From Candidatus Methylacidithermus pantelleriae (GTDB lineage: Bacteria > Verrucomicrobiota > Verrucomicrobiia > Methylacidiphilales > Methylacidiphilaceae): DNA of 64,000 nt. Numbering within the stretch: the first letter of the stretch is position 1; each line of letters begins with the position of its first letter. Of the stretch, positions 1-64,000 are shown piece by piece. The notes below the pieces were generated by a model that saw only the letters and a program-made list of their open reading frames with translations, was not told the DNA's origin and did no database searches. The stretch covers positions 1-64,000 of the forward strand of contig NZ_CAJNOB010000070.1 of the NCBI RefSeq assembly GCF_905250085.1, written 5' to 3'. A program made the translations under genes and the position numbers.

Positions 1-393
1 GGGGCACGTTCGATCTTCCAGCTGGTCCTGCTTCCTTGGGCAATAGCCCACCGACTCGCAGGGGACCACAGGAGGCAGTTCAGAGCTCTCTTCCTGGGCA
101 GGGAAAAAAAGATGGTTGAGGTCTTCCACGTACACCTTCCGCAGGTAAAGCGGCCATTGGTCTGGGGGCACTTTGAGGTTGAGCCAACCAAAAGGGGTCG
201 AGACGGAGGCGATTGCATCCGGAAGCTTGCGTTTGTCGAGGGAAAGGAGCCGGGGAGGGATGGGCGGGAGACTCTGGATTTCTCTTCGATAACGCATCCA
301 CCGGATTTCTTCGGCCAGTGAGGCAATGGTGGTAGCACTGAATTGACCTTGTCGAGGGTTGCTATGTCGAATTTCCGGTTGTTCTTTTTCCAT
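1..393 (-). CDS. Hypothetical protein, N-terminal part, cut by the left window edge
   Basis: An open frame of 131 codons begins with ATG at 393 on the minus strand and runs off base 1 without a stop. It starts MEKEQPEIRHSNPRQGQFSA and contains a mid segment with many Arg, Leu and Trp residues (YLRKVYVEDL near residue 93). No signal peptide or membrane segment is visible in this part. An AAAGG stretch directly before the ATG is a weak ribosome binding site. It lies 179 bases downstream of the GspE-like ATPase gene on the same strand, so it may belong to the same transcript and to the secretion locus. I do not recognise a family. Confidence 0.5.
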   Translation of the reverse strand, partial: MEKEQPEIRHSNPRQGQFSATTIASLAEEIRWMRYRREIQSLPPIPPRLLSLDKRKLPDAIASVSTPFGWLNLKVPPDQWPLYLRKVYVEDLNHLFFPAQEESSELPPVVPCESVGYCPRKQDQLEDRTCP

Positions 394-572
394 ACCTTTT
401 AGGAATAGGTTGAAGAGTTCCCACACTGCTTGGGGTCTTGGCTTGCCCTCAGCCTAACCAAAGGCTGCCGTCCCACAGTGGCAAAAGGCAAGGGTTTGAC
501 AATCCTTTCCTTTTGGTCCCTCCGAGCGCTTCGTTGACAAGCCAAAACAACCTTTTGCGAAGGGGAAAAAGA

Positions 573-2713
573 CTAGCCTCCCGGATGGGCCCGACGATAG
601 GCACACAAAAGCAATGCTTCTTCTCGGGAAAGAACCCCTGTGAGAAAAAGTTCTGCTGCTTGGGTTGCTAAACTTTTGTAGCCTCGGCCTTCGTTGTGTG
701 CCCGTAACTTCCAAGGAGGCGCGTTTTCTTCAATTAAGGCCAAAATTTCTCCGTCAATCGGAAAAAGTTCCATCAGGGGTATCCTCGCGGCTCTACCCGT
801 TCCTCGGCAGGCAAGACAACCTGCTGACTCCGCCACCACAGGTTCAGGTATGGGGACGGGGGGAAAGAGAGCTAGATCGGAACGAGTCGCCGGGCGTGTT
901 TTCTTGCAGTAAGGGCACAAGGGCGAAACCAAGCGCTGAGAAACCACAAGCTTAAGGGCGTATCCGGCTACGAGCCGGTCGATTCCGAAGCTCTGGACTA
1001 GCCGTTCGAGAACTCCGACCGCATCGGAAGCATGAATAGAGCTTAAGACAAGGTGACCCGTCAAGCTGGCATTAATAGCAATCTTTGCGCTTTCACTATC
1101 GCGGATCTCCCCTACCATAAGCACATCTGGGTCCTGCCGAACGACGGCTCGAAGGGCGCGCTCAAAGGTAATTCCTGCTTCTTCTCGGATTTCAATCTGC
1201 AGAGCGTCCGGAAAGTGTTTCTCGACTGGGTCCTCTACGGTAACGATCTTGCATCTGGGGGTAGAAAGCTGATGCAAAAGGGCGTAGAGCGTCGTTGTTT
1301 TTCCGCTTCCCGTGGGACCGGTAGACAGAAACATTCCTTCTCCCTGGGACAAAAACCACAGGAGGGTTCGCTGCTCCAGAGCGGCCAATTGCAGATCCGC
1401 AAGAGTCGGTACTCGGGCTGAAAAGATCCGGATGGCAACAGCTTCCTCCATACCTTTGGCGACGACAATGTTGTAACGCTGATCATATCGGACTCCTCGG
1501 TAGAGATGGCACCCACTGCCATCCTGAAGGATCCCTTTGGCGTCGGGAGCCATGTTCCCAAAAAGCTTAATGCGATCCAGAAGGACCGCGTACTGGCGCC
1601 GTGTGAGCGGCGCCTGTTCGTAGTAGTCCCCCTGAATTCGAAAGCGGACCCGTACAAAATCGACCTTGGGCTCGAGGGAGATATCACTTGCCCCCATGTC
1701 GAGGGCTCGATTGAGAAGGGCATCAAATAGGGTAATCCCGGCACGGTTCGTGTCCTCGAGATCGCAAATCGGCCAGTCGCGGACGTGAAGAGGATCTCCC
1801 CAGAAGATAGGGGAGCGAGGCTTTTGAGCATCGAATCTCTGGCGTAACTCCTCAAAATAGGAAGGAGGGCAAGCAAAGATGCGAATCTTGGCATTAAGCT
1901 TCTCCATCAACCGGTCCAGGAGCTCTTCCGAGAGTGCTTGAGGAGTAACGATCCAAGCATTGGTAGCACTCCGTCTCCAAAGAAGAGCTTCCATGTCCTC
2001 GCTTAAGGGGCCAGCCTGCCAGACGGATCCTCGTGGAACCACGGGTCGGCTTTCTGAGGCCATCCACAACTCTGAGACCAAATCAGTGGGCGCCGAGTAA
2101 AGTCCTGGTTCCAATCCCAGCGCCTCGGCCCATCGAGCCAGATCCTCTTGGTCCCAACCTGGATCGGCAAGCTGACCGCGTTCGATGGCGGCTACAAAGT
2201 TGGCGTAGTCTTGGGGGGCCAAAAGGACGATCCGTTTCGGTTGCCCCGGATAAAGGTAGGCAAGCTCCTTTTCCAGCTCCAAAAGAACAAAGGGATTCAG
2301 GATACCGAAGACCAAAACGGGGTTCTCCTGGAGAAGCAGAGCGTACCATTCCCGAGCCAGCCGTCGAGCGGCAGGTTCCAGGGCTTTGGGTGGAACGGGG
2401 TGGGTAGGGTCAACTGGGTACAAGACTGGCCACTCTTCCATCCCATGCGTAAACACTTCGGCCCAGCGATCCCATGGGAAGAGCCGACAATAAAGCACCA
2501 GGGACTCTTCCAAGCGCTGATCCGCGGTAGCGGTGGCCCAAGCTTTAAGAGTTTCGGTGAGTACGAGCCGGTGTTTAAGGAGAAAGGCTTCCAGAGCTTC
2601 GCTGGCACGGACTTGCGTAGCTTCCATCCGATCTCTGCTTGGAGGGTTCTCTTTCCCTCCTTCCCAATAGGGTGGAGGCGAATCGATCTGCTGTGCCCTT
2701 TGGGGCCAGCACA
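573..2713 (-). CDS. PilB/GspE-family secretion ATPase in a T4S locus
   Basis: Hexameric motor ATPase of the type II secretion/type IV pilus (GspE/PilB) family. A GspE-like domain near residues 320-440 precedes the Walker A motif GPTGSGKTT (about residue 465), an Asp/His box region, the Walker B-type stretch DPDVLMVGEIRD, and a tetracysteine zinc motif (CPYC about residue 600, CLAC about 635). That motif is typical of GspE/PilB and absent from VirB11. The N-terminal 300 residues are not recognised. ATG at 2713 is preferred over ATG at 2732 because AGGAGG lies about 9 bases before it. The gene diverges from the VirB8-like gene across about 50 bases, so both probably share a promoter region. Its pairing with VirB-type genes is unusual. 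Family assignment is sure; its role in T4S is inferred. Confidence 0.9.
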
Positions 2714-2764
2714 TTTCACGGGTCCTCCTCATAAAAAGGGTGAGGGGAGCTGATCCTCAGCCTT

Positions 2765-3547
2765 ATGTTAGGAAACACACCGCATCAAACCCGCTTGCCG
2801 AAACGACTGGCTGACGAGAACTATCCAGTCGAGAAGCCACCCGCGCTCCCAAGCTTCCTTCGGACGGTTTGGGAGTGGAAAGAGGATATCGCCGTCGTCA
2901 ACAGCTGGCTTCTGGTATTGTGCTTCGCCCAAATGGTAGCACTCCTCCTGGTAGGAGGAGTGTTATGGTACAAGATTCACGAACCCACCCGAATTGTTCT
3001 CGATCTTCCCGGATATGTGGTCTGGCCCAAGTCCGACGTTTTTCGTCTCAGAGAAGATATGGTGGCCAACTTCCTGCGTGAGATCGGTAAAGCCCTCTAT
3101 GAGGTTAACCCGGGCTCGTACAACATCATGGACGTAGGCTCGCGGGTCAGCCCCCATGTCGTTCGGGCGTTTCGGGATGTGTACGGACCACTGGCGGCTT
3201 CTGGTGATTCTCAGAGGATCGTATGGGATCTCCGTGAAATCCGTCGTTATGTGGACCCGAAACGGCCCAAATACTTAACGATCGCCGCCCGAGCCAACCG
3301 GGCTCGCTACCGAGTCCGCAACGGCCTTCCAGAAATCACCACGGAAGAGGTGATCCACCTTTTTTATTTAAGCGAAGTGATTCCCACTCCGGATAACCCG
3401 GTAGGCCTCCGGCTTGACGGCGTGCAGGAATATCGTGGACCGGAAGGAGAGAAGCTCTGGCAATTGACCGTTCCCGTGGCCGGTTCCGTGGACCCTTCGA
3501 CCAAAGATTCGATTTTGCCACCGAAAAGTAGTTCAAGCGACTCATGA
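2765..3547 (+). CDS. VirB8/TraE-like T4S inner-membrane component
   Basis: The protein has a cytoplasmic N-terminus of about 45 residues, one transmembrane helix (about residues 47-70, rich in Leu, Val and Gly) and a periplasmic domain of about 190 residues, which is the VirB8/TraE layout. VirB8 proteins nucleate the inner-membrane complex of type IV secretion and contact VirB9 and VirB10. Those are exactly the kinds of genes that follow here (overlap of 4 bases, then a 13-base gap), supporting the call. ATG at 2765 is the first start after the divergent ATPase gene; a purine-rich GAGGGGAG lies rather far upstream. Sequence similarity to VirB8 is not strong by eye, so topology and gene order carry most of the assignment. 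Confidence 0.6.
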   Translation: MLGNTPHQTRLPKRLADENYPVEKPPALPSFLRTVWEWKEDIAVVNSWLLVLCFAQMVALLLVGGVLWYKIHEPTRIVLDLPGYVVWPKSDVFRLREDMVANFLREIGKALYEVNPGSYNIMDVGSRVSPHVVRAFRDVYGPLAASGDSQRIVWDLREIRRYVDPKRPKYLTIAARANRARYRVRNGLPEITTEEVIHLFYLSEVIPTPDNPVGLRLDGVQEYRGPEGEKLWQLTVPVAGSVDPSTKDSILPPKSSSSDS

Positions 3548-4485
3548 AAAGATTCTTGCCCACCTTTGTTCTATTGTCTTTTTGGCTCCTAGGCCTTCGG
3601 GCTTTGGGTCAAAATCCTTATCCAACGTTCCCGTATGGCTACGGTGATAATCCTTCCTCTCAGAATCCCAACCCCATTGTGGAAGAAGAGGCTCCCCCGG
3701 TTACCATCAATGGAAAGAAAGTCGAAGAACTGAGTGAAGAAGAGCTTTTGGAATTTCTTCAAAATAAAGTTCGAGACATTGAGCAAGACGATGGTCAAGT
3801 TGAGATCCTGAGGGTCGCACCCGGATATCCGTTGGTCCTTGCGTTTTCGGATCCAGTCCTTGGTTGGGAAGTCGGGGACCCCAAACTACTAGAAATTAGC
3901 CGGAAAAATTCGACTCTGGTGCTTCGCCCGATGGACCGTTCGGGCGATACAACACTTGTCGTGTTCTTTAGCGGGAACCGCACGCGCCCCTACCATGTTT
4001 TCGTCGAGGAGAGCTTTGCTACGGGGATGACGCTCCTGCGCGTTGCGCCCTTTGATTCCCTGGCCCACAAAATTATGTGGGCTTCTGGGCCCGATGGCCA
4101 GTACGGCGGGGTAGCAGATATCGCTCGTGTTATCCAGAACTACGATCTTTTGGTTCGGGAAAAGGCGCTCAGTCCCCGAGAAGTACATCGGATCCCCATT
4201 TTTAAGCATTCCGAACTGACCGGATTCGATTACTATTATGTGTACCGGTTTTCTTCGGGACCTATTGCCATCTCCTTTTCGTGGCGTAATCCTTTCCCCT
4301 ATCGAGTCAGACTCGATGAATCAAGTCTCCGGGTCGCCATTGGAAATTCCCGATTCATTCCTGATTTCGTTTCCGTGAACCACGAAGTTCTTCCCCCTGG
4401 AAGGGCTACGAGCGGATTTCTCGTTCTTTTAGATCCACCTTTCCACCCAGCACAACCCTTTAAACTCGTTTGGAAAACGGAGTAG
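3544..4485 (+). CDS. VirB9/TraK-like periplasmic T4S core protein
   Basis: A signal peptide (MKRFLPTFVLLSFWLLGLRA, probable cleavage after ALG) is followed by an acidic linker. A beta-rich domain (about residues 80-160) has the pattern of the VirB9/TraK/TrbG N-terminal domain: a start like ILRVAPGYPLVLAFSDP, then alternating strands ending in YHVFVEES. The C-terminal half (FDYYYVYRFSSGPIAISFSW) could be the outer-membrane complex part. ATG overlaps the TGA of the VirB8-like gene (ATGA), showing translational coupling. VirB9 family members form the outer-membrane ring with VirB7 and VirB10. The assignment rests on the beta pattern, export signal and position between VirB8- and VirB10-like genes. 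Confidence 0.6.
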   Translation: MKRFLPTFVLLSFWLLGLRALGQNPYPTFPYGYGDNPSSQNPNPIVEEEAPPVTINGKKVEELSEEELLEFLQNKVRDIEQDDGQVEILRVAPGYPLVLAFSDPVLGWEVGDPKLLEISRKNSTLVLRPMDRSGDTTLVVFFSGNRTRPYHVFVEESFATGMTLLRVAPFDSLAHKIMWASGPDGQYGGVADIARVIQNYDLLVREKALSPREVHRIPIFKHSELTGFDYYYVYRFSSGPIAISFSWRNPFPYRVRLDESSLRVAIGNSRFIPDFVSVNHEVLPPGRATSGFLVLLDPPFHPAQPFKLVWKTE

Positions 4486-4498
4486 CCAATAAGAAACT

Positions 4499-5677
4499 AT
4501 GTGGGATCGAAAGGGTTTGCTTCTTGCACTCGCCGGGCTGTTGGGGGTTGGAACTGTTTTTTTTCTTTTGCCTTTAATTCCCCTCAAAGATTTCTGCCGC
4601 CGGATCGTGACGGAAGCCTTTGTTACGTACCACCACATGGAGGTTTTGGGCAAAGGAAGTGTTTCGGCTAAAAAAACGGAGCCCCAACGCCCCACCAAAC
4701 CCGCTAAGATCGAGAAGGTTTTGATCGAAAAGGGCAAAGAGACTCCCCTCTCGGGCGTGATCCCTCAAACCATGGCCCCCGAAGCTCCTCCTCCTAAACC
4801 TCCCGCTCCTCCGGTAGCTATTACTTCCCCCTCTTTTGGCAAAAAAATCGCACTTAACCCTGGGGATACTCCTTCGCCCGATCGCGAAGCCCCCGTTCCC
4901 AGAGGCCTTATGACTCAAACCCCTCTGGCGGAAGGGGGATCCTCTTCTCCCCAACACGTTGTGACGCGTTGGAAAGCCAAGCGATATCTCTTTCGAAACC
5001 TTTCGGATACCGCTTTAACAGGCACAACAGGAACGGAAGAAAAAGGCGATTTTTCATCGATTAACCCTCAAACCTTTGCGCCCAGGGGTGAAATGATCGA
5101 AGCGGCCCTGGTTAACTGTGCTTTTTCCTCCAATACTGAGATTGATGTTGTTGGTGCGGTCTGGCTTCCCTTTTATTTCCAGGGACATCTTCTTTTGGAA
5201 CCCGGTTGCCGCCTGTTGGGAACCGCAAGCCGAGGCAAGCTGCGCGACCGAATGAGGGTCCGATTCGATCATATTATTTTAAAGGATGGCCGGTCCTTAC
5301 CCATCGATGGTGTGGCCCTTCATACTGACGGAACCGAGGGTATTAAGGGGTATGTGATCAGTGAATGGGCCAAGCGTATCATTGCTCCGATGACCGCAGA
5401 GCTTGGACAGTCGTTTTTATACGCCCTTCAATACCAGAGCTATACGTATACGATGACCCCTCTCGGGCCCTACGGGGTCCCGAAGGATCAATCAATGACA
5501 GGGGCTTATCAATACGCTGGAACCTACGGTGGCATATCTGCGCTGCAAAAGATACAAGAGCTTTTGGTTGAAGATTTGGAAGAATATCGTCCATATGTGT
5601 TTGTACCGGCTGGAACGCGATTTCGTGTCTATCTGAGAAAGTATGTAGATGTTTCGCAAGCCGATTATGGAAAATAA
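4499..5677 (+). CDS. VirB10/TraB-like T4S channel protein
   Basis: A short cytoplasmic N-terminus and one transmembrane helix (residues about 7-28) are followed by a long Pro/Lys-rich periplasmic linker (about residues 55-165) and a C-terminal beta-barrel domain. The barrel domain has family hallmarks: LVNCAFSSNTEIDVVGAVW, then LLLEPGCRLLGTASRGKLRD and the strand VRFDHIILKDGRSLPIDGVA. A helical segment near residue 300 (ISEWAKRIIAPMTAELGQSF) is followed by a Tyr/Gly-rich stretch that may form the antenna. The protein ends near VFVPAGTRFRVYL, the usual last strand of VirB10. It bridges inner and outer membranes. It lies 13 bases after the VirB9-like gene and 18 bases before the lipoprotein gene. 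This is the clearest core-complex assignment in the cluster. Confidence 0.85.
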   Translation: MWDRKGLLLALAGLLGVGTVFFLLPLIPLKDFCRRIVTEAFVTYHHMEVLGKGSVSAKKTEPQRPTKPAKIEKVLIEKGKETPLSGVIPQTMAPEAPPPKPPAPPVAITSPSFGKKIALNPGDTPSPDREAPVPRGLMTQTPLAEGGSSSPQHVVTRWKAKRYLFRNLSDTALTGTTGTEEKGDFSSINPQTFAPRGEMIEAALVNCAFSSNTEIDVVGAVWLPFYFQGHLLLEPGCRLLGTASRGKLRDRMRVRFDHIILKDGRSLPIDGVALHTDGTEGIKGYVISEWAKRIIAPMTAELGQSFLYALQYQSYTYTMTPLGPYGVPKDQSMTGAYQYAGTYGGISALQKIQELLVEDLEEYRPYVFVPAGTRFRVYLRKYVDVSQADYGK

Positions 5678-5695
5678 AAATAAAAGGGAGGATAT

Positions 5696-6583
5696 ATGAA
5701 TAACAGGTGCGTTACTTTTGCTTTCATCGTTGGAGGTACGATTATCTTTTGCGGTTGCTCAGGTAACCCAAGCCAGCGCATGGGCGCTCTTCCCGTCGAT
5801 CCCGCGCTGATCCAAAACAGTTACGACTATACAAAACCATACGACGTTCAGGACAAAGGAAAGCCGGCTTACGTTTTGCCCGTAATCAATCACGGATGGG
5901 TGAAGGCTCAGGTAGACCCCAAGACGGGTCAATGGATTGGCGGGCACTACGTAGGGACGGTTGTGGAACAGGGTCATTGGGCAACCTTGGAAGAGGCTGA
6001 ACTTTCCGGGCGACCCTACCTCAGAGCCGATAACGGGCAGGTGATCGTTCCCGATCCGGTCCAGAAAAATCCAGGCACCTCCGATGGAGGAGTAGAAATT
6101 GACCTGGTGACTCTCCGCGAGCGCGTGCAGAAGTTGGAAAAAAACATGTCAGAAGTTCTGCCGCCGGAAGAACTGCGCAGGGGTCTCGGAGAAACCGATA
6201 TCCAGGCCAAACAGGATTCGATCCCGGAAAAGGCACTTCCGGGCATCGTTGTCGGAGATCCCTCAGAAGGAGCGGGTGTCCACCAGGCTGTGGGCAGCAC
6301 GACACGGACTGTCTCCTTCGCCACGGTAGGGGAAGAGGAACCGAGGGGAACTCGAACAACCGAAGCTCATAGTATTTCTCCGCGTGCCACAGACCTAAAG
6401 TCTTTGGAGATCCCGGTCGGCAAGCCTGGAGAAAAGATGGCCGTTCGAGCGCCAGCCGGGGACTACTTGGTGGTGGAATTTGAACCGGACAAGAAGGTGC
6501 AAGTGACTTACCGGAACAAGACCATGCAAAAGCCGATTCCTCCCGGGAAGGACGTCCTTGTACTGACTCTTCCTGCTGATTAA
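5696..6583 (+). CDS. Lipoprotein, candidate VirB7/TraV-like T4S component
   Basis: A signal peptide ends in a lipobox (FCGC, modified Cys about residue 21), so an acylated envelope lipoprotein of about 275 mature residues is expected. The mature part has a conserved-looking first domain (Tyr/Pro-rich, about residues 40-110), a short coiled-coil-like stretch (LRERVQKLEKNMSEV), a low-complexity linker and a final beta-type segment. A strong ribosome binding site (GGGAGGATAT) precedes the ATG. In F- and P-type systems a TraV/VirB7 lipoprotein sits beside TraK and TraB, and this gene has that position, but it is much longer than VirB7. The role is inferred from context. The decayed IS607 element starts right after this gene. 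Confidence 0.55.
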   Translation: MNNRCVTFAFIVGGTIIFCGCSGNPSQRMGALPVDPALIQNSYDYTKPYDVQDKGKPAYVLPVINHGWVKAQVDPKTGQWIGGHYVGTVVEQGHWATLEEAELSGRPYLRADNGQVIVPDPVQKNPGTSDGGVEIDLVTLRERVQKLEKNMSEVLPPEELRRGLGETDIQAKQDSIPEKALPGIVVGDPSEGAGVHQAVGSTTRTVSFATVGEEEPRGTRTTEAHSISPRATDLKSLEIPVGKPGEKMAVRAPAGDYLVVEFEPDKKVQVTYRNKTMQKPIPPGKDVLVLTLPAD

Positions 6584-6647
6584 AGAGTGTCCGGCACGGC
6601 GGTCCGGATAATTTGGCGTACGCATCATGCGTATTTGCGCCGGATAC

Positions 6648-8014
6648 CGTTCCTAAAACCATAGCCAACCATTGGCCTATCTGGGAAGATCATCCGGGAC
6701 GCTGGCCGAACAGCGCTGCTGAGGATTCGCGTGGCGAGGTTTCAGAGGCAAAGCTCGGGTAGCGGCCCATTCCCGCGTTCTCTGCGGCAGAGGCCCGGGA
6801 GGAAGCCATTGGCCTTCAACCGGAGATGCGCTGCATGCACCGCTTTGAGCCTATTCCCAAGCGCCGGCCAGATGGAGCATAGATGCTTCGTCCGATTGCT
6901 TGCGGGCAGGGCGAAGGTGACATGACCTGCGTCGCAGGTGGGCGCTACCGCCTCCCACACCCACGGCCGTTTAGACAGACCCAATCCTCTCGGAGCGAGA
7001 GCACGAGGCCGCCCCCCTGGCAAGAGCGGGTGCCACGACGACGCGCGTGATTGATCGCACCGATCACAGACGTGTCGGCCGGGTCGACTTCGATCACCTC
7101 GACTTCGGCACGAACAAAAGCCGACTTGAGCCATCACGATCGCCTTACCAATAGGCGAAGGAAGAGAGCAAGCAAGCTCGAACGGAACTTACCGACTCCA
7201 ACTCGAGTTATCGCTTGCGAAGGTTCCATCGTTCGATCACCAGCGGCTTACCCGATTCAGCACGGGCCCGGGTGATCTCTTTGCACGCACCAGTAAAAAT
7301 CTCTTTGGCCTGCTTCTCCCTTTTGCCAAGAAGATTCAGTCCGATCCGGCGGCGGATTCTTGCGAGATTGCCCAGGCGGCCGATTTTGCCCAAGGCGCGA
7401 TGATCCTCGTTCGTGTCGATGCCGACACCTCCAGCAAGGCGGTGTGCCCCCAGAAAAGGAGTCCGCACCTCGACGCTTGGCAACCACCCGCTACCACTTT
7501 TCTATCCCGCACGAAGCGGTAGCTTAAGCGCCAATCCCTCCGCCTCCGGACCGGTGTATCGGTCTTGGGTTGTCGTGGTCACCATCCGGCTTGCGGAGAG
7601 CGCCTGAGGGATTACTTGCTCGCCGTAGGCGAGGCGGACGCGCTCGAGAACCAGGTATTGGCTTGGGCTCTCCCATCCGTCCGATGCAGGCTTCTTTTCT
7701 CGGGCTCGCGGAAAAGCTTTTCCGCGCTCCGGATCCCGCTCCTTAGCCTGATCAATGAGCTCGGGCCGCGGCTCGCCGATCGAAGCGATTTTTCCTTCAC
7801 GCTCGGACCCGGAGGGCATGGAACTCTGGGACGGCCAAGCCGAACCGCGGCAGGAAGAATCGCGTAATTTTCTTCAGCGAAACACGAGCCCGCATCTTGC
7901 AGAAAAACCCACTGCGCTCGCCCGTAGAGCGCCGCATAGGTCTTAAGCAGCTCCCCCTGCTCGGCCGTCACCCGCAAACCGCGTCGGGTAAGCGAAAACA
8001 CGGAGCTTCCTCAT
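6648..8014 (-). pseudogene. tnpB: IS607 TnpB, broken (copy 1)
   Basis: TnpB proteins of IS607/IS605 elements are RNA-guided nucleases with a RuvC fold. Pieces are readable in different frames: an N-terminal stretch near 7.9 kb (RVTAEQGELLKTYAALYGRA), then the RuvC segments GVGIDTNEDH (first Asp) and LVIERWNLRKR (Glu) near 7.2-7.45 kb, and a C-terminal stretch to about 6.65 kb. At least two frameshifts separate them. Similar text in copies 2 and 3 confirms homology. Confidence 0.75.
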
Positions 8015-8577
8015 GCGATCGCTTCGAGCGCCTTCTTGGCGCGGTTTCGAGCAAATCTCTTCCGGTAAAGCCTAGCACACAAGGACACAAGGGTCTCATA
8101 CAGATGGCACACCATATCGTCGATCATCCCATTCGGACCCACCACCAGGATAGATCGGCCCTGCGCGGTCCATGCCGCTTCCCGGTACTCGAAACCGATA
8201 GGGATCACTCGGTCGCGCTGCTCGACCAGGATGACGCCAACCTGTGGATCACACACCTGCCCAACAAGCCCCCTGCGATGGCCGTTCATCCCCGAGCCGA
8301 CCTTCTTGACGGCCTTGACGATCCCCAACTCTTTGTTTGAGGGCCAACTCGGAAAACCCAAGCCACCTGTCTGTCTCAATCGGCTTTTGGATCGGCGCTC
8401 GCACACACGCGCATAAAGGGCCACGCTACCGGGTGGTGCCGCCTCCGCCTCCGTGTGCACGATTACTGTCCCGGGCGACAACTATTCTGCGGGAAGAGGC
8501 AAACGCCTCTGCTTCCCCATCCGCCAAGTCGTCTTGTAGCCAACACCCTGCCGCTGGGCCCGTCCAGCTAACTTGAT
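8011..8577 (-). pseudogene. tnpA: IS607 TnpA serine recombinase, broken (copy 1)
   Basis: The reading frame starts where the sister copy has ATGAAG, but here the codon is ATC, so the start is lost. An in-frame TAG follows the MerR-like DNA-binding region (near PLPAE). The recombinase part is then open: ALYARVC, GSGMNGHRRGL and ILVEQRDR match the resolvase core. The nucleophile Ser of the YARVS motif is Cys (TGT) in this copy. The C-terminus KKALEAIA and TGA stop overlap the ATG of tnpB. This enzyme would cut and join the IS607 ends. It is not functional as it stands. Confidence 0.8.
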
Positions 8578-8887
8578 CGGGATATAGTACGATCCAGAGC
8601 CTTACGTGCCCATACCCTTTTTAGCTGTCGGCACCCCTCAAAGGGGGAAACGCCCGAGCCAATGGGCAGTACGCTCTTATTCAGGTCGAACGGCTCGATC
8701 AAGGACGCGGCGCGTCGTGTGGTGCGCACGATGGTTTGATTCCTGCCTTCGGACCAAAAGAGATTATGCTTTCGAAGGATCCGGGTATAAAATTGCACCA
8801 TCGTTTTCCTAGCACCTGAGTCCCATGATCCCGGACGAGAGGTGGCTTTCTCAGGGGCTTGTGACGTCGGCTCGATAGGCAAAAACG

Positions 8888-9154
8888 TTACAGCCGCTGC
8901 TTAAAAGATCGCGCTTGGCTAAGCCTCATCAAGTAGTGGTTTTTTTCGTGCCATGGTAAGCGACCGAGAGGTGTGGCTCGCTTGTCCGCAAGCTGGCAAT
9001 CAAGAAAGGGATACAGCGGGACATTTCCGCCAAGGGTTGGCTGCGAAGCAAGTCCACCGGCTCCACCGGGCCACGGATTTTCTAGCGAAAAACTCCCGGG
9101 GAGGGGTAGGGACAGTTTAAGCTCTGGGCTTAGGCTTTTCCGTCGGCTAAGCAA
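8888..9154 (-). CDS. Possible small hypothetical protein downstream of parB
   Basis: An 88-codon frame begins with TTG at 9154, overlapping the parB stop, on the same strand. The C-terminal part (YPFLDCQLADKRATPLGRLP) looks protein-like, but the TTG start has no clear ribosome binding site and no family is recognised. It could equally be chance. The bases from 8578 to 8887 show no gene. Confidence 0.25.
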   Translation of the reverse strand: MLSRRKSLSPELKLSLPLPGSFSLENPWPGGAGGLASQPTLGGNVPLYPFLDCQLADKRATPLGRLPWHEKNHYLMRLSQARSFKQRL

Positions 9155-10784
9155 CGTCGTGCTTCGCTCGAGCTTGGGGTTTCTGTCCCACCCGAACCGC
9201 CGGTTTCTGGTCTTGAATATGACGAATTTCCTGCTCGGCTTTGGTAAGATCCAGGTCTAACCGTGTACACAGTTCACGGACGATCGCCGGAACGTCGGTC
9301 AGCGGCTCGGAGGCTAGTTTGGCCATAACCAGAAGATCTAGCAGCAGGGCAAGGAGGGTTTCCCTTCGCTTTTCGTTGGCAAAAGGATTCGGGTTTTCTT
9401 CCGGAGACCACTCAATTCGGTGACGAGCCAGGATGGTTTCGGAAATTTCACGCGGGAGAATACTGGTCGCACACCACACCAGTAAATCCTCGATCGGAAC
9501 GTCGGCTCCGTTGGCAACCTTTTGTGCCGCTTCGTAGACGAGACTAGAAACCGACATCTGGATAAATTCCTTGTACTGGTTCTGTCTCTCCTGTTGGATT
9601 CGCTCTTCTTCCACCGCAGCCCATAGATCTTTTGCAAATTGATAGTTCCTGGACTTCAAGCAATACAGGGCCTCTCGCTTGAGGACCAGGGTATGGATCG
9701 TCCCCATCGGGCTTCGGGCAAGAAAGACACGAAGGCGCTTCTTTTTCTTTTTGTCGGGGTCTTTTACCAAATCTTCGGCCAGAAGAGTCGACCATAAGCG
9801 ACCTTGAGGATCCCAGGAGCACTGCGTGTCTAGATCCGCATATTCCGAAGTCTTGCGGAGCCGGGTTGTCCCAGGGGAGAACTCACGAAACGATTCGTCT
9901 TCCGACAGGACTTCCATCCCCTCGGCTTCGGCTCGGGAACAACGGAGCTGCCAGTAAGCGTCTCGTTTTTTTGCAAAACACTCAGGATCCGTGCAGATCC
10001 ACTCGTCGTCCGTCTCGGGATAGAGGTCCTTAGCATTCCCCACTCGCTTGGGACAAGCGACGCAGGAAGGTTCTCCGGGAACCAAGTCTTCGGAGTGAAG
10101 CGGGAAGCAAGCCTGTTTGAGTTTCAAGGTGAAATTGCTACGAACCCACAATTCGATTTTTTTGGAGTCCCAATCCTTCTGCAGGGCTTCCGCTGCCGCT
10201 TTCGCCCGAATATGTTCGACCGGGATGCGCGCAATCGTCCATCCTAATCGGGCTGTGATCTTGCCCGCGCGCACAGCGTTTTTTGCGGCCTCCGGCAACC
10301 GATTCAAAAGTAGCATTCTTGAGACATAGTCTCGATGTTTTCCGATGGTCTCGGCCACCTCTTTGATCAACAGTTTCCCCGTCTCCTGCAGCCGCTTGAG
10401 CGCTTCACTCTCTTCGATGGGATTGAGGCTTTCTCGCTGCACATTTTCCGCTATCTGAATCTTCAAGGCGTCTAAATCATCCACTTCCCGCACAATGGCA
10501 GGAACTTCCGTGGCGCCTAGCAGCTGAAGGGCTCGCCATCTTCGTTCCCCAGCGACAATCTCGTACTTCCCATCAGGCTTTTTCCGAACCACGATGGGCT
10601 GCTGGAGCCCGCAAGAACCGATACTTTTTGCCAGGTCTCGAATCGCTTGCGGATCCAGGGTCGTTCGAGGGTTCCATCCTGCCGGTTGCAAGACATTGAT
10701 CGGAACTCGTTCTATGTCGGAAGCATCGAAAGCAGAAAAAGTCGGCTTTGTTTCCTTTTTCGTTTGCTTTCCTTTTAAGCTCAT
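9147..10784 (-). CDS. ParB/Spo0J-family partition protein with extra zinc-like domain
   Basis: The N-terminal half is a ParB/RepB/Spo0J module. Residues about 25-115 carry the nuclease/CTPase fold with the motifs GLQQPIVVR, VAGERRWRALQLLG and ENVQRESLNPIEE. A helix-turn-helix follows (KEVAETIGKHRDYVSRMLLL, about residues 140-160). The C-terminal half, about 300 residues, is not in chromosomal ParB. It has paired cysteines (CVAC, then CTDPEC about 30 residues later), as in many ParB-like proteins of phages and mobile elements. GGAGGG lies 5 bases before the ATG. No parA is seen beside it. It lies inside the T4S cluster and next to an AT-rich, palindrome-bearing region, suggesting a partition or regulatory role for an integrative element; this is inference. 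Confidence 0.85.
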   Translation of the reverse strand: MSLKGKQTKKETKPTFSAFDASDIERVPINVLQPAGWNPRTTLDPQAIRDLAKSIGSCGLQQPIVVRKKPDGKYEIVAGERRWRALQLLGATEVPAIVREVDDLDALKIQIAENVQRESLNPIEESEALKRLQETGKLLIKEVAETIGKHRDYVSRMLLLNRLPEAAKNAVRAGKITARLGWTIARIPVEHIRAKAAAEALQKDWDSKKIELWVRSNFTLKLKQACFPLHSEDLVPGEPSCVACPKRVGNAKDLYPETDDEWICTDPECFAKKRDAYWQLRCSRAEAEGMEVLSEDESFREFSPGTTRLRKTSEYADLDTQCSWDPQGRLWSTLLAEDLVKDPDKKKKKRLRVFLARSPMGTIHTLVLKREALYCLKSRNYQFAKDLWAAVEEERIQQERQNQYKEFIQMSVSSLVYEAAQKVANGADVPIEDLLVWCATSILPREISETILARHRIEWSPEENPNPFANEKRRETLLALLLDLLVMAKLASEPLTDVPAIVRELCTRLDLDLTKAEQEIRHIQDQKPAVRVGQKPQARAKHDVA

Positions 10785-11361
10785 TGTTTCCCTCCAACCC
10801 TTTTTGCGCGTTTACGTTTTTTTCCTTCACCAGTTGATATCTGCCAGGATGATTCGGATGTTGCGCTGGAGACCGACCAACACTTCGTCCTTCACCCTGG
10901 CATGCTTTGCCCTGAGCCACCTCCTCCCCGCCCGTCATCGGAAAAGTCAGCTCTTTGGGGGGAAGAACACGACCGATCGGGAACAGGCCACCTCGCTTCC
11001 CCAGGGTTCCTGGGAAATCTCCCAGCGTGCTGTAACCAGGGGCAGGCGAGCCTGTGCTCGAATCTGGGGTTTGCAACCCAAGAAAGGAGACAGGCTGCCT
11101 GCTCCTTTCAACCCGTGCCGCAAGGTCATTCTTCCCGCGGCAAGCACCCTGCAAGAGCTCGATTCCCCCGTGTTCCATCCCACGCCAGCAAAAGTAGGAT
11201 CTAAAAACCCATAAAGCAATAAGATTTTTTCTTTCTATTAGATTAAGAAATCTTTACATTTTCGATGATCTGCACATCATTTTTCAACGATCTAAAAAAG
11301 CAAATATCTCATAATCAAGACGTTATAAAAAATACCCCTAGGTTTCACACAAATGTCATAT
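10785..11361. other. Upstream region of parB, no gene seen
   Basis: No convincing coding frame. From about 11210 the sequence becomes clearly AT-rich with runs of A and T, in contrast to its surroundings. This is the kind of DNA expected for a promoter, a centromere-like site or an origin of transfer. Nothing more specific can be named. Confidence 0.5.
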
Positions 11362-11385
11362 ATTTGTAACATTTTTGTTACAAAT
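11362..11385. promoter_or_regulatory. 24-bp perfect palindrome, candidate operator or partition site
   Basis: Arms ATTTGTAACA and TGTTACAAAT flank a TTTT spacer; all ten base pairs match. The site ends the AT-rich stretch between parB (minus) and the plus-strand genes. It does not resemble the usual chromosomal parS (TGTTTCACGTGAAACA). It could bind a dimeric regulator of the element or its ParB-like protein. Confidence 0.5.
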
Positions 11386-12306
11386 TGGAGACTATGTAAG
11401 TAAGAATCGGCAGTGTTGGTGACTGTATCGATGGTTGTGTGTGCGCCGCCGCCGAGAAAAAGCCAAAAGATTCCGCCGAAGATCTTGCCTTTGCCTTATT
11501 TACACAGAAGCCGGGGAAGCTTTTTTCACATACCCAATTGGGAAAGGCCTATCGAACCCTTGAAACACTCCGTCCCGGTCTTTTTTCCCACCACGTGGGT
11601 CAGCTTTCCGATGGCTGTGTCCCGCTTCAAGTCAACCATCCCAAAGGGGAGGGGTGCGGCAACAAGTTCGAGAAAAATCCCAACGCGTTTTCAATGCGAC
11701 GTGCCAACGAAACAGGACAGCTCTTATCTAGCGGAGGAGTTCAAAGCAGCCAGTCTCGGCAGGACCCTGCAGGAGAAAGCCACGCTTTGAAAAGCCAACG
11801 AAAGGGAGCCATTTGGGATCCAAGGCCGAAGAAGAAAGCACGGGACTTGAAGGCAGCCTATCTCTCCGGAACGATCGAAAGAGTGCTAGAGGAAAGGTCT
11901 TCTGGTGCGGCTGTGGATAGGCGAACACCTTTCCTTCCCGTCACTTGTCTGGCGGACGGCGGCACGGGCTCCAGCTACAGGAGTCCTGTGCCCCCGAGGG
12001 CGGGAATGTCTTTTTTGGTCGGGATAGCTCTATTGCCAAAGGAGGTGGAGAAAGTTTTTTCCGAGAAAGGTTTTTTCCCTTACCGCCTCTTTACCGAGCC
12101 TTTGGGCTTGAGGGGCATCTTTGAAGCGCTCTGCGTCGGGCAAACGGCACAAGCTTCTTAGCGTCTCTTTTTCAAGCTAGGTAGGGATCCTTCCCATGAC
12201 AGAACGGGCAAGAAAGGGGGTCGAATCTCTTTTGCGCTGGCTCTGTCACATGGGCAGCTAAATCTTTTGGACCACCCTATTCCCACTGGAGGAGGTGAAA
12301 CAATTC
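11386..12306. other. About 920 bases without a convincing gene
   Basis: A plus-strand frame at 11439-12161 (240 codons) is open but has no recognisable domain, irregular composition and no clear ribosome binding site, so I do not call it. The end of the stretch holds the strong GGAGGAGG site of the next gene. Confidence 0.4.
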
Positions 12307-14004
12307 ATGCGAGTTCAAGTGTACCCACGTCGGTTCCAAGGCGTCCAATGGCTTGCGGTCACCCTGATCATGGGATGCGTGATGCTCCCGTGGAAAAGAG
12401 CTTATGCTGGGCGGCCTGTTTCCGTAGACGCCTTTATCGGTCAGGCTGGGCAATGGGCAACCACGGTCCAGCAGGATTTGGATTGCATCCGAGGGGATGT
12501 TAACCAAATCGAGCAACACACCCAGGCAACCATGGGCCATACTGGAAGGCTTGAAGACATGGCACAAGGGACGAAAAACTCCTACGCCAAAATGGCTAAG
12601 ATCAGCGAGCTTTCCAATCTTGCTGGGATGCTCCGGAGTGTACCCCTTTTTGGGAGTAACGGGATGAACGATCCCTTGCTGTGGGCGACCCTTTTTCTTT
12701 TGAGAAACGGAGGCCTGACAGGTAACGCCTTGGGTGTGCCTCCGAACGCTTTCACGCCTGGCGCATCACCAATTCCCGGAGGTTCTCCGGGCATCGTGGG
12801 AGGATCGTCACCCGGGAGCATGGGGATGATCAACCCCAATATGGTCGCGGGGAATATCTTGGGATATTCGGGGATGCCCATCGGACTGGAAGGCTTCCCA
12901 CCACAGATTTTAACCCCCCTCAATTCCGACCAATTTGCCGCAGCTCAGCAGTTAGCCCAGAACTTCTCGCAAAGCCCACAGTATCCAGCAGTCTATAATG
13001 CGGCAATGAGTGAGCTCGGACAGCTAGCGGGGGGAGGACAACAGAATGTTCCTCTTCAGGGGGTTCAGATGGTGGCAGACGGGGCTTTTATCCGGCCGGT
13101 TGTACCCGAGGTTGATCCCACCTACATGGCGGTCATCTGGAGCCGTACCGGTACGGAAGTTGTGCTTTTCTGGGCCAACCAGGGTACAGGGGCTAACTAT
13201 TCGCCGATTGGCGGGATGAACCCCTTTCTGGCTCCCAACTTGGGGAGTATCCTTGCGGGGCAGCAGACACTCTACCAAATTGGCAAAAGCGGAGGTAAGG
13301 GACCTTTGCCTATGTGGCTGGCCCCGTCCAGGGATGTGATTCTGACGGCCCTTCAGAAAGCCGTTCCCGGTCAAGCTCTCAACGTGCCCCTGCAGCAATG
13401 GCAACCGATGTCTTGGTGGAGAGCTCCGCTCTTAAGGCAGCTTGTCACGTTTGGAAGGCTGCAACGTGTGCAAGCCATTCAGAATGACGCCTGGCAAAAT
13501 GCCGCAGGAACCCTTGTAACAGGTCTGACCACGCCTCATTGGGCTTCCTTCCGAACACAACTCCAGGCCAACACGGAAAGAATCGCCGAAGTGCGACTCC
13601 AGGAAATCGCCACTACCCAGATGCTTCGGTACTTGGTTGGAGATAATGGCCAACAGGGCTTGTTGGGTGCGTTGGAAAGCCTTTCGAAAGCGGCCAATGC
13701 ATTGCGACAAAGCATGGAGGGAGATGCTGCTATTGGAGAGATCACCCTTTTGGTGCAAGACGTAGCCGCTGCCCACGCCCAGCAGCAGCAGTTTGCGCAG
13801 AATCTTTCCCATGAGCTTGAACAGTACCGGGACACTCTCCGTCAACTTCTTAGAGAAAGAAAAGAAATTTACGACTCAATGGTTCAACAAGCTGCCTTGG
13901 ACGGTCAGAGCTTGGCTCACGCCATTCTCGACCAAATTCGAGCCATCCATGACTCTAACACTCAGGGTTCGGCAACAGATGGTGAGAATGGCAAGAACCT
14001 CTAA
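12307..14004 (+). CDS. Large exported protein with C-terminal coiled coil, unknown role in T4S
   Basis: ATG at 12307 is preferred because GGAGGAGG sits about 12 bases upstream; GTG at 12295 would touch that site. A signal peptide (hydrophobic LAVTLIMGCVMLPW, cleavage near AYA) is followed by a helical region, a Gly/Pro/Met-rich low-complexity stretch (about residues 150-215), a Gln-rich middle, and a long helical C-terminus with a coiled-coil pattern (about residues 420-540). Single-protein features fit an extracellular or periplasmic T4S accessory such as an oversized VirB5/TrbJ-like protein, but I see no diagnostic motif. It stands alone, followed by a good terminator, so it may be its own transcript. 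Confidence 0.75.
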   Translation: MRVQVYPRRFQGVQWLAVTLIMGCVMLPWKRAYAGRPVSVDAFIGQAGQWATTVQQDLDCIRGDVNQIEQHTQATMGHTGRLEDMAQGTKNSYAKMAKISELSNLAGMLRSVPLFGSNGMNDPLLWATLFLLRNGGLTGNALGVPPNAFTPGASPIPGGSPGIVGGSSPGSMGMINPNMVAGNILGYSGMPIGLEGFPPQILTPLNSDQFAAAQQLAQNFSQSPQYPAVYNAAMSELGQLAGGGQQNVPLQGVQMVADGAFIRPVVPEVDPTYMAVIWSRTGTEVVLFWANQGTGANYSPIGGMNPFLAPNLGSILAGQQTLYQIGKSGGKGPLPMWLAPSRDVILTALQKAVPGQALNVPLQQWQPMSWWRAPLLRQLVTFGRLQRVQAIQNDAWQNAAGTLVTGLTTPHWASFRTQLQANTERIAEVRLQEIATTQMLRYLVGDNGQQGLLGALESLSKAANALRQSMEGDAAIGEITLLVQDVAAAHAQQQQFAQNLSHELEQYRDTLRQLLRERKEIYDSMVQQAALDGQSLAHAILDQIRAIHDSNTQGSATDGENGKNL

Positions 14005-14045
14005 GGGGCCGGCTTCTCGGGTTTAGGAAATCTCACGCAAACACG

Positions 14046-14083
14046 AAGACCGCCAGGAGAGACATGCTCTCCCGGCGGTCTTT
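14046..14083 (+). terminator. Rho-independent terminator after the 12.3-14.0 kb gene
   Basis: A 16-base-pair hairpin with one mismatch (arms AAGACCGCCAGGAGAG and CTCTCCCGGCGGTCTT, loop ACATG) is followed by a short T run (TTTGT). It sits 42 bases after the stop codon. Confidence 0.75.
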
Positions 14084-15233
14084 GTATTGGAAACAATCCG
14101 GAGAAAAAATCGGCCATCCCTGGCGTTGGTTTTTTTAACACTCCCTCGAAGCCCGTTACCACATAGAGAGAGCTGTGTCGGCGCTTCTCCCATAGCTTGG
14201 CTCAGCGGAAACGCCTCAACCAATAGCGCGCAAACGGTACGCCAAGAGAAAAGCAACCCTACGGTCAGGCTTACGAGGGGCTCCGCTCCAGCACAAATCC
14301 TTGGCCCAACGCAAAGCCACCACAGGGAAGGGAAGGTGGAAAACAGGCTTTTTCAAGAGCCGTGGGGGCGCCGGCATCCATGGGGAGTGTGCCTCATGCA
14401 CAACTGAGAACTGGGCATGCAAAGAGCGCAAACCCAAAAGAACCAACCCCTTTCCAAAGGGAACCGCGAAATTCCCAAAGACCAGACTACATCCAAGCAG
14501 GCAGCCGGGTAAGCGAGCGTATACAAGCAAGCGAAGCGGCAAGGAATGAACAGGCAGAAGGGGGAGACGGCGGGAGTGTTGAAAGCGTAAGACAAAACAC
14601 TTGCATAATCCACAAGGGCAAACAGGGAGTAGTCCAGAGAAGAACGTTGGGGAAAGGGTCGAAAACAAAGCCGATCGACATGGGAGAGAGAAGAAGCACC
14701 AAGGTTGAAAATTCTTTTTCCGAACAACCCGAAGCCGACGCCCCAGGCAGCCTATCCGACCTTCGGGTTCTCGAAGGTCGAAACCAGAAACTTCCCACCG
14801 CCAGGGATGGTTAAGGGAGCTTATCCGGATTGGCCTTGTCTGCCGGATGCCGTTCCTTTCTCCACGGGATAGCCGATTCTAAAAGCTAGGGGGAAACGAA
14901 CTGCACGTCCAGTTTGAGGTTTGGAGGGAAGCAAGCGCCCGAGGGGAGGAGTCCCGCCACTGGGCGCAAAAAATGAAATAAGCACTGGTGCGTGCACGGA
15001 CTTTTCGCGATTGCTCAAAGTTTTTCAGGAACGATCCGTCGTTTGGCGGGTTGAGATTCGAACAGGTACTAACCATTTCCTCGTTCCGTGTTCTTCTGCC
15101 GTGTTTGAGGCGAAGAACACGGTGAACCCCAAGATCTTTGCTCCATCTTGGCCCCGAAAAAGGGTTCCTGCGAGTCGGCCGGAAAAGTGGACAAACGACG
15201 GTGATCCTACCGATCACCTCATCCCAGGGGGGT
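14084..15233. other. About 1.15 kb without a recognisable gene
   Basis: Several overlapping short frames occur on both strands, but none has a start site, domain or signal that I can support. No transposase relic was recognised. It may be non-coding or long-decayed DNA between two T4S gene blocks. Confidence 0.4.
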
Positions 15234-16625
15234 ATGAGGTCCAATTCACGGAGAATAGCTGGCGGGGTTGTCCTGGCATTGTGGCTAGGGACATTGTGTG
15301 CCCACTGTGAACAACTGCAGCAAGAAGAACTATCCGCAAGAGCCTCATCGGGGATGACAGAGCACGTGGCCAGGCATGGAGTCTGCCTGTATCGAAAAGC
15401 CAAAGGATTGGGAAGAATCCTCTATCCATGGGTGCTAGTAACCGCGGGGGTATCGGCAGCGTTTGCCACGCACCGTAGAATGAACACCCAAGTCCTGTGG
15501 GCTCGCATTGTTCTTTATTCCGGCCTGGGAGGACTTCTTTTTTACTGGAGTTTTCTTGAAGACTTCGGGTTCTCAAGTCGGGCCATCCAGCTTGGGGTCT
15601 CGGCTATGAGGCAAGGCAGCGAAAAGGAAAGCTCCACCTTTTCCAGTCCTTACGAGCTTTGGAGTGATTGGCTTCGCAACGGTCCTGGTGGATTGCATCG
15701 CGATTCGCCGCAGTACCTGCGTTGGATTCTTTTCTCGTCTGCCTTGGGCGCTTCCTCGGCGCCTGCCACCCTAGAGGAGGCAAAGAAAGAGGTTTCTGGT
15801 TCCCTTGAGGCATTATCGAAGGCTCAGCTTGGTGGCTCTGCAGAACACCATGTCGTAGGGATGGTGTTAGCGCAGGTAATTCGGCGGGGTTCCCATGGGC
15901 TTTTATGGTTGGCCACAAGCCTCTACCTCTTTGCGAAAGGTCTTCTCGCATTCCTAGACTTCTTTTACCAGGGGGCTCTCGGGCTAGCGTGGCACGGCTG
16001 GTTAGCATTAGGATGCGTGCTTTTGCCTTCGGTGCTTTGGGTAAAAACCCACAAACCCCTTGTCAGCTGGATTGAAGGCATCCTTTTTCTCTCTGCCTTG
16101 CCTTTTCTTTACGGGCTGTGGGGAGCGATTGGATTTGAGCTTTTTACCCAAGCCTACGCGCTGGCGTTAGAACGACCTGAAGCTCTTTGGCACAAGACGT
16201 GGCACTGGCTGCGAGCGTACGAAGGAGAAATTTCGTGGAAAAGGGACTTTTGGGCTCTTTTAGCAGACGTTTCTCCCCATCTTTATACCATCCTTTCGAC
16301 GGTTTGGTACGCAGCCACGGCTTTGATGTTGCAGTTGGGAGCGCTTTTGGTTTTGGCCCTCTTTCTTGTTGCAGCTGTGGTTTGGGAACTGGTTGTGCCC
16401 TTTTTAACCTGGGCAGTTTGCCGTAAGTTTTTGGCCCACATGCTCCCTTGGTGGGAGGGACGAACAGTGGAAGGGGGTCTTCCAAATCCTCGGCTGCCCA
16501 GCCCTTTCGGAGAGAAAAGAGCCCCGGTTTTCTCCTCGCAATCGACGCAAAGCAGCTCCAGTCGGCAAAGCCGGGCGTGTTCCTTACCGGCCCACGAATC
16601 TCGTTCAAATTCGGACGTCCCGTGA
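15234..16625 (+). CDS. Polytopic membrane protein, candidate VirB6/TrbL-like channel subunit
   Basis: ATG at 15234 is preferred over ATG at 15138: a G-rich AGGGGGG precedes it and it begins an export or first membrane segment (RRIAGGVVLALWLGTLC). About seven further hydrophobic segments follow, clustered at residues about 50-110, 210-300 and 370-425. The tail of about 50 residues is Ser/Arg-rich. VirB6/TrbL/TraG-type proteins are the polytopic inner-membrane subunits of T4S, and such a gene is otherwise missing here. The assignment is by topology and context only. It lies upstream of two exported-protein genes on the same strand. Confidence 0.65.
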   Translation: MRSNSRRIAGGVVLALWLGTLCAHCEQLQQEELSARASSGMTEHVARHGVCLYRKAKGLGRILYPWVLVTAGVSAAFATHRRMNTQVLWARIVLYSGLGGLLFYWSFLEDFGFSSRAIQLGVSAMRQGSEKESSTFSSPYELWSDWLRNGPGGLHRDSPQYLRWILFSSALGASSAPATLEEAKKEVSGSLEALSKAQLGGSAEHHVVGMVLAQVIRRGSHGLLWLATSLYLFAKGLLAFLDFFYQGALGLAWHGWLALGCVLLPSVLWVKTHKPLVSWIEGILFLSALPFLYGLWGAIGFELFTQAYALALERPEALWHKTWHWLRAYEGEISWKRDFWALLADVSPHLYTILSTVWYAATALMLQLGALLVLALFLVAAVVWELVVPFLTWAVCRKFLAHMLPWWEGRTVEGGLPNPRLPSPFGEKRAPVFSSQSTQSSSSRQSRACSLPAHESRSNSDVP

Positions 16626-16776
16626 AAAAAGACTGGCGGCGGCTTCTTCTACGACCGAACAACCACCTTTAGAAAGCTGCTCCTCCTAAAAAACGATTGG
16701 GTGCGACGCATGTAGACTCGACATTCAAACGGCAGGTCAGCCTCCGAACTGGTTCTCACCTCATAAGAAAAGTGAG

Positions 16777-17556
16777 ATGAAAACCAAACCCGTTTCGGAA
16801 AAAATCAGCCTGTACGCGATCGCAGGGACTTTGGTTCTATCCTCCTTGAGCTCTCCGGTCTTGGGGGCCGAATCCGAAACAAGCGCACCAGTGCGTACGG
16901 AGGGACACCCCAAGGACCGGCCCGTCACACCATCGGCCTCTACTAAAGCCTCCACCAAGCCTTTATCCAAGAAGGAGCCTTTTTCCTCGACCCGGAACTC
17001 TCAAGTTAGCGTTTCTTCGGAAGAAGGATCAACAATTCGCGATGGGAACGAGTGTGCTAACACTGCTTTGACCCGTGACCAGGCTTCCTCTCCGTCCGGA
17101 AGAGATGCTCAGGGACTTCCGAACGGACCCATCGTAGTGGATTTCCGAACTCGGGAATTTCTGGAGCTTAAACGAATTGCCCGAGAGCTAGGAGGAAACC
17201 TTATCATTACGATCGAAACTCGAGGCATTGCGCCCGCAGACCTTATCATACCCTTGAAAAATTCGGGCCTTTTTGACGTGACAACCCAAGACGGCCGTGT
17301 GTTTGTGGTCACTTCCAACGTGGAAGCCCAAAAACGGCGTTTGGAGGAAGAGATCGAAGCGCTGAGCCGCCGGCAAGCAGCGCTTCTCCAAAATATCGGC
17401 GTGCTCGAAAAGTTCCGCGAAGGACACTCCCCTTCCGATGGGAAGCCGGAGAACATAACCCCGGCTGCCACAGGATCGGATAGCCCAGCTCCCAGGGAAG
17501 CCATCCCGTCGGAGTCTTCCGCTACAGAGGAACCTCTGGCCAAGGCTGCTCCGTAA
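16777..17556 (+). CDS. Exported protein with STN-like domain and coiled coil
   Basis: A signal peptide (YAIAGTLVLSSLSSPVLGAE) is followed by a Ser/Thr/Pro/Lys-rich spacer of about 90 residues. A compact domain (about residues 120-185) has an alpha-beta pattern (FLELKRIARELGGNLIITI then LFDVTTQDGRVFVVTS). This resembles the short secretin/TonB N-terminal (STN) fold in layout, though I would not name it firmly. A coiled-coil segment (residues about 188-215) and a Pro/Ala/Ser-rich tail end the protein. The gene lies 150 bases after the polytopic membrane protein and just before another exported-protein gene. Function unknown; an envelope scaffold in the T4S machine is plausible. Confidence 0.65.
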   Translation: MKTKPVSEKISLYAIAGTLVLSSLSSPVLGAESETSAPVRTEGHPKDRPVTPSASTKASTKPLSKKEPFSSTRNSQVSVSSEEGSTIRDGNECANTALTRDQASSPSGRDAQGLPNGPIVVDFRTREFLELKRIARELGGNLIITIETRGIAPADLIIPLKNSGLFDVTTQDGRVFVVTSNVEAQKRRLEEEIEALSRRQAALLQNIGVLEKFREGHSPSDGKPENITPAATGSDSPAPREAIPSESSATEEPLAKAAP

Positions 17557-17602
17557 GCAAACAAAGGTGTGTCCGTGGGAATGGGTCGGTTTTTTTCCTG
17601 TC

Positions 17603-18457
17603 ATGCGTGTGCGGCAAGAAGGTTTCTTTTGTTTCGACTTGGTCAGTGTTAGCCGTTATGGGTGGGCAATCTCGTTGCTTGGGCTTCTCCATGCCGGCTG
17701 GCTCCAAGCAGTGGAGTTCCCTGATATTTTCGAACTGTTCGGTAATGGCCGCAGAACGCCCTTTCTGAGCCCAGCACCTTCTGAGGGTTCTTCTACGGAG
17801 AAGCAGAGATTATCGAACCCGCTGGAACTTGCGGTTTCCAAGCCTCCCTTGAGTGGGGCGTACAGCCAGTTACTCCCGTTTTTTCGCGCTCCCGTGCTTA
17901 GAACACCGAAAGCTCTTTGGGTGCTCTCTTGGATTGAAGCCGACGGACATCGATCCGCCCCTATCCCTTGGTGGGTTGACCGGCAGGGCAACGGACACGC
18001 TCTGCTGGAGGCAGTTCTCCCGATTGGGGAGGAAACCCTTCCTGAAAGAAAACCGCTGTGCCTCAAATTTTCCCAAATCCTTAGCGTCTATTTGACTCGG
18101 TCTGGAGAGCTTTATCCGGTTGCATCGCAAGTCTGGCTTTCCATTCCTCGTAAGGAAGGTGAACCGGAAGTCTTTGCCAGTGGCGTTGGTGCATGGAAAG
18201 CGCATAGCCCTCTTTTTGTGCGAAGAGTTGTCTACCAGCCATATCGACAAGCCGTCGAACGGCTCGTAGCTCTCGCCCACGACCGCCTCTGCCCAGAAGC
18301 TTGTGACGAACTTTTGCACAAGCAGTGGCCGGACGTTCTCCTGGAGGAAAGACCGTTAGGCAATGCACCCCTGGAACCCAAGACGCCGTCTAGGGAAAAG
18401 GTCTGGGCACTTGCCCCTCTAACGCGTCCCGTTACCCCTGTTGGAGATCCACCCTGA
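17603..18457 (+). CDS. Exported protein of unknown function in the T4S block
   Basis: The frame opens at GTG 17567, but ATG 17603 gives a more usual signal peptide (RYGWAISLLGLLHAGWLQAV). The mature protein of about 250 residues has no recognised motif. It is rich in Pro, Trp and Arg, has a beta-like central part, and two Cys near residue 235 (LCPEACDELL). TraW/TrbC-type periplasmic proteins have a similar size and position in F-like clusters, but no motif supports that. It starts about 46 bases after the preceding exported-protein gene and is probably co-transcribed with it. Confidence 0.6.
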   Translation: MRVRQEGFFCFDLVSVSRYGWAISLLGLLHAGWLQAVEFPDIFELFGNGRRTPFLSPAPSEGSSTEKQRLSNPLELAVSKPPLSGAYSQLLPFFRAPVLRTPKALWVLSWIEADGHRSAPIPWWVDRQGNGHALLEAVLPIGEETLPERKPLCLKFSQILSVYLTRSGELYPVASQVWLSIPRKEGEPEVFASGVGAWKAHSPLFVRRVVYQPYRQAVERLVALAHDRLCPEACDELLHKQWPDVLLEERPLGNAPLEPKTPSREKVWALAPLTRPVTPVGDPP

Positions 18458-19585
18458 TCCGACTAAGAACCCCTACCACTTGCGAATCCCGGTCAATCCG
18501 ACTGGGAAAACCGCAAGAGAAAAGTACCTCTGAACCGATCTCTCCAAGGGAACGAGGGAGTTGCTTTGGACCCAATCGAAGTGCCGCGGATTTCCTTTCT
18601 CCCCGAACGAGCGGAAAAGGTAGAAGCATCCCTCTGACTTCTATGGTTTCATCCTCCTCATGTGATCCGTTTCCCTTTCCTTGGCTGTGTGGATCCTTTT
18701 TAAAAAAAACAAGTTGTGTCCCCCCCGACAAAGGCTCTTAGCCAAACCCCACCTTGGTTCCAACCAATCCTTGGGCTATCAGGATCTTACCTTCATGCCG
18801 AATCTTGCCATAGACCTTAGCCTATGGATCGAGCGAGGGCGTGCATAGCTCCGAAGGCGTCTTTGAAAAAGCACCAATATCAGCCCTGCTGACCACGGCA
18901 GGCACCCAAATGTTACTGGAGCCCCTGTCTCTAGAGACCATCCCTCGTGCCACAAGCGCCGCAGCAACGATGCCGTCACTTCCGGCCACTCCTCCCAAGA
19001 CGGTCACTGTGTTCGCGACGGGAAGGGGTTTGCCGATTGCTGCGACGTCCACAAGATTTCCTAGGGATCTTGCACTTTCGCTAGGAGCAGGACGGGTAGC
19101 CGGACTCTACCCAAGACCTGCGTGCACTCCACATTCCCACATCGACCCAGCAGCGTGAGCGTGAACGATCCGGAAGCGTTGTATCCCGAAATTCAATCCG
19201 GTTGGCAGGCAAGAGACGTGGACAGCAAAAATTGACCAAGGTTGGACAGAGTTCGCCTACTTCTTCCTAAGGATAGACAGCCCAAAAGGGGTTGTTTCCG
19301 CTTCACGGCGTTGCGCTGCCGAAGCTTCGTTCCCCCTTTCATGCGCACCGGTGCGTATGCTCGACATGTCGCCTTTCAAAGGGACACGTGGCGAACGCAA
19401 CAGGTGCCCTAGGGCTCCTTTCCTCTGGACATTGCAAAGCCGACGCCGTGTTAACTTTTTCAGGTGTCTCTTAGTCGCTTGGTCGTCCAAGCAAAGTGTA
19501 TCGCAGGGCAAGAGGACGCACTGGGAAGCATTCTCAATCGCATCGACCCCAGCACGATTTTCAAGACCTCCCTATTACTAACGGT
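18458..19585. other. About 1.1 kb without a recognisable gene
   Basis: No supported coding frame on either strand. A short perfect palindrome CGCACCGGTGCG occurs near 19337 and again near 55012, but I see no context for it. The pilin gene follows. Confidence 0.4.
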
Positions 19586-19918
19586 ATGAAGACATATACG
19601 CACGTTTCCGTTTTTTGGAGGATGGCCCTGTTTGCAGGGATTTGTGCTTTGGTGTTGGTAGCTGGCGACCTTAGCGCCCAGGTGGCAGGAGGGACGAATG
19701 TCGCTCCCCCAGAGTCAGGAGACAGCGGCCAGGTGATCTTCAACGTCCGGAACCTTGTCACCGACTGGGCGTTCCAGATTGCCATTGTGATGCTCGTGTT
19801 CGGCGCGATCATGTGGTTTTTCAACCGGCCAGCTTTCACCATCGGTGCGCTGGTGGCAGCTGCGATCATCTATGGAGGTCCCCACTTAGCACAGGCCCTT
19901 AAATCGGTGGCCAGATAA
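19586..19918 (+). CDS. VirB2/TrbC-like pilin precursor
   Basis: A 110-residue protein with the classical pilin layout: a long N-terminal signal segment (MALFAGICALVLVAGDLSAQ), a short polar stretch, then two hydrophobic helices (about residues 58-74 and 78-97) separated by a tiny polar loop (FFNRPA), and a short basic end. VirB2/TrbC subunits polymerise into the T4S pilus. ATG at 19586 was chosen because the signal peptide begins there; the frame extends upstream without a better start. The VirB3-like and VirB4 genes follow, the order seen in trb and virB operons. Confidence 0.75.
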   Translation: MKTYTHVSVFWRMALFAGICALVLVAGDLSAQVAGGTNVAPPESGDSGQVIFNVRNLVTDWAFQIAIVMLVFGAIMWFFNRPAFTIGALVAAAIIYGGPHLAQALKSVAR

Positions 19919-20003
19919 TGATAAATCCCCGCTAGAAAGGCTCTCCTTAGCCAAGAGGGGGGTCTTTCTCTCTTTGGCCCAGACTTAACAAAACTTTCTA
20001 CCA

Positions 20004-20411
20004 ATGTATCCCGCACCGCTGCCATCACCCTATTATCGAGGAGGCTTTTCTCCTGGGCCTTCCTCGCCCTTGGTGGCTTCATGGCCACCGGAAAAGACCC
20101 ACTCTGCAAAGGAGCTTCCTGCCACCAAGTCCGTCGTTTTAGCCAACGAGAAGGACACCTTCCTTGGTTTGGAAGGACCTTCCATCTTCCTCCCAACGTT
20201 TTGTTTCCTCATTTGGCATAAATTTACGGGCAATTTCTTCGCCAGCTGCGTAGTTTTTCTTTTAGTTTACTTCTTTTTGCGAATTTACCTGCGCGACAAG
20301 CCCAAGTACTTTCTCCGCTTCATACTGGACTGGTACCAGCTCCCCAAACATTACGAACATCGTTTTCATCACCCAGAAGAACCCTTTCGTCCGGAGTGCA
20401 TTTTCGTTTGA
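20004..20411 (+). CDS. VirB3/TrbD-like T4S protein
   Basis: A 135-residue protein with a polar, Pro-rich N-terminus of about 55 residues, followed by a segment (about residues 60-95: GPSIFLPTFCFLIWHKFTGN then ASCVVFLLVYFFLRIYL) holding one or two membrane helices and a basic cytoplasmic tail ending near FHHPEEPF. VirB3/TrbD/TraL proteins are small, have this hydrophobic hairpin, and are encoded immediately before VirB4, as here (12 bases). The N-terminal extension is longer than usual. No ribosome binding site is obvious, but the position is strongly suggestive. Confidence 0.7.
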   Translation: MYPAPLPSPYYRGGFSPGPSSPLVASWPPEKTHSAKELPATKSVVLANEKDTFLGLEGPSIFLPTFCFLIWHKFTGNFFASCVVFLLVYFFLRIYLRDKPKYFLRFILDWYQLPKHYEHRFHHPEEPFRPECIFV

Positions 20412-20423
20412 TGGTTTTTGTTT

Positions 20424-23189
20424 ATGGAAGGCAAAGTAACACAGTTTCCCAAACTCTTTGGAAATCTCCGCCGACTGTTTCTAAAAAACCAAAGTTTTAC
20501 CGCGAAGGGCGCGCCCGTGTACGTTGATTGGGCGGATGCTTGCCCGTACTGCGGCGTGTACGACCGCTATGTGGTCGACAAATTTGGGGCCGTTCATGCG
20601 ATGTATCGTACGTTTTTCCCCCAGTCCGACATCGCCACCGTCGAGCGCTTAATCGATCTTCAAAACCAGTTGCGTCTCATCTTATTGCAACTTCCGCCCG
20701 ATATTGTTCAAACCCAGCATCTCTTTACGTGCAACGGGGATTACGGACCTCTTTTAAGCGAGTTTGCCAAAATCCCAACGCACCCGCGCCTGGCGGGGTT
20801 GCGACGCCGAAAGGTTCACCGTCTTTGGAACCGGATGCTACAGCGAGGCCTTGTTCGCATCGAAACTCACTCGGTTGTCTCGGCCCTCCCTGCTGTAAGC
20901 CAAAGGAAAAGCGAGTGGCAAGAACGGGTGCACGGAGGAAGCACCGCAGCCATCGAAAGACGAAGGATCACAAGGGATGAGTTTGACGCAGCCGCGGCAA
21001 CTCTTTCGGCCGCAGAACAGGTTTTGATGGATGTTTTTCGGCGTGCGGGAGCCCGTTTATTACCCATGGGGCCTGAGGAATTGGCTGATTACTTCTTTCG
21101 GCTATGGAATCCGGGTCTAGCCGTCGAAGGAGGAATGCGTGTCCAGTACGATTATCACCGGATGCCGTTTGTAGATGCCTGGATGGTTCAAGAGGTCAAT
21201 CTCACTCGGGACGTTCTTCAGATTGGGGATTACTATCATTCCGTAGTCTCTTTGGTTGGGCTTCCTCTAGAGACACGTCCTCGAGATATCGAACGTCTCA
21301 CAGTCAACCTGCCATTCCGGGACGTCCGTGTCACCCTGACCGTTCGTAGAACCGATAAGCTCCAGCGGATGGAACGACTTCGCCATCGGATCGATGCTGC
21401 GGACCAACGGATGAAGCTGGGGTTAAACGCGATTGAAATGTTTTATAAACCTCATGACGACCGAAGAGAATCGGGGGTTCATAATATCGAAGCTTGGATG
21501 CAGATCGAAGAAGCGCAATCTTTGTTGCGCGATCTCCGGTCGGGTGAAGATGAATTGGTAGAAATCCAACTGACGGTCCATCTTTGGCACAAGGATCCAG
21601 AAGAAGTCCGGCGTCGTCAGAAGCTATTGCTCAACCGTTTTGGAGATCTTGCGCGCGCTCGTGGTTGGGTAGAACGAACCGGGCTCCTTCCGGTTCTCCT
21701 TTCCGATATGCCCTGCGTCTATGCGCCCCTGACACGCCCCTTCTTCGTGCGCTGCCGCATGGCGGCAGACCTCATGCCCATCTGCCGAGGTCTTGAAAGC
21801 GAGGAACGTCCTGTTTTCCTTTTTGGGAACACCACTGGAGGACTTGTGGGTTTGGATCTCGAAGACAAGCGCAACGAAGGTGCATCGATGCTTTATATTA
21901 GCGGTGTCAAGGGTTCGGGAAAAAGTGCGCTTGCCCAGCTCATCCTGCTTCGCGCCATAACACCAGAATCGGTTGTCATCATCATTGATAAAGGAACCAG
22001 TTACGATCGACTCGTTCAATGGCTCGGAGGGGCGACGGTTCGCTTGGATTCCAAACATCCTATTTGTTTTAACCCTTTCGAAGTCTACGTTCAGCGCAAG
22101 GAAGTAGAATCCCTCGTGGAACCCACTGCCTCAGAACTGTCACGGGTGGTCCAATGTTTGGAGATTTTAGCCGTTGGAAAAAACGACCAACCTTTGACCA
22201 CAGCTGAACGCAATATTATCGAGACGGTTGCTCGGCAAACCTTTTCGAACGCAGTGAAAGCTCGAGCCAAACTGGTTACTTTGGACGATTTCTGTAAACA
22301 GCTGAGCTATCGGACGGACGGTTCTTCTCTTCTTGAGAGATTGAAGCCTTTCGTCGACGGAAGGTACCGACAGTGGTTTAATGGTGCAACGCAACTTCAC
22401 CTAAAAAGTAAAATCGTACATTTTGATTTCGAGCATGTTTCGCGAGACGAGGGACTAGCCCGCGTTCTCATTCCGATAGCGACGCTCTTTGTGTCCGATT
22501 TGATTTATACATATCCCAATGTTTTTAAAATTCTTGTGTTTGGCGAGATGTGGCAGCACGTAAATAACGAATACACCGCTAATCTCATTATTGATGCTTT
22601 TAAAACCTATCGGAAGAAGCGTTGCGCAGTTATCGGGGAATCCCAGGCGATTTTGGATTTGGCGGACAATCCGAAAGTAGCAAAAGCGGTTATCCAAAAT
22701 GTCGATACCTGGCTCATGCTGCCTCAGGGAAGCGAAGCACATGTGGAGTTTGCTGTACGTGAGCTCGAGCTTACCGAAGGCCAAAGAGATTGTCTTCTTA
22801 ATCTCAAGCAAAGATCGAGAGTTCATCCCCATGGAGCCGTTGAGATGTGGCGTGAGGCTTTCTACTTGCGGGGAAGGGGGATGGATAGGCTCTCCGGGAT
22901 TGTTCGGGTCGAAATGGAACCGGAAGAGTACTGGATTACTACAACGACCCCACAGGATCAACCGGTGTGGCAAGCTGCCTTAGACGCGTTCGGTGGGCAC
23001 ATGGGCAAGGCGGTGGAATTTCTGGCCCGTCGATATCCCACAGGGGTGTTGGCGGAGCATGATGTTTCGATGCTCCAGCGGGAGGTCAACGGGGTTCAAG
23101 AATCCGCTCCAAAGCCTTCCTTACCATCTGAGAGCACTCCAGAGCTAAGATCAAGTCTTTTTGCTGAAGGGAAGGAGGCCCGTTGGTGA
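20424..23189 (+). CDS. virB4: VirB4/TraC-family T4S ATPase
   Basis: A 921-residue VirB4/TrbE/TraC ATPase that energises pilus assembly and substrate transfer at the inner membrane. The N-terminal 480 residues are the divergent family domain; Walker A is GVKGSGKSA (about residue 495). The C-terminal domain holds the Walker B region ILVFGEMWQ at residues 703-711. The usual Asp-Glu pair is Gly707-Glu708 here, a one-base difference (GGC versus GAC). Later motifs include RKKRCAVIGESQ (about residue 733), with Gly-Glu-Ser-Gln where family members usually have Thr-Gln. ATG at 20424 is preferred over TTG at 20418. The TGA stop overlaps the GTG start of the next gene. The length is slightly above the common 800-870. 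Confidence 0.9.
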   Translation: MEGKVTQFPKLFGNLRRLFLKNQSFTAKGAPVYVDWADACPYCGVYDRYVVDKFGAVHAMYRTFFPQSDIATVERLIDLQNQLRLILLQLPPDIVQTQHLFTCNGDYGPLLSEFAKIPTHPRLAGLRRRKVHRLWNRMLQRGLVRIETHSVVSALPAVSQRKSEWQERVHGGSTAAIERRRITRDEFDAAAATLSAAEQVLMDVFRRAGARLLPMGPEELADYFFRLWNPGLAVEGGMRVQYDYHRMPFVDAWMVQEVNLTRDVLQIGDYYHSVVSLVGLPLETRPRDIERLTVNLPFRDVRVTLTVRRTDKLQRMERLRHRIDAADQRMKLGLNAIEMFYKPHDDRRESGVHNIEAWMQIEEAQSLLRDLRSGEDELVEIQLTVHLWHKDPEEVRRRQKLLLNRFGDLARARGWVERTGLLPVLLSDMPCVYAPLTRPFFVRCRMAADLMPICRGLESEERPVFLFGNTTGGLVGLDLEDKRNEGASMLYISGVKGSGKSALAQLILLRAITPESVVIIIDKGTSYDRLVQWLGGATVRLDSKHPICFNPFEVYVQRKEVESLVEPTASELSRVVQCLEILAVGKNDQPLTTAERNIIETVARQTFSNAVKARAKLVTLDDFCKQLSYRTDGSSLLERLKPFVDGRYRQWFNGATQLHLKSKIVHFDFEHVSRDEGLARVLIPIATLFVSDLIYTYPNVFKILVFGEMWQHVNNEYTANLIIDAFKTYRKKRCAVIGESQAILDLADNPKVAKAVIQNVDTWLMLPQGSEAHVEFAVRELELTEGQRDCLLNLKQRSRVHPHGAVEMWREAFYLRGRGMDRLSGIVRVEMEPEEYWITTTTPQDQPVWQAALDAFGGHMGKAVEFLARRYPTGVLAEHDVSMLQREVNGVQESAPKPSLPSESTPELRSSLFAEGKEARW

Positions 23190-25678
23190 GTATTTTTTCT
23201 TCACTGTCAGGATCCGCAGCGTTGGGGGTTTTTCTACTGGCCACCTGCGCTTTTGCGCTGCAAGTTGATGAACAACTTGACCAAGATCCAGTGCTCGCGG
23301 GCTGTGGCGGCGCTGACCGGGTCCTCAAGTGGATACTGTCTGACTCTGAGGGTTCTTCACTCTTGACTCCGGAATGGCTTGACTCGGTCATCCTCCGGTG
23401 GATGCGGGGGACAGAAGCGCAAAAAGTCGTCAGTGAAGATCTCAGACGTGGAGACGGTTTGCTTGCTGACGCTTTGGAAGAAAGTTTCGAGCTCCTTCAC
23501 ATAGGGGGCCAGAGTGCCCGCGACGAAGTCCGCAAGCTAACCGAAAAAAAAGAAAGCCAACTATGGTGGGCTCTTATCGGTAACCCAAGAAGCATTGCCC
23601 CGCTGCGACGCTACGTCCTTCAAATGCCCGAGGACGGGCCGTCTCGACTCTTTGCGCTCTCCGCGTGGTGGTCGAAGGAAGGACAAACCTTTCCGGACAG
23701 TGTCATGGAGACCGCCTTGCGGGCTGTCAACGCACCGATCACGTGCGCACCCCAGGATTGGGAGGAACGCTGGGAGCAAGGAAAAAAATTAAGCCTAGGT
23801 GAAAATACGGCGCGAGGAACTCTGTATGTTTTGGGCCGTTTTCCACGAAAAGCGGGTACTTTCTACGATCTTGTCTGGCAACAGTGCTGGCAACAGCTGA
23901 CAACAGATCCCGCTTACTGGGAGGAATATCAGAAGCGACTAATGCAGTGCAAGGCGGCCTATCGCTTTGCATGTCAATCTCTTGTCCATGCTTTTCACAC
24001 TCCCGAAGGAAAAAAATTTTTTGAACATTATTTAGGTGTCGATCCGATCCATTCTCAGCTTGTCGGGCGTGGCCGCTGGCTTTGGGAGGGGCTTGTCGGG
24101 AAAGATCGGCCGTATCATCCGGCATTTCAGGACATAGCCTACCAAAGGCTTCTCCAGAAGCTTTCTGCCGGGGATGAGCGGTATCAGGACTTTTTTTTGT
24201 GGCATTTGACGCGACCTGCTGAGGCTTTGAGTGAAGCTGCCAGGGAAGCTCTGACGGAGGCAATGATCCGGGAGGAATCCATCGCCCGGCTTGCGCTGGA
24301 GAGCATCTGGGATGCGGGTCCCCTTTGGATCAATCGGTTGGAGCAGACGGCTGCGTGGCGGAGCGGAGAAGTAACCAAAGACAAAACTACCAGCGACATC
24401 CGTCGTGCGTACGCCCAAGGAGAATTAACGAGGGACAGCCTGTTGGCGATTTCTGGTGAGATCGCTTTGTTTTTGCGCGCAAGCGATTGGGCATGGAGCT
24501 CTCTTTTTTGTGAGGGCGCCGCAAAAAGCCTTTCAGCCTTTCTCCGGAGAAGCGTACCGAAACTACCTCTTTTTTCACCCTCGTACGCCCTGGCGTGGGC
24601 CGATACGCTTTTACAAAACGATCCAGAGGCCTTTCGAGCATTTGGACAATGGGTGGCTCTCCGCAAGCCTGCAGAAGGGGGAATGGCACTTTCCCAGTAC
24701 CCGTCGTGGTTGAAACGAGCCGATGATCAGTTGCGAACGGCCATTCGCCAGGGAAGCGTCATCTTCAACGAGGAAGCTCAACGTTTTATCGATCTTTTTG
24801 TCCAGTGGAGCGATCGAGAAGGATGGAACGTGGTCGAAAACCATCTGAAACGTGAAACCCTGTTGGCACAGGAGTTACGAGAGCTTTTGATGACCCAGTG
24901 GCGGATGGATCGAGATGCTTTCTGGAAATGGTATGGGATTTTGTGCCACCTTCCGGCGGCCGAATCCCTTCGAGAGAGAACTTCCGAAGCTATTACGATT
25001 GCCGGAGCCGCTGCGGATATTCTCGATGGAGTTGCGAGCTTTGATTATGGCGTTGCGGACGCGTCAGTCCCCATTTGGACGGAACTATGGAAAGACGCAA
25101 GCAAACGACAGATGGTCTGTCGAGCAATCCTCCAGGCGGACGGTTTAAGTGAGCTTAACTCCCTTTTGGTTCAAGCCACAGAAAACACTGTGGAACTTCC
25201 CTCCGAAAAGGAACTCATCGCTCGAATGGCCAGGGGAATGGGCAAGCTACCGCAGGATGAAGAAATCACTTCACTTCTCCGGCGAGATCCCGGAATAACA
25301 CGAACGCTTGTCGCCCAATGCCTCGAATCGAACGGCTTTCGCGAGCGCTGGGAAAAAAGCGTTTTTCTCAGCATCGAGCTTGGGGGGCAGGCCCCCTTCG
25401 TCGCCCACTGGATCCACCAAAAGAAAGACGCGGTGAACGCGTGGAAGGAAGCTTTCGCTAAGGCACTCGAAAAATCTCCTCCTCTTTTGAGTTATGCCAT
25501 TCGGCGAATGGCCGCTGCACGCGGTGGGGATCTCTTTTGGGGAGCCGAGATTCGCAAACTTGAGGACACCGTGATGACCACCGTGTCAACGGAGCGGCTT
25601 TTTTGGGAAAACCTCCTCACAGATAAGACAGGAGGTATTGAGTCCTATGCGAAGCAAAAGTTTCCCTCAAATCCATAG
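23186..25678 (+). CDS. Large exported all-helical protein of unknown function
   Basis: GTG at 23186 overlaps the virB4 stop (GTGA) and has AAGGGAAGGAGG about 10 bases before it, so the two are translationally coupled. A signal peptide (LGVFLLATCAFALQ) is followed by about 800 residues rich in Trp, Glu, Arg and Leu with repeated helix-pair texture, like HEAT/TPR solenoids, but no clear repeat unit. There is no membrane segment after the signal. I recognise no family. Coupling to virB4 suggests a periplasmic T4S component or an effector-handling scaffold. Its last 32 bases overlap the next lipoprotein gene. Confidence 0.75.
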   Translation: MSIFSSLSGSAALGVFLLATCAFALQVDEQLDQDPVLAGCGGADRVLKWILSDSEGSSLLTPEWLDSVILRWMRGTEAQKVVSEDLRRGDGLLADALEESFELLHIGGQSARDEVRKLTEKKESQLWWALIGNPRSIAPLRRYVLQMPEDGPSRLFALSAWWSKEGQTFPDSVMETALRAVNAPITCAPQDWEERWEQGKKLSLGENTARGTLYVLGRFPRKAGTFYDLVWQQCWQQLTTDPAYWEEYQKRLMQCKAAYRFACQSLVHAFHTPEGKKFFEHYLGVDPIHSQLVGRGRWLWEGLVGKDRPYHPAFQDIAYQRLLQKLSAGDERYQDFFLWHLTRPAEALSEAAREALTEAMIREESIARLALESIWDAGPLWINRLEQTAAWRSGEVTKDKTTSDIRRAYAQGELTRDSLLAISGEIALFLRASDWAWSSLFCEGAAKSLSAFLRRSVPKLPLFSPSYALAWADTLLQNDPEAFRAFGQWVALRKPAEGGMALSQYPSWLKRADDQLRTAIRQGSVIFNEEAQRFIDLFVQWSDREGWNVVENHLKRETLLAQELRELLMTQWRMDRDAFWKWYGILCHLPAAESLRERTSEAITIAGAAADILDGVASFDYGVADASVPIWTELWKDASKRQMVCRAILQADGLSELNSLLVQATENTVELPSEKELIARMARGMGKLPQDEEITSLLRRDPGITRTLVAQCLESNGFRERWEKSVFLSIELGGQAPFVAHWIHQKKDAVNAWKEAFAKALEKSPPLLSYAIRRMAAARGGDLFWGAEIRKLEDTVMTTVSTERLFWENLLTDKTGGIESYAKQKFPSNP

Positions 25679-26156
25679 AATCCGGATCGGGTTTTTGTCT
25701 GCTTTCGTCTCAATCTTTTCATTTGGATGTGCAACCCAGCCGTACTCGCAATACGACAGTACTACCCGGCAATTTGTCGACAACTTGGAACGGTACGGAT
25801 CCATCGCCGGCGCAGGAGCTGCCGGCTTTTTTGCCGGTAAAGAAATCGGCAAGTCGGACACCGCCGGAGCTGTAGGAGCGATCGTCGGAACAGCTGCGAT
25901 GTACGGCGTCCACAAATTTTCCGACCGAAAACGGATGGATGCTTATCTTCAGGGGAAAGCCGAGGGAAAAGCCGATGCTATTGCGGAGATTCTCAACGAC
26001 AAGTGGACACGAGAGGCCAAATACGGGCTGCCGCCGGAAGGTCACACTCCGTCCATGCCGAAGTATCGCTCCACATATGTTCCTAGCCGAAAGGATCCGG
26101 CTACGGGGGTTGAATACCCTGGTACTTATCAAACCATTCCAGTCTATAGTCATTGA
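25647..26156 (+). CDS. Small lipoprotein with glycine-zipper segment
   Basis: Signal peptide with lipobox (SFGC, Cys about residue 28). Residues about 50-85 form a glycine-zipper hydrophobic stretch (AGAGAAGFFAGKEIG then AGAVGAIVGTAAMYG), as in outer-membrane-associated SlyB/17-kDa-antigen-like lipoproteins and some T4S lipoproteins. The C-terminal 60 residues are Pro/Tyr-rich. AGGAGGT lies about 10 bases before ATG 25647; TTG 25638 would be too close. The start lies inside the end of the preceding gene, so it belongs to the same operon. A role in anchoring the T4S pore to the outer membrane is inferred. Confidence 0.75.
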   Translation: MRSKSFPQIHRIRIGFLSAFVSIFSFGCATQPYSQYDSTTRQFVDNLERYGSIAGAGAAGFFAGKEIGKSDTAGAVGAIVGTAAMYGVHKFSDRKRMDAYLQGKAEGKADAIAEILNDKWTREAKYGLPPEGHTPSMPKYRSTYVPSRKDPATGVEYPGTYQTIPVYSH

Positions 26157-26221
26157 TAAAACGAAACAAATGAGCTTCCTCTAAGCAGTTTACGGACGAA
26201 AACATGATGGAGGGTAAAGAT

Positions 26222-26692
26222 ATGAGACAAGGATCACTCACTTGCTTCAATCTCGTTGTGTTTCTTATGGCTACGATTCTTCTTCAGATAGGCGACCCTC
26301 CAACTTTACAGGCACATTGCCATGGGGATTCGATTGGTGACATCATTAACTGTAACGGGGGACAAGCCGATCTCTCCCATGTTCGCACGACCCATTATGG
26401 GTACCCAGGTGATAAAGATAATGGGTTACGAGCCCATGGAGATGAACCTCTGCAACGGGGGGATATTGCACTGGGCGCCTGCATTCGAGATGCCCTAGGA
26501 GCTAAATTCGGCGATCAAATTTGCGTTCGGTTTTCTGATGGCAGCATGCATACGTTTGCCTATCATGATACTCCGGGTTTCGCAGATCGCATCGACATTT
26601 ACGATCCAGACAAAACCTACGGGGATCAGGGCTACACTAGCGTTTCAAAATGCTCTGCTGGTGGAGGTGGCCTATTAGGAGCAAATGGGTGA
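26222..26692 (+). CDS. Secreted Cys-containing protein with 3D/RlpA-like barrel pattern
   Basis: GGAGGG 7 bases before ATG 26222 sets the start. A signal peptide (FNLVVFLMATILLQI, cleavage near LQA) leaves about 125 mature residues. The text runs TTHYGYPGDKDN, RGDIALGACIRDALGAKFGD, then DTPGFADRIDIYDP. This order fits double-psi beta-barrel 3D/RlpA-type domains (Gly-Asp loop, 'GD..' before a strand, final Asp-x-x-x-x-Arg-Ile-Asp). Five Cys in the mature part could make disulfides. Such domains bind or cut peptidoglycan, and T4S machines often carry a cell-wall enzyme, so a local peptidoglycan role is plausible but unproven. Confidence 0.6.
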   Translation: MRQGSLTCFNLVVFLMATILLQIGDPPTLQAHCHGDSIGDIINCNGGQADLSHVRTTHYGYPGDKDNGLRAHGDEPLQRGDIALGACIRDALGAKFGDQICVRFSDGSMHTFAYHDTPGFADRIDIYDPDKTYGDQGYTSVSKCSAGGGGLLGANG

Positions 26693-26797
26693 AGGTGAGT
26701 TTTGTTCCGAAAAAATAGGAGGGAAGGGCAAGCCTTTGATGAAAAGGTCAGGGGAGGGATAAAGAGCGTGTCATCAACGTTAAAGAATCCAATTCCG

Positions 26798-27346
26798 ATG
26801 AAAAAAAGAATCTTTATCGCCATAGAACTCACGCTTTTCCTTTTTTCTTTTAGTGCAGCCTGGGCCAGCGGCCCGGAAGCTTCGCGTCCGCCGCTGTCTC
26901 CTGACGCTCTTTTAAAGCTGGACCCTTACTTTCCTGACAATGGGACTGAGCTTGGCCCTGCGGAGATGCAGGAACTTGGGATCCATCTTCCGAACGGAGC
27001 TAAAGCGTATTACATCTTGGTGCCTTTCATTCCGGAGCCAGATGGTTTCACGGTCATTGTTCCTAAACGGGTACGCATTCGATATCACCGCGAAGGCTGG
27101 GAATGGCGGGGAAAAACCCAATGGATCGCGGGGGGGTCCGTGCCGTACGTCTATTGGGAGTTGCCGGAGGGAACTCCCAAAAGTTCCCTTCTTCCCCTTG
27201 AGCGAATTCTTTTGGGAGTGAAACTCAAAAGAAGTTGGCTTGAGGGGGATCCGGCCGACGCGTTGTGGGCCCAAATTGATTCGCTTGTTTCCAAAACCTA
27301 TCTCGAGTATGCTGCGCAAGTTGGCTCGCTACGGCGGGGCCCTTAA
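26798..27346 (+). CDS. Exported protein of unknown function
   Basis: ATG 26798 begins a signal peptide (MKKRIFIAIELTLFLFSFSA, cleavage near AWA). The mature protein (about 155 residues) has Pro-rich ends and a beta-like centre (YYILVPFIPEPDGFTVIVPK). No membrane segment after the signal and no recognised motif. It sits between two other exported-protein genes on the same strand at the end of the T4S block and is probably part of that operon. It could be a periplasmic accessory or a substrate. Confidence 0.65.
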   Translation: MKKRIFIAIELTLFLFSFSAAWASGPEASRPPLSPDALLKLDPYFPDNGTELGPAEMQELGIHLPNGAKAYYILVPFIPEPDGFTVIVPKRVRIRYHREGWEWRGKTQWIAGGSVPYVYWELPEGTPKSSLLPLERILLGVKLKRSWLEGDPADALWAQIDSLVSKTYLEYAAQVGSLRRGP

Positions 27347-27423
27347 AAGAAACAGGCGCGGAGACTTTTTATGCAACAAAAGGAAGATTTCCTGTTTTTT
27401 GTGACCAGGGCCGATCGTTTTTT

Positions 27424-28209
27424 GTGAAAAATTTCTGGTTTCTCTCTCTCGCCATAACGCTCCTGGTTCAGTCCAATCGATCCTGCCTTGCTTGGATCGT
27501 CTCCGAACGTTTGACCGTGGCTTCTCCTCAGGGCAATTTTCGGTTGGTCCAGGAGTATGAGCCAGGGGAGCCCTATTCATGCTATCGCACCTGGGTGGAA
27601 CAAAGTAACGGGTCGCGGTACCTTTTGACCGAAGGAGATCGCCCGGAACATTTGCGTTACGCTGCCACCTACTCCATTTCCCCCGATGAGCAGTGGATCT
27701 TCCGCAGCCAGAAGTGGGCGAGCGGAGAAAGCGTGGGATACCTCTACCATCGGGAACCGAAGGATGGGAAATTTCGTCGCGTTGACGGCCAGTTTGACAA
27801 AAGGGCCTGGCAGTTTTACCGCGAGCTTGCACCCCGGCGAGGTTGGATTCTCCCGAACTTTCATAAGACCATCTATGTAGAACGGGATGCGTGGTCAAAG
27901 CCTGGGATTTTACGTTTTCACCTTTTTGGCGCTAGGGACCTTGGTTCGAACTCCGTCGAACAAGAAGTAACCTTGTGCTACGAGCTAGCCAATGGAAAGT
28001 TCGTGGAATGTGAGGCCTCTAAACCCTCGACTCAGCCAGAGGCCCAATTGCCGTCACAATCCCATCTGGCTAATCCTAATGAACCACCGTCGGAGAACTA
28101 TCGTCCATGGAACCAGGAGCCGCCTCCCTTTGCCGCGCCCCCGCCGCCTGCGTCAGAGAATGGGCCACCGGAATCTGGCTCTTCCGCTGAACCGAGCTCT
28201 CCACCGTAG
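27424..28209 (+). CDS. Exported protein with Pro-rich tail, unknown function
   Basis: GTG at 27424 starts a signal peptide (MKNFWFLSLAITLLVQSNRS). Residues about 25-190 look like a beta-rich globular domain with many aromatic residues (YAATYSISPDEQWIFRSQKW); the final 65 residues are a Pro/Glu/Ser-rich low-complexity tail. It is the last gene of the T4S-linked series; a nested hairpin follows. No family is recognised. Confidence 0.65.
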   Translation: MKNFWFLSLAITLLVQSNRSCLAWIVSERLTVASPQGNFRLVQEYEPGEPYSCYRTWVEQSNGSRYLLTEGDRPEHLRYAATYSISPDEQWIFRSQKWASGESVGYLYHREPKDGKFRRVDGQFDKRAWQFYRELAPRRGWILPNFHKTIYVERDAWSKPGILRFHLFGARDLGSNSVEQEVTLCYELANGKFVECEASKPSTQPEAQLPSQSHLANPNEPPSENYRPWNQEPPPFAAPPPPASENGPPESGSSAEPSSPP

Positions 28210-28253
28210 GAAGCTGGAGGTGTTGTTTACACGTGGCTGTCTTTCGAAAGTCG

Positions 28254-28313
28254 TTAAGGAAGCCATTCCGAAAAGCCTTGGCTTTCGGTGGTACTTGGCT
28301 TTCCTTTCCTTAA
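28254..28313 (+). terminator. Nested hairpin after the last T4S-block gene
   Basis: An inner hairpin (CCGAAAAGCC, TT, GGCTTTCGG; 28268-28288) lies inside a wider imperfect pair (TTAAGGAAGCCA against TGGCTTTCCTTTCCTTAA). It begins 45 bases after the stop. There is no clean T run, so it may be a weak terminator or an mRNA 3'-end structure. Confidence 0.35.
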
Positions 28314-29079
28314 GGCATTTGTCGGTTTTGAAGCCTTGGCGCATATAGTTTTTCGCCACGCTCGTAGGAACCAGCAGTGACGAGCCAAAACCGAAAGATC
28401 GCGGCTTTTGACAGCTCGACTCGGAGAAAATTTCCGGCACTATGCCGCCACGAAAACATTTGGGAGGTAATTTTCCAAATTAGGGGACCTGGAATGACTC
28501 AACGAGAAAAGCGTTTTTTTTCTTCGCCCATAGCCTAAGCATCGCAATAGAAACTTTTTCGCCTCGGGTCTTGGTTTTATCCTCGAAGGGAACCAATCAT
28601 CGCCTCGCGCAGCCCCATAAGCACAAAAGTTAGTGAGACCACAGGGTAGCTTTGGACTTGAGCAAAGACCGAAGGGGAGGGGGGCCGGCTCTTTGGTTCG
28701 AACGAAACGCGACAAGGAGAGAGAGCGGGCAGACTGCCGATAAGTCGAGAACCAGGTCTTGCGCCTTCCGAAATGCGATAAGCTGGCGCTCCCTACGAAA
28801 AATGGTCAGCACGCGAAATATACGGGGTGGGAGTCGAGCCCAGTTGTAGTCGTTTATTACGCAATTTCGATTGGAACAAGGACAAGCTAAGTAAAAAGGG
28901 AATTCGGGCAGTAACAAAGTGTACGGCTTCCCGCTAAGGGGTTCTCGGTCGGCTCATTTTCGGTGATTGCGTCGTAAGTCATTGAGACGCAAGACCTTCA
29001 ATGGGCCATTGGAACTCCATGTTCTGCTTTTTTACGATCTTGGGGTTGACCACGGCTTTCGGCCAAGGATCCGGACGGT
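28314..29079. other. About 770 bases without a recognisable gene
   Basis: No supported frame. The stretch lies between the end of the T4S block and a dead transposase fragment, so it may hold the element boundary, but I could not find matching direct repeats. Confidence 0.35.
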
Positions 29080-29630
29080 GGAAAGGATTTAGTAGTGGGT
29101 CTGGGAGTTGCCGGCGGTAACTTGCCCAGCGTGTTTCGTTGTCGCATGATAGCTGGACGGTGTGGAGCGTCCGGAGGGCAGCCTAGACTTGTTTTGGGAA
29201 AAAAGGAAGCTTCGCCGCTTAAAGTTTCTTCCGTAGGCGGGTCTCCAGTAGGAGGGCTCAAGCGACCCAAAGAGACGTGCGCTAGGGACTCGTTGCGGAT
29301 CGTGATGGGAGATAGGGCAGAGTTTTTCGCCCATCTTTAGAGCTTGCGGAAAGCTCTTTCCACCTCGGAGAGTCTCTTGCCGGCTCAGAGGACTTTTCTC
29401 GGGGAGAAGCCCCTTTTTTGCTTGCGTTAGAATCAGATACTTCCCCTCCAGCAATTTTTTCCGTCGCCTGGGCTCTTCCGAGACTCGGAGCCTGCCTTTG
29501 CTCTAGGCTCAAACGAAAGAAAGTACCGATGGCCACGATGCGACGAAAAAATCTGGCTGACCGAACGGCCGATCTTTCCCGATCCTCTAGCTCTCGTTCT
29601 CCTTGTTCCATGCGCTGGACTCGGCCTGTC
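29080..29630 (-). pseudogene. IS1634-family transposase, C-terminal relic
   Basis: Base-level similarity to the IS1634 transposase at 50.4-51.0 kb is visible: GGAAAGCTCTTTCCACCTCG near 29346 against GGAAGGCTCTTTCCACCTCG near 50727. LEGKYLILT is readable in the protein frame at about 29450, followed by frameshifts. Only the last third of the gene remains, ending right beside fabH. It is inactive. Confidence 0.75.
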
Positions 29631-29637
29631 GTTTTTC

Positions 29638-30660
29638 CTACCACTCCAGCACAATACCGGCCCAGGTTAGGCCAGCGCCGAAGGCCACGAGGAGTAGAAG
29701 ATCACCGCTTCGGATTCTTCCGCTGTGCGAGGCTTCATGTAACGCGATTGGGATGCACGCAGCTGAGGTATTGCCATAGCGCTCAACATGGACATGGAAG
29801 GCATCCAAAGGAAGCTCTAATCGCTGGGCGAGCGCTTCAATGATGCGAATATTAGCTTGGTGAGGGAAAATACAGGAAAGATCACTAGGTCGGATCCCTG
29901 CTTTCTTTAAGCATAGCTTAGCACATCGATCCATGGCTTCAATGGCCTGACGGAAGACTTTCCGGCCGTCCATTCGAATATAATGGAGCTTTTGATGGAT
30001 ATTATCGGGTCGTAAGGGCAGCCGTGCGCCGCCTCCCGGAACCGTTAAAAGGTCTCCCAATGAGCCATCAGCTCCCAATTCAAAGGAGAGAATCCCACGC
30101 TTCCCTTTACAATGCCGCATGATGACAGCCCCGGCTCCGTCTCCAAAAAGGACGCACGTATTGCGGTCTTCCCAATCCAGTATGGTGGAAAGTTTTTCTG
30201 TTCCCACCACCAGGATGGTCTCGTAGGCTCCCGTAGCGATGCACTGGCCTGCTAAGAACATGGCATACAGAAAACCGGAGCAAGCTGCCTGGATATCAAA
30301 AGCGGGGATATGCCGGGCACCAAGTTCGCGCTGGATGTGACAGGCTGTAGAAGGGAAGACGGTGTCCGGTGTGGTGGTGGCTACCAAAAGAAGATCGATA
30401 TCTGTAGGGAGGAGCTGAGCTTCCCGCAAGGCCATTTCGGCGGCTCGTGCCCCCATGAAGGAGGGGGTTTCTTTGTCAGAAGCGATTCTTCGCTCCCGGA
30501 TTCCTGTACGAGAACGAATCCATTCATCCGTTGTGTCCACCATCTTCTCAAGCTCGTGATTCGAAAGCACCCGAGTGGGCAAGTAAAGCCCAGTGCTGAT
30601 CACAGAAGCGCTACGAGGCAGGGGAGAGCACATCGAGCCTAGGTCCATGTCCTTGTTCAT
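29638..30660 (-). CDS. fabH: 3-oxoacyl-ACP synthase III (KAS III)
   Basis: FabH condenses acetyl-CoA with malonyl-ACP to start fatty-acid synthesis in the cytoplasm. The sequence shows TTDEWIRSRTGIRERRIA near residue 45, the active-site Cys in AACSGFLYAMFLAGQ (about residue 124), the His in IFPHQANIRI (about residue 255) and the Asn in ERYGNTSAACIPIAL (about residue 285), completing the Cys-His-Asn triad. The length of 340 is slightly above the usual 320-335 because of about 15 extra N-terminal residues. The start overlaps the end of plsX by 50 bases; GGAGGAA precedes it. Last gene of the yceD-rpmF-plsX-fabH cluster. Confidence 0.95.
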   Translation of the reverse strand: MNKDMDLGSMCSPLPRSASVISTGLYLPTRVLSNHELEKMVDTTDEWIRSRTGIRERRIASDKETPSFMGARAAEMALREAQLLPTDIDLLLVATTTPDTVFPSTACHIQRELGARHIPAFDIQAACSGFLYAMFLAGQCIATGAYETILVVGTEKLSTILDWEDRNTCVLFGDGAGAVIMRHCKGKRGILSFELGADGSLGDLLTVPGGGARLPLRPDNIHQKLHYIRMDGRKVFRQAIEAMDRCAKLCLKKAGIRPSDLSCIFPHQANIRIIEALAQRLELPLDAFHVHVERYGNTSAACIPIALHEASHSGRIRSGDLLLLVAFGAGLTWAGIVLEW

Positions 30661-31657
30661 GATATTTGCGCACTTCCTCCACGATTACTCCGTTGACGTT
30701 TGCTTTGACGCTGTCGCGAGCCACACGAAGCGCATTTTTGATGGCCTTCGGCGAGGAAGCGCCGTGAGCAATAATGCAGGTACCATTTACCCCCAAAAGC
30801 AGCGCACCTCCGTATTCATCCGGATCCGTTTTGCGGCGGATCGTCCGAAACGCGCCCAGTGCCAAAAACGCCCCCATTTTTCGTACAACATTCCTCTTTA
30901 ACTCGCGCTTGAGCCAGTCCATGACAGCCCGTGCTGCAGCTTCCGCCGTCTTCAACACCACATTTCCCACAAATCCGTCACATACCACAACGTCCACCGG
31001 TCGTTGGAATAAGTCTCTTCCTTCAATGTTTCCCACAAAGTTTAGGGAGCTCCTGGTCAAAAGCTTGAAAGCTTCTCGGGTGAGCTCGTTGCCTTTGAGA
31101 TCTTCTGTACCGATGCTCAAAAGAGCGACACGGGGACGCACGATTCCAAGGATTTGTTCTGCGTAAATGCTCCCCATAAACGCATAAGCCACAAGCTCGG
31201 CTGGTTCCGCATCGACGTTGGCTCCTGAGTCGATAAGAACAAAGGGGTGTTCCTCAGCCGGAATCACACTGGCAATCCCCGGTCGATCGATGCCTGGCAG
31301 CGTTCGAAGCTTGATGGTTGCTGCGGCAACTGTTGCACCTGTGTGACCTGCAGAGACAAGGGCAGAGGCCGCCCCGTTTTTTACCAGCTCGACGCATCGA
31401 CTAATGGACGAGTCCTTTTTCCGGCGCACGCTTTCAATCCCACTTTCTCCCATCGCCACCACTTGAGATGTATGGACCACCTGGACCCGATCTTGCCATG
31501 GAGCAAGGGAATGACGATGGAGTTCCCGTTCCAGACACGTCTGGTCGCCCACAAGCAAAAGCTCAAGATCGGGAAATTCTTGAAGGGCTAAAACTGCGCC
31601 TGCCACGGGCGAGGAGGGAGCATAATCTCCTCCCATCGCGTCGAGCGCAATTTTCAT
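30611..31657 (-). CDS. plsX: Phosphate acyltransferase PlsX
   Basis: PlsX turns acyl-ACP into acyl-phosphate, the donor for the first acylation of glycerol-3-phosphate in phospholipid synthesis. Family motifs are present: the N-terminal KIALDAMGGDYAPSSPVAGA, GALVSAGHTGATVAAA (about residue 98), VLIDSGANVDAEP (about 135), and the C-terminal GAPLLGV-type stretch YGGALLLGVNGTCIIAHG (about 280). The length of 348 is normal. GGAAGG precedes the ATG. It sits between rpmF and fabH, the common bacterial order, and is probably co-transcribed. Confidence 0.96.
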   Translation of the reverse strand: MKIALDAMGGDYAPSSPVAGAVLALQEFPDLELLLVGDQTCLERELHRHSLAPWQDRVQVVHTSQVVAMGESGIESVRRKKDSSISRCVELVKNGAASALVSAGHTGATVAAATIKLRTLPGIDRPGIASVIPAEEHPFVLIDSGANVDAEPAELVAYAFMGSIYAEQILGIVRPRVALLSIGTEDLKGNELTREAFKLLTRSSLNFVGNIEGRDLFQRPVDVVVCDGFVGNVVLKTAEAAARAVMDWLKRELKRNVVRKMGAFLALGAFRTIRRKTDPDEYGGALLLGVNGTCIIAHGASSPKAIKNALRVARDSVKANVNGVIVEEVRKYHEQGHGPRLDVLSPAS

Positions 31658-31680
31658 GAGCCTTCCTTCCGGAAGGAAGC

Positions 31681-31866
31681 CTACTCTTCAGCTTCTTTCG
31701 TGAGAACCTGGCGACCTCGATAACGACCCGTTGCGGGATCTACCGAGTGGGGGAGGTGAACGTTTCCGGTCTCAGGATCGACAAAAAGACCCGGAGGTTT
31801 CCAGCGATTGGCAGCGCGTCGTGAACGCCGTCTTGACTTAGATGTAATACGCTTCGGTACTCCCAC
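31681..31866 (-). CDS. rpmF: Ribosomal protein bL32
   Basis: A 61-residue basic protein starting at GTG 31866 (GVPKRITSKSRRRSRRAANR), the conserved start of bL32. It ends with an acidic EAEE tail and lacks the zinc cysteines seen in some bL32 proteins. It follows yceD by 4 bases and precedes plsX by 23, the standard neighbourhood. The GTG start is chosen because family members begin at exactly this residue. Confidence 0.95.
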   Translation of the reverse strand: MGVPKRITSKSRRRSRRAANRWKPPGLFVDPETGNVHLPHSVDPATGRYRGRQVLTKEAEE

Positions 31867-31870
31867 AGCC

Positions 31871-32308
31871 TTATTCCTTAAGCTGGTCCAACGCCTTCCA
31901 AACGTCCTGTCCATGTACAGGCTCCGCCGGTGGAGCCTGCCTCTCCTCCCACTCACAGACCTGACCCGGCGGACAGGTAGCAACGATCGGTAACGCAAGC
32001 AGTATGTCCTCCCGAATCGCCGGAGTCAAGTCAATCCATTCATCCAGAGGCTCTTGGAACCGAACCAGAAACCCGTTTACGTGGATAGGCCAGTCGATCC
32101 AGGCGCAGCACCGTCCACACTGGAGTCGAACGGTTGTCTGGAGTGTACCACTGACCAAAAGCTCCTCTTCCGTCCGCTGGGCTACCAACCGCGTTACAAT
32201 AGGTGCTTCTGCTTGTGCGAATTCCTCCTCCAATTCCAAAATTTCCGCCGGAAGAACGCCCTCCAAGGGAAGGGGATCTGCGCCAAGATCGGGTGTGTGA
32301 AGAATCAT
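31871..32308 (-). CDS. yceD: YceD/DUF177 family protein
   Basis: A DUF177 protein, encoded directly before rpmF in most bacteria; E. coli YceD is linked to 23S rRNA accumulation. The core signature is TLQTTVRLQCGRCCAWIDWP (about residues 52-71), with the conserved Cys-x-Arg-Cys. A late stretch CPPGQVCEW (about residue 117) adds two cysteines. The ATG has no ribosome binding site: the bases just upstream form a NrdR-box-like palindrome that touches the start codon, so the message may be leaderless. It leads the yceD-rpmF-plsX-fabH operon. Confidence 0.85.
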   Translation of the reverse strand: MILHTPDLGADPLPLEGVLPAEILELEEEFAQAEAPIVTRLVAQRTEEELLVSGTLQTTVRLQCGRCCAWIDWPIHVNGFLVRFQEPLDEWIDLTPAIREDILLALPIVATCPPGQVCEWEERQAPPAEPVHGQDVWKALDQLKE

Positions 32309-32322
32309 ACAATATATTGTTC
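32307..32322. promoter_or_regulatory. NrdR-box-like palindrome between yceD and nrdR
   Basis: ATACAATATATTGTTC fits the NrdR box (acaCwAtATaTwGtgt) perfectly in its ten-base core; ACAATATATTGT (32309-32320) is a perfect palindrome. It overlaps the yceD start codon and lies about 90 bases upstream of nrdR. NrdR boxes are usually paired; no second copy is evident here. Confidence 0.55.
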
Positions 32323-32339
32323 CAAGCCTTCTGTCTTGA

Positions 32340-32355
32340 CAAGGCTAAAGCCTTG
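32340..32355. promoter_or_regulatory. 16-bp palindrome upstream of nrdR
   Basis: Arms CAAGGCT and AGCCTTG with an AA spacer match perfectly, 55 bases before the nrdR ATG. TTGACA overlaps its left edge (32336-32341), so it could be an operator on a promoter or an RNA hairpin in the leader. Confidence 0.35.
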
Positions 32356-32410
32356 CTGGCTATCCAAGGGATTGATGCTTCCTGGAAGGCGCACTACTAT
32401 TCCTTGAGTT

Positions 32411-32977
32411 ATGCGATGCCCCAACTGCGGGGGAATGCGGGATCGGGTCGTGGATACGCGCCCACTCAAAGGTGGGTCGGTGATCCGGCGCCGGCGCCAG
32501 TGTCTTCATTGCCAAAGCCGTTTTACCACCTATGAGGAGATTGAAAGCCTCCCCCTCCAGGTGATCAAACGCGACGGGCGAGTCCAGGATTTTGACCGCT
32601 CCAAACTTTTAACAGGCATCCAGAAAGCTTGTGAAAAACGTCCGGTCAATCGAGAATCGATGGAAGCCCTGGCAGACTGGGTAACGGACCAGGCAAGGCG
32701 CCGGCATGGTCACAAAATTCCTAGCTCCGTTTTGGGGGAGCTTGTTCTTCGCGGTCTTCGAGTACTGGATTTAGTGGCCTACGTTCGCTTTGCTTCGGTA
32801 TACAAAAAATTTCAGGACATCGGAGACTTTCAAAAACTTTTGCAAGCCCATAACGAACCAGACCAAGGGGTTCTTTTTGAGCTCGGACCAACTCCGCCTA
32901 AGCGAAGGGATTCCAGGCAAGCGGGAGAGTCTGACAAGCTACTTCGCTCCGAAGGGGAGAAGCAGCCGAGCGCGTAA
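32411..32977 (+). CDS. nrdR: Transcriptional repressor NrdR
   Basis: NrdR represses ribonucleotide reductase genes, sensing ATP/dATP. The N-terminus is a zinc ribbon (CPNC at residues 3-6 and CLHC at 31-34, followed by RFTTYEEIE). The ATP-cone domain follows (VIKRDGRVQDFDRSKLLTGI, about residues 52-71) and ends near YVRFASVYKKFQD (about 128). The 188 residues exceed the usual 150-165 by a polar, low-complexity tail of about 35. It diverges from yceD across about 100 bases holding a NrdR-box-like site, so autoregulation is possible. Confidence 0.95.
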   Translation: MRCPNCGGMRDRVVDTRPLKGGSVIRRRRQCLHCQSRFTTYEEIESLPLQVIKRDGRVQDFDRSKLLTGIQKACEKRPVNRESMEALADWVTDQARRRHGHKIPSSVLGELVLRGLRVLDLVAYVRFASVYKKFQDIGDFQKLLQAHNEPDQGVLFELGPTPPKRRDSRQAGESDKLLRSEGEKQPSA

Positions 32978-33881
32978 GATTTCTCCGCGTCATACTTTTC
33001 GGCAAGATTCTTCGATCACCAACTCTCTTTCGGCTCCGGTGTAGTCTTTGGTGCTGTAGGAAAGACCAGCGTCAGACTTTCTTGTGCGAAAAATCGCCGA
33101 TGATCGGCCTAATTTGCCGTTTCTGCTGTCTGTGCCGCCATTTTCGGCTCTTACGGGCACTGAGCTGCCTAGGCCTCGCCACCACCCACCGCAGCCTTCC
33201 CCGGTGTTTGCAGCAAGTGCCGAGTCGCTCTTGTTTGATCTCGAACGCTACTTGTGCATTAGTAGCCGCCATCACGCTGTTGGCTCTCGGCGATTTAGCC
33301 GTCAAATGGGCTGAAGGTCTCTCGGCCGCGCGTGACGGACGTGAAGTCCCGCTAGGTGGAAGGCGTCAATGAAAAAGCTGGGCGGAGAACAGTCAACTAC
33401 ACAAGGCGCCGGGGAACGCTAGAGATTTAGTTCGCACAATATACGTTATATGAATAATCGAGCGGCGCGGCCAACTTGCCTTCGCACTGTAGTTCTCCCG
33501 CTCTCGTTAGCTCCTTCGGCGGCCCAAATGCCGCATTCCGCTCCGCTACTCTTCGAAACAGCCAAACTCTCTAGCCGCGTTCGCCCAAAATATACCCAAT
33601 ACCCACACCCGCCGTGCGAGAACCTTTGCCGATCGACGCACGCACGTTGGCTAGACGATAAGGCATGGATCTTAATTGCTTGCTCCCCACTCAACGTTGA
33701 AATTGCAGGCAGAGAGCGGAGCGTGGCAAAAGATCACAGCCCCGGTTTGCCCTCCTTTACTACGCCAGCAAAAACTCTTTCCCGAGCTAACGTTCCCGTT
33801 TTGGACGTGCGCCCGGCGCCTTATCTTGGCAGATTGGATTGGCTTCCCTAGCACAACGAGAACCGTCGATCGATGCAAAGG
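32978..33881. other. About 900 bases without a recognisable gene
   Basis: Only short, unsupported frames on both strands. The right end carries the sigma-54-like promoter of glnB. Confidence 0.4.
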
Positions 33882-33897
33882 TGGCATGGAACGTGCT
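33882..33897 (+). promoter_or_regulatory. Sigma-54 (RpoN) -24/-12 promoter for glnB
   Basis: TGGCATG-GAAC-GTGCT matches TGGCAYR-N4-TTGCW with one mismatch and the exact 10-base gap between GG and GC. It lies about 94 bases before the glnB start. RpoN promoters with NtrC-type activators are the classical control of P-II and glutamine synthetase genes. Confidence 0.6.
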
Positions 33898-33984
33898 TTT
33901 TCTTGTTGCATCCACGTGCCGGAGTAGCTTAATCAAAAGCCTTGTTTTGAATATCCGAAGAGCCAGAACAACAAAGAGAGGTGA

Positions 33985-34335
<351 letters not shown>

Positions 34336-34366
34336 CAGGGATATCAGTTTTCTTCCCTAGCTGCAG

Positions 34367-34393
34367 CCCAATCCTGGTAGGGTTTCAGGATGG
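34367..34393 (+). other. Hairpin in the glnB-glnA spacer
   Basis: CCCAATCCTG and CAGGATGGG pair with one bulged A around a short loop. No T run follows, so this may be an attenuator-like or processing structure that lowers read-through into glnA. Confidence 0.3.
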
Positions 34394-34516
34394 GAGGTAA
34401 CTGGCTTGCCCTAGTCTAAGACGGCCGACCGCTAACAAGATGCGGCGTTTGGCTTTAGCCTAGGAGTCAAGGAAACAACTGAACCCAACGTCTGGAAAGG
34501 AGGAGTTATCATTCTT

Positions 34517-35950
34517 ATGGCTGACAAATATCGCCACTGTACATCCGGTCGAGAAGTTCTTGAGTTTGCCAAGGAGCATGGCGCGAAGTTGGTTGACTTT
34601 AAATTTTCTGACCCTCTTGGAGCCTGGCAACATTTTGTAATGACGCTGGACTGCCTGTCGGAGGAGTCGTTTAGCGAAGGGGTAGGCTTTGACGGATCTT
34701 CCATTCGTGGGTGGCAAGCCATCCAAGAATCTGACATGTTAATCTTGCCCGATCCCTACACGGCATTTATCGATCCGTTCACCACTGAACCCACGTTAAG
34801 TCTCATCTGTTCTGTTATCGATCCCATTACCCGGCAAAGCTATTCTCGTGACCCCAGGAACATCGCTGCGAAGGCTGAAGCTTATCTCAAAAGCACTGGG
34901 ATAGCTGATACCGCATACTTCGGTCCGGAGGCAGAATTTTTCATCTTCGACGAAGTCCGCTACGATAATGAGGCCAACGGGTGCTTCTATGAGGTGCAAT
35001 CCGTAGAAGGTATTTGGAACAGCGGACGAGACGAAATGCCTAATCTTGGACATAAGATTCGCCACAAAGAGGGCTATTTTCCGGTGCCACCTTCGGACAC
35101 CCTTCAGGACGTTCGAAACGAAATGGTTCTCACACTTGAATCTCTGGGAGTGCCGGTTGAGCGGCAGCACCATGAGGTTGCTACTGCCGGGCAAGCAGAA
35201 ATTGACATTCGGTACGATTCCCTCCTGCGAATGGGGGATAAGATGAGTATCTACAAGTATGTAATAAAAAATGTAGCAAAGAAATACGGAAAAACCGCTA
35301 CGTTTATGCCGAAGCCACTTTTTGGGGATAATGGCTCGGGAATGCACACGCATCAATCCCTTTGGAAGGATGGAAAGCCGCTTTTCGCGGGCAACCGGTA
35401 TGCTGGACTTAGCGAGCTTGCGCTCTACTATATTGGTGGTCTACTCAAGCATGCACCGGCATTGACAGCGATCTGTAATCCCACCACCAATAGCTATAAG
35501 AGGTTGGTGCCCGGTTTTGAAGCTCCCGTGAACTTGGCTTATTCGGCCCGGAATCGCAGTGCCGCGATTCGGATTCCGACATACTCTCCGGATCCGAAAG
35601 CAAAGCGGATCGAATTTCGGCCTCCCGATCCGGCAGCAAATATTTATCTGGCCTGCTCTGCTATGTTGATGGCCGGACTTGATGGGATCCAGAATCGCAT
35701 TGATCCGGGTGAGCCTCTAGAAAAAAACATTTACGAACTGCCCCCGGAAGAGCTCAAGAGAGTCCCGACGGTGCCGGATTCCTTGCGGGGAGCCATGGAG
35801 GCCTTGGAGCAAGACCATGAGTTTCTGCTCAAGGGAGACGTGTTTACGAAAGAATTTGTTGAGTTGATTATTGAAATGCGGAGAAGAGATTATGACACGT
35901 TACGTCTTCGGCCTCACCCAATTGAGTTTTATCTGTACTATGATATTTAA
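34517..35950 (+). CDS. glnA: Glutamine synthetase type I
   Basis: GlnA joins ammonium and glutamate to glutamine using ATP. Typical GSI segments are present: [15 protein letters not shown] near residue 22, [12 protein letters not shown] (about 56), [11 protein letters not shown] (about 135), the ATP/ammonium region [19 protein letters not shown] (about 275) and [14 protein letters not shown] (about 370). The adenylylation tyrosine is present as [10 protein letters not shown] (Tyr406), placing it in the GSI-beta group controlled by adenylyltransferase. The length of 477 is normal. AGGAGG lies about 12 bases before the ATG. A strong terminator follows. It probably can be transcribed from the glnB sigma-54 promoter. 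Confidence 0.97.
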
Positions 35951-35987
35951 AGGGTAAGAACACGGTCATCGGCTTTTCGTTAGCTTA

Positions 35988-36024
35988 GGGGGTGCCGGTG
36001 TAGGTTCACGGCACCCCTTTTTGC
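35988..36024 (+). terminator. Rho-independent terminator of glnA
   Basis: GGGGTGCCG pairs with CGGCACCCC around a short loop and is followed by TTTTT, about 38 bases after the glnA stop. Confidence 0.85.
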
Positions 36025-36595
36025 GCTCTCGAGAGCTTCCTCTGGTTGATCTTATTGGCTGATGGGTCGCGCCGACACATCTGTCAAAGACCTCGGAATC
36101 GGGTGGTCCTTGGAGCCCTGCAGTCGGAAGCGTCGCAAATCGAGGGGAAGTGTTTTCGTTTCTTTCCCAGGGTCGTCTGGATCGTGAGGGGCGGTCGTCA
36201 AATCCCGCTCCCAATGGGTACGTCCATGTTCGGGGGAAGGTGCCCAACGTAAGGAGGCGAATTGGGAAATCGTGGGCTTTGCCCTCTTGCTTAGGCCCTC
36301 CCCTTTTGTTCGGATGGCTCAAAGGGTGAGGGTAGTGTTGCCCTGGGATTTAGAGAGGATAGGAATCGATCCCTGCAGGAGAGCTCCGCGCGGCACTGAG
36401 AGGTTGCCCGGGTTGAGCACCGAATAGGACTAGGCGCGTCGGTTGTGAAGCTGGCTCAAACTTTCAAGCCGGCTCAAAAAGCCGCAGGATTGGCAAGAGA
36501 GGCGTCTGCTAGAAGACGGCTTGGCGTGCAAATGGTTAGAAGCAATTTCCCGAGATTTCTTGGCTTGAGGAGGGAAGGAAAAGAGAACTTGCGTT
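36025..36595. other. About 570 bases without a recognisable gene
   Basis: Non-coding as far as I can see. The last 60 bases should hold the imuA promoter, since the operator-like palindrome follows directly. Confidence 0.4.
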
Positions 36596-36613
36596 TTAAT
36601 ACAAATGTATTAA
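36596..36613. promoter_or_regulatory. 18-bp perfect palindrome at imuA, candidate LexA-type operator
   Basis: Arms TTAATACA and TGTATTAA around AA match perfectly and end 3 bases before the imuA ATG. imuA-imuB-dnaE2 cassettes are classically LexA-controlled, so an SOS operator here is a reasonable inference; this sequence is not a known LexA box to me. Confidence 0.55.
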
Positions 36614-36616
36614 TTC

Positions 36617-37222
36617 ATGGGTATGGCTTTACCTCCCCTCCCTCCGGGAGTCCATATCGGAAGCCAATTAGCTCCCCCTTCCCTTCGCTGGCCTACCGGC
36701 ATAGCTCCCATCGATCGATTCCTCAGAGGGGGGATTCCTCGAGGAACCCTCGTAGAACTCTTTTTTCCTCAAGGAGGGAGTTCCCTCTGGATCGCACAAC
36801 TCCTCTGGGTCCTCCCCCAAAAGGGTATTTTACCTGCTTTAGTGGATGGGAGCTTTTCTTTTGATCCTCCTTCTGCATTTCCCCCAGAACATTATCCTCC
36901 CTTCCTCTGGGTCCAATGCCAAAGCCTGCATCAAGCCTTGCAAGCAGCCCAGGAACTTTTGCATGGGGGAGATTTTCCTCTGGTCCTTTTAGATGTGGTG
37001 GGAAATTCCCTTAAAGAACTCTACCGGGTTTCCCTTTCCCAATGGTTTTCTCTTGCAGGAAAAGCTCGAAAAGGATCCTCCACATTGTTGGTTTTTTCCC
37101 CCCTTCCTCACCTCCTTCCCCATGGGGAGCGCTACTGCATTGAAGCCTCTTTTTCGTGGGAGGATCTCCTAAAACCTCGAGAGGAGCTCTGGGAGCGATT
37201 TTTTTGCCAGGAGACTCCGTAA
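36617..37222 (+). CDS. imuA: ImuA-like RecA/SulA-related mutasome protein
   Basis: ImuA proteins are RecA-fold relatives needed for translesion synthesis by ImuB and DnaE2. The sequence shows the family layout: an N-terminal Pro-rich segment, then TGIAPIDRFLRGGIPRGTLVEL (about residues 27-48), where RecA has its Walker A approach. No full GxxxxGKT is present; FPQGGSSLW stands in that place. A strand like FPLVLLDVVG (about residue 118) corresponds to Walker B. 201 residues is typical. A palindromic operator touches the start, and imuB follows after 25 bases. The function call relies on the adjoining imuB and dnaE2. Confidence 0.85.
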   Translation: MGMALPPLPPGVHIGSQLAPPSLRWPTGIAPIDRFLRGGIPRGTLVELFFPQGGSSLWIAQLLWVLPQKGILPALVDGSFSFDPPSAFPPEHYPPFLWVQCQSLHQALQAAQELLHGGDFPLVLLDVVGNSLKELYRVSLSQWFSLAGKARKGSSTLLVFSPLPHLLPHGERYCIEASFSWEDLLKPREELWERFFCQETP

Positions 37223-37247
37223 ACCCGGATTTTTCCAAGGACTCCCA

Positions 37248-38729
37248 ATGTTTGCCGTAGTTTATCTTCCTTCATTCTCCCTCCAAGCGATCCTTCGATC
37301 CCTTCGGCCTGCGGCCTTTCTCAAAGAACCCTGGGGGCTGTGGGAACTGTGTGGCTCTCGACCTGTCCTAACGGACCTAACTCCTCTGGCTCAAGCACTT
37401 GGTGTTTCTCCTGGGATGAATCCCAAGGAAGCTCAGGGACGTGTGCCACAGCTCAAAATCGTCAAACGGTCCTTAAGCACTGAAAAGGACCTCCATTATT
37501 TTTTCTTGAAGCATCTTTATACCCTTTGCCCAAGAGTTGAGGCTACAAGCTCTGGTGTCTACACCCTAGACCTTTCCCTCCTCCCCCAGAACAAGAATCC
37601 CCAGAAGCATCTGCTTCCCCTCATCGAAAGATCGCGTTCTTGGAACCTCCAAGTACAGGTGGGGATTGCTTCTACGCCCGAACTTGCTTTCTTTGCGGCT
37701 CGGCAAGCTCGACCCATCCTCTGGGCTCGCAATCCAAGCCTTCTTTTTAAGCAAGCTCCTGTTTCCTGGGCCGGATTTTCCTCCTCTATCGAAAAGATTC
37801 TGCGACTTTGGGGAATCCAAACTCTGGGAGAATTTCTCTCTTTGCCTCATGAAGAACTGGTTCGACGATTAGGCAAAGAGGTTGCCTCCTTTTTGCAAAA
37901 ACTAACTTCTTCCCAAGCAAGGCCTCTTCGAGTCGCCTTTCCCCGTGATCCCTGGAAATGGGAAATTAGCTGGGAACACCCGATTGAGACGCGGGAATCG
38001 CTCCTTGCTTCGCTCAGCTTTGTTATAAAAGAGCTTTCTCAAAAGCTTTCCCTCTGCCATCAAGGAGTGAAGGAACTTCGCCTTCATTTCCAATTTGAAG
38101 ATAAAAGCTCTCGTTCCTATACCCTCCCCTTAGCTGCTTCCATCCAGGATCCCCATCAACTTTTCCGGATCCTTTGCCTTTGGATGGAACACTTCCAGGC
38201 TCCAACTCGTCTTCTTTCCCTGGAGTTTGAGGTGTCCCCTTCTGCCGAGTGTTTCCAACAAGGGGAACTGTTTGGGCCTTCCCTTCGGAACCCAATGCAT
38301 CTAGGAGAAACCCTTACTCGACTCGAAGCCTTCCTAGGAGAGAGTCGGGTTGGGCGACCTCTTCCCGCACCTTCTCATTGCCCAGATCGCTATCTATGGA
38401 AACGGTTGGACCCATGGGAAATCCAAAAGGAAACATGGCTTCCCTCCTTTTTCCTTTCTCCGCTTTTGGGAATCCCTCTCCGAAGGTTTCGCCCTCCCAT
38501 CCCGATTGAGGTCCGGCTGAAAGAAGCCGTTCCTATCGCCTTCCGCCGAAAGGAAAAAGGTTGGCAATCCATTATTGCCTCCCGGGGGCCTTGGAATTTT
38601 TCAGGAGAGTGGTGGACTCAAGAACCCTGGGAATATCAGCTCTGGGAGGTTCAAACGGATCAAGGAGAAGTCTTTCTTGTTTTTCGAATGGGGAAAGGGT
38701 GGGAACTAGCGGGAAGGTATCTTCCGTAA
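37248..38729 (+). CDS. imuB: ImuB, inactive Y-family polymerase
   Basis: ImuB is a Y-family DNA polymerase relative that bridges the beta clamp, ImuA and DnaE2. The protein opens with FAVVYLPSFSLQAIL, where active Y-family enzymes have an Asp-containing start, so the first catalytic acid is missing as expected for ImuB. A helix-hairpin-helix-like stretch (LRLWGIQTLGEFLSLPHEEL, about residues 184-203) and a little-finger-like region follow; the last 100 residues carry a Pro/Arg-rich C-terminal part (RRFRPPIPIEVRL). 493 residues is normal. It ends 7 bases before dnaE2. Confidence 0.9.
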   Translation: MFAVVYLPSFSLQAILRSLRPAAFLKEPWGLWELCGSRPVLTDLTPLAQALGVSPGMNPKEAQGRVPQLKIVKRSLSTEKDLHYFFLKHLYTLCPRVEATSSGVYTLDLSLLPQNKNPQKHLLPLIERSRSWNLQVQVGIASTPELAFFAARQARPILWARNPSLLFKQAPVSWAGFSSSIEKILRLWGIQTLGEFLSLPHEELVRRLGKEVASFLQKLTSSQARPLRVAFPRDPWKWEISWEHPIETRESLLASLSFVIKELSQKLSLCHQGVKELRLHFQFEDKSSRSYTLPLAASIQDPHQLFRILCLWMEHFQAPTRLLSLEFEVSPSAECFQQGELFGPSLRNPMHLGETLTRLEAFLGESRVGRPLPAPSHCPDRYLWKRLDPWEIQKETWLPSFFLSPLLGIPLRRFRPPIPIEVRLKEAVPIAFRRKEKGWQSIIASRGPWNFSGEWWTQEPWEYQLWEVQTDQGEVFLVFRMGKGWELAGRYLP

Positions 38730-38736
38730 CCTCTCC

Positions 38737-41700
38737 ATGGCCTACGCGGAACTCCATCTTCGCAGTGCGTTTAGTTTTCTTCGAGGAGCTTCTCTTCCCG
38801 AAAAACTGGTGGAAGAAGCCGTTCGAAAGGAGCTTTCCATCCTTGTCCTTTGTGATCGAGATGGAGTGTATGGAATCCCTCGATTCCATGGAGCAGCTAA
38901 AAAGGCAGGCATTCAGGCTCGTGTGGGTTGCGAGCTTACGTTGGAGGATGAAACCGTCCTCCCTATCCTGATTGAAAACCGCAAAGGGTACGAAAACCTT
39001 TGCCGTCTTTTGACCCAAGCCAAACTCCAAGCTCCAAAAGGAAAAGCTCGAATCCGATGGCAAGAACTGGCTGTTTACGCAGAGGGTTGGATTGCGCTCA
39101 CTGGAGACGAAGAAGGACCCCTTCGAAAGGCTCTCCGACGAGGAGGGAAAGAGGAAGGGAAAAAAGTCCTTCGCCGGCTGCTGAGTATTTTTGGAAAAAA
39201 CCATCTCTACGTGGAACTCCAAAGACAAAGGATTCGAGAAGAACGGTATTGGGACAGCCTCAGCCAAGAGTTAGCAGCCCAAGAAGGGATTCCTTACGTA
39301 GCTACTGGAGGGGTTCTCTATGCAACGGCGGAAGAACGTCCCATTTATGACCTTTTTCTTTGTTTACAACGTGGTTGCCGGTTGGAGGAAGCAGGGAAGC
39401 TCCTTTCGCCCAATGCCGAACGAAGACTCAAAGGGGAAAGGGAGATGAGAGAACTTTTTAGAGACATTCCCCAAGCTGTAGCAATTGCGGGAGAGTTGGC
39501 GGAGCGTCTTTCCTTTTCTTTAGAAAATCTTGGATACCAATTTCCTTCCTACCCAGTGCCTCCTGGAGAAACTCAAGACAGCTTCTTAGAAAAGCTCGTT
39601 TGGTTTGGAGCTAAGCAAAGGTACGGGGAATTAACTCCAGAAGTTCGAGCCCAACTCCGTCATGAGCTAGATGTGATCCATAAACTTGGCTTTGCTGGGT
39701 ATTTCCTTCTGGTATGGGATATCGTCAGCTGGTGTGCCTCCCAGGGGATCCTTTGCCAAGGAAGGGGAAGCGCTGCCAATTCTGCTGTTTGCTATAGCCT
39801 AGGGATTACTGCCATCGATCCCGTTAGCTGTCGACTTCTCTTCGAACGCTTTTTAAGCGAAGGGAGGGAAGGATGGCCTGATATTGACATTGATCTGCCT
39901 AGCGGGGAAGCAAGGGAACGAGTGATCCAAGAAATTTACCACCGTTATGGGAGACGAGGGGCTGCCATGACGGCGTGCGTAATTACATTTCAGGAACGAA
40001 ACAGCGCTCGAGAAATTGGAAAAGTCTTAGGACTTCCAGAGGAAGCGATAGAACAACTTGCAGATTGGCTCCGCTTAGAGAGCCCCAGTTCCCTGGTTTG
40101 TTCGGAAAAGATATTGCGCATGGTCGGTTTGGATCCAACCCATCCCCGAATCATTACCTTTTGGAAACTTTATCAAAAAATCTTAGGTCTCCCACGCCAC
40201 TTGGGACAGCACCCGGGAGGGATTGTCATCGATCCCCAGGGACTCGATCGCTTCGTTCCCATTGAAAGGGCCGCCATGCCTGGGCGTACGATTCTCCAAT
40301 GGGACAAGGACGATTGTGAGGAGCTGGGAATCGTGAAGGTCGACTTTTTAGGGCTGGGCATGATGGCGGTTCTCCAGGAGGTCATCCAAAGGGTGCGTCA
40401 AAAGGGAGTGCCCATTGATTTGGCGCATATTCCTAAGAATGACCCGAAAACGTTCGAGCTTTTACAGAAAGCTGACACCATCGGTGTTTTTCAAGTGGAA
40501 AGTCGAGCACAGCAATGTACCCTTCCCCGGCTGCGACCCGAGAATTTTTATGATCTTGTCATTGAAATTGCCATCGTTCGGCCTGGTCCCCTGCATGGCA
40601 ATCTGATCCATCCCTATCTTCTACGCCGGGCTGGAAAGGAACCTGTTCGCTACTGGGATCCACGACTCCAGCCGGTCTTGGAACGCACCCTAGGGATTCC
40701 TCTTTTTCAAGAGCAAGTACTTCAAATTGCTATGATTTTGGGAGGTTTTTCAGCTTCCGAGGCAGAGGAACTGCGGCGAGCACTTGGCTTTCACCGATCC
40801 CCTGAACGGATGGCTCAGGTGCTTCAAAAGCTTCGAAAGGCCTTTGAAACACGGGGAGTTTCTCCCCAAGTGATCGAGGAAATTGTGTCTGCTATCTCAT
40901 CCTTTGCCCTTTATGGGTTTCCAGAATCCCATGCGGCAAGTTTTGCTATTCTTTCTTATGCTAGTGCCTATTTTAAGGCTCATCACCCAGCAGAGTTCTA
41001 CGCTGCTCTTCTCAACCATCAACCTATGGGTTTTTACTCTCCTGCTACCCTTATTCAAGATGGGAAGCGACACGGAGTCCGATTCCTCCCGGTGTCCGTT
41101 CTTCATTCAGAGGAATTTTGCACGGTAGAAAATGGCGCGGTTCGACTTGGTCTTATCTATGTAAGACATCTTTCAGAACACCATCGAAAAGCACTCCTAC
41201 GAGCCCGTGCTGAAAAGCCTTTTGAAAGCTTAGAAGATCTCCGAAAACGAGTACCTCTGGATCAAGATGAATGGCAAGCGTTGGCAGCCCTTGGGGCGCT
41301 TGAGGGACTGACTTCGCATCGCCGGGAAGCCCTGTGGCAGGTGACTGTGCCTATGAGCTCTCAAGATCTGGATTGGGAGGATTCTCTTTCTCCTCTCTGC
41401 CCCCTTTCTCCCATGACACGAGAAGAACGAGTATGGACAGATTTCTGGGCAAGTTCCTGTACGGTGGGTCCCCATCCATTGGCGTGTTTGCGTAAAAAAC
41501 TCCCTCCCGATCTCCTTACAGCCAAAGATCTTATCTTTTGCAAAGATTCCCAGAAGATCCGCTTTGCAGGAGCTGTCATTGCTCGGCAACGTCCTGCGAC
41601 TGCTCAGGGAATCGTGTTTTTAAGTCTGGAAGATGAAACCGGCATCGGAAATGTGGTTGTTTTTCCTCCTGTCTTCCGTCGATTTCAACTCACGATCGCT

Positions 41701-41829
41701 CGAGAAGCCTACCTGGTTGTTGAGGGCAAGATCCAACGAAAAGACGGTGTGACCCACGTGATCGCTCATCGGGTGCAACCCCTAAGCTCACTACTCCTCC
41801 CCCGCATACGTTCCCATGACTTTCACTAA
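38737..41829 (+). CDS. dnaE2: Error-prone DNA polymerase III alpha subunit DnaE2 (ImuC)
   Basis: DnaE2 does mutagenic lesion bypass with ImuA and ImuB. The PHP domain begins AYAELHLRSAFSFLRGASLP (residues 2-21). The polymerase core has the two catalytic aspartates in GWPDIDIDLPSG (about residues 378-389) and GRGSAANSAVCYSLGI (about 340). Further conserved parts are VKVDFLGLGMMAVL (about 535) and GVFQVESRAQQ (about 585). A C-terminal OB-like fold (IRFAGAVIARQRPATAQG, about residue 945) ends the protein. 1030 residues matches DnaE2, which is shorter than DnaE1. The stop is 27 bases from the convergent HupH-like gene. Confidence 0.95.
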   Translation: MAYAELHLRSAFSFLRGASLPEKLVEEAVRKELSILVLCDRDGVYGIPRFHGAAKKAGIQARVGCELTLEDETVLPILIENRKGYENLCRLLTQAKLQAPKGKARIRWQELAVYAEGWIALTGDEEGPLRKALRRGGKEEGKKVLRRLLSIFGKNHLYVELQRQRIREERYWDSLSQELAAQEGIPYVATGGVLYATAEERPIYDLFLCLQRGCRLEEAGKLLSPNAERRLKGEREMRELFRDIPQAVAIAGELAERLSFSLENLGYQFPSYPVPPGETQDSFLEKLVWFGAKQRYGELTPEVRAQLRHELDVIHKLGFAGYFLLVWDIVSWCASQGILCQGRGSAANSAVCYSLGITAIDPVSCRLLFERFLSEGREGWPDIDIDLPSGEARERVIQEIYHRYGRRGAAMTACVITFQERNSAREIGKVLGLPEEAIEQLADWLRLESPSSLVCSEKILRMVGLDPTHPRIITFWKLYQKILGLPRHLGQHPGGIVIDPQGLDRFVPIERAAMPGRTILQWDKDDCEELGIVKVDFLGLGMMAVLQEVIQRVRQKGVPIDLAHIPKNDPKTFELLQKADTIGVFQVESRAQQCTLPRLRPENFYDLVIEIAIVRPGPLHGNLIHPYLLRRAGKEPVRYWDPRLQPVLERTLGIPLFQEQVLQIAMILGGFSASEAEELRRALGFHRSPERMAQVLQKLRKAFETRGVSPQVIEEIVSAISSFALYGFPESHAASFAILSYASAYFKAHHPAEFYAALLNHQPMGFYSPATLIQDGKRHGVRFLPVSVLHSEEFCTVENGAVRLGLIYVRHLSEHHRKALLRARAEKPFESLEDLRKRVPLDQDEWQALAALGALEGLTSHRREALWQVTVPMSSQDLDWEDSLSPLCPLSPMTREERVWTDFWASSCTVGPHPLACLRKKLPPDLLTAKDLIFCKDSQKIRFAGAVIARQRPATAQGIVFLSLEDETGIGNVVVFPPVFRRFQLTIAREAYLVVEGKIQRKDGVTHVIAHRVQPLSSLLLPRIRSHDFH

Positions 41830-41855
41830 AACGACTTTTCTCCCCTCGCCGTTCC

Positions 41856-42722
41856 TCATCCAAGGGACTCCTGACAAGCCTTCCACACCTCTTCGAAACT
41901 CATGGCCGATTTCCAGAGTCGCTCACGGTCTACCCAGAGAAATCGCGGAGCCATTCCTATCTCAAAGGAAAGTTCTCCTCGCCCTTCAGGGCCGCGCTTG
42001 CGAACCCACCACAGTCGTGGCCATCGCGAGGAAAAGGCAGATAGCCTATTCCATCCAGCTCCCGACTGAGCAAACAATGGGCCTTTCCCAATGATTTGCA
42101 TAAGAACCGAAAGCTCAGCCTCCGAGACAATCCATGGAGACAAATCGAGTTGCCATCCTGTTTCTTTGTCCAGCGCTTCCTTCACTCCTTCAGCCAGGAC
42201 GCAAAGGAGTCCCCTAATCCAATTGGGCTTGCTTGCAGGCAGCTCGCTCCTCCCATTCCCTTCCTTCTCGATGAAGTCCATCCACCCTTTCGGAATCGAC
42301 CCCACCTCAATCCAATGGTTCACACTCCCCCGAGGAGCATCCTCCTGTGCGACAAGCCAGACTCCTGGAAAACGACTTCCTCGTGCCCCCCAAACTGGGG
42401 GCCCTGGGTAATAGAGAACGGTCTGCGTAGGCTCCAAAAGATCCCAGACCCTTGCCTTTACCTCGGGTTGATACTCGTGGAGATCGATGCGGAAATAATT
42501 TTGCTTCCCTTGCGCTACGCGCGCCAGGCCTTCCCACAAGGCATAGACCACGTCTCGCCCCGCAGAACGCAATCCCTTTTTTTCCTGCCCAAGTGTCCCA
42601 AAAGGAGTCGCGCAAAGAACTATGGGGCAAAAGGCATCGCAAACTCCTGGGGGCTCCTGCACTGACCATCCATTTTCCATGGTACCCTGACAAATTCCCT
42701 CATTTCCCTCCGGCGACCCCAT
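41856..42722 (-). CDS. HupH/HyaF-like [NiFe]-hydrogenase expression protein
   Basis: Two halves show the same pattern. In each, helices with an IDL or LDL start lead to a Gly/Pro-rich turn, a core PGVWLV or PRLWWV strand, and a closing IEVGSIP or FEIGMAP strand: about residues 45-150 and 165-285. This tandem design is that of HupH/HyaF proteins, which help mature the small subunit of [NiFe] uptake hydrogenases. No other hydrogenase genes are in the window, so it is an orphan here. The start is uncertain: ATG 42722, or ATG 42680 with a CAGGG site. It converges on dnaE2. Family call by pattern, not by a search. Confidence 0.55.
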   Translation of the reverse strand: MGSPEGNEGICQGTMENGWSVQEPPGVCDAFCPIVLCATPFGTLGQEKKGLRSAGRDVVYALWEGLARVAQGKQNYFRIDLHEYQPEVKARVWDLLEPTQTVLYYPGPPVWGARGSRFPGVWLVAQEDAPRGSVNHWIEVGSIPKGWMDFIEKEGNGRSELPASKPNWIRGLLCVLAEGVKEALDKETGWQLDLSPWIVSEAELSVLMQIIGKGPLFAQSGAGWNRLSAFSSRWPRLWWVRKRGPEGRGELSFEIGMAPRFLWVDRERLWKSAMSFEEVWKACQESLG

Positions 42723-43226
42723 CCCCCTTTTTCCAATGCGACTCCCTTCTTAACTTTGCTCCACTTTCCTTGTTGGAAAACAGCTTTCTTTTCGCTTTTG
42801 CCACCAAGGCGCTAGCCGGCGAAAAATCGTCCCTTCCAACGATCGTTCCCCAGCCTGCTTGCCGTTGATGCCGAGTCAGCGCAAAAAGGGCTTTTTTCAT
42901 CCCAAGCCTCAGGGAACTCGACCCGCTTTAGCCTATAACTTCTTCTTCCTAGGATCCCTTTCCCAAGTTCTTGAGGAAACCTGTTGGTACTTGCCCCCGT
43001 GCGGCAGGAATTTTCCCCGTTGAAAAAGCCTTCTTTTCCGTCGAAAAAATTTCTGCTTTTTTAGTCTACTATCTTCATAATCCGGTTTTGGCTTACCGTC
43101 GGCTCCATGTAGAGGGTCTGGCTCAACACGCCGCCGTCGGGGATCCCGGCGCGCTCACCGAGCCGGGCGATAAGGCATACCCCAATCCTTCCCAGGACAC
43201 GCGGCAACCCCCGCGCAAGAGGTTTG
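42723..43226. other. About 500 bases without a gene; left junction of the GC-rich block
   Basis: Composition changes abruptly near 43090-43130, from AT-leaning non-coding sequence to the very GC-rich DNA that continues through ppdK. No repeats or integrase remains were recognised at the junction. Confidence 0.45.
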
Positions 43227-45869
43227 TCACCCGCCGGAGGACTCCTCCAGCACCGCCTGGGCTGCCGCCAGGCGTGCGACAGGCACCCGGTAGGGCGAGC
43301 AGGAGACGTAGTCGAGTCCTGTCCGGTGGCAGAACTTCACGCTCGCCGGCTCCCCGCCATGCTCGCCGCAGATCCCGACCACGAGCTCCGGCCGGCTCAA
43401 GCGGCCCCGCTCGGTCCCCATCCGGACGAGCTGCCCCACGCCCTCGCGGTCCAGCATCTGGAAGGGATCTTCCTGGAGGATCCTCTGGTCGAGGTAGCGC
43501 GGGAGGAACCGGACGGCGTCGTCGCGGCTCATCCCGAAGGTGAACTGGGTGAGGTCGTTCGTCCCGAAGCTGAAGAACTCGGCGACCTCGGCGATCCGGT
43601 CCGCCACGAGGGCCGCGCGGGGGACTTCCACCATCGTGCCGATCCGGTAGTGGATCCGCTGCCCCGTACGCGCCTGGACCTCCTCCGCCACCTGACGGAC
43701 GATCTCCGCCTGCTGGCGCAGCTCGTTCAGGCCGCTGACGAGCGGGATCATCACCTCGGGCTCCACTCTGACTCCCTCCGCCTGGCAGGCCGCCGCCGCC
43801 TCGAAGATGGCGCGCGCCTGCATCTCCGTGATCTCCGGGTAGAGGATCCCGAGCCGGCAGCCCCGCAGCCCCATCATGGGGTTCGCCTCGCGCAGCGCCG
43901 CCACCTTGCCCCGCAGGACCTCCACCGACACTCCGATCCGCTGCGCGGTCTCCCGCAGTGCGTCCTCATCAGGGGGTAGGAACTCATGGAGGGGCGGGTC
44001 CAGGGTCCGGATCACGACGGGGAACCCGTCCATGATCCGGAACAGCTCGACGAAGTCCTGCCGCTGGAGCGGCTCGATCCTGGCGAGGGCGGCCCGCCGC
44101 TCCTCCGGTGTTGTGGCGACGATCATCTCCCGCATCGCGTAGATCCGGTCGCCCGTGAAGAACATGTGTTCGGTGCGGCACAGCCCGATCCCCTCTGCAC
44201 CGAACGCCCGGGCCCTCTGGGCGTCCTGCGGGGTGTCGGCGTTCGCCCGCACCCCCATCCGCCGGAATTCGTCGGCCCAACCCATGAACGTCGCGAACTC
44301 CCCCGCGAGCTCGGGGTCGCGGGTCGGGAGCACACCCAGGTACACCTCGCCCGTGCTACCGTCCACCGTGATCCACTCACCGGCCCGGACCCGTACCCCT
44401 CCCGCCGACATCTCCTGTGCTGTGGGATCCACAGTGATCGCCTCCGCGCCCACCACGCACGGCTTCCCCATCCCCCGGGCCACGACAGCCGCGTGGGAGG
44501 TCATCCCACCCCGGGAGGTGAGGATCGCTCGTGCGGCGACCATCCCGTGGAAGTCCTCCGGAGCCGTCTCCGGGCGGACGAGGATCACCCTCTCGCCCTG
44601 GGCGCTGAGTCGCTCCGCTTCGTCCGGGTCGAACACCACGCGGCCGCTCGCAGCCCCTGGAGAGGCCGGAAGTCCCCGGGCGAGGAGTCGTCCTTCCTCG
44701 CGGGCCCGCGCGCGGTGCGCCTCGTCCAGCGTGGGGTGGAGGAGTTGGGCCACCAGTTCCGGCTCGACCCGCATCACCGCCGCCCGCCGGTCGATGAGTC
44801 CTTCCTGGACCATGTCCACCGCGATCCGGATCGCGCCCGCGCCCGTGCGCTTGCCGGATCGCGTCTGGAGCACCCACAGGCGTCCCCGCTCGATCGTAAA
44901 CTCGATATCCTGCATGTCCCGGTAGTGCCGCTCCAGTCGCTCGGCGATCCGGACGAGCTCGGCGTACGCCTCCGGCATCTCCTCCTGCAGGTGCTCCAGC
45001 GGTTTGGGCGTCCGGATGCCCGCCACGACGTCCTCCCCCTGGGCCTGGGTCAGGTACTCCCCGTAGAGCCGCTTCTCCCCGGTGGCGGGGTTTCGGGTGA
45101 AGGCCACGCCGGTGGCGGAGTCCGGGCCGAGGTTCCCGAAGACCATCGCCTGCACCGTGACCGCCGTGCCGAGGGTGTCGGGGATCCGGTGGATGCGGCG
45201 GTAGTCCACCGCTCGCTTGCCCATCCAGGAGTCGAACACGGCGGTGATGGCCTGCCGGAGTTGCTCGTAGGGATCCTGAGGAAACGGTTGGGCGGCGCGC
45301 GCTCGGATGATCGCCTTGAACCGCTCGCAGATCTCCTGGAGCTCTTCGGCCTCGAGGTCCGTGTCCTGCCGCAGCACCGGACCCCGGCGCTTGTACGCCT
45401 CCAGGACTTCCTCGAACGCCTCCCCCGGTACTTTCATCACGATCCGCCCGAACATCTGCAACAGCCGGCGGTAGGCGTCGTAGGCGAAGCGAGGGTCCAG
45501 GGAGTGGGCGATCCCTGCGGCCACGTGATCGTTCAGGCCCAGGTTCAGGACGGTGTCCATCATCCCGGGCATGGAGACCGCAGCCCCCGAACGCACCGAG
45601 AGGAGGAGCGGGCGGTTGGGATCCCCAAAGCGCTTCCCCAAGCGCCCCTCGATCCCCCGCACTGCCTCCAGGACCTGTTCCCAAAGACCCTCCGGGAGGT
45701 GCCGTCCAGCGGCGTAGTAGGCGTTGCACGCGTCCGTGGTGATCACGAACCCGGGCGGGGTCGGGATCCCGATCTGGGTCAGCTCCGCGATCCCAGCCCC
45801 CTTGCTCCCCAACAGGTGGAGGAGCTCCGCCGCGCCCTCCTCAAACCGGTAGAGCCACCTCCTGCCCAT
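43227..45869 (-). CDS. ppdK: Pyruvate, phosphate dikinase
   Basis: PPDK interconverts pyruvate, ATP and phosphate with PEP, AMP and pyrophosphate. The N-terminal ATP-grasp domain starts near GSKGAGIAELTQIGIPTPPG (about residue 21). The phosphohistidine domain carries TSRGGMTSHAAVVARGMGKP with the carrier His459, and the C-terminal PEP-binding barrel has GLRGCRLGI (about 665) and CGEHGGEPASVKFCHRTGLD (about 830) with the catalytic Cys. 880 residues is normal. AGGGGGG precedes the ATG. Third codon positions are almost all G or C, unlike all flanking genes, which points to recent transfer from a high-GC donor, possibly a thermophile or actinobacterium-like lineage (inference). Confidence 0.97.
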   Translation of the reverse strand: MGRRWLYRFEEGAAELLHLLGSKGAGIAELTQIGIPTPPGFVITTDACNAYYAAGRHLPEGLWEQVLEAVRGIEGRLGKRFGDPNRPLLLSVRSGAAVSMPGMMDTVLNLGLNDHVAAGIAHSLDPRFAYDAYRRLLQMFGRIVMKVPGEAFEEVLEAYKRRGPVLRQDTDLEAEELQEICERFKAIIRARAAQPFPQDPYEQLRQAITAVFDSWMGKRAVDYRRIHRIPDTLGTAVTVQAMVFGNLGPDSATGVAFTRNPATGEKRLYGEYLTQAQGEDVVAGIRTPKPLEHLQEEMPEAYAELVRIAERLERHYRDMQDIEFTIERGRLWVLQTRSGKRTGAGAIRIAVDMVQEGLIDRRAAVMRVEPELVAQLLHPTLDEAHRARAREEGRLLARGLPASPGAASGRVVFDPDEAERLSAQGERVILVRPETAPEDFHGMVAARAILTSRGGMTSHAAVVARGMGKPCVVGAEAITVDPTAQEMSAGGVRVRAGEWITVDGSTGEVYLGVLPTRDPELAGEFATFMGWADEFRRMGVRANADTPQDAQRARAFGAEGIGLCRTEHMFFTGDRIYAMREMIVATTPEERRAALARIEPLQRQDFVELFRIMDGFPVVIRTLDPPLHEFLPPDEDALRETAQRIGVSVEVLRGKVAALREANPMMGLRGCRLGILYPEITEMQARAIFEAAAACQAEGVRVEPEVMIPLVSGLNELRQQAEIVRQVAEEVQARTGQRIHYRIGTMVEVPRAALVADRIAEVAEFFSFGTNDLTQFTFGMSRDDAVRFLPRYLDQRILQEDPFQMLDREGVGQLVRMGTERGRLSRPELVVGICGEHGGEPASVKFCHRTGLDYVSCSPYRVPVARLAAAQAVLEESSGG

Positions 45870-46072
45870 CGATCCCCCCTGCGACCCTTTCTGCCGTTGG
45901 CGATACTTTTTGTGCTGATCTCTTGAAGCCGGGCTTTCTCAAAGAAACCCATCTTTCTTTGACAGGTATTTTCCACAAACAAGCCCAGGCAAAGGCTCAA
46001 CAAACTATCCCAAAACCCCTGCTCCTTAGCCAAAGGCAAGAGAACTAGGTGCGCTTGGAGTCTTTCAACCCC

Positions 46073-47092
46073 TCAACTAATCCGTGTCCCTACAATGGCT
46101 GGAGAGTGCCAGCCAATCGCAAGCGTTTCCACGGAAAGAAATCCTTCTTCCTTAAGCCAGTCACTATACTCCTCGAGAGCAAATGTATCCCCGTAACGTG
46201 TGTTGAGGAGCATCTGAAGAGCAAAGAAAACGGCAAAAGGGGGACCGCTCCGATCTTCTTTGGGAACCATGTCAAGAATGACGACCTTTCCATTGGGGAC
46301 CAAGGCTCGGTACAGTCTTCCCAAAAGTTCGCGGGTCGACTTTTCCCCCTCAGAATGAACCAGGTTCCCCAGAATGGCCATATCGTACGATGCTTCACCT
46401 AACTCGACGGTTTTCACGTCGCCAGTCAAATAGGACACCCTTCGGCAATTGTTTCCAAGAGTTTTTTCTACAAAAACTCGGGTATGTTCGAGCACTTGCG
46501 GAAAATCCTGTAGCGTGGCTTTGGTACACGGGTCAACAAGAAGAATGGCCAGACTCCACACCCCAGACCCAGCTCCTAGATCCAGCACATGTTGAGCAAC
46601 GCTACCGGAGGGTTGTCGCAAAGCCTCAGCCAGGCGTCGTGCTGGCTCCCGATGGAGAATGTGAAGGCTTCGAATAAGTCTAGGGAAAAATTCTTGAGCC
46701 TTCTCCTCCTCATCTACAGCCATCACAGGTTCCCCTGTCCGGATGACCTCTGTCAGGGATGTCCAGTTCTCCCAAAGATCGTTCTTTTCCACCATGTAAC
46801 CGACGTAGTCAGGGCTTTCTTTCACAAGATACTGCTTGGTTTCCGGAAAAAGCTCGTACTTCTTCCCTCTCTTTTTCAGAAGCGCCATAGTCACAAGAGC
46901 ATCTAAAAGCATGCGAGTCCCTCGCGGAGTTGCTTCGATCCGGCCAGCTACTTCGGTGGCAGTCGCTCCTTCAGACGAGATCGCAGAAAAAACATCAAGC
47001 TCGATTGCCGCAGCGAGCGTCCGCGCTGGTGCCAGCGAAAAGACCGTTTGAATAAATACTTCTGAAAATGATTTTTGCTCTTCCTTTGGCAT
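46073..47092 (-). CDS. SAM-dependent O-methyltransferase (plant-OMT/CrtF type)
   Basis: The N-terminal winged-helix dimerisation domain (about residues 10-95: TRLAAAIELDVF-like start, then TATEVAGRIEATPRGTRMLL) and the C-terminal Rossmann domain define the Methyltransf_2 family. The SAM motif is VLDLGAGSGVWSLAI (about residues 170-184); an acidic stretch follows near TLQDFPQVLEHTR. ATG 47092 is preferred over the longer frame because GGAG lies 8 bases before it. 339 residues is typical. Relatives methylate hydroxyl groups of carotenoids, bacteriochlorophyll intermediates or quinone-like compounds; the substrate cannot be told. It stands alone between the GC-rich ppdK and a group II intron relic. 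Confidence 0.85.
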   Translation of the reverse strand: MPKEEQKSFSEVFIQTVFSLAPARTLAAAIELDVFSAISSEGATATEVAGRIEATPRGTRMLLDALVTMALLKKRGKKYELFPETKQYLVKESPDYVGYMVEKNDLWENWTSLTEVIRTGEPVMAVDEEEKAQEFFPRLIRSLHILHREPARRLAEALRQPSGSVAQHVLDLGAGSGVWSLAILLVDPCTKATLQDFPQVLEHTRVFVEKTLGNNCRRVSYLTGDVKTVELGEASYDMAILGNLVHSEGEKSTRELLGRLYRALVPNGKVVILDMVPKEDRSGPPFAVFFALQMLLNTRYGDTFALEEYSDWLKEEGFLSVETLAIGWHSPAIVGTRIS

Positions 47093-47453
47093 AGTTTTTC
47101 TCTCCTTTTTTTTCTGCGTTTGCCTCCTCCATGCCCTGGGTTGTAGCACAAATCGCAGCAAAGATTCCTTTGTACCTTTGAATCATTGTTCCTGCTCTTT
47201 ACTCCTAAAGTTTACTTCTCCTTTGCACAAAGGCGATATGAGGGATCGCTTTTAATTAGAGAAATCCCTTGGTTCCCTTTCTACGAAACGCACGGGGTTT
47301 TGCCTTGCCCTCACGTTCGCTCTTAAGGTGCCGGCGGTCAACCACTTCCGGCAGTGGCTCTGTTGGCCTTTTCCCTTGCATCAAGAGTTATAGGCAAATC
47401 TGGGTGGTAACTCTGGGTGGTAACCATTCCTCACCTTGGTGGTTAAGAGGCGT

Positions 47454-48215
47454 GTGCGCCGCTATCGGCTTGTGAGGTAACCCAGGTTTACTGTGCCTCG
47501 TGAAAAGGGCCAATCGTCTAGTGGGGAGGGAGTTATCCCCACCCGGTAACGATTGCTCCCGTGGGAAATGCCCGGAGCGGGTGCTGGTGGTCGAAACCTC
47601 TCTCGAAAAGCCTCGGAAAGCGGGGGCGTTGGCAAGCAGCCTCTAACGCAAGGGGACGCTCTAGCCGAGCCTTAAATCCGGACCATGCGCGCGCCCCAGT
47701 TTTTTCGCTAAAAAAGCGAAGCCCGAAGTCTCACCGGGAAGGAGAGAAATGTATGCACCGGGGAGAGCCACCAGGGTTCCGGCCGAGGGCATATATGCAA
47801 AGGATGATGCGTCAGCACGGGAGGCCCATCCGGTCGGGCGTTCGGCTTGGTGCCGAACACCGACCGCCGCACCGTGAGGGGCGGAAGTGAGAACAGATGG
47901 GATTCGGATGGGTCCATAGTGCTGTGGAAATCGGAGGAAGTCTGAGGGCGAAAACGGCTCTTAGTTCAAGGGAAACGTCGCAAGGAGGGAAACGCATGGG
48001 AGCGTGACGAAGAGTCTGGAACCTCCCTAGTTGCGTTGGAGTCTTCGGAGGCCGTCGTAGGAGAAAGCGAAGGCAGGTGAGCTGGTCTGGCGCGACCATA
48101 ATCTTGCAGAACCTTGTCCGAAACCCCAATGCAGGAGAGCCGCATATTCGGTAGGACCGAGCGCCGCCTACAAACGGGCCATAGCCATAGCGACAAATAT
48201 TGCAGAGAAATATTA
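47454..48215 (+). mobile_element. Probable ORF-less, decayed group II intron
   Basis: The block starts with GTGCG (5' consensus GUGYG) and continues as densely structured, gene-free sequence. Near its end, bases 48137-48170 read as a 34-base domain V-like hairpin: GAGCCGCA, TA bulge, TTCGG-loop-ACCGA, GC, then GCCGCCT, with decayed closing pairs. Phrases such as GGATTCGGATGGGTCCATAG also have the look of bacterial group II introns. No reverse transcriptase or maturase gene is present. Ends are approximate. Confidence 0.45.
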
Positions 48216-48445
48216 CAGAGGCACTCCCACACCGAAAAAGATAGCCTCCGCTATGGCTCTGGTGAATCGCACCGCGCTACTCCTCGACTCTCCATGCGCC
48301 AACGGGTCTTGAGGTTAGAGTCGCGGGTTGTGGTCAACTTTCCAGCCAGGGCGTAGGCCAGGTTTGGGGTCGTCGACACGACCGGCACCGGCGGTTTTTC
48401 TTGGGGTAGGCCAAACACCGAGCGCGAAGAGGGAGTGGCCTACCG

Positions 48446-49330
48446 GTGATCGCTGACTTTTCGGAATATCAGCGAACGTATGGGCGTGCGGCGCTGAGGG
48501 GAGATTCTCTGCCGGAACAGGTACCGCCCGAGGCGGTGGGCCACCTCCCTGTGGGCACGCTCGAGTTGCAGATTTCCACGCCGCCCCTGGGGAGCTACTT
48601 CCCTGGACTGCTGGGGCACAGGCGGCGTGCCTAATGAGTCCTGTTGAGCGTGGCCCAGCGGGCGTAGGTGCCCGAGGTGCGGAAACGCCCAGGGTGTGGA
48701 CGAGCGGGTCTAGGCGTTGGGCATCGCTGGCCTAAACAAGAGTACTGTTTTCCGTATCTGCACCTAACTGGACGAGCAGATGGAGTACTGGCGGAATCGG
48801 GCTGCTGGAAAGGGAGCACCCCTACCCTCTGACCAGACACCGCAAGGCAGTGAAAGTGTAGAGTACGGGCAGGCAGTGTGCTTGGGCGGGCGTGATCGCC
48901 GTGAGGATGCGGGAGAGGCACCAGCGCGAGGTCCTGCACTTTAACGTCCGGCCCGTTGAGACCTAACAGATCTAGCTCGCGTTTTTCCGTGGCGTGGTAG
49001 CCCGAGGCTTCAAACGGGGCGGCTAGCACGCTCCGGCCCTTCACAACGGCCTCAAACGGGCCATCCGTGAGCTGTTATTTGGGGAGGCGTGGCACCGGTG
49101 CGCAAGCACGCCCAGTTCAAGTTGAACGGTAATGGTAGCGACCAGCCTTCATCCAGCCGGACCGCTCCCCCGTCCAGTAGCAGCTGGAACTGCGAAGCGG
49201 CAAGTCTGGAGCGGTGCGTTCCGAGGTGCCGAGTACGGTCCAGGAGGCGCAGGAGGTTGTGGCCTACATGGTCTCCCATCCGCAAGCTGGAACGGGTGGA
49301 TCCGCTGGACGCAGGGGATGTCTTAGCAGG
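48446..49330 (+). pseudogene. IS256 (Mutator) family transposase, heavily decayed
   Basis: Fragments line up in order with IS256-type transposases although split by stops and frameshifts. They are VGTLELQISTPPLGSYFP (about 48550), then VDER-stop-ALGIAGLNKSTV (about 48700), LDEQMEYWRNR (about 48770), REVLHFNVRPVET (about 48930), FFRGVVARGFK (about 48985) and KRAIRELLFGEAWHRC (about 49055). The catalytic DDE set is not intact. GC content is high, similar to ppdK and unlike the core genes. Confidence 0.7.
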
Positions 49331-49383
49331 GTGGCGTAGGGATTCGGAGGATATGGGCACAATAGGTCAACTGAACGGCGATG

Positions 49384-49720
49384 TCGATCGTGGCCGAAAT
49401 TCAAGGGATGATGACCCAGCTGAAGGACGCCCTAGGGGGCCTCGTAAAACGGAGTTGCCCACGAGCGGGACCGGGTGGTGCTCATGAGCCATGGCCGTCC
49501 TAAGGCGGCGATTGTGAGCCTTGAGGACTGGGAACTTCTCCGGCGGTTGTGTCACGAAGGGCCACCGGTCGGCGGATTACCCGTTTGGAGCATTTGGACG
49601 CGTTGCGCGACCGCATTCGCCGTCCATGGGGAGGCCGATTGCCTCACGCCCATGGGCATCGCTGACCGGATCCGCGAGCCGCGAAAGGAGCGCACGGATG
49701 AACTCACTGGTGTGCGTTGA
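49384..49720 (+). pseudogene. Phd/VapB-type antitoxin, frameshifted
   Basis: Starts MSIVAEIQGMMTQLKDALGG in one frame. After a frameshift the text continues ERDRVVLMSHGRPKAAIVSL and EDWELLRRL, the hallmark segment of Phd/YefM antitoxins. It overlaps the start of a PIN-toxin frame, the normal toxin-antitoxin order. Inactive unless the shift is bypassed. Confidence 0.65.
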
Positions 49721-50150
49721 CGCCAACCTCACATTAAACTGTGTGTTGGGGGAGCCAGATGCGGGGAAAGCACGAGCGCTACGGGCGGTATGGCAGCGTC
49801 GGGGGGACTGCGTCGTGCCTACCCTGTGTGGATACGGGGTGGCGCTTCGGTAGTGCGCACGTAGGGTCCTGCGGGGAATATTCCCACCAAAGGGAGAGGA
49901 AGACGCCTTAAACCTACTCCTCAACCTGCCCATGCGAGTCGGGGACAGGTGGGACCGCGTCGGGAGACCTGGGGGCGCTGACCCCCGGGATGCGGGCATT
50001 ACGGTTACGTACGACGCCCACTACCTGCTCGTGATCGAGGAGCTGAGCGTAGAGTTTTGGACAGACGATAAGCGGTTGGGGTACACCGTGGAGAGAGCGG
50101 TTCGTCGGGATGCGGTGGGTGGGCGAGCTGAGAAAGGACGGTTAGGATGA
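49698..50150 (+). pseudogene. VapC-like PIN-domain toxin with one in-frame TAG
   Basis: The frame begins MNSLVCVDANLTLNCVL (first PIN Asp in VDAN), continues to a TAG at 49851-49853, then stays open in the same frame: VLRGIFPPKGEEDALNLLLN and TYDAHYLLVIEELSVEFWTD (later PIN acids). VapC toxins cleave specific RNAs such as tRNAs. Only one nonsense codon separates the two parts. The TGA end overlaps an ATG at 50147 of a 32-codon frame with signal-peptide look that ends at 50245, itself probably a remnant cut off near the IS1634 insertion. Confidence 0.65.
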
Positions 50151-50338
50151 GCCGGCTCCTGGTCCTCATAAGGGCCATGGTGGCCGCGACCTTGGTCCTC
50201 GCTACGACGGGAAGGGCTTGGAGACCTACTGCGCCCGGTCGTTGAAGAGAGCCCGTTCGGGACTGCAGTGCGCTAGGCCGCCACAGCGGACGGATTGGCA
50301 GTCCTGCACTGAGGGTGCTCCCAAGGCTTGTGGAACGG

Positions 50339-50353
50339 CCGGCCCATGTTTGG
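50339..50353 (+). repeat. Left terminal inverted repeat of the IS1634 element
   Basis: CCGGCCCATGTTTGG, the exact reverse complement of the right end at 52243-52257; the next bases diverge. Confidence 0.75.
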
Positions 50354-50437
50354 GGGAGGGTCTCGTAAGTCGTTGCGATACAACACCCGTCATTCCCCAT
50401 TGGCACTACAGGGCCTATTTTTGCCCTTTCCGGTCGG

Positions 50438-52105
50438 CTACGCCTCCCGGCCAGAGATGTGCAAAGCGGAGAGGATTTGCCGGGCCTGATGGTTTCCGGC
50501 GGTGACCCCGCGACGTTTTTCCCTCCCGAAGGCGAACTCCACCCGATGGATGGTTCGGAGGGCAACCCAAGCTTGCTCGCTGCAGAAGGGGAGATTGGCC
50601 GCCTTGAGTTTCTTCTCCAGCAGCCGGTCAAGCAGGAAGGCCAATGCGGCGACGAAGACGTGTGCCCGCACCCGGTTGGGATTGTGGTGGTAGATCGGCC
50701 GAAGCTCCAGGACGTCCTTGAGCTTCCGGAAGGCTCTTTCCACCTCGGAGAGCTCCTTATAGGCCCGGACCGCCTCAAGCGGGGAAAGATCTCTTTCCTC
50801 GGTGAGGATCACGTACTTGCCCTCCAGAAGCTTTTCGGTCTCCACCGGCTCTTCGGATACTTGGAGTTTGCCCGCCCGCAGACTCCAGCGGAAGTAGCGG
50901 TGGCCGCGAGAAAGAGAGAGGATTCGGGCGACGGAGCTGCCGATCTCTTCCGGGTTCCGAAGCTCTCCTTTTTCGATCCGCTGGGCAAGCTTCCCCAGCT
51001 CTTCCCGGGTCTTGGCGACATCACTCTCCCGCATGGCCTGCTCGTAGGCTAATCGCTCGGCACTCTCGACCACGAAGATCCGCTGCCCGGGAAGCACTCC
51101 CTCGACTTCGCAGATCCGATCCTTCCCCGGAGAGCAGGGCTGTCAAGAACCGCTCTGGGCCTTGCGGATATACTCCAAGACCTCCGGACTCCTTCGTCGG
51201 CGTAAGCCGACCAAAAATCCCTGCCCCTGGCTCCAGAGGAAGCCCAAGGTGGCCGTGCTCACCATCCCCCGGTCCCCAACGAAGATGATCCGACGCAACC
51301 CGAAGCGTTTCTGCAAGTCGGCAACGATCGGCCGCACCGTTTCCACATCGTGCCGATTGCCCCGGAAGACATGGTGGGCAATCGGCCAGCCATTGACCAT
51401 GACGACCCCCAAGAGGATCTGCCGGTTTCCCTCCCGCTGGTCTCGGGCTTGGCCGTATCGGGCTAAGCCCTCCGGACCTTCCCCGTCGAAATAGCAGGAA
51501 CTTACATCATAGAAGACCCTCTCGGGCTTGAGGCAAAAGAGATCCCGCAACCGGGCAAAGAGCCCTTCCTCGATCCTCTCCTTGCGCTCGATGAGCTCGT
51601 CAAGAGTCCAGTACCAAGGCCAAAGGAAGCGGTGGTCGACCCGGACTCGGCCGTTCTGCTTCCAGACCGGCCGGATCCTCTCTCCGTTCCCATCCGGAAC
51701 GTAGTCGGCCTCCAGTCACTGGGCCAAGGCGTGCTCGCTTCCTGGGCAAAGGAGCCGGTTGGCCACAAGGACCAAAGCCCGTTCCGCAAGAGAAAGCCCT
51801 TTGCCCTTTCCCCTCTTCTCTGCCAAAAGCTCTCCCAGGCCCAGCTCCTCCCAGAGATGCTTGGCGACAAGCATTGGACCCCACACCGCGGATTCCTGAG
51901 GCTCAAGGGCTCTCGCAGAAACCGGCGCGGGCCGCCCGAGCAGTTCCGCGAGCCGATCCAGGTGGGGCGCTAAGAGGTCCTTGCGACCAAGAGTCGCGAC
52001 AATCCGCTGCTTGACCTTTCCCTTTTCCCGGTAGCTTTCCACCAACCGGACATACTCCGCCTCGCTCCCGTCCTTCCGACGCAACCGCAGGGTGCGCAGA
52101 AACAT
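50438..52105 (-). pseudogene. IS1634-family DDE transposase with two in-frame TGA codons
   Basis: A single frame of 556 codons runs from ATG 52105 to 50438. It is interrupted only by TGA at 51716-51718 (within ALAQ-TGA-LEADYVPD, where Trp would fit) and TGA at 51143-51145 (within QSGS-TGA-QPCSPGK). DDE landmarks are present: FYDVSSCYFDGEGP (about residue 200) with the first Asp, FVGDRGMVSTA (about 280) with the second, and SEVERAFRKLKDVLELRPIY (about 445) with the Glu. There are no frameshifts. Either the gene is very recently dead or TGA is read through. Confidence 0.85.
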
Positions 52106-52242
52106 GACGTAGCATTACTGTACTCCATCGTTCCTAGCAAAAGTACATGCGCATGCGACAAAGTTATTCACAGTGTCGCACTACATTTTTATCAACTTTC
52201 ATTCCCCACCCCTGGAGCCGTAACCAAAAAGGCCAATTTTCA

Positions 52243-52257
52243 CCAAACATGGGCCGG
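52243..52257 (-). repeat. Right terminal inverted repeat of the IS1634 element
   Basis: CCAAACATGGGCCGG, the exact reverse complement of the left end; lies about 140 bases upstream of the transposase start. Confidence 0.75.
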
Positions 52258-52941
52258 ACTTCAGCTATCGGGACTCAGGCGAAGCTGGCACGAAGGTGCT
52301 GCGGGACGCGAGGGGGCCGGTGGTTGGGGGCGGCTATCTCGGCTTCTTGTGGGATTGCGCAGTACATGAGCCGGAAGTCAATGGGGAGCGGTGGTAAAGC
52401 ATCACTTCTCGGGGAATTCCCGGTAGAAACCCTGGAGAGAATAAGTGACTTTTTTAACTACCCTTTCGTGCAAACTCTTCACTCCCTCCTGTGAAGGGTC
52501 CCAGTCTCTCTCCCGCAAGGACAATCTCCTTAAGTTGATTCACGCGTGTGCTGCACGTTTGCTCCTTGGCTCGCTAGTTGGAAATTTCCGGGTAGTCTCA
52601 ATTGATTTAAAATCGGCCGTGTACCAAAATAGAGATTGGCTTTCCAAGAGGTGTATCCAGACGAGGATCTCTTCGCCCTCCTTGCTGCACAGGTTCTTGT
52701 GGCTGCGGGAGTTGTGCGACCCGCGTTTATCTTCTCCCTGCCCTGTCGTCCTGCGCTCAACAACCCTTGACAGATGCCTCTGGGAAGAAGACAAGTCTTA
52801 TACATGTGCTTTGGGGAAGGGCCTGAGATCAGCCTACGACCGTTCCGGGAGGGTCAAGGCGGCTCGATCGACAAAAAGGGTTTGGCATTTTAGCTTGAGA
52901 GCTCTTTGGCCAGAGAACAAAGGAAGTTTTCTTGTCCGATT
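52258..52941. other. About 680 bases without a recognisable gene
   Basis: No supported frame between the IS1634 right end and the tRNA gene. No second tRNA-like or attachment-like copy was seen. Confidence 0.4.
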
Positions 52942-53015
52942 GCACCCGTAGCTCAATTGGATAGAGCGTCGGCCTCCGGAGCCGAAGGCTCCGAGTTCAA
53001 GTCTCGGCGGGTGCA
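52942..53015 (+). tRNA. tRNA-Arg (anticodon CCG)
   Basis: Full cloverleaf: acceptor GCACCCG/CGGGTGC, D arm GCTC-loop-GAGC, anticodon stem TCGGC/GCCGA with loop CTCCGGA (anticodon CCG), T arm CCGAG-TTCAAGT-CTCGG, discriminator A. The CCA end is not encoded. It reads CGG codons. tRNA genes are common integration sites, and mobile relics lie on its left. Confidence 0.95.
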
Positions 53016-53568
53016 CGGAAGGTGCAGGCAGATTGGGCGAGCAGTCTTTCAGCCTTGCGTTGGAGCACCCTCCCAAGCTGATTGATAGGCGGCTAGAGAC
53101 GGGGGTCCTAGTTTGTTGCTTGAAGTTGGGTTCTTTCCAGCGGAAACGCCTCGCCCAGATGGCCCGCTTGAGGCCGACACTGCATTAACCGCAAAAAAGA
53201 AAAGTTACGAACTCGTGGAACCGTGGGAAAAGGGAGAGCAAAGGCGAACTCGGTTTCGGCTGCTCCCAAGGAGGACATTAGCAACTGCGGACATCCTGCC
53301 CATGGTTATGATGTTGGGGATACGAAAGCTTTTTGCAACGGCGAGAGTTTTTTGCTTTAGCTGAAAGACAACCTTGGTTATCCATCCGCAGTGTCGAGCG
53401 ATACGAGGTTCACATTCAACGAATTTCTTTCTCCGTCCCATTACTTCACTTTGTTAAAGGGACACCCCAAGAATCATTGCTGGTTTTACTGGCTGGTCCG
53501 AGAACCAAACGAGATATTTTCCGTATCGAGCTTTCTTGGTTTTTGGTAGCCTTTGAGTCCGGTTGGCC
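53016..53568. other. About 550 bases without a convincing gene
   Basis: A plus-strand frame from about 53333 overlaps the start of the gmhB-gmhA fusion gene; its first 75 codons look somewhat protein-like but have no recognised domain, so it is not called. Confidence 0.35.
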
Positions 53569-54786
53569 ATGGGTTCCCAATCTTTTTCGCCTCGTAGATT
53601 TGTCGTTCTCGATCGAGACGGCACCCTTATCGCCGAAAAACACTATCTTTCTTCTCCTAGCCAGCTGGAATTTTTACCCAACTCCATCGAGGCTCTCCAT
53701 CACTTTAGGCGCTTAGGTCTTGGGCTCATCCTCATTACCAATCAGTCGGGGATCGCACGTGGCTTTTTGGATTGGGAAAAACTGGAGAGGATCCACAGGC
53801 ACCTAGAGGAACGCCTTCAAGCAGAGGGACTTTTCTTGCAGGGGATCTACGTTTGTCCACACGGACCGGAAGATGGGTGTGCGTGTCGAAAGCCCAAAAC
53901 CGCTTTACTGGAAAGAGCAGCCCGGGAGCATGGGTTTAATCCAGAAGACTCTTTCGTCATCGGGGATAAAGCTTCAGATATCCAGATGGGTCAAAACGTA
54001 GGTGCGACCACGATCCTTGTTACCACGGGTTATGGAAAAGAGGTTGCGGATTGCCGTGAGCTAGGACCTGACCACGTCGCCAAAGATCTTGCGGAGGCAG
54101 CAAGATTTGTGGAGGCTAAACTTCGGATCATCGATTCGCTCGCGCAATTCCCAGCCCATCCTGGAAAGGAAAATGCTGCCAGAAGAAGGCTTTGGCAAAG
54201 AGCCCAAAGCCATCTTTTAGCTGGGGCACAACTACGGGAGCGGCTGGCTGGAAGTTTCTTGGACTCCATTGTTGCAGCTGCTTCGATGATTGGGGAAGCG
54301 TTCCGTTCCGGACACAGGCTTCTTCTGTGCGGAAATGGGGGAAGCGCCGCCGATTGCCAACATATGGCAGCGGAGTTGGTAGGTCGCCTTTGCCAAACTC
54401 GGCTTCGTGGTCCTCTTCCAGCTCTTGCGTTAACTACAGATAGCTCCGTTTTGACCGCCTTAGCGAACGACAACGGCTTTGAAACTATATTCGAACGACA
54501 AGTCGAGGCATTGGGCAAAGAAGGAGATATCCTTTTAGCCATTAGCACCAGCGGCTCTTCGCCCAACATTTTACGAGCGGTCGCTAAGGCTCGCTCGCTT
54601 TCCCTCCGAGTAATCGCACTAACGTCGGAAAGGACCGAACTTGCGCAGCAGGCAGATCTTGCCCTTGAAGTCCCTGGGCACAACACGCAATTGATTCAAG
54701 AACTTCACCTAGCAGTGGAACACCTTCTTTGTTTTTTGATAGAAGAATTTCTCTTTCCCTCGGAAAAGGATCGGGTCGCCCCGTAG
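53569..54786 (+). CDS. GmhB-GmhA fusion: heptose bisphosphate phosphatase and sedoheptulose-7-phosphate isomerase
   Basis: Two enzymes of ADP-heptose synthesis for LPS in one chain. Residues about 10-180 are a HAD phosphatase of the GmhB type: catalytic VVLDRDGTLI (about residue 12), ITNQSGIARG (about 56) and a zinc loop with CPHGPEDGCACRKPK (about 104). Residues about 215-395 are a SIS-domain GmhA isomerase: LLCGNGGSAADCQHMAAEL (about 250) and LLAISTSGSSPNILRA (about 322). GmhA acts first in the pathway and GmhB third. ATG 53569 is chosen over TTG 53563. No partner heptose kinase gene (hldE) is in the window. Confidence 0.9.
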   Translation: MGSQSFSPRRFVVLDRDGTLIAEKHYLSSPSQLEFLPNSIEALHHFRRLGLGLILITNQSGIARGFLDWEKLERIHRHLEERLQAEGLFLQGIYVCPHGPEDGCACRKPKTALLERAAREHGFNPEDSFVIGDKASDIQMGQNVGATTILVTTGYGKEVADCRELGPDHVAKDLAEAARFVEAKLRIIDSLAQFPAHPGKENAARRRLWQRAQSHLLAGAQLRERLAGSFLDSIVAAASMIGEAFRSGHRLLLCGNGGSAADCQHMAAELVGRLCQTRLRGPLPALALTTDSSVLTALANDNGFETIFERQVEALGKEGDILLAISTSGSSPNILRAVAKARSLSLRVIALTSERTELAQQADLALEVPGHNTQLIQELHLAVEHLLCFLIEEFLFPSEKDRVAP

Positions 54787-55225
54787 TTCTAGGGAAAGAA
54801 AGCCCGAAAAGATCCTTGGGAAGCTTTTCTTCTCAGGCACCTCCACGGATATCACGTTCGGTCCGTTGGCTTTCAGCTTGAATTGCCTGTGGTCACTATT
54901 GCCAAGGGCTTTTTTTCCGTGGTTCTCAAGGACTCCTGGAAATCCCTCTCGGTACGCCAGATTCCCGGTTCAAAGCACAATAGGCTGACAAACGACCCAA
55001 TGCTCCCCATCCGCACCGGTGCGTGTGTCGTTTCATCGAAATACGATCAGAGACGAGGGTTTGCTCCGTTTTTGAAGGTCAGTCAATGAACCCTGATCCT
55101 GCGTAGCCCAGTACACCGAAGCCCGGCCACAGCGGGCCAAAAGGGAACAAACAACCGCCGGGAGCGCTTTCCGAGGAGCTCTAAATGTGTTGTTTTGACT
55201 CTTCACTTGAGAAAAAACCGTTCTT
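54787..55225. other. About 440 bases without a recognisable gene
   Basis: Only non-coding sequence seen; CGCACCGGTGCG, also found at 19.3 kb, occurs near 55012. Confidence 0.35.
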
Positions 55226-55620
55226 GACATCCCCCCGTTCCTACGCGGATCACCGATCTTAGAGGTTTGCTTCCTTCGGGGCTGCCTGCTCCAAACGGGA
55301 AGTTCGAGCGTTCCGTCTCTCAGCCTTCTGCCTCGCCCGTCCACTCCCGACGCGGGGCAGCGAGGCAGACGGCAAGGTTGCGTGCCGGGTTCTTGTCCGG
55401 GCCCGGGATAAGGCGCCAGGCGTCCTAGCTAAACAGCAGCTCCCAGAGCAACAGAGTTTGCCACCTCCCTTCAGCACGAGCACATCTTTCTAGTCCGGGT
55501 AGAACCTGGTCCCGCGTCCAGCAATTCTTCTGTACTCCTTACTCTTTCCAGCAGCCTGGCCGCTCTCCAACCTAGGCCCAGCCGTCCTGACTTGCGGCCC
55601 CATCTTCCCTCTTCGGCCTC
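55226..55620 (-). pseudogene. tnpB: TnpB (IS605/IS1341 type) C-terminal relic
   Basis: The minus strand reads, across frame changes, RFYPD-stop-KDVLVL and then PDKNPARNLAV, corresponding to the RFYPSSKxCS zinc region and the D-x-NAARNL RuvC end of classical TnpB proteins. The trailing GGAACGGGGGGATGTCAAG resembles IS605-type right ends. It differs from the IS607 TnpB copies and abuts copy 2. Confidence 0.6.
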
Positions 55621-55682
55621 TCATCTATCACATCGTTTGGGGAAAAAAGATACTGGCTTTGTCGGGTTCCCACGGATCGTTC

Positions 55683-57269
55683 TGGTTCCTAACCGTTCCC
55701 CAAACCACTGAGAACCAACCTCTACCTGGGAAGCTCGTTCGGCACGCCGGCCGAACAGCGCTGCCGCCGATTCGCCTGCCGCCATTCCGCTGGCAGACCC
55801 CCAGGTAGCGCCCAGTCCCGCTTTTTCGAGGACAGAGACGCAGCAGGCTACCCAGCGCCTCCCGTCCCGAGCTACGCTGCTTTGAGTCTCCGCCGAACTC
55901 CCTCCATAGAAACGACCATCCATCCTTCGTCCGATTGCTTGCGAGTAAGGCGAAAGGGGCCACCACTGCCATTGCGCGTAGGCACGACTGCCCCTTGCAC
56001 CGACGGGCGTTGGGAGAGACCCATCCCTCTCCGAGCGAGGGCACGAGGCCGCCCGATGGTGAAAACCCATCCCATGACGACGCGCCTGGTTGACCGCGCC
56101 GATCGTAGACGTGTAGGCCGGATCGACTTCGATCACCTCGACTCCGACAGCAAGATGCCGACTTGAGCATCGCGATCGCCTTGGCGTAGGCAAAGAAAGA
56201 GAGCCAACCCCAACGGGATCCGCTGACTCGAGCTTGAGTTCTCGCTTACGAAGATTTAATCGTTCAATCAGAAGTAACTCGCCGGATTCGGCGCAGGCCC
56301 TGACGATCTCCTTGCACCCATCAGTAAAAATCGCTTTCGCCCGCTCCCCCCTCTTACCATGGAGATTCCATCCGATCCGACGAAGATCCACCAGATTGCA
56401 GAAGCGGTCTGTTTCCGCCAAGGCGAGATAATCCTCGTTCGTGTCGATGCTAACCCCTCTGGCGGGGAGGCGTGTCACCAGGAAAATGGGTTGCGCTTCG
56501 GCGCTCGCAAGCATCCGCCACCCCCTTCTCGGTCCCACACCAAGCGGTAGCTTACTGCTCATTCCCCGCTTCCGGACGAGTTTCCCACTCTGGTGGTTGG
56601 GGCGGCCGTCACCATCCGGATAGCGCAGAGCACCGGGAGGATTCGTCTCCTGGGCCGTAGGCGAAAGCAGACGCCCTCAAGAATCCACCGTTGGCTCGGG
56701 CTCCTCCCTCCATCCGGCAGCCCAAACCGCAGCCAATAGCTTCTCGTCAGGGGGCACCGTGGCTTGGTAGGACTGATTGCCCACGGTTTCTTCCTTCAAC
56801 CCGAGCACATACAGCTGGCTCCCGGCCCGGCCTGCCAATTCCTCTTCCAGTCCGCATGGTTAGCGTGTCGGTTTTCTTCCAAGGAAAACTCTTTACGGGA
56901 AGAGGCAGCGCGAACCGAAACACAGACGCACCGGCTTGCGACTTCAGATGGGGCCAGGAACGCGTCGAGCTTCGTCCGCAGGATGGCCAGCCGCCGTTTT
57001 TTTCTGGCGCAGGCGGTTTGATCCCGGCTTCTTCTCCCCGAGCTCTTCGAGCTCGGGCCCGGAGGAGATGGAACCCTCGGGCGGACCAGCCAAACGGCTG
57101 CAGGAAGGATCGATTACCCTCGCGGAGCAAAACACCAACCAGACCGTATCTGGCAGAAAGAAGTCTGGCTCCCCCCGCCAGTAGAGCGTCGCATAGGTGT
57201 CAAACAATGCCCCTGTTCGGGCGTCACCCGCAACCGCGTCTGGTAAGGGAAAACAGAGAGCTTGCTCAT
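55683..57269 (-). pseudogene. tnpB: IS607 TnpB, broken (copy 2)
   Basis: The longest readable part (56562 to about 56000) holds the RuvC segments VSIDTNEDYLALAETDRF and LLLIERLNLRKRELKLES and the stretch VEVIEVDPAYTSTIGAVNQA, all typical of IS607-type TnpB. N- and C-terminal parts are in other frames. The RNA-guided nuclease is dead in this copy. Confidence 0.8.
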
Positions 57270-57832
57270 GCGATTGCTTTAAGCACCTCCTTGGGCATGG
57301 CTCTGCACGGATTTCTTCTCGTTAATGCCTGGCACACAATGAAACGATCCCGTCATGCAGGTCGCCCACGATATCGTCCGTCATCTCACTCGGATCCACC
57401 ACCACCACGATAGAATGACTCTGCGCGGCCCACGCCGGTTCCAGACACTCGAAACCGACACACGTCAGCCGGTCACGCTACTTGAGCGGGATGATGCCGA
57501 CCTTGGGATCACAAACCTGGCCAACGAGCCCTCTACGATGAGCGTTCATGCCGGAGCCGACCTCCTTTGACGGCCTTGGCGACCCGCAACGGTTTGCCTG
57601 AGAAGAAACTCGGAGAACCCAAGCGAATTGCCCCTCCCAATCCGCTTTTTTGATCGGCTCTGGACACCCGCGCGTAGAGGGCTACGCCATCAGGTGGTGT
57701 CTGCTCCGTATGAGCGATTGCTGTTCCGGTGGGCACCTATTCTACGGGAACAGGCAAACACTCCTCCTTCTACATCCGCCAAGCCCTCTTGTAGCAAATG
57801 CCCTGCCGCTTAGCCCACATACTCAACTTCAT
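57266..57832 (-). pseudogene. tnpA: IS607 TnpA serine recombinase, broken (copy 2)
   Basis: Starts MKLSMWAKRQGICYKRAWRM, the MerR-like DNA-binding start of IS607 TnpA, then TAG and a second TAG before VPTGTAIAHTE. The catalytic motif ALYARVS is intact with its Ser, but later frameshifts break the recombinase core. It ends in LKAIA overlapping the tnpB ATG. Confidence 0.8.
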
Positions 57833-58010
57833 TTTGATATCCTTCCTGAATAGCCTCATATCGATACTTTCTTTTAGCTGTTGGCAGCGCCACAAGCTGT
57901 TACAGAGGCAGCGCGCCCTTTCCCCTACTCCGTGCGGCGTCTTCCAAAGACAATTGGCAAAAGAAAACGCTCGAGCTCCGGCGTACTCGGCTGTACATTA
58001 GGCAGGACAC

Positions 58011-58505
58011 ATGAGTACACCCAAGCTTCAGGTCGGTGATCCAGCACCTGCACTAGAGGTAATTGATGACTCCGGGCAGTCCATTTCCCTGACGGCTATT
58101 TATGGAAAAGGTCCGGTCCTTATTTTTTTCTTCCCCAAATCAGACACTCCCGGTTGTACCAAAGAAGCCTGTGGCATTCGTGATCACTGGCACCAATTCC
58201 AAACTAAGGGTCTCCAGGTTCTTGGAGTGAGTACAGATCTCCCAGCAGCGCAACGGAAGTTTCGAGAAAAGTATCAACTACCCTTTCGGCTCATCTCTGA
58301 TCCCATGGGAAGTCTGATCGAAGCGTTTGGGGTCACTCGGCGACCCAGCGGCAATGCTTCCCGGGAATCTTTCCTTATTGTGGATGGGAAAATTGCCTGG
58401 CAAAACCCAAAGGTAAACCCTGAGATCCACGCCCAGGAAGTCCTGGAAGTCGTCGATCAGTTGGTTTCTTCGGCGAGCCGCCAGGCAGGCCCAGCCCCAA
58501 CTTAA
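58011..58505 (+). CDS. bcp: Thioredoxin-dependent peroxiredoxin, Bcp/PrxQ type
   Basis: Reduces hydrogen peroxide and organic hydroperoxides in the cytoplasm using thioredoxin. The thioredoxin-fold core carries FFFPKSDTPGCTKEACGIRD with peroxidatic Cys49 and resolving Cys54, the Cys-x4-Cys spacing of atypical two-Cys PrxQ/Bcp enzymes. The following RKFREKYQLPFRLISDPMG and a conserved Arg complete the active site. 164 residues is slightly long, with a polar C-terminal extension. AGGCAGG precedes the ATG. It stands alone after the second IS607 relic. Confidence 0.95.
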   Translation: MSTPKLQVGDPAPALEVIDDSGQSISLTAIYGKGPVLIFFFPKSDTPGCTKEACGIRDHWHQFQTKGLQVLGVSTDLPAAQRKFREKYQLPFRLISDPMGSLIEAFGVTRRPSGNASRESFLIVDGKIAWQNPKVNPEIHAQEVLEVVDQLVSSASRQAGPAPT

Positions 58506-58717
58506 TCGCTGGAATCCTCCGAATCTGGCGTAGGGTCGAAATCGATCCCTGGTCGAAATCCACATCTTAGGAGCGCCTCTATTGGGCTTTCCGCAAGAAT
58601 ATGCCTAAAAGCCCCCTTTCCTTCGTGACCCACGCCTCTTCCCGAGCAACCAGTCGTTATACCTTCCAGAATCCGCCTGTTACCCTCTATCCTCCACTGG
58701 ACACAGTAAAGAAGCAT
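58502..58717 (-). CDS. Possible small hypothetical protein convergent with bcp
   Basis: A 71-codon frame whose stop shares bases with the bcp stop. Its text (FRHILAESPIEALLRCGFRP) looks protein-like and includes an acidic C-terminus. No family recognised and no strong ribosome binding site. Confidence 0.3.
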   Translation of the reverse strand: MLLYCVQWRIEGNRRILEGITTGCSGRGVGHEGKGAFRHILAESPIEALLRCGFRPGIDFDPTPDSEDSSD

Positions 58718-59503
58718 AGCATCACCCTCTCTTTCAACTAAAGCCTCATGACTCTGATGTTACGCATTTACTCAAAAAAAAAGGGTCTAAGATTATCCTA
58801 AAAAGATAGGCGTTAGTTGCCAGCGCTGGTGGAAATACGCTCAACATAAAAGGTTAGGATGCCAAACTTTAGCCGCAAGCGTCATCTGTCTTCCTAGACC
58901 TTGAAAAGTTTTTCGCATCCGCTGGGTCCCGCCACATGACCCCCCACGTGGATCGGGATCTCTTCACCCAGGGCAAGAATCGAGAAGAAGCGCTTTTTAG
59001 TCGATCCGCTCGAACTCTCCCTGCTGCGGTCGACTGCGAGCCGGCGATGCCGCCTTAACCCCCTCCGAGGGAGAGGTTTGGAAAGATCCAGAGATTAAGA
59101 AGCCTTCTCGGCCGAGAGTCGACTCCAAGACAAAGCCTCTTTGCACAAGCTTCTCGCTTCCACTGCCCGAGCACGCGCATCAACCTGGAAATCTGCGTGT
59201 TCCTGCGAAGAAATCTTTTGGCTTCCCCTGGACAACTTCTCTGCCACAATGCCCAATTCATTAGGAGCCAAACAATGCAACCAAAAAGAGCTCCCTATAA
59301 GTAAACCTTCCCTTTTGTTTCGAACTTACCTCCGAATCACGTCATCAGAATAGGCATAGAGTGCTGACCCCCACGGGAGTACTGGCAGGCAGCCGTATGA
59401 AAGTCAAATACCCAGCCAGATCGACTCTGGGATTCCCTCCACATTCCCATCTGTCGGAGCCGTATTGTTCTCCTTCTCTTTGGGAAAATCGACGTACCAG
59501 CTC
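58718..59503. other. About 790 bases without a recognisable gene
   Basis: Short frames only. Nothing with a start signal or domain was found. Confidence 0.4.
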
Positions 59504-59986
59504 CTACCCATCGAGTTTCTTTTCCCGGGTCAAGCTCCCGCTGGCGGGCGGCTCCCTTTTCCCTATAGCGCTAACGATAAGCATAGGAACCCGTGTTCGA
59601 TGCCTGACTTCTTCAATGGGAGTGCCAAGAAGTGCATCAGCCAAGTATCGATGCCCATGGCTTGTCATCGCAATGAGGTCGCATCCTTCCTCCTCGGCAA
59701 TCCGCAGAATTTCCTCGGCCGGTTCACCCCAAGCAAGCCTCGTCCCGACTCGAAGATGCCCTTTGTCGCGGAGTTCCCGCGCAAGTTTTTCGACGTATTC
59801 ACGATCCTCTCGCATCTCGCGAGATTCTGCCAAATTAAGCCACTCCTTATGGCGTGCAGCCCACCCGTGCGAAACGCGAACAAGTAATAGCTCTGCCATG
59901 AGCGTTCGTGCTAGTTCGCTCACGTGTGGCAGGAGCACCTGGTCGGCGTTCGTGCGATCCAGAGCGACCAAGATTTTTCGATACAT
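59504..59986 (-). CDS. Universal stress protein UspA family
   Basis: Single Usp domain of about 140 residues plus a short tail. ATG 59986 begins MYRKILVALDRTNADQVLLP, the canonical first strand and loop, with GAGGGGG 9 bases before it; the longer upstream frame is not needed. The closing part CDLIAMTSHGHRYLADALLG leads to VPMLIV, near the nucleotide-binding consensus Gly-x2-Gly-x9-Gly-Ser, but with Tyr in place of the second Gly, so ATP binding is uncertain. These proteins help survival under stress or growth arrest. Confidence 0.9.
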   Translation of the reverse strand: MYRKILVALDRTNADQVLLPHVSELARTLMAELLLVRVSHGWAARHKEWLNLAESREMREDREYVEKLARELRDKGHLRVGTRLAWGEPAEEILRIAEEEGCDLIAMTSHGHRYLADALLGTPIEEVRHRTRVPMLIVSAIGKREPPASGSLTREKKLDG

Positions 59987-60572
59987 GCGCTTCCCCCTCT
60001 CTTTAGTCGCATTCGGCCCATACGCCTCGAACGATATTCTCAAGAAAATCGAGCTCCACCACTCCTTTCTTGTTTCCGTTGCTTGGAAACACAAAAAACA
60101 CGACCCCAAAATCTACGGATAGTAAAAGAAAAAGGAGTGGCAAAAGACTGCATAAGTTCGCTATGGCAGGATCCATGAACCGTTCCATTCCTCTTGACTG
60201 TCTTCTTACGTTCGACCACCTGCGTGGCCGCAATAAGCAGCCGGCCTAGAAAAGCTAAGGGCCAGACTGGTCTCCTTCGTGCCCGGCCAAAGTAATCACA
60301 TCAACAGGGAGCAATGCTTTCTATTGCAGCTTCCCGGGGTCTCTTCCCCTGACAAATGCTTGTCAAATGGGGTCGTTCTGCCCAATCCCGTGTAGGGTCA
60401 CTGTAGGTTTTGCCTTTCGGTTCCGCTTCGAGCACGGTCTTTGCCAAGGCCGTGGACTGACCCCCTTTTCCAATTGCTTTTATGTAAGGCCGGAAGCCCA
60501 CGCGGCAGGACCTTTTGGGATGGGCCCTTCTTTCAAAGCCTAAGGAAGGGCAGTTTCCGATGTCTACCCGCA
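59987..60572. other. About 590 bases without a recognisable gene
   Basis: Likely holds the uspA promoter; no supported coding frame. Confidence 0.4.
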
Positions 60573-61649
60573 TTATTGTTCCCAGCGAGAGGCCTCCTTC
60601 TGAAGCTGCAACATGCGGTCGGCTTCTTTCCAGCAGTCGCACGCGGGTTTCCAAAGGCAAACGGCGCCCACAAGCCCTATCATCCAGCCGAGAACTCCCC
60701 AGGTAGAGAGAAGGCAAACCGAGAGAAAAGTCGAAAGGATATAGCACGTGCGCCATCCTTTAAGGATTGGCAAGCCTTTTGCCCAGCTCTCCGCAGGTTC
60801 AGCCAAGAGTTTTTCCCACAGCTGGGCTTCTTGCTGAAGGAGCCCCTTTGTCCGCCGCCATAGAGGTCCCAAAAGGACAAGTTGGACCACGCCGAGAACC
60901 TCTGCTAGCTTCTTAGAGGGCAAAAGGTCCTCTGAGATAAGAAAAACCCCCTCAGGAAGACCAAGAAGAAACACTTGACTCCAGATCAGCCGTTCACGGA
61001 TCTCGCCTAAAACGTGTAAAGAAAAAGGGGGTTCCCCTTCGCCTCTCCACACAAGCGCCCCGGAAGCTAAAGACGTAAACAGAAGCCCAACCAGATCCGG
61101 GCATCGCGGTGGCCTGCACGTTTCTTTTTGAATAAGAAGCCAAAACATGAAGCCTGCTCCGGCGATAAGGCTCCAAACCATAGCTTGGGGAAAGGGACGA
61201 AAGGGCCAAAACAGAGCCAGTATGGCCAGTACATGGCCAAGGTTTTTTCGATCAACATTAGACAATATTTCTTTTCTACCGATCCGCCACGTGCTTGGCC
61301 TCGGCTTTTCCGAGGCTTGTTGGTCGGAAGGGCCTAAGACCGAAAGAAATCCGATGCAAAATCCTGTGGCCGCTGACAAAGACTCTAGTGCGTATATAGA
61401 CCAGTGCGAGAATAAGCCGATTCCAAAGATGACCAAGTGAATTCTTGTAAGCCCATGAGCAATCGCGTGCGCTAGGAGAAAAATTTCCTTTGTTAGGCTA
61501 GGAAAACGGCTTTTTGCATAGTCCCCAGCGGACTGCCCTAGAAGGATACCTTCAGCCGTCCAGGTCCAAACGACAAAAGCTATTTGGAGGCCTGGGCCAA
61601 ATAGATCGTTAATACGCGTGCTACAAGAGGAGAGCGTGGCTTGTTCCAT
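60573..61649 (-). CDS. Polytopic membrane protein of unknown function
   Basis: A 358-residue protein with about eight hydrophobic helices: near residues 22-40, 55-75, 80-105, 140-155, 160-178, 190-205, 270-290 and 305-335. A short polar, Trp/Glu-rich C-terminus follows. His residues in the second and third helices (HAIAHGLTRIHLVIF) are noticeable and could bind metal or heme, but no family motif is recognised. It lies 90 bases downstream of an exported-protein gene on the same strand and may be co-transcribed with it. Confidence 0.7.
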   Translation of the reverse strand: MEQATLSSCSTRINDLFGPGLQIAFVVWTWTAEGILLGQSAGDYAKSRFPSLTKEIFLLAHAIAHGLTRIHLVIFGIGLFSHWSIYALESLSAATGFCIGFLSVLGPSDQQASEKPRPSTWRIGRKEILSNVDRKNLGHVLAILALFWPFRPFPQAMVWSLIAGAGFMFWLLIQKETCRPPRCPDLVGLLFTSLASGALVWRGEGEPPFSLHVLGEIRERLIWSQVFLLGLPEGVFLISEDLLPSKKLAEVLGVVQLVLLGPLWRRTKGLLQQEAQLWEKLLAEPAESWAKGLPILKGWRTCYILSTFLSVCLLSTWGVLGWMIGLVGAVCLWKPACDCWKEADRMLQLQKEASRWEQ

Positions 61650-61739
61650 CCCTAGGATGAGGGAAGTAGCAGCCTTTTCCAGTTAGCTTCCCCTAAGAAG
61701 GTAGCTTCATGGAAAATAGTGTCGTTTTTCGTATCGGTT

Positions 61740-62525
61740 CTACTTCCTGGCGGGAAGGTAATAGATTCGACCATTATATAGAACCGGAATCCAGCGGGGT
61801 TTCTTTGGTTCTTTAGAAGCTTTCGTTTGTTTCTTCTCTTTTGGAGAGGGTTTCTTTTGTTCTTCTTTTTTTACAGAGACATCCTTTTGTTTCGCGGAAG
61901 AACGGGAATTGGCAGAAACAGCTGGCAAACCCTGGGAGGAGCTCTTCTGGCTAGCGGCGAGCTCTGTCTTCTTTTTGATATCATGTTTGTCGCTACTGGA
62001 AGAAGCGGCCTCTCCTTTTGCCTCAGAACGGGGAATTATGGGAGCGCCCTCGGATGGTCGCGGCAAGGTAGGAGGGAGAGAGATTTCTGGCTTGGGTGTC
62101 TCTGCAAAAGCTCCGTAGCGATCAACACACAAGTTGCCAGCCTCAACGCGAACGACGTATCCATGAGCCCGCGCGGCCTCTTGAGCCATCGCAAGGGCAT
62201 CAGTCTGCCAATAGCTTCCCTCCACCCATCCAGTAATATCCGGCCGAGGAGTGTAGTTAAGATGGGCCCTCTGAGCCATCGTTGCCAGGAATTGGTTTAG
62301 ATCCATCCCAAACACGACGAATGGCCTGGAGGGACTTGCCGGAATCTGGGCATGGGTTAACGACTGTGCCTTTTGAGGCTTTTCCTTAAACTCTATCCTA
62401 AACGGAGGATTACTAGGAGCTTCCTGAGCAAAAACCCAGCTAAAACTGGCGAAGGGAAGGAAGATGCTTCCAACCCAAAGAGGCCAAAGGCGCCATCGGA
62501 TCAGGATCAAGCAAGGGATTTTCAT
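61740..62525 (-). CDS. Exported protein with secretin-type (STN-like) N-domain and Lys-rich tail
   Basis: A signal peptide (about residues 12-34, cleavage near FAQ) is followed by a domain of about 75 residues with a secretin/STN pattern: FGMDLNQFLATMAQRAHLNY, ITGWVEGSYW, ALAMAQEAARAHGYVVRVE. A very Lys/Ser-rich linker (residues about 165-240) and a short C-terminal strand (WIPVLYNGRIYYLPARK) follow. The design suggests an envelope protein that contacts the outer membrane or peptidoglycan. It resembles in layout, but not clearly in sequence, the T4S-block protein at 16.8 kb. Confidence 0.65.
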   Translation of the reverse strand: MKIPCLILIRWRLWPLWVGSIFLPFASFSWVFAQEAPSNPPFRIEFKEKPQKAQSLTHAQIPASPSRPFVVFGMDLNQFLATMAQRAHLNYTPRPDITGWVEGSYWQTDALAMAQEAARAHGYVVRVEAGNLCVDRYGAFAETPKPEISLPPTLPRPSEGAPIIPRSEAKGEAASSSSDKHDIKKKTELAASQKSSSQGLPAVSANSRSSAKQKDVSVKKEEQKKPSPKEKKQTKASKEPKKPRWIPVLYNGRIYYLPARK

Positions 62526-62949
62526 ATTCTAACCCCTAATATGGGGTGAAGACCCGGAAGAGCGCTGGCCTCTCTGAACGTTTTCTTGGGAGCACCCAAA
62601 GAAAAATCCTTTTTTGCCAGGAAAACCAAGCGACTGTACAATATGCCCCACTTTTGGACGGAAAAGACTACGCGGGCTTTTGGGCTTCTTAGCTTGTTGA
62701 TCTTTTCGCTCCCTGGGAACCAGTAGAGTCGAGCAGTGGCACGAGGTGACGTAGGAGAGTCCACTCGCGGCTACTCCGTTCGCTTGGAGCACACCCTCAA
62801 ACCTCTCTCCCTATCAACGGTTTCCACTCCCTGCTTGATCCTACCAAGCACGCAGATTTCCTGCATTCGGCTTTCAGACAAGGCTAGCGCGGGTTCTGCC
62901 CAGGCAGGTTGCCTGAACCGTGTTTGCTTCCTCAGGCAATGTGCTCCAA
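62526..62949. other. About 420 bases without a recognisable gene
   Basis: Lies between the exported-protein gene and the third IS607 relic; no supported frame. Confidence 0.35.
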
Positions 62950-64000
62950 AACCGTTCCTAAAACGATCGACAATCATTCCCCTACCAGTACCAGAAAAGA
63001 TCCCCCGGCACGCTGGCCCGACAGTGCTGCCGATGATTCGCATGTGCCGGGGTTATACCTGTAAGGCCCGGGTGGCGCGGCGTCCCACGTTTTCGGGGAC
63101 AGAGGCGCGGGAGGCAATCGATTGCCTTCCGACCGCCCATGCGCTGCATGCGCCGCTTTGAGTCTCCCCCGAACCCCCTCCATAGAAAGGTCCATACATC
63201 CCTCGTCCGATTGCTTCCGGGTAAGGCGAAGGTGACATGACTACCTCTGGCATGGATGGGCGTTCGGAGAGCTGCAATCCTCTCCAGGCGACGGCACGAG
63301 GCCGCGCGCTAGTGAAAACTTGCGCTATGACGAAGCGCGTGGTTGACCGCATTGATCACGGAGGTACAGGCTGGGTTGAGTTCGGTCACCTCGACTCCGA
63401 TAGAAAAAAGCCGACGTGAGCCATGGCGATCGCCTTGCCGGTAGGCGAAGGAAAAGAGCGAGCGGGCCCAAACAGGATCCACCGACTCAAGCTCGAGCCT
63501 TGCTTCTTCCAAGATCCAATCGTTCGATTACAAGCCCCTTGTCTGATTCGGCATCGTCGGCCCGGGCAATCTTTTGGCGCCCACTAGCAAAAACCGCTTT
63601 AGCGTGCTCTTCGCTCTTGCCATGGGGATTCTGCAGATCCCTTCGGCTTCCAGAGAAGTTCCCTAGCCTTAATTGGCGCGCTGCCCATCTGGCTGGCGGA
63701 GAGCGCCTAGAGGACCCCCTCCTGGCCATGGGCGAAGCACAGCACGACCTTAAGAGCCAGGTATTGGCTTAGGCTTCCCCATCCCCCGGGCAGCCGCAGC
63801 CGCAGCGGATAGGCTCCGGTCCGTGGATACGTTGGTTTGGCGGACGGGTTGCCAGCGGTTTTTTTCTTCCGATCCCAGCACAAAGAGCTAGCTCTTCCAC
63901 TCCGCGTGCCAATCGTTCTTCCAAGCGGCGTGATGCGCATAGTCGTTTTCTTCCAACGAAAACTCTTTTACGGAAAGAGGCGGAGCGAAGGCAAACAGAG
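62950..64000 (-). mobile_element. Decayed IS607-family element, copy 3 (tnpB part, cut by window edge)
   Basis: C-terminal and middle parts of an IS607 TnpB are readable across frames: about 63.0-63.35 kb matches the C-termini of copies 1 and 2, VEVTELNPACTSVINAVNHA lies near 63.37 kb, and VIERLDLG near 63.52 kb. The right window edge falls within the N-terminal region, so tnpA should lie just outside. Same orientation as the other copies. Confidence 0.75.

Follow-up and report, generated by a model that had tools for sequence, protein, structure and literature searches.

A very probable recent inactivation of an IS1634-family insertion sequence carrying two TGA codons at tryptophan positions in Candidatus Methylacidithermus pantelleriae

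Results

The element, its ends and its target duplication

The stretch of DNA analysed here (64,000 nucleotides, hereafter the window) carries an insertion sequence of the IS1634 family whose transposase reads on the minus strand and is interrupted by two in-frame TGA codons (Table 1). The initial annotation had described the ends of the element as intact. A perfect 15-bp inverted repeat (50339-50353/52243-52257) does exist, but its outer four bases proved to be a palindromic target duplication. Among relatives of the element the outer 4-mers vary by locus (CCGG, TCGG, CCGC, GCGG, CTAG, TTAA, TTAG and ATAG), and because the relatives have different 4-mers at this place we read the outer CCGG as a 4-bp target duplication. 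Since CCGG on both sides is its own complement, it lengthened the apparent repeat to 15 bp. With CCGG assigned to the duplication and not to the repeat, the element therefore has the limits and the length of 1,911 bp given in Table 1. Comparison with copies elsewhere places CCCATGTTTGG at the start and the end of the element proper. Both ends could be located in 14 relatives, and in 11 of these the two flanking 4-mers are identical; they differ in L041, L045 and L048.

Table 1. Features of the insertion sequence and its interrupted transposase in the window.
Feature	Positions	Strand	Basis or remark
IS1634-family insertion sequence, 1,911 bp	50343..52253	-	Ends set by comparison with G002, G012 and G001 copies
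Target-site duplication CCGG, 4 bp, transposase-start side	52254..52257	.	Comparison of outer 4-mers across relatives
Target-site duplication CCGG, 4 bp, transposase-end side	50339..50342	.	Same comparison of outer 4-mers
Left terminal inverted repeat, 11 bp, core CCCATGTTTGG	52243..52253	-	End comparison with relatives
Right terminal inverted repeat, 11 bp, CCAAACATGGG on the minus strand	50343..50353	-	End comparison with relatives
Transposase pseudogene, 555 codons and stop, two internal TGA	50438..52105	-	No frameshift; D200, D278 and E456 kept
TGA at codon 130	51716..51718	-	TGG in 15/15 aligned close copies covering the codon
TGA at codon 321	51143..51145	-	TGG in 16/16 aligned close copies covering the codon
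In-frame 3-nt loss between codons 327 and 328	51124..51125	-	Codon present in the 16 aligned close copies

The length of the element falls inside the 1,500-2,000 bp of the family, and the element start, CCCATGTT (from 52253 downwards), fits the family end consensus C-----YT listed in Table 1 of PMC2266710. The 4-bp duplication found here, and in the 11 relatives mentioned above, differs from the 5-6 bp that are usual for the family. According to the available text of PMC2266710, IS1634 and IS1549 have long and variable target duplications of 8-514 bp; the length of the duplication was therefore treated as variable, and 4 bp as no exclusion from the family. Long target duplications of the kind made by IS1634 itself were considered and rejected for the present element, which has 4 bp only. 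The same text gives the absence of the IS4 YREK motif as a mark of the IS1634 family.

The transposase frame and its two TGA codons

The transposase had been annotated as one frame broken by TGA codons at 51716 and 51143, and we find exactly two internal stops in it, both TGA. When TGA is read as tryptophan, the frame matches NF033559, the NCBIfam profile of the IS1634 transposase (E = 1.1e-95; 321.5 bits against a cut-off of 100), from residue 31 to residue 551, and it also matches Pfam DDE_Tnp_1. The three invariant acidic residues are what we take to be the DDE triad. The composition of the frame is 62% GC and 75% GC3, whereas all but one of the 25 tabulated window ORFs lie at 48-56% GC.

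Relatives of the element

Transposase matches were found in at least 12 of the 60 genomes searched, the element's own genome included. Among the matches listed, the closest copies belong to two other Methylacidiphilaceae genomes. Copies in these genomes (G002 and G012) have about 90% protein identity to the window copy and the same ends, and near-full-length relatives there are 89-90% identical at the DNA level; copies in a third genome, G001, stand at 71-72% identity. The G012 locus corresponds to Methylacidiphilaceae MAG STC_89, and one locus of a further genome, G003, to Methylacidiphilum sp. Yel. Unlike the interrupted transposase of the window, the frames of the G002 and G012 copies are open through both sites, where they have TGG, and have an additional codon following position 327. 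In G012, the copy also lacks a matching 4-bp duplication.

The close alignment consisted of the window and 16 copies, ten from G002, one from G012 and five from G001. The initial annotation had placed the first TGA where tryptophan is expected, and codon 130 is indeed TGG in every aligned close copy that covers it. Codon 321 is likewise TGG throughout, and therefore the second TGA also occupies a tryptophan site, not the first alone. TGG is present at both sites in close copies of all three genomes.

Four partial or decayed rows (L047, L054, L055 and L056) were left out of the 16-copy alignment. L047 has tryptophan at codon 130 within its close segment, L056 covers codon 321 only and has proline there, and L054 covers neither codon. 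L055, which lies in the element's own genome (C71:63000-66300, 67% nucleotide identity), belongs to the subgroup as an older, decayed and frameshifted copy; its codon 129 is TAG, its codon 130 is TGA, and at codon 321 it has arginine. More distant homologues have W, V, E, Q or I at codon 130, and at codon 321 they have W, R, N, P, A, gaps or, in the decayed homologue L011, TAG. In these alignments, then, both tryptophans are conserved within the subgroup, and more distant homologues keep them often, though not in every case. All three types of stop occur at tryptophan columns of decayed relatives: TAG at 162, 321 and 407, TAA at 148 and TGA at 130.

Glutamine synthetase is 73-74% identical between the same genomes, compared with about 90% nucleotide identity for the element. 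The element is closer to its G002 and G012 relatives than glutamine synthetase is, which suggests transfer between lineages, and it probably arrived by transfer between lineages of Methylacidiphilaceae.

A DNA search of the element's own genome returned five further places, all 66-67% identical, and no second full-length close copy; the two longest of the five are broken. The end sequence occurs in this genome at one exact site and at one site with two mismatches, no more than in a backward control. Mobile derivatives that use the ends of the element were rejected as a candidate, since the count of end sequences was not above that control.

Changes on the branch to the window copy

Changes were polarized with G001 as the outgroup, at codons limited to those where the G002 consensus equals G012 and G001 polarizes the change. 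The branch to the window copy has 59 changes (30 synonymous and 29 nonsynonymous), and the sister branch has 27 synonymous and 12 nonsynonymous changes. The nonsynonymous share is raised on the window branch relative to its sister, a suggestive difference that is not significant alone (Fisher P = 0.09). A nonsynonymous change at codon 219, where two bases changed, was flagged as a stop by the base-at-a-time walk; the window has no stop at that codon. The commonest change on the window branch is G to A (14/59). Of the 11 ancestral tryptophan codons of the transposase, nine have stayed TGG, and codon 166 has newly become TGG.

A neutral model in which the G012 frame stands in for the ancestor, and in which the 59 window-branch changes supply the spectrum, expects 2.5 nonsynonymous changes per synonymous change, with stops making up 2.6% of changes. 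The window branch taken as a whole is clearly not neutral (P = 0.0003). The data fit roughly a model with constraint over most of the branch and about its last quarter free. With the last quarter free, 0.7 stops would be expected, and the probability of two or more is 0.15. Under the neutral model, the probability that both stops arise as TGG to TGA is about 0.02-0.03, and that both fall on tryptophan codons with any type of stop is 0.09-0.13. The two TGG-to-TGA changes are thus a mildly unusual coincidence, and one noticed after the fact.

Decoding of TGA in the genome

A gene for release factor 2 is present, with a prfB match of 490.5 bits (cut-off 370) and no internal stop; a second release-factor match, below its cut-off, is presumably RF1. 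All 46 Rfam tRNA matches were typed by ARAGORN and none has a UCA anticodon, a count to which tRNAs missed by the Rfam model are invisible. The sole tRNA-Trp found among the 46 has the anticodon CCA. A UGA suppressor tRNA was rejected, as no UCA anticodon occurs among the typed matches, and selenocysteine was rejected because the lone tRNA-Sec match over the cut-off is tRNA-Leu(UAA).

We sampled 464 kb, made up of the window and 20 other stretches; TGA is the terminal stop of 38 of the 160 long coding frames in this sample. Five of the 25 hand-picked ORFs of the window, whose gene labels were assigned by eye, end in TGA, and there are 236 TGG codons inside them.

The sample was also scanned for interrupted frames, defined as a single stop flanked on each side by coding-like sequence; the threshold was set so that both TGA codons of the element were recovered. 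Most candidates from such a scan are probably not interrupted genes, and the scan tests for an excess only. It returned 68 candidates (30 TAG, 21 TGA and 17 TAA), and the share of TGA among them shows no excess over terminal usage (P = 0.32). Stricter thresholds gave TGA in 13/39 and 6/14 of the interrupting stops, and one further threshold, which missed both TGA codons of the element, gave two candidates, one TAA and one TGA.

In the window alone, TGA accounts for 9 of the 12 interrupting stops; across the 20 other stretches it accounts for 12 of 56 (P = 0.0007). With the present element removed the figure for the window is 7/10 (P = 0.004). The share of TGA among all stop triplets is alike in the window (43%) and in the other stretches (42%). 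One of the window candidates, the TGA at 46075, closes a methyltransferase and looks like a natural gene end. Another, at 8013, is probably the natural end of an IS607-like fragment; the IS607 profile ends nine residues before this TGA, and reading through it gives no longer match. The remaining TGA candidates of the window have no individual explanation, and the excess in the window is unexplained. Since the other stretches have no TGA excess, that of the window is not evidence for genome-wide reading of TGA.

Discussion

How is a transposase that retains its presumed catalytic residues and has two TGA codons at tryptophan sites to be understood? We consider it very likely that it belongs to a recently inactivated IS1634-family insertion sequence that has no close partner copy in its genome. 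The stops lie where close relatives have tryptophan, the element has both ends and its target duplication and is the lone close copy, and the genome has RF2 and ordinary tRNAs. The initial annotation had weighed very recent inactivation against TGA read-through and against origin from a genome that reads TGA as tryptophan. The first of these has the best support, in view of the open copies at about 90% identity, the lost codon and the raised nonsynonymous share.

An IS1634-family element of a subgroup common to Methylacidiphilaceae would have entered the genome, and its insertion would have made the 4-bp target duplication. Two nonsense mutations on tryptophan codons, both TGG to TGA, would later have inactivated it. 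Translation would stop after 129 residues, so that no complete DDE transposase would be made and the element would be unable to move itself. A close intact copy that could mobilize it in trans was not found in the genome. We infer that the element arrived horizontally, that the events followed this order and that termination at both TGA codons is efficient. Counted against inactivation are the lack of any frameshift in 555 codons, the value of about 2-3% for TGG changing to TGA twice, the lack of significance of the nonsynonymous excess taken alone, the clear departure of the whole branch from neutrality, and the TGA excess of the window.

One alternative is that one or both TGA codons are sequencing or assembly errors and that the element is intact. 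The genome is a draft in 71 contigs, which would leave room for such errors, but it is unlikely that the same kind of substitution error would occur twice. The copy has lost a codon as well, its nonsynonymous share is raised, and the genome has no other close copy whose reads might have been mistaken for those of this one. We regard errors as a very improbable explanation.

Marginally less probable still is low-rate read-through of UGA by the host tRNA-Trp, which would yield some full-length transposase, such that transposition is throttled and not abolished. The lone tRNA-Trp detected would have to read UGA often enough for nonsense mutations at tryptophan codons to be nearly tolerated, and the transposase would be leaky; we find this premise just as hard to credit. 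Both TGA codons are at tryptophan sites, and each is followed by C. In E. coli, C after UGA is a leaky context. However, the C is already present after the codon in the G002 and G012 copies, which have TGG. The excess of TGA among the interrupting stops of the window would agree with read-through, but it is not genome-wide, and at least two of the nine TGA candidates look like natural gene ends. Moreover, very little product would result if translation had to pass two leaky stops one after the other, and in the decayed copy of the same genome the TGA at codon 130 is accompanied by frameshifts and a TAG at codon 129. The presence of RF2, the lack of a UCA anticodon among the 46 tRNAs, the use of TGA to end genes and the lack of an excess over 464 kb all speak against read-through of TGA.

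The tRNA-Trp itself offers some leads in the direction of read-through. In the only gene found for it (L078:1501-1573; C5:46709-46781 in the element's own genome), the D-loop lacks one base relative to all 11 relatives with a match, out of 12 searched, and the 27-43 pair, as read by eye, is G-U. An E. coli tRNA-Trp with an altered 27-43 pair has more UGA read-through, according to the available text of PMC13092985. On the same reading, however, the G-U pair is common to 10 of the 11 relatives, among which G002 and G001 have retained TGG in their copies of the element, and the short D-loop could be a sequence error. These leads did not alter the weighing of the explanations. A literature search on the D arm of tRNA-Trp in UGA suppression found nothing. 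In single-strand folding the tRNA-Trp of this genome gave no cloverleaf and that of G002 gave one; nothing was concluded from this. If UGA read-through were true, the bacterium would be one that tolerates UGA at tryptophan codons without a new anticodon, and such tolerance would connect to the work on near-cognate tRNA-Trp of which PMC13092985, in its available text, is an example.

In Mycoplasma mycoides, TGA is a tryptophan codon. This species has many copies of the family in the available text of PMC2266710, yet descent of the element from a genome with that code is contradicted by the evidence and is the least credible explanation of all, since the nearest listed copies are in related Methylacidiphilaceae genomes and have TGG at both sites, all but two of the ancestral tryptophan codons have stayed TGG, a further TGG has arisen, and the frame is GC-rich, above all at third positions. 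IS1634 of Mycoplasma mycoides is the namesake of the family and has no link to the TGA codons of the present copy.

Under the preferred reading, recent inactivation, the element is an ordinary feature, of little importance as it stands, and represents an early stage in the decay of an insertion sequence. The inactivating changes can still be identified because close open copies exist.

Broken copies have fared differently in G002. Six of the nine aligned G002 copies that cover codon 179 (L040, L041, L042, L044, L045 and L046) have one complex lesion in common, which includes an in-frame TAG at this codon and, in five of them, one extra base. The six occupy different sites, and four have matching 4-bp duplications of their own. 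This suggests that broken G002 copies are apparently movable in trans while an open copy is present. A comparable helper, in the form of a close intact copy, was looked for in the genome of the window and was not found.

Other features of the window include further mobile DNA. The region 573-28348 is a conjugation-like looking block with a VirB4/TraC-like ATPase (20418-23189) and a weak VirB10 match (4499-5677), both matches below their curated cut-offs. The IS607-family transposase fragment mentioned above (8011-8481) scores 83 of 110 bits, below the cut-off, and a weak TnpB-like match at 55621-56700, read with TGA as tryptophan, has 20.5 bits against a cut-off of 100 in a stretch that is apparently decayed. 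Pfam gave no match for seven of nine neighbouring ORFs, and NCBIfam none for six of nine. An 880-aa ORF at 43227-45869, by eye a pyruvate phosphate dikinase, has a GC content of 70%. The remaining 24 tabulated ORFs lie at 48-56%, and this one was therefore perhaps recently acquired. A remnant of another IS1634 transposase lies at 29056-29505, and a gene for tRNA-Arg(CCG) is found at 52942-53016, about 690 bp from the end of the element.
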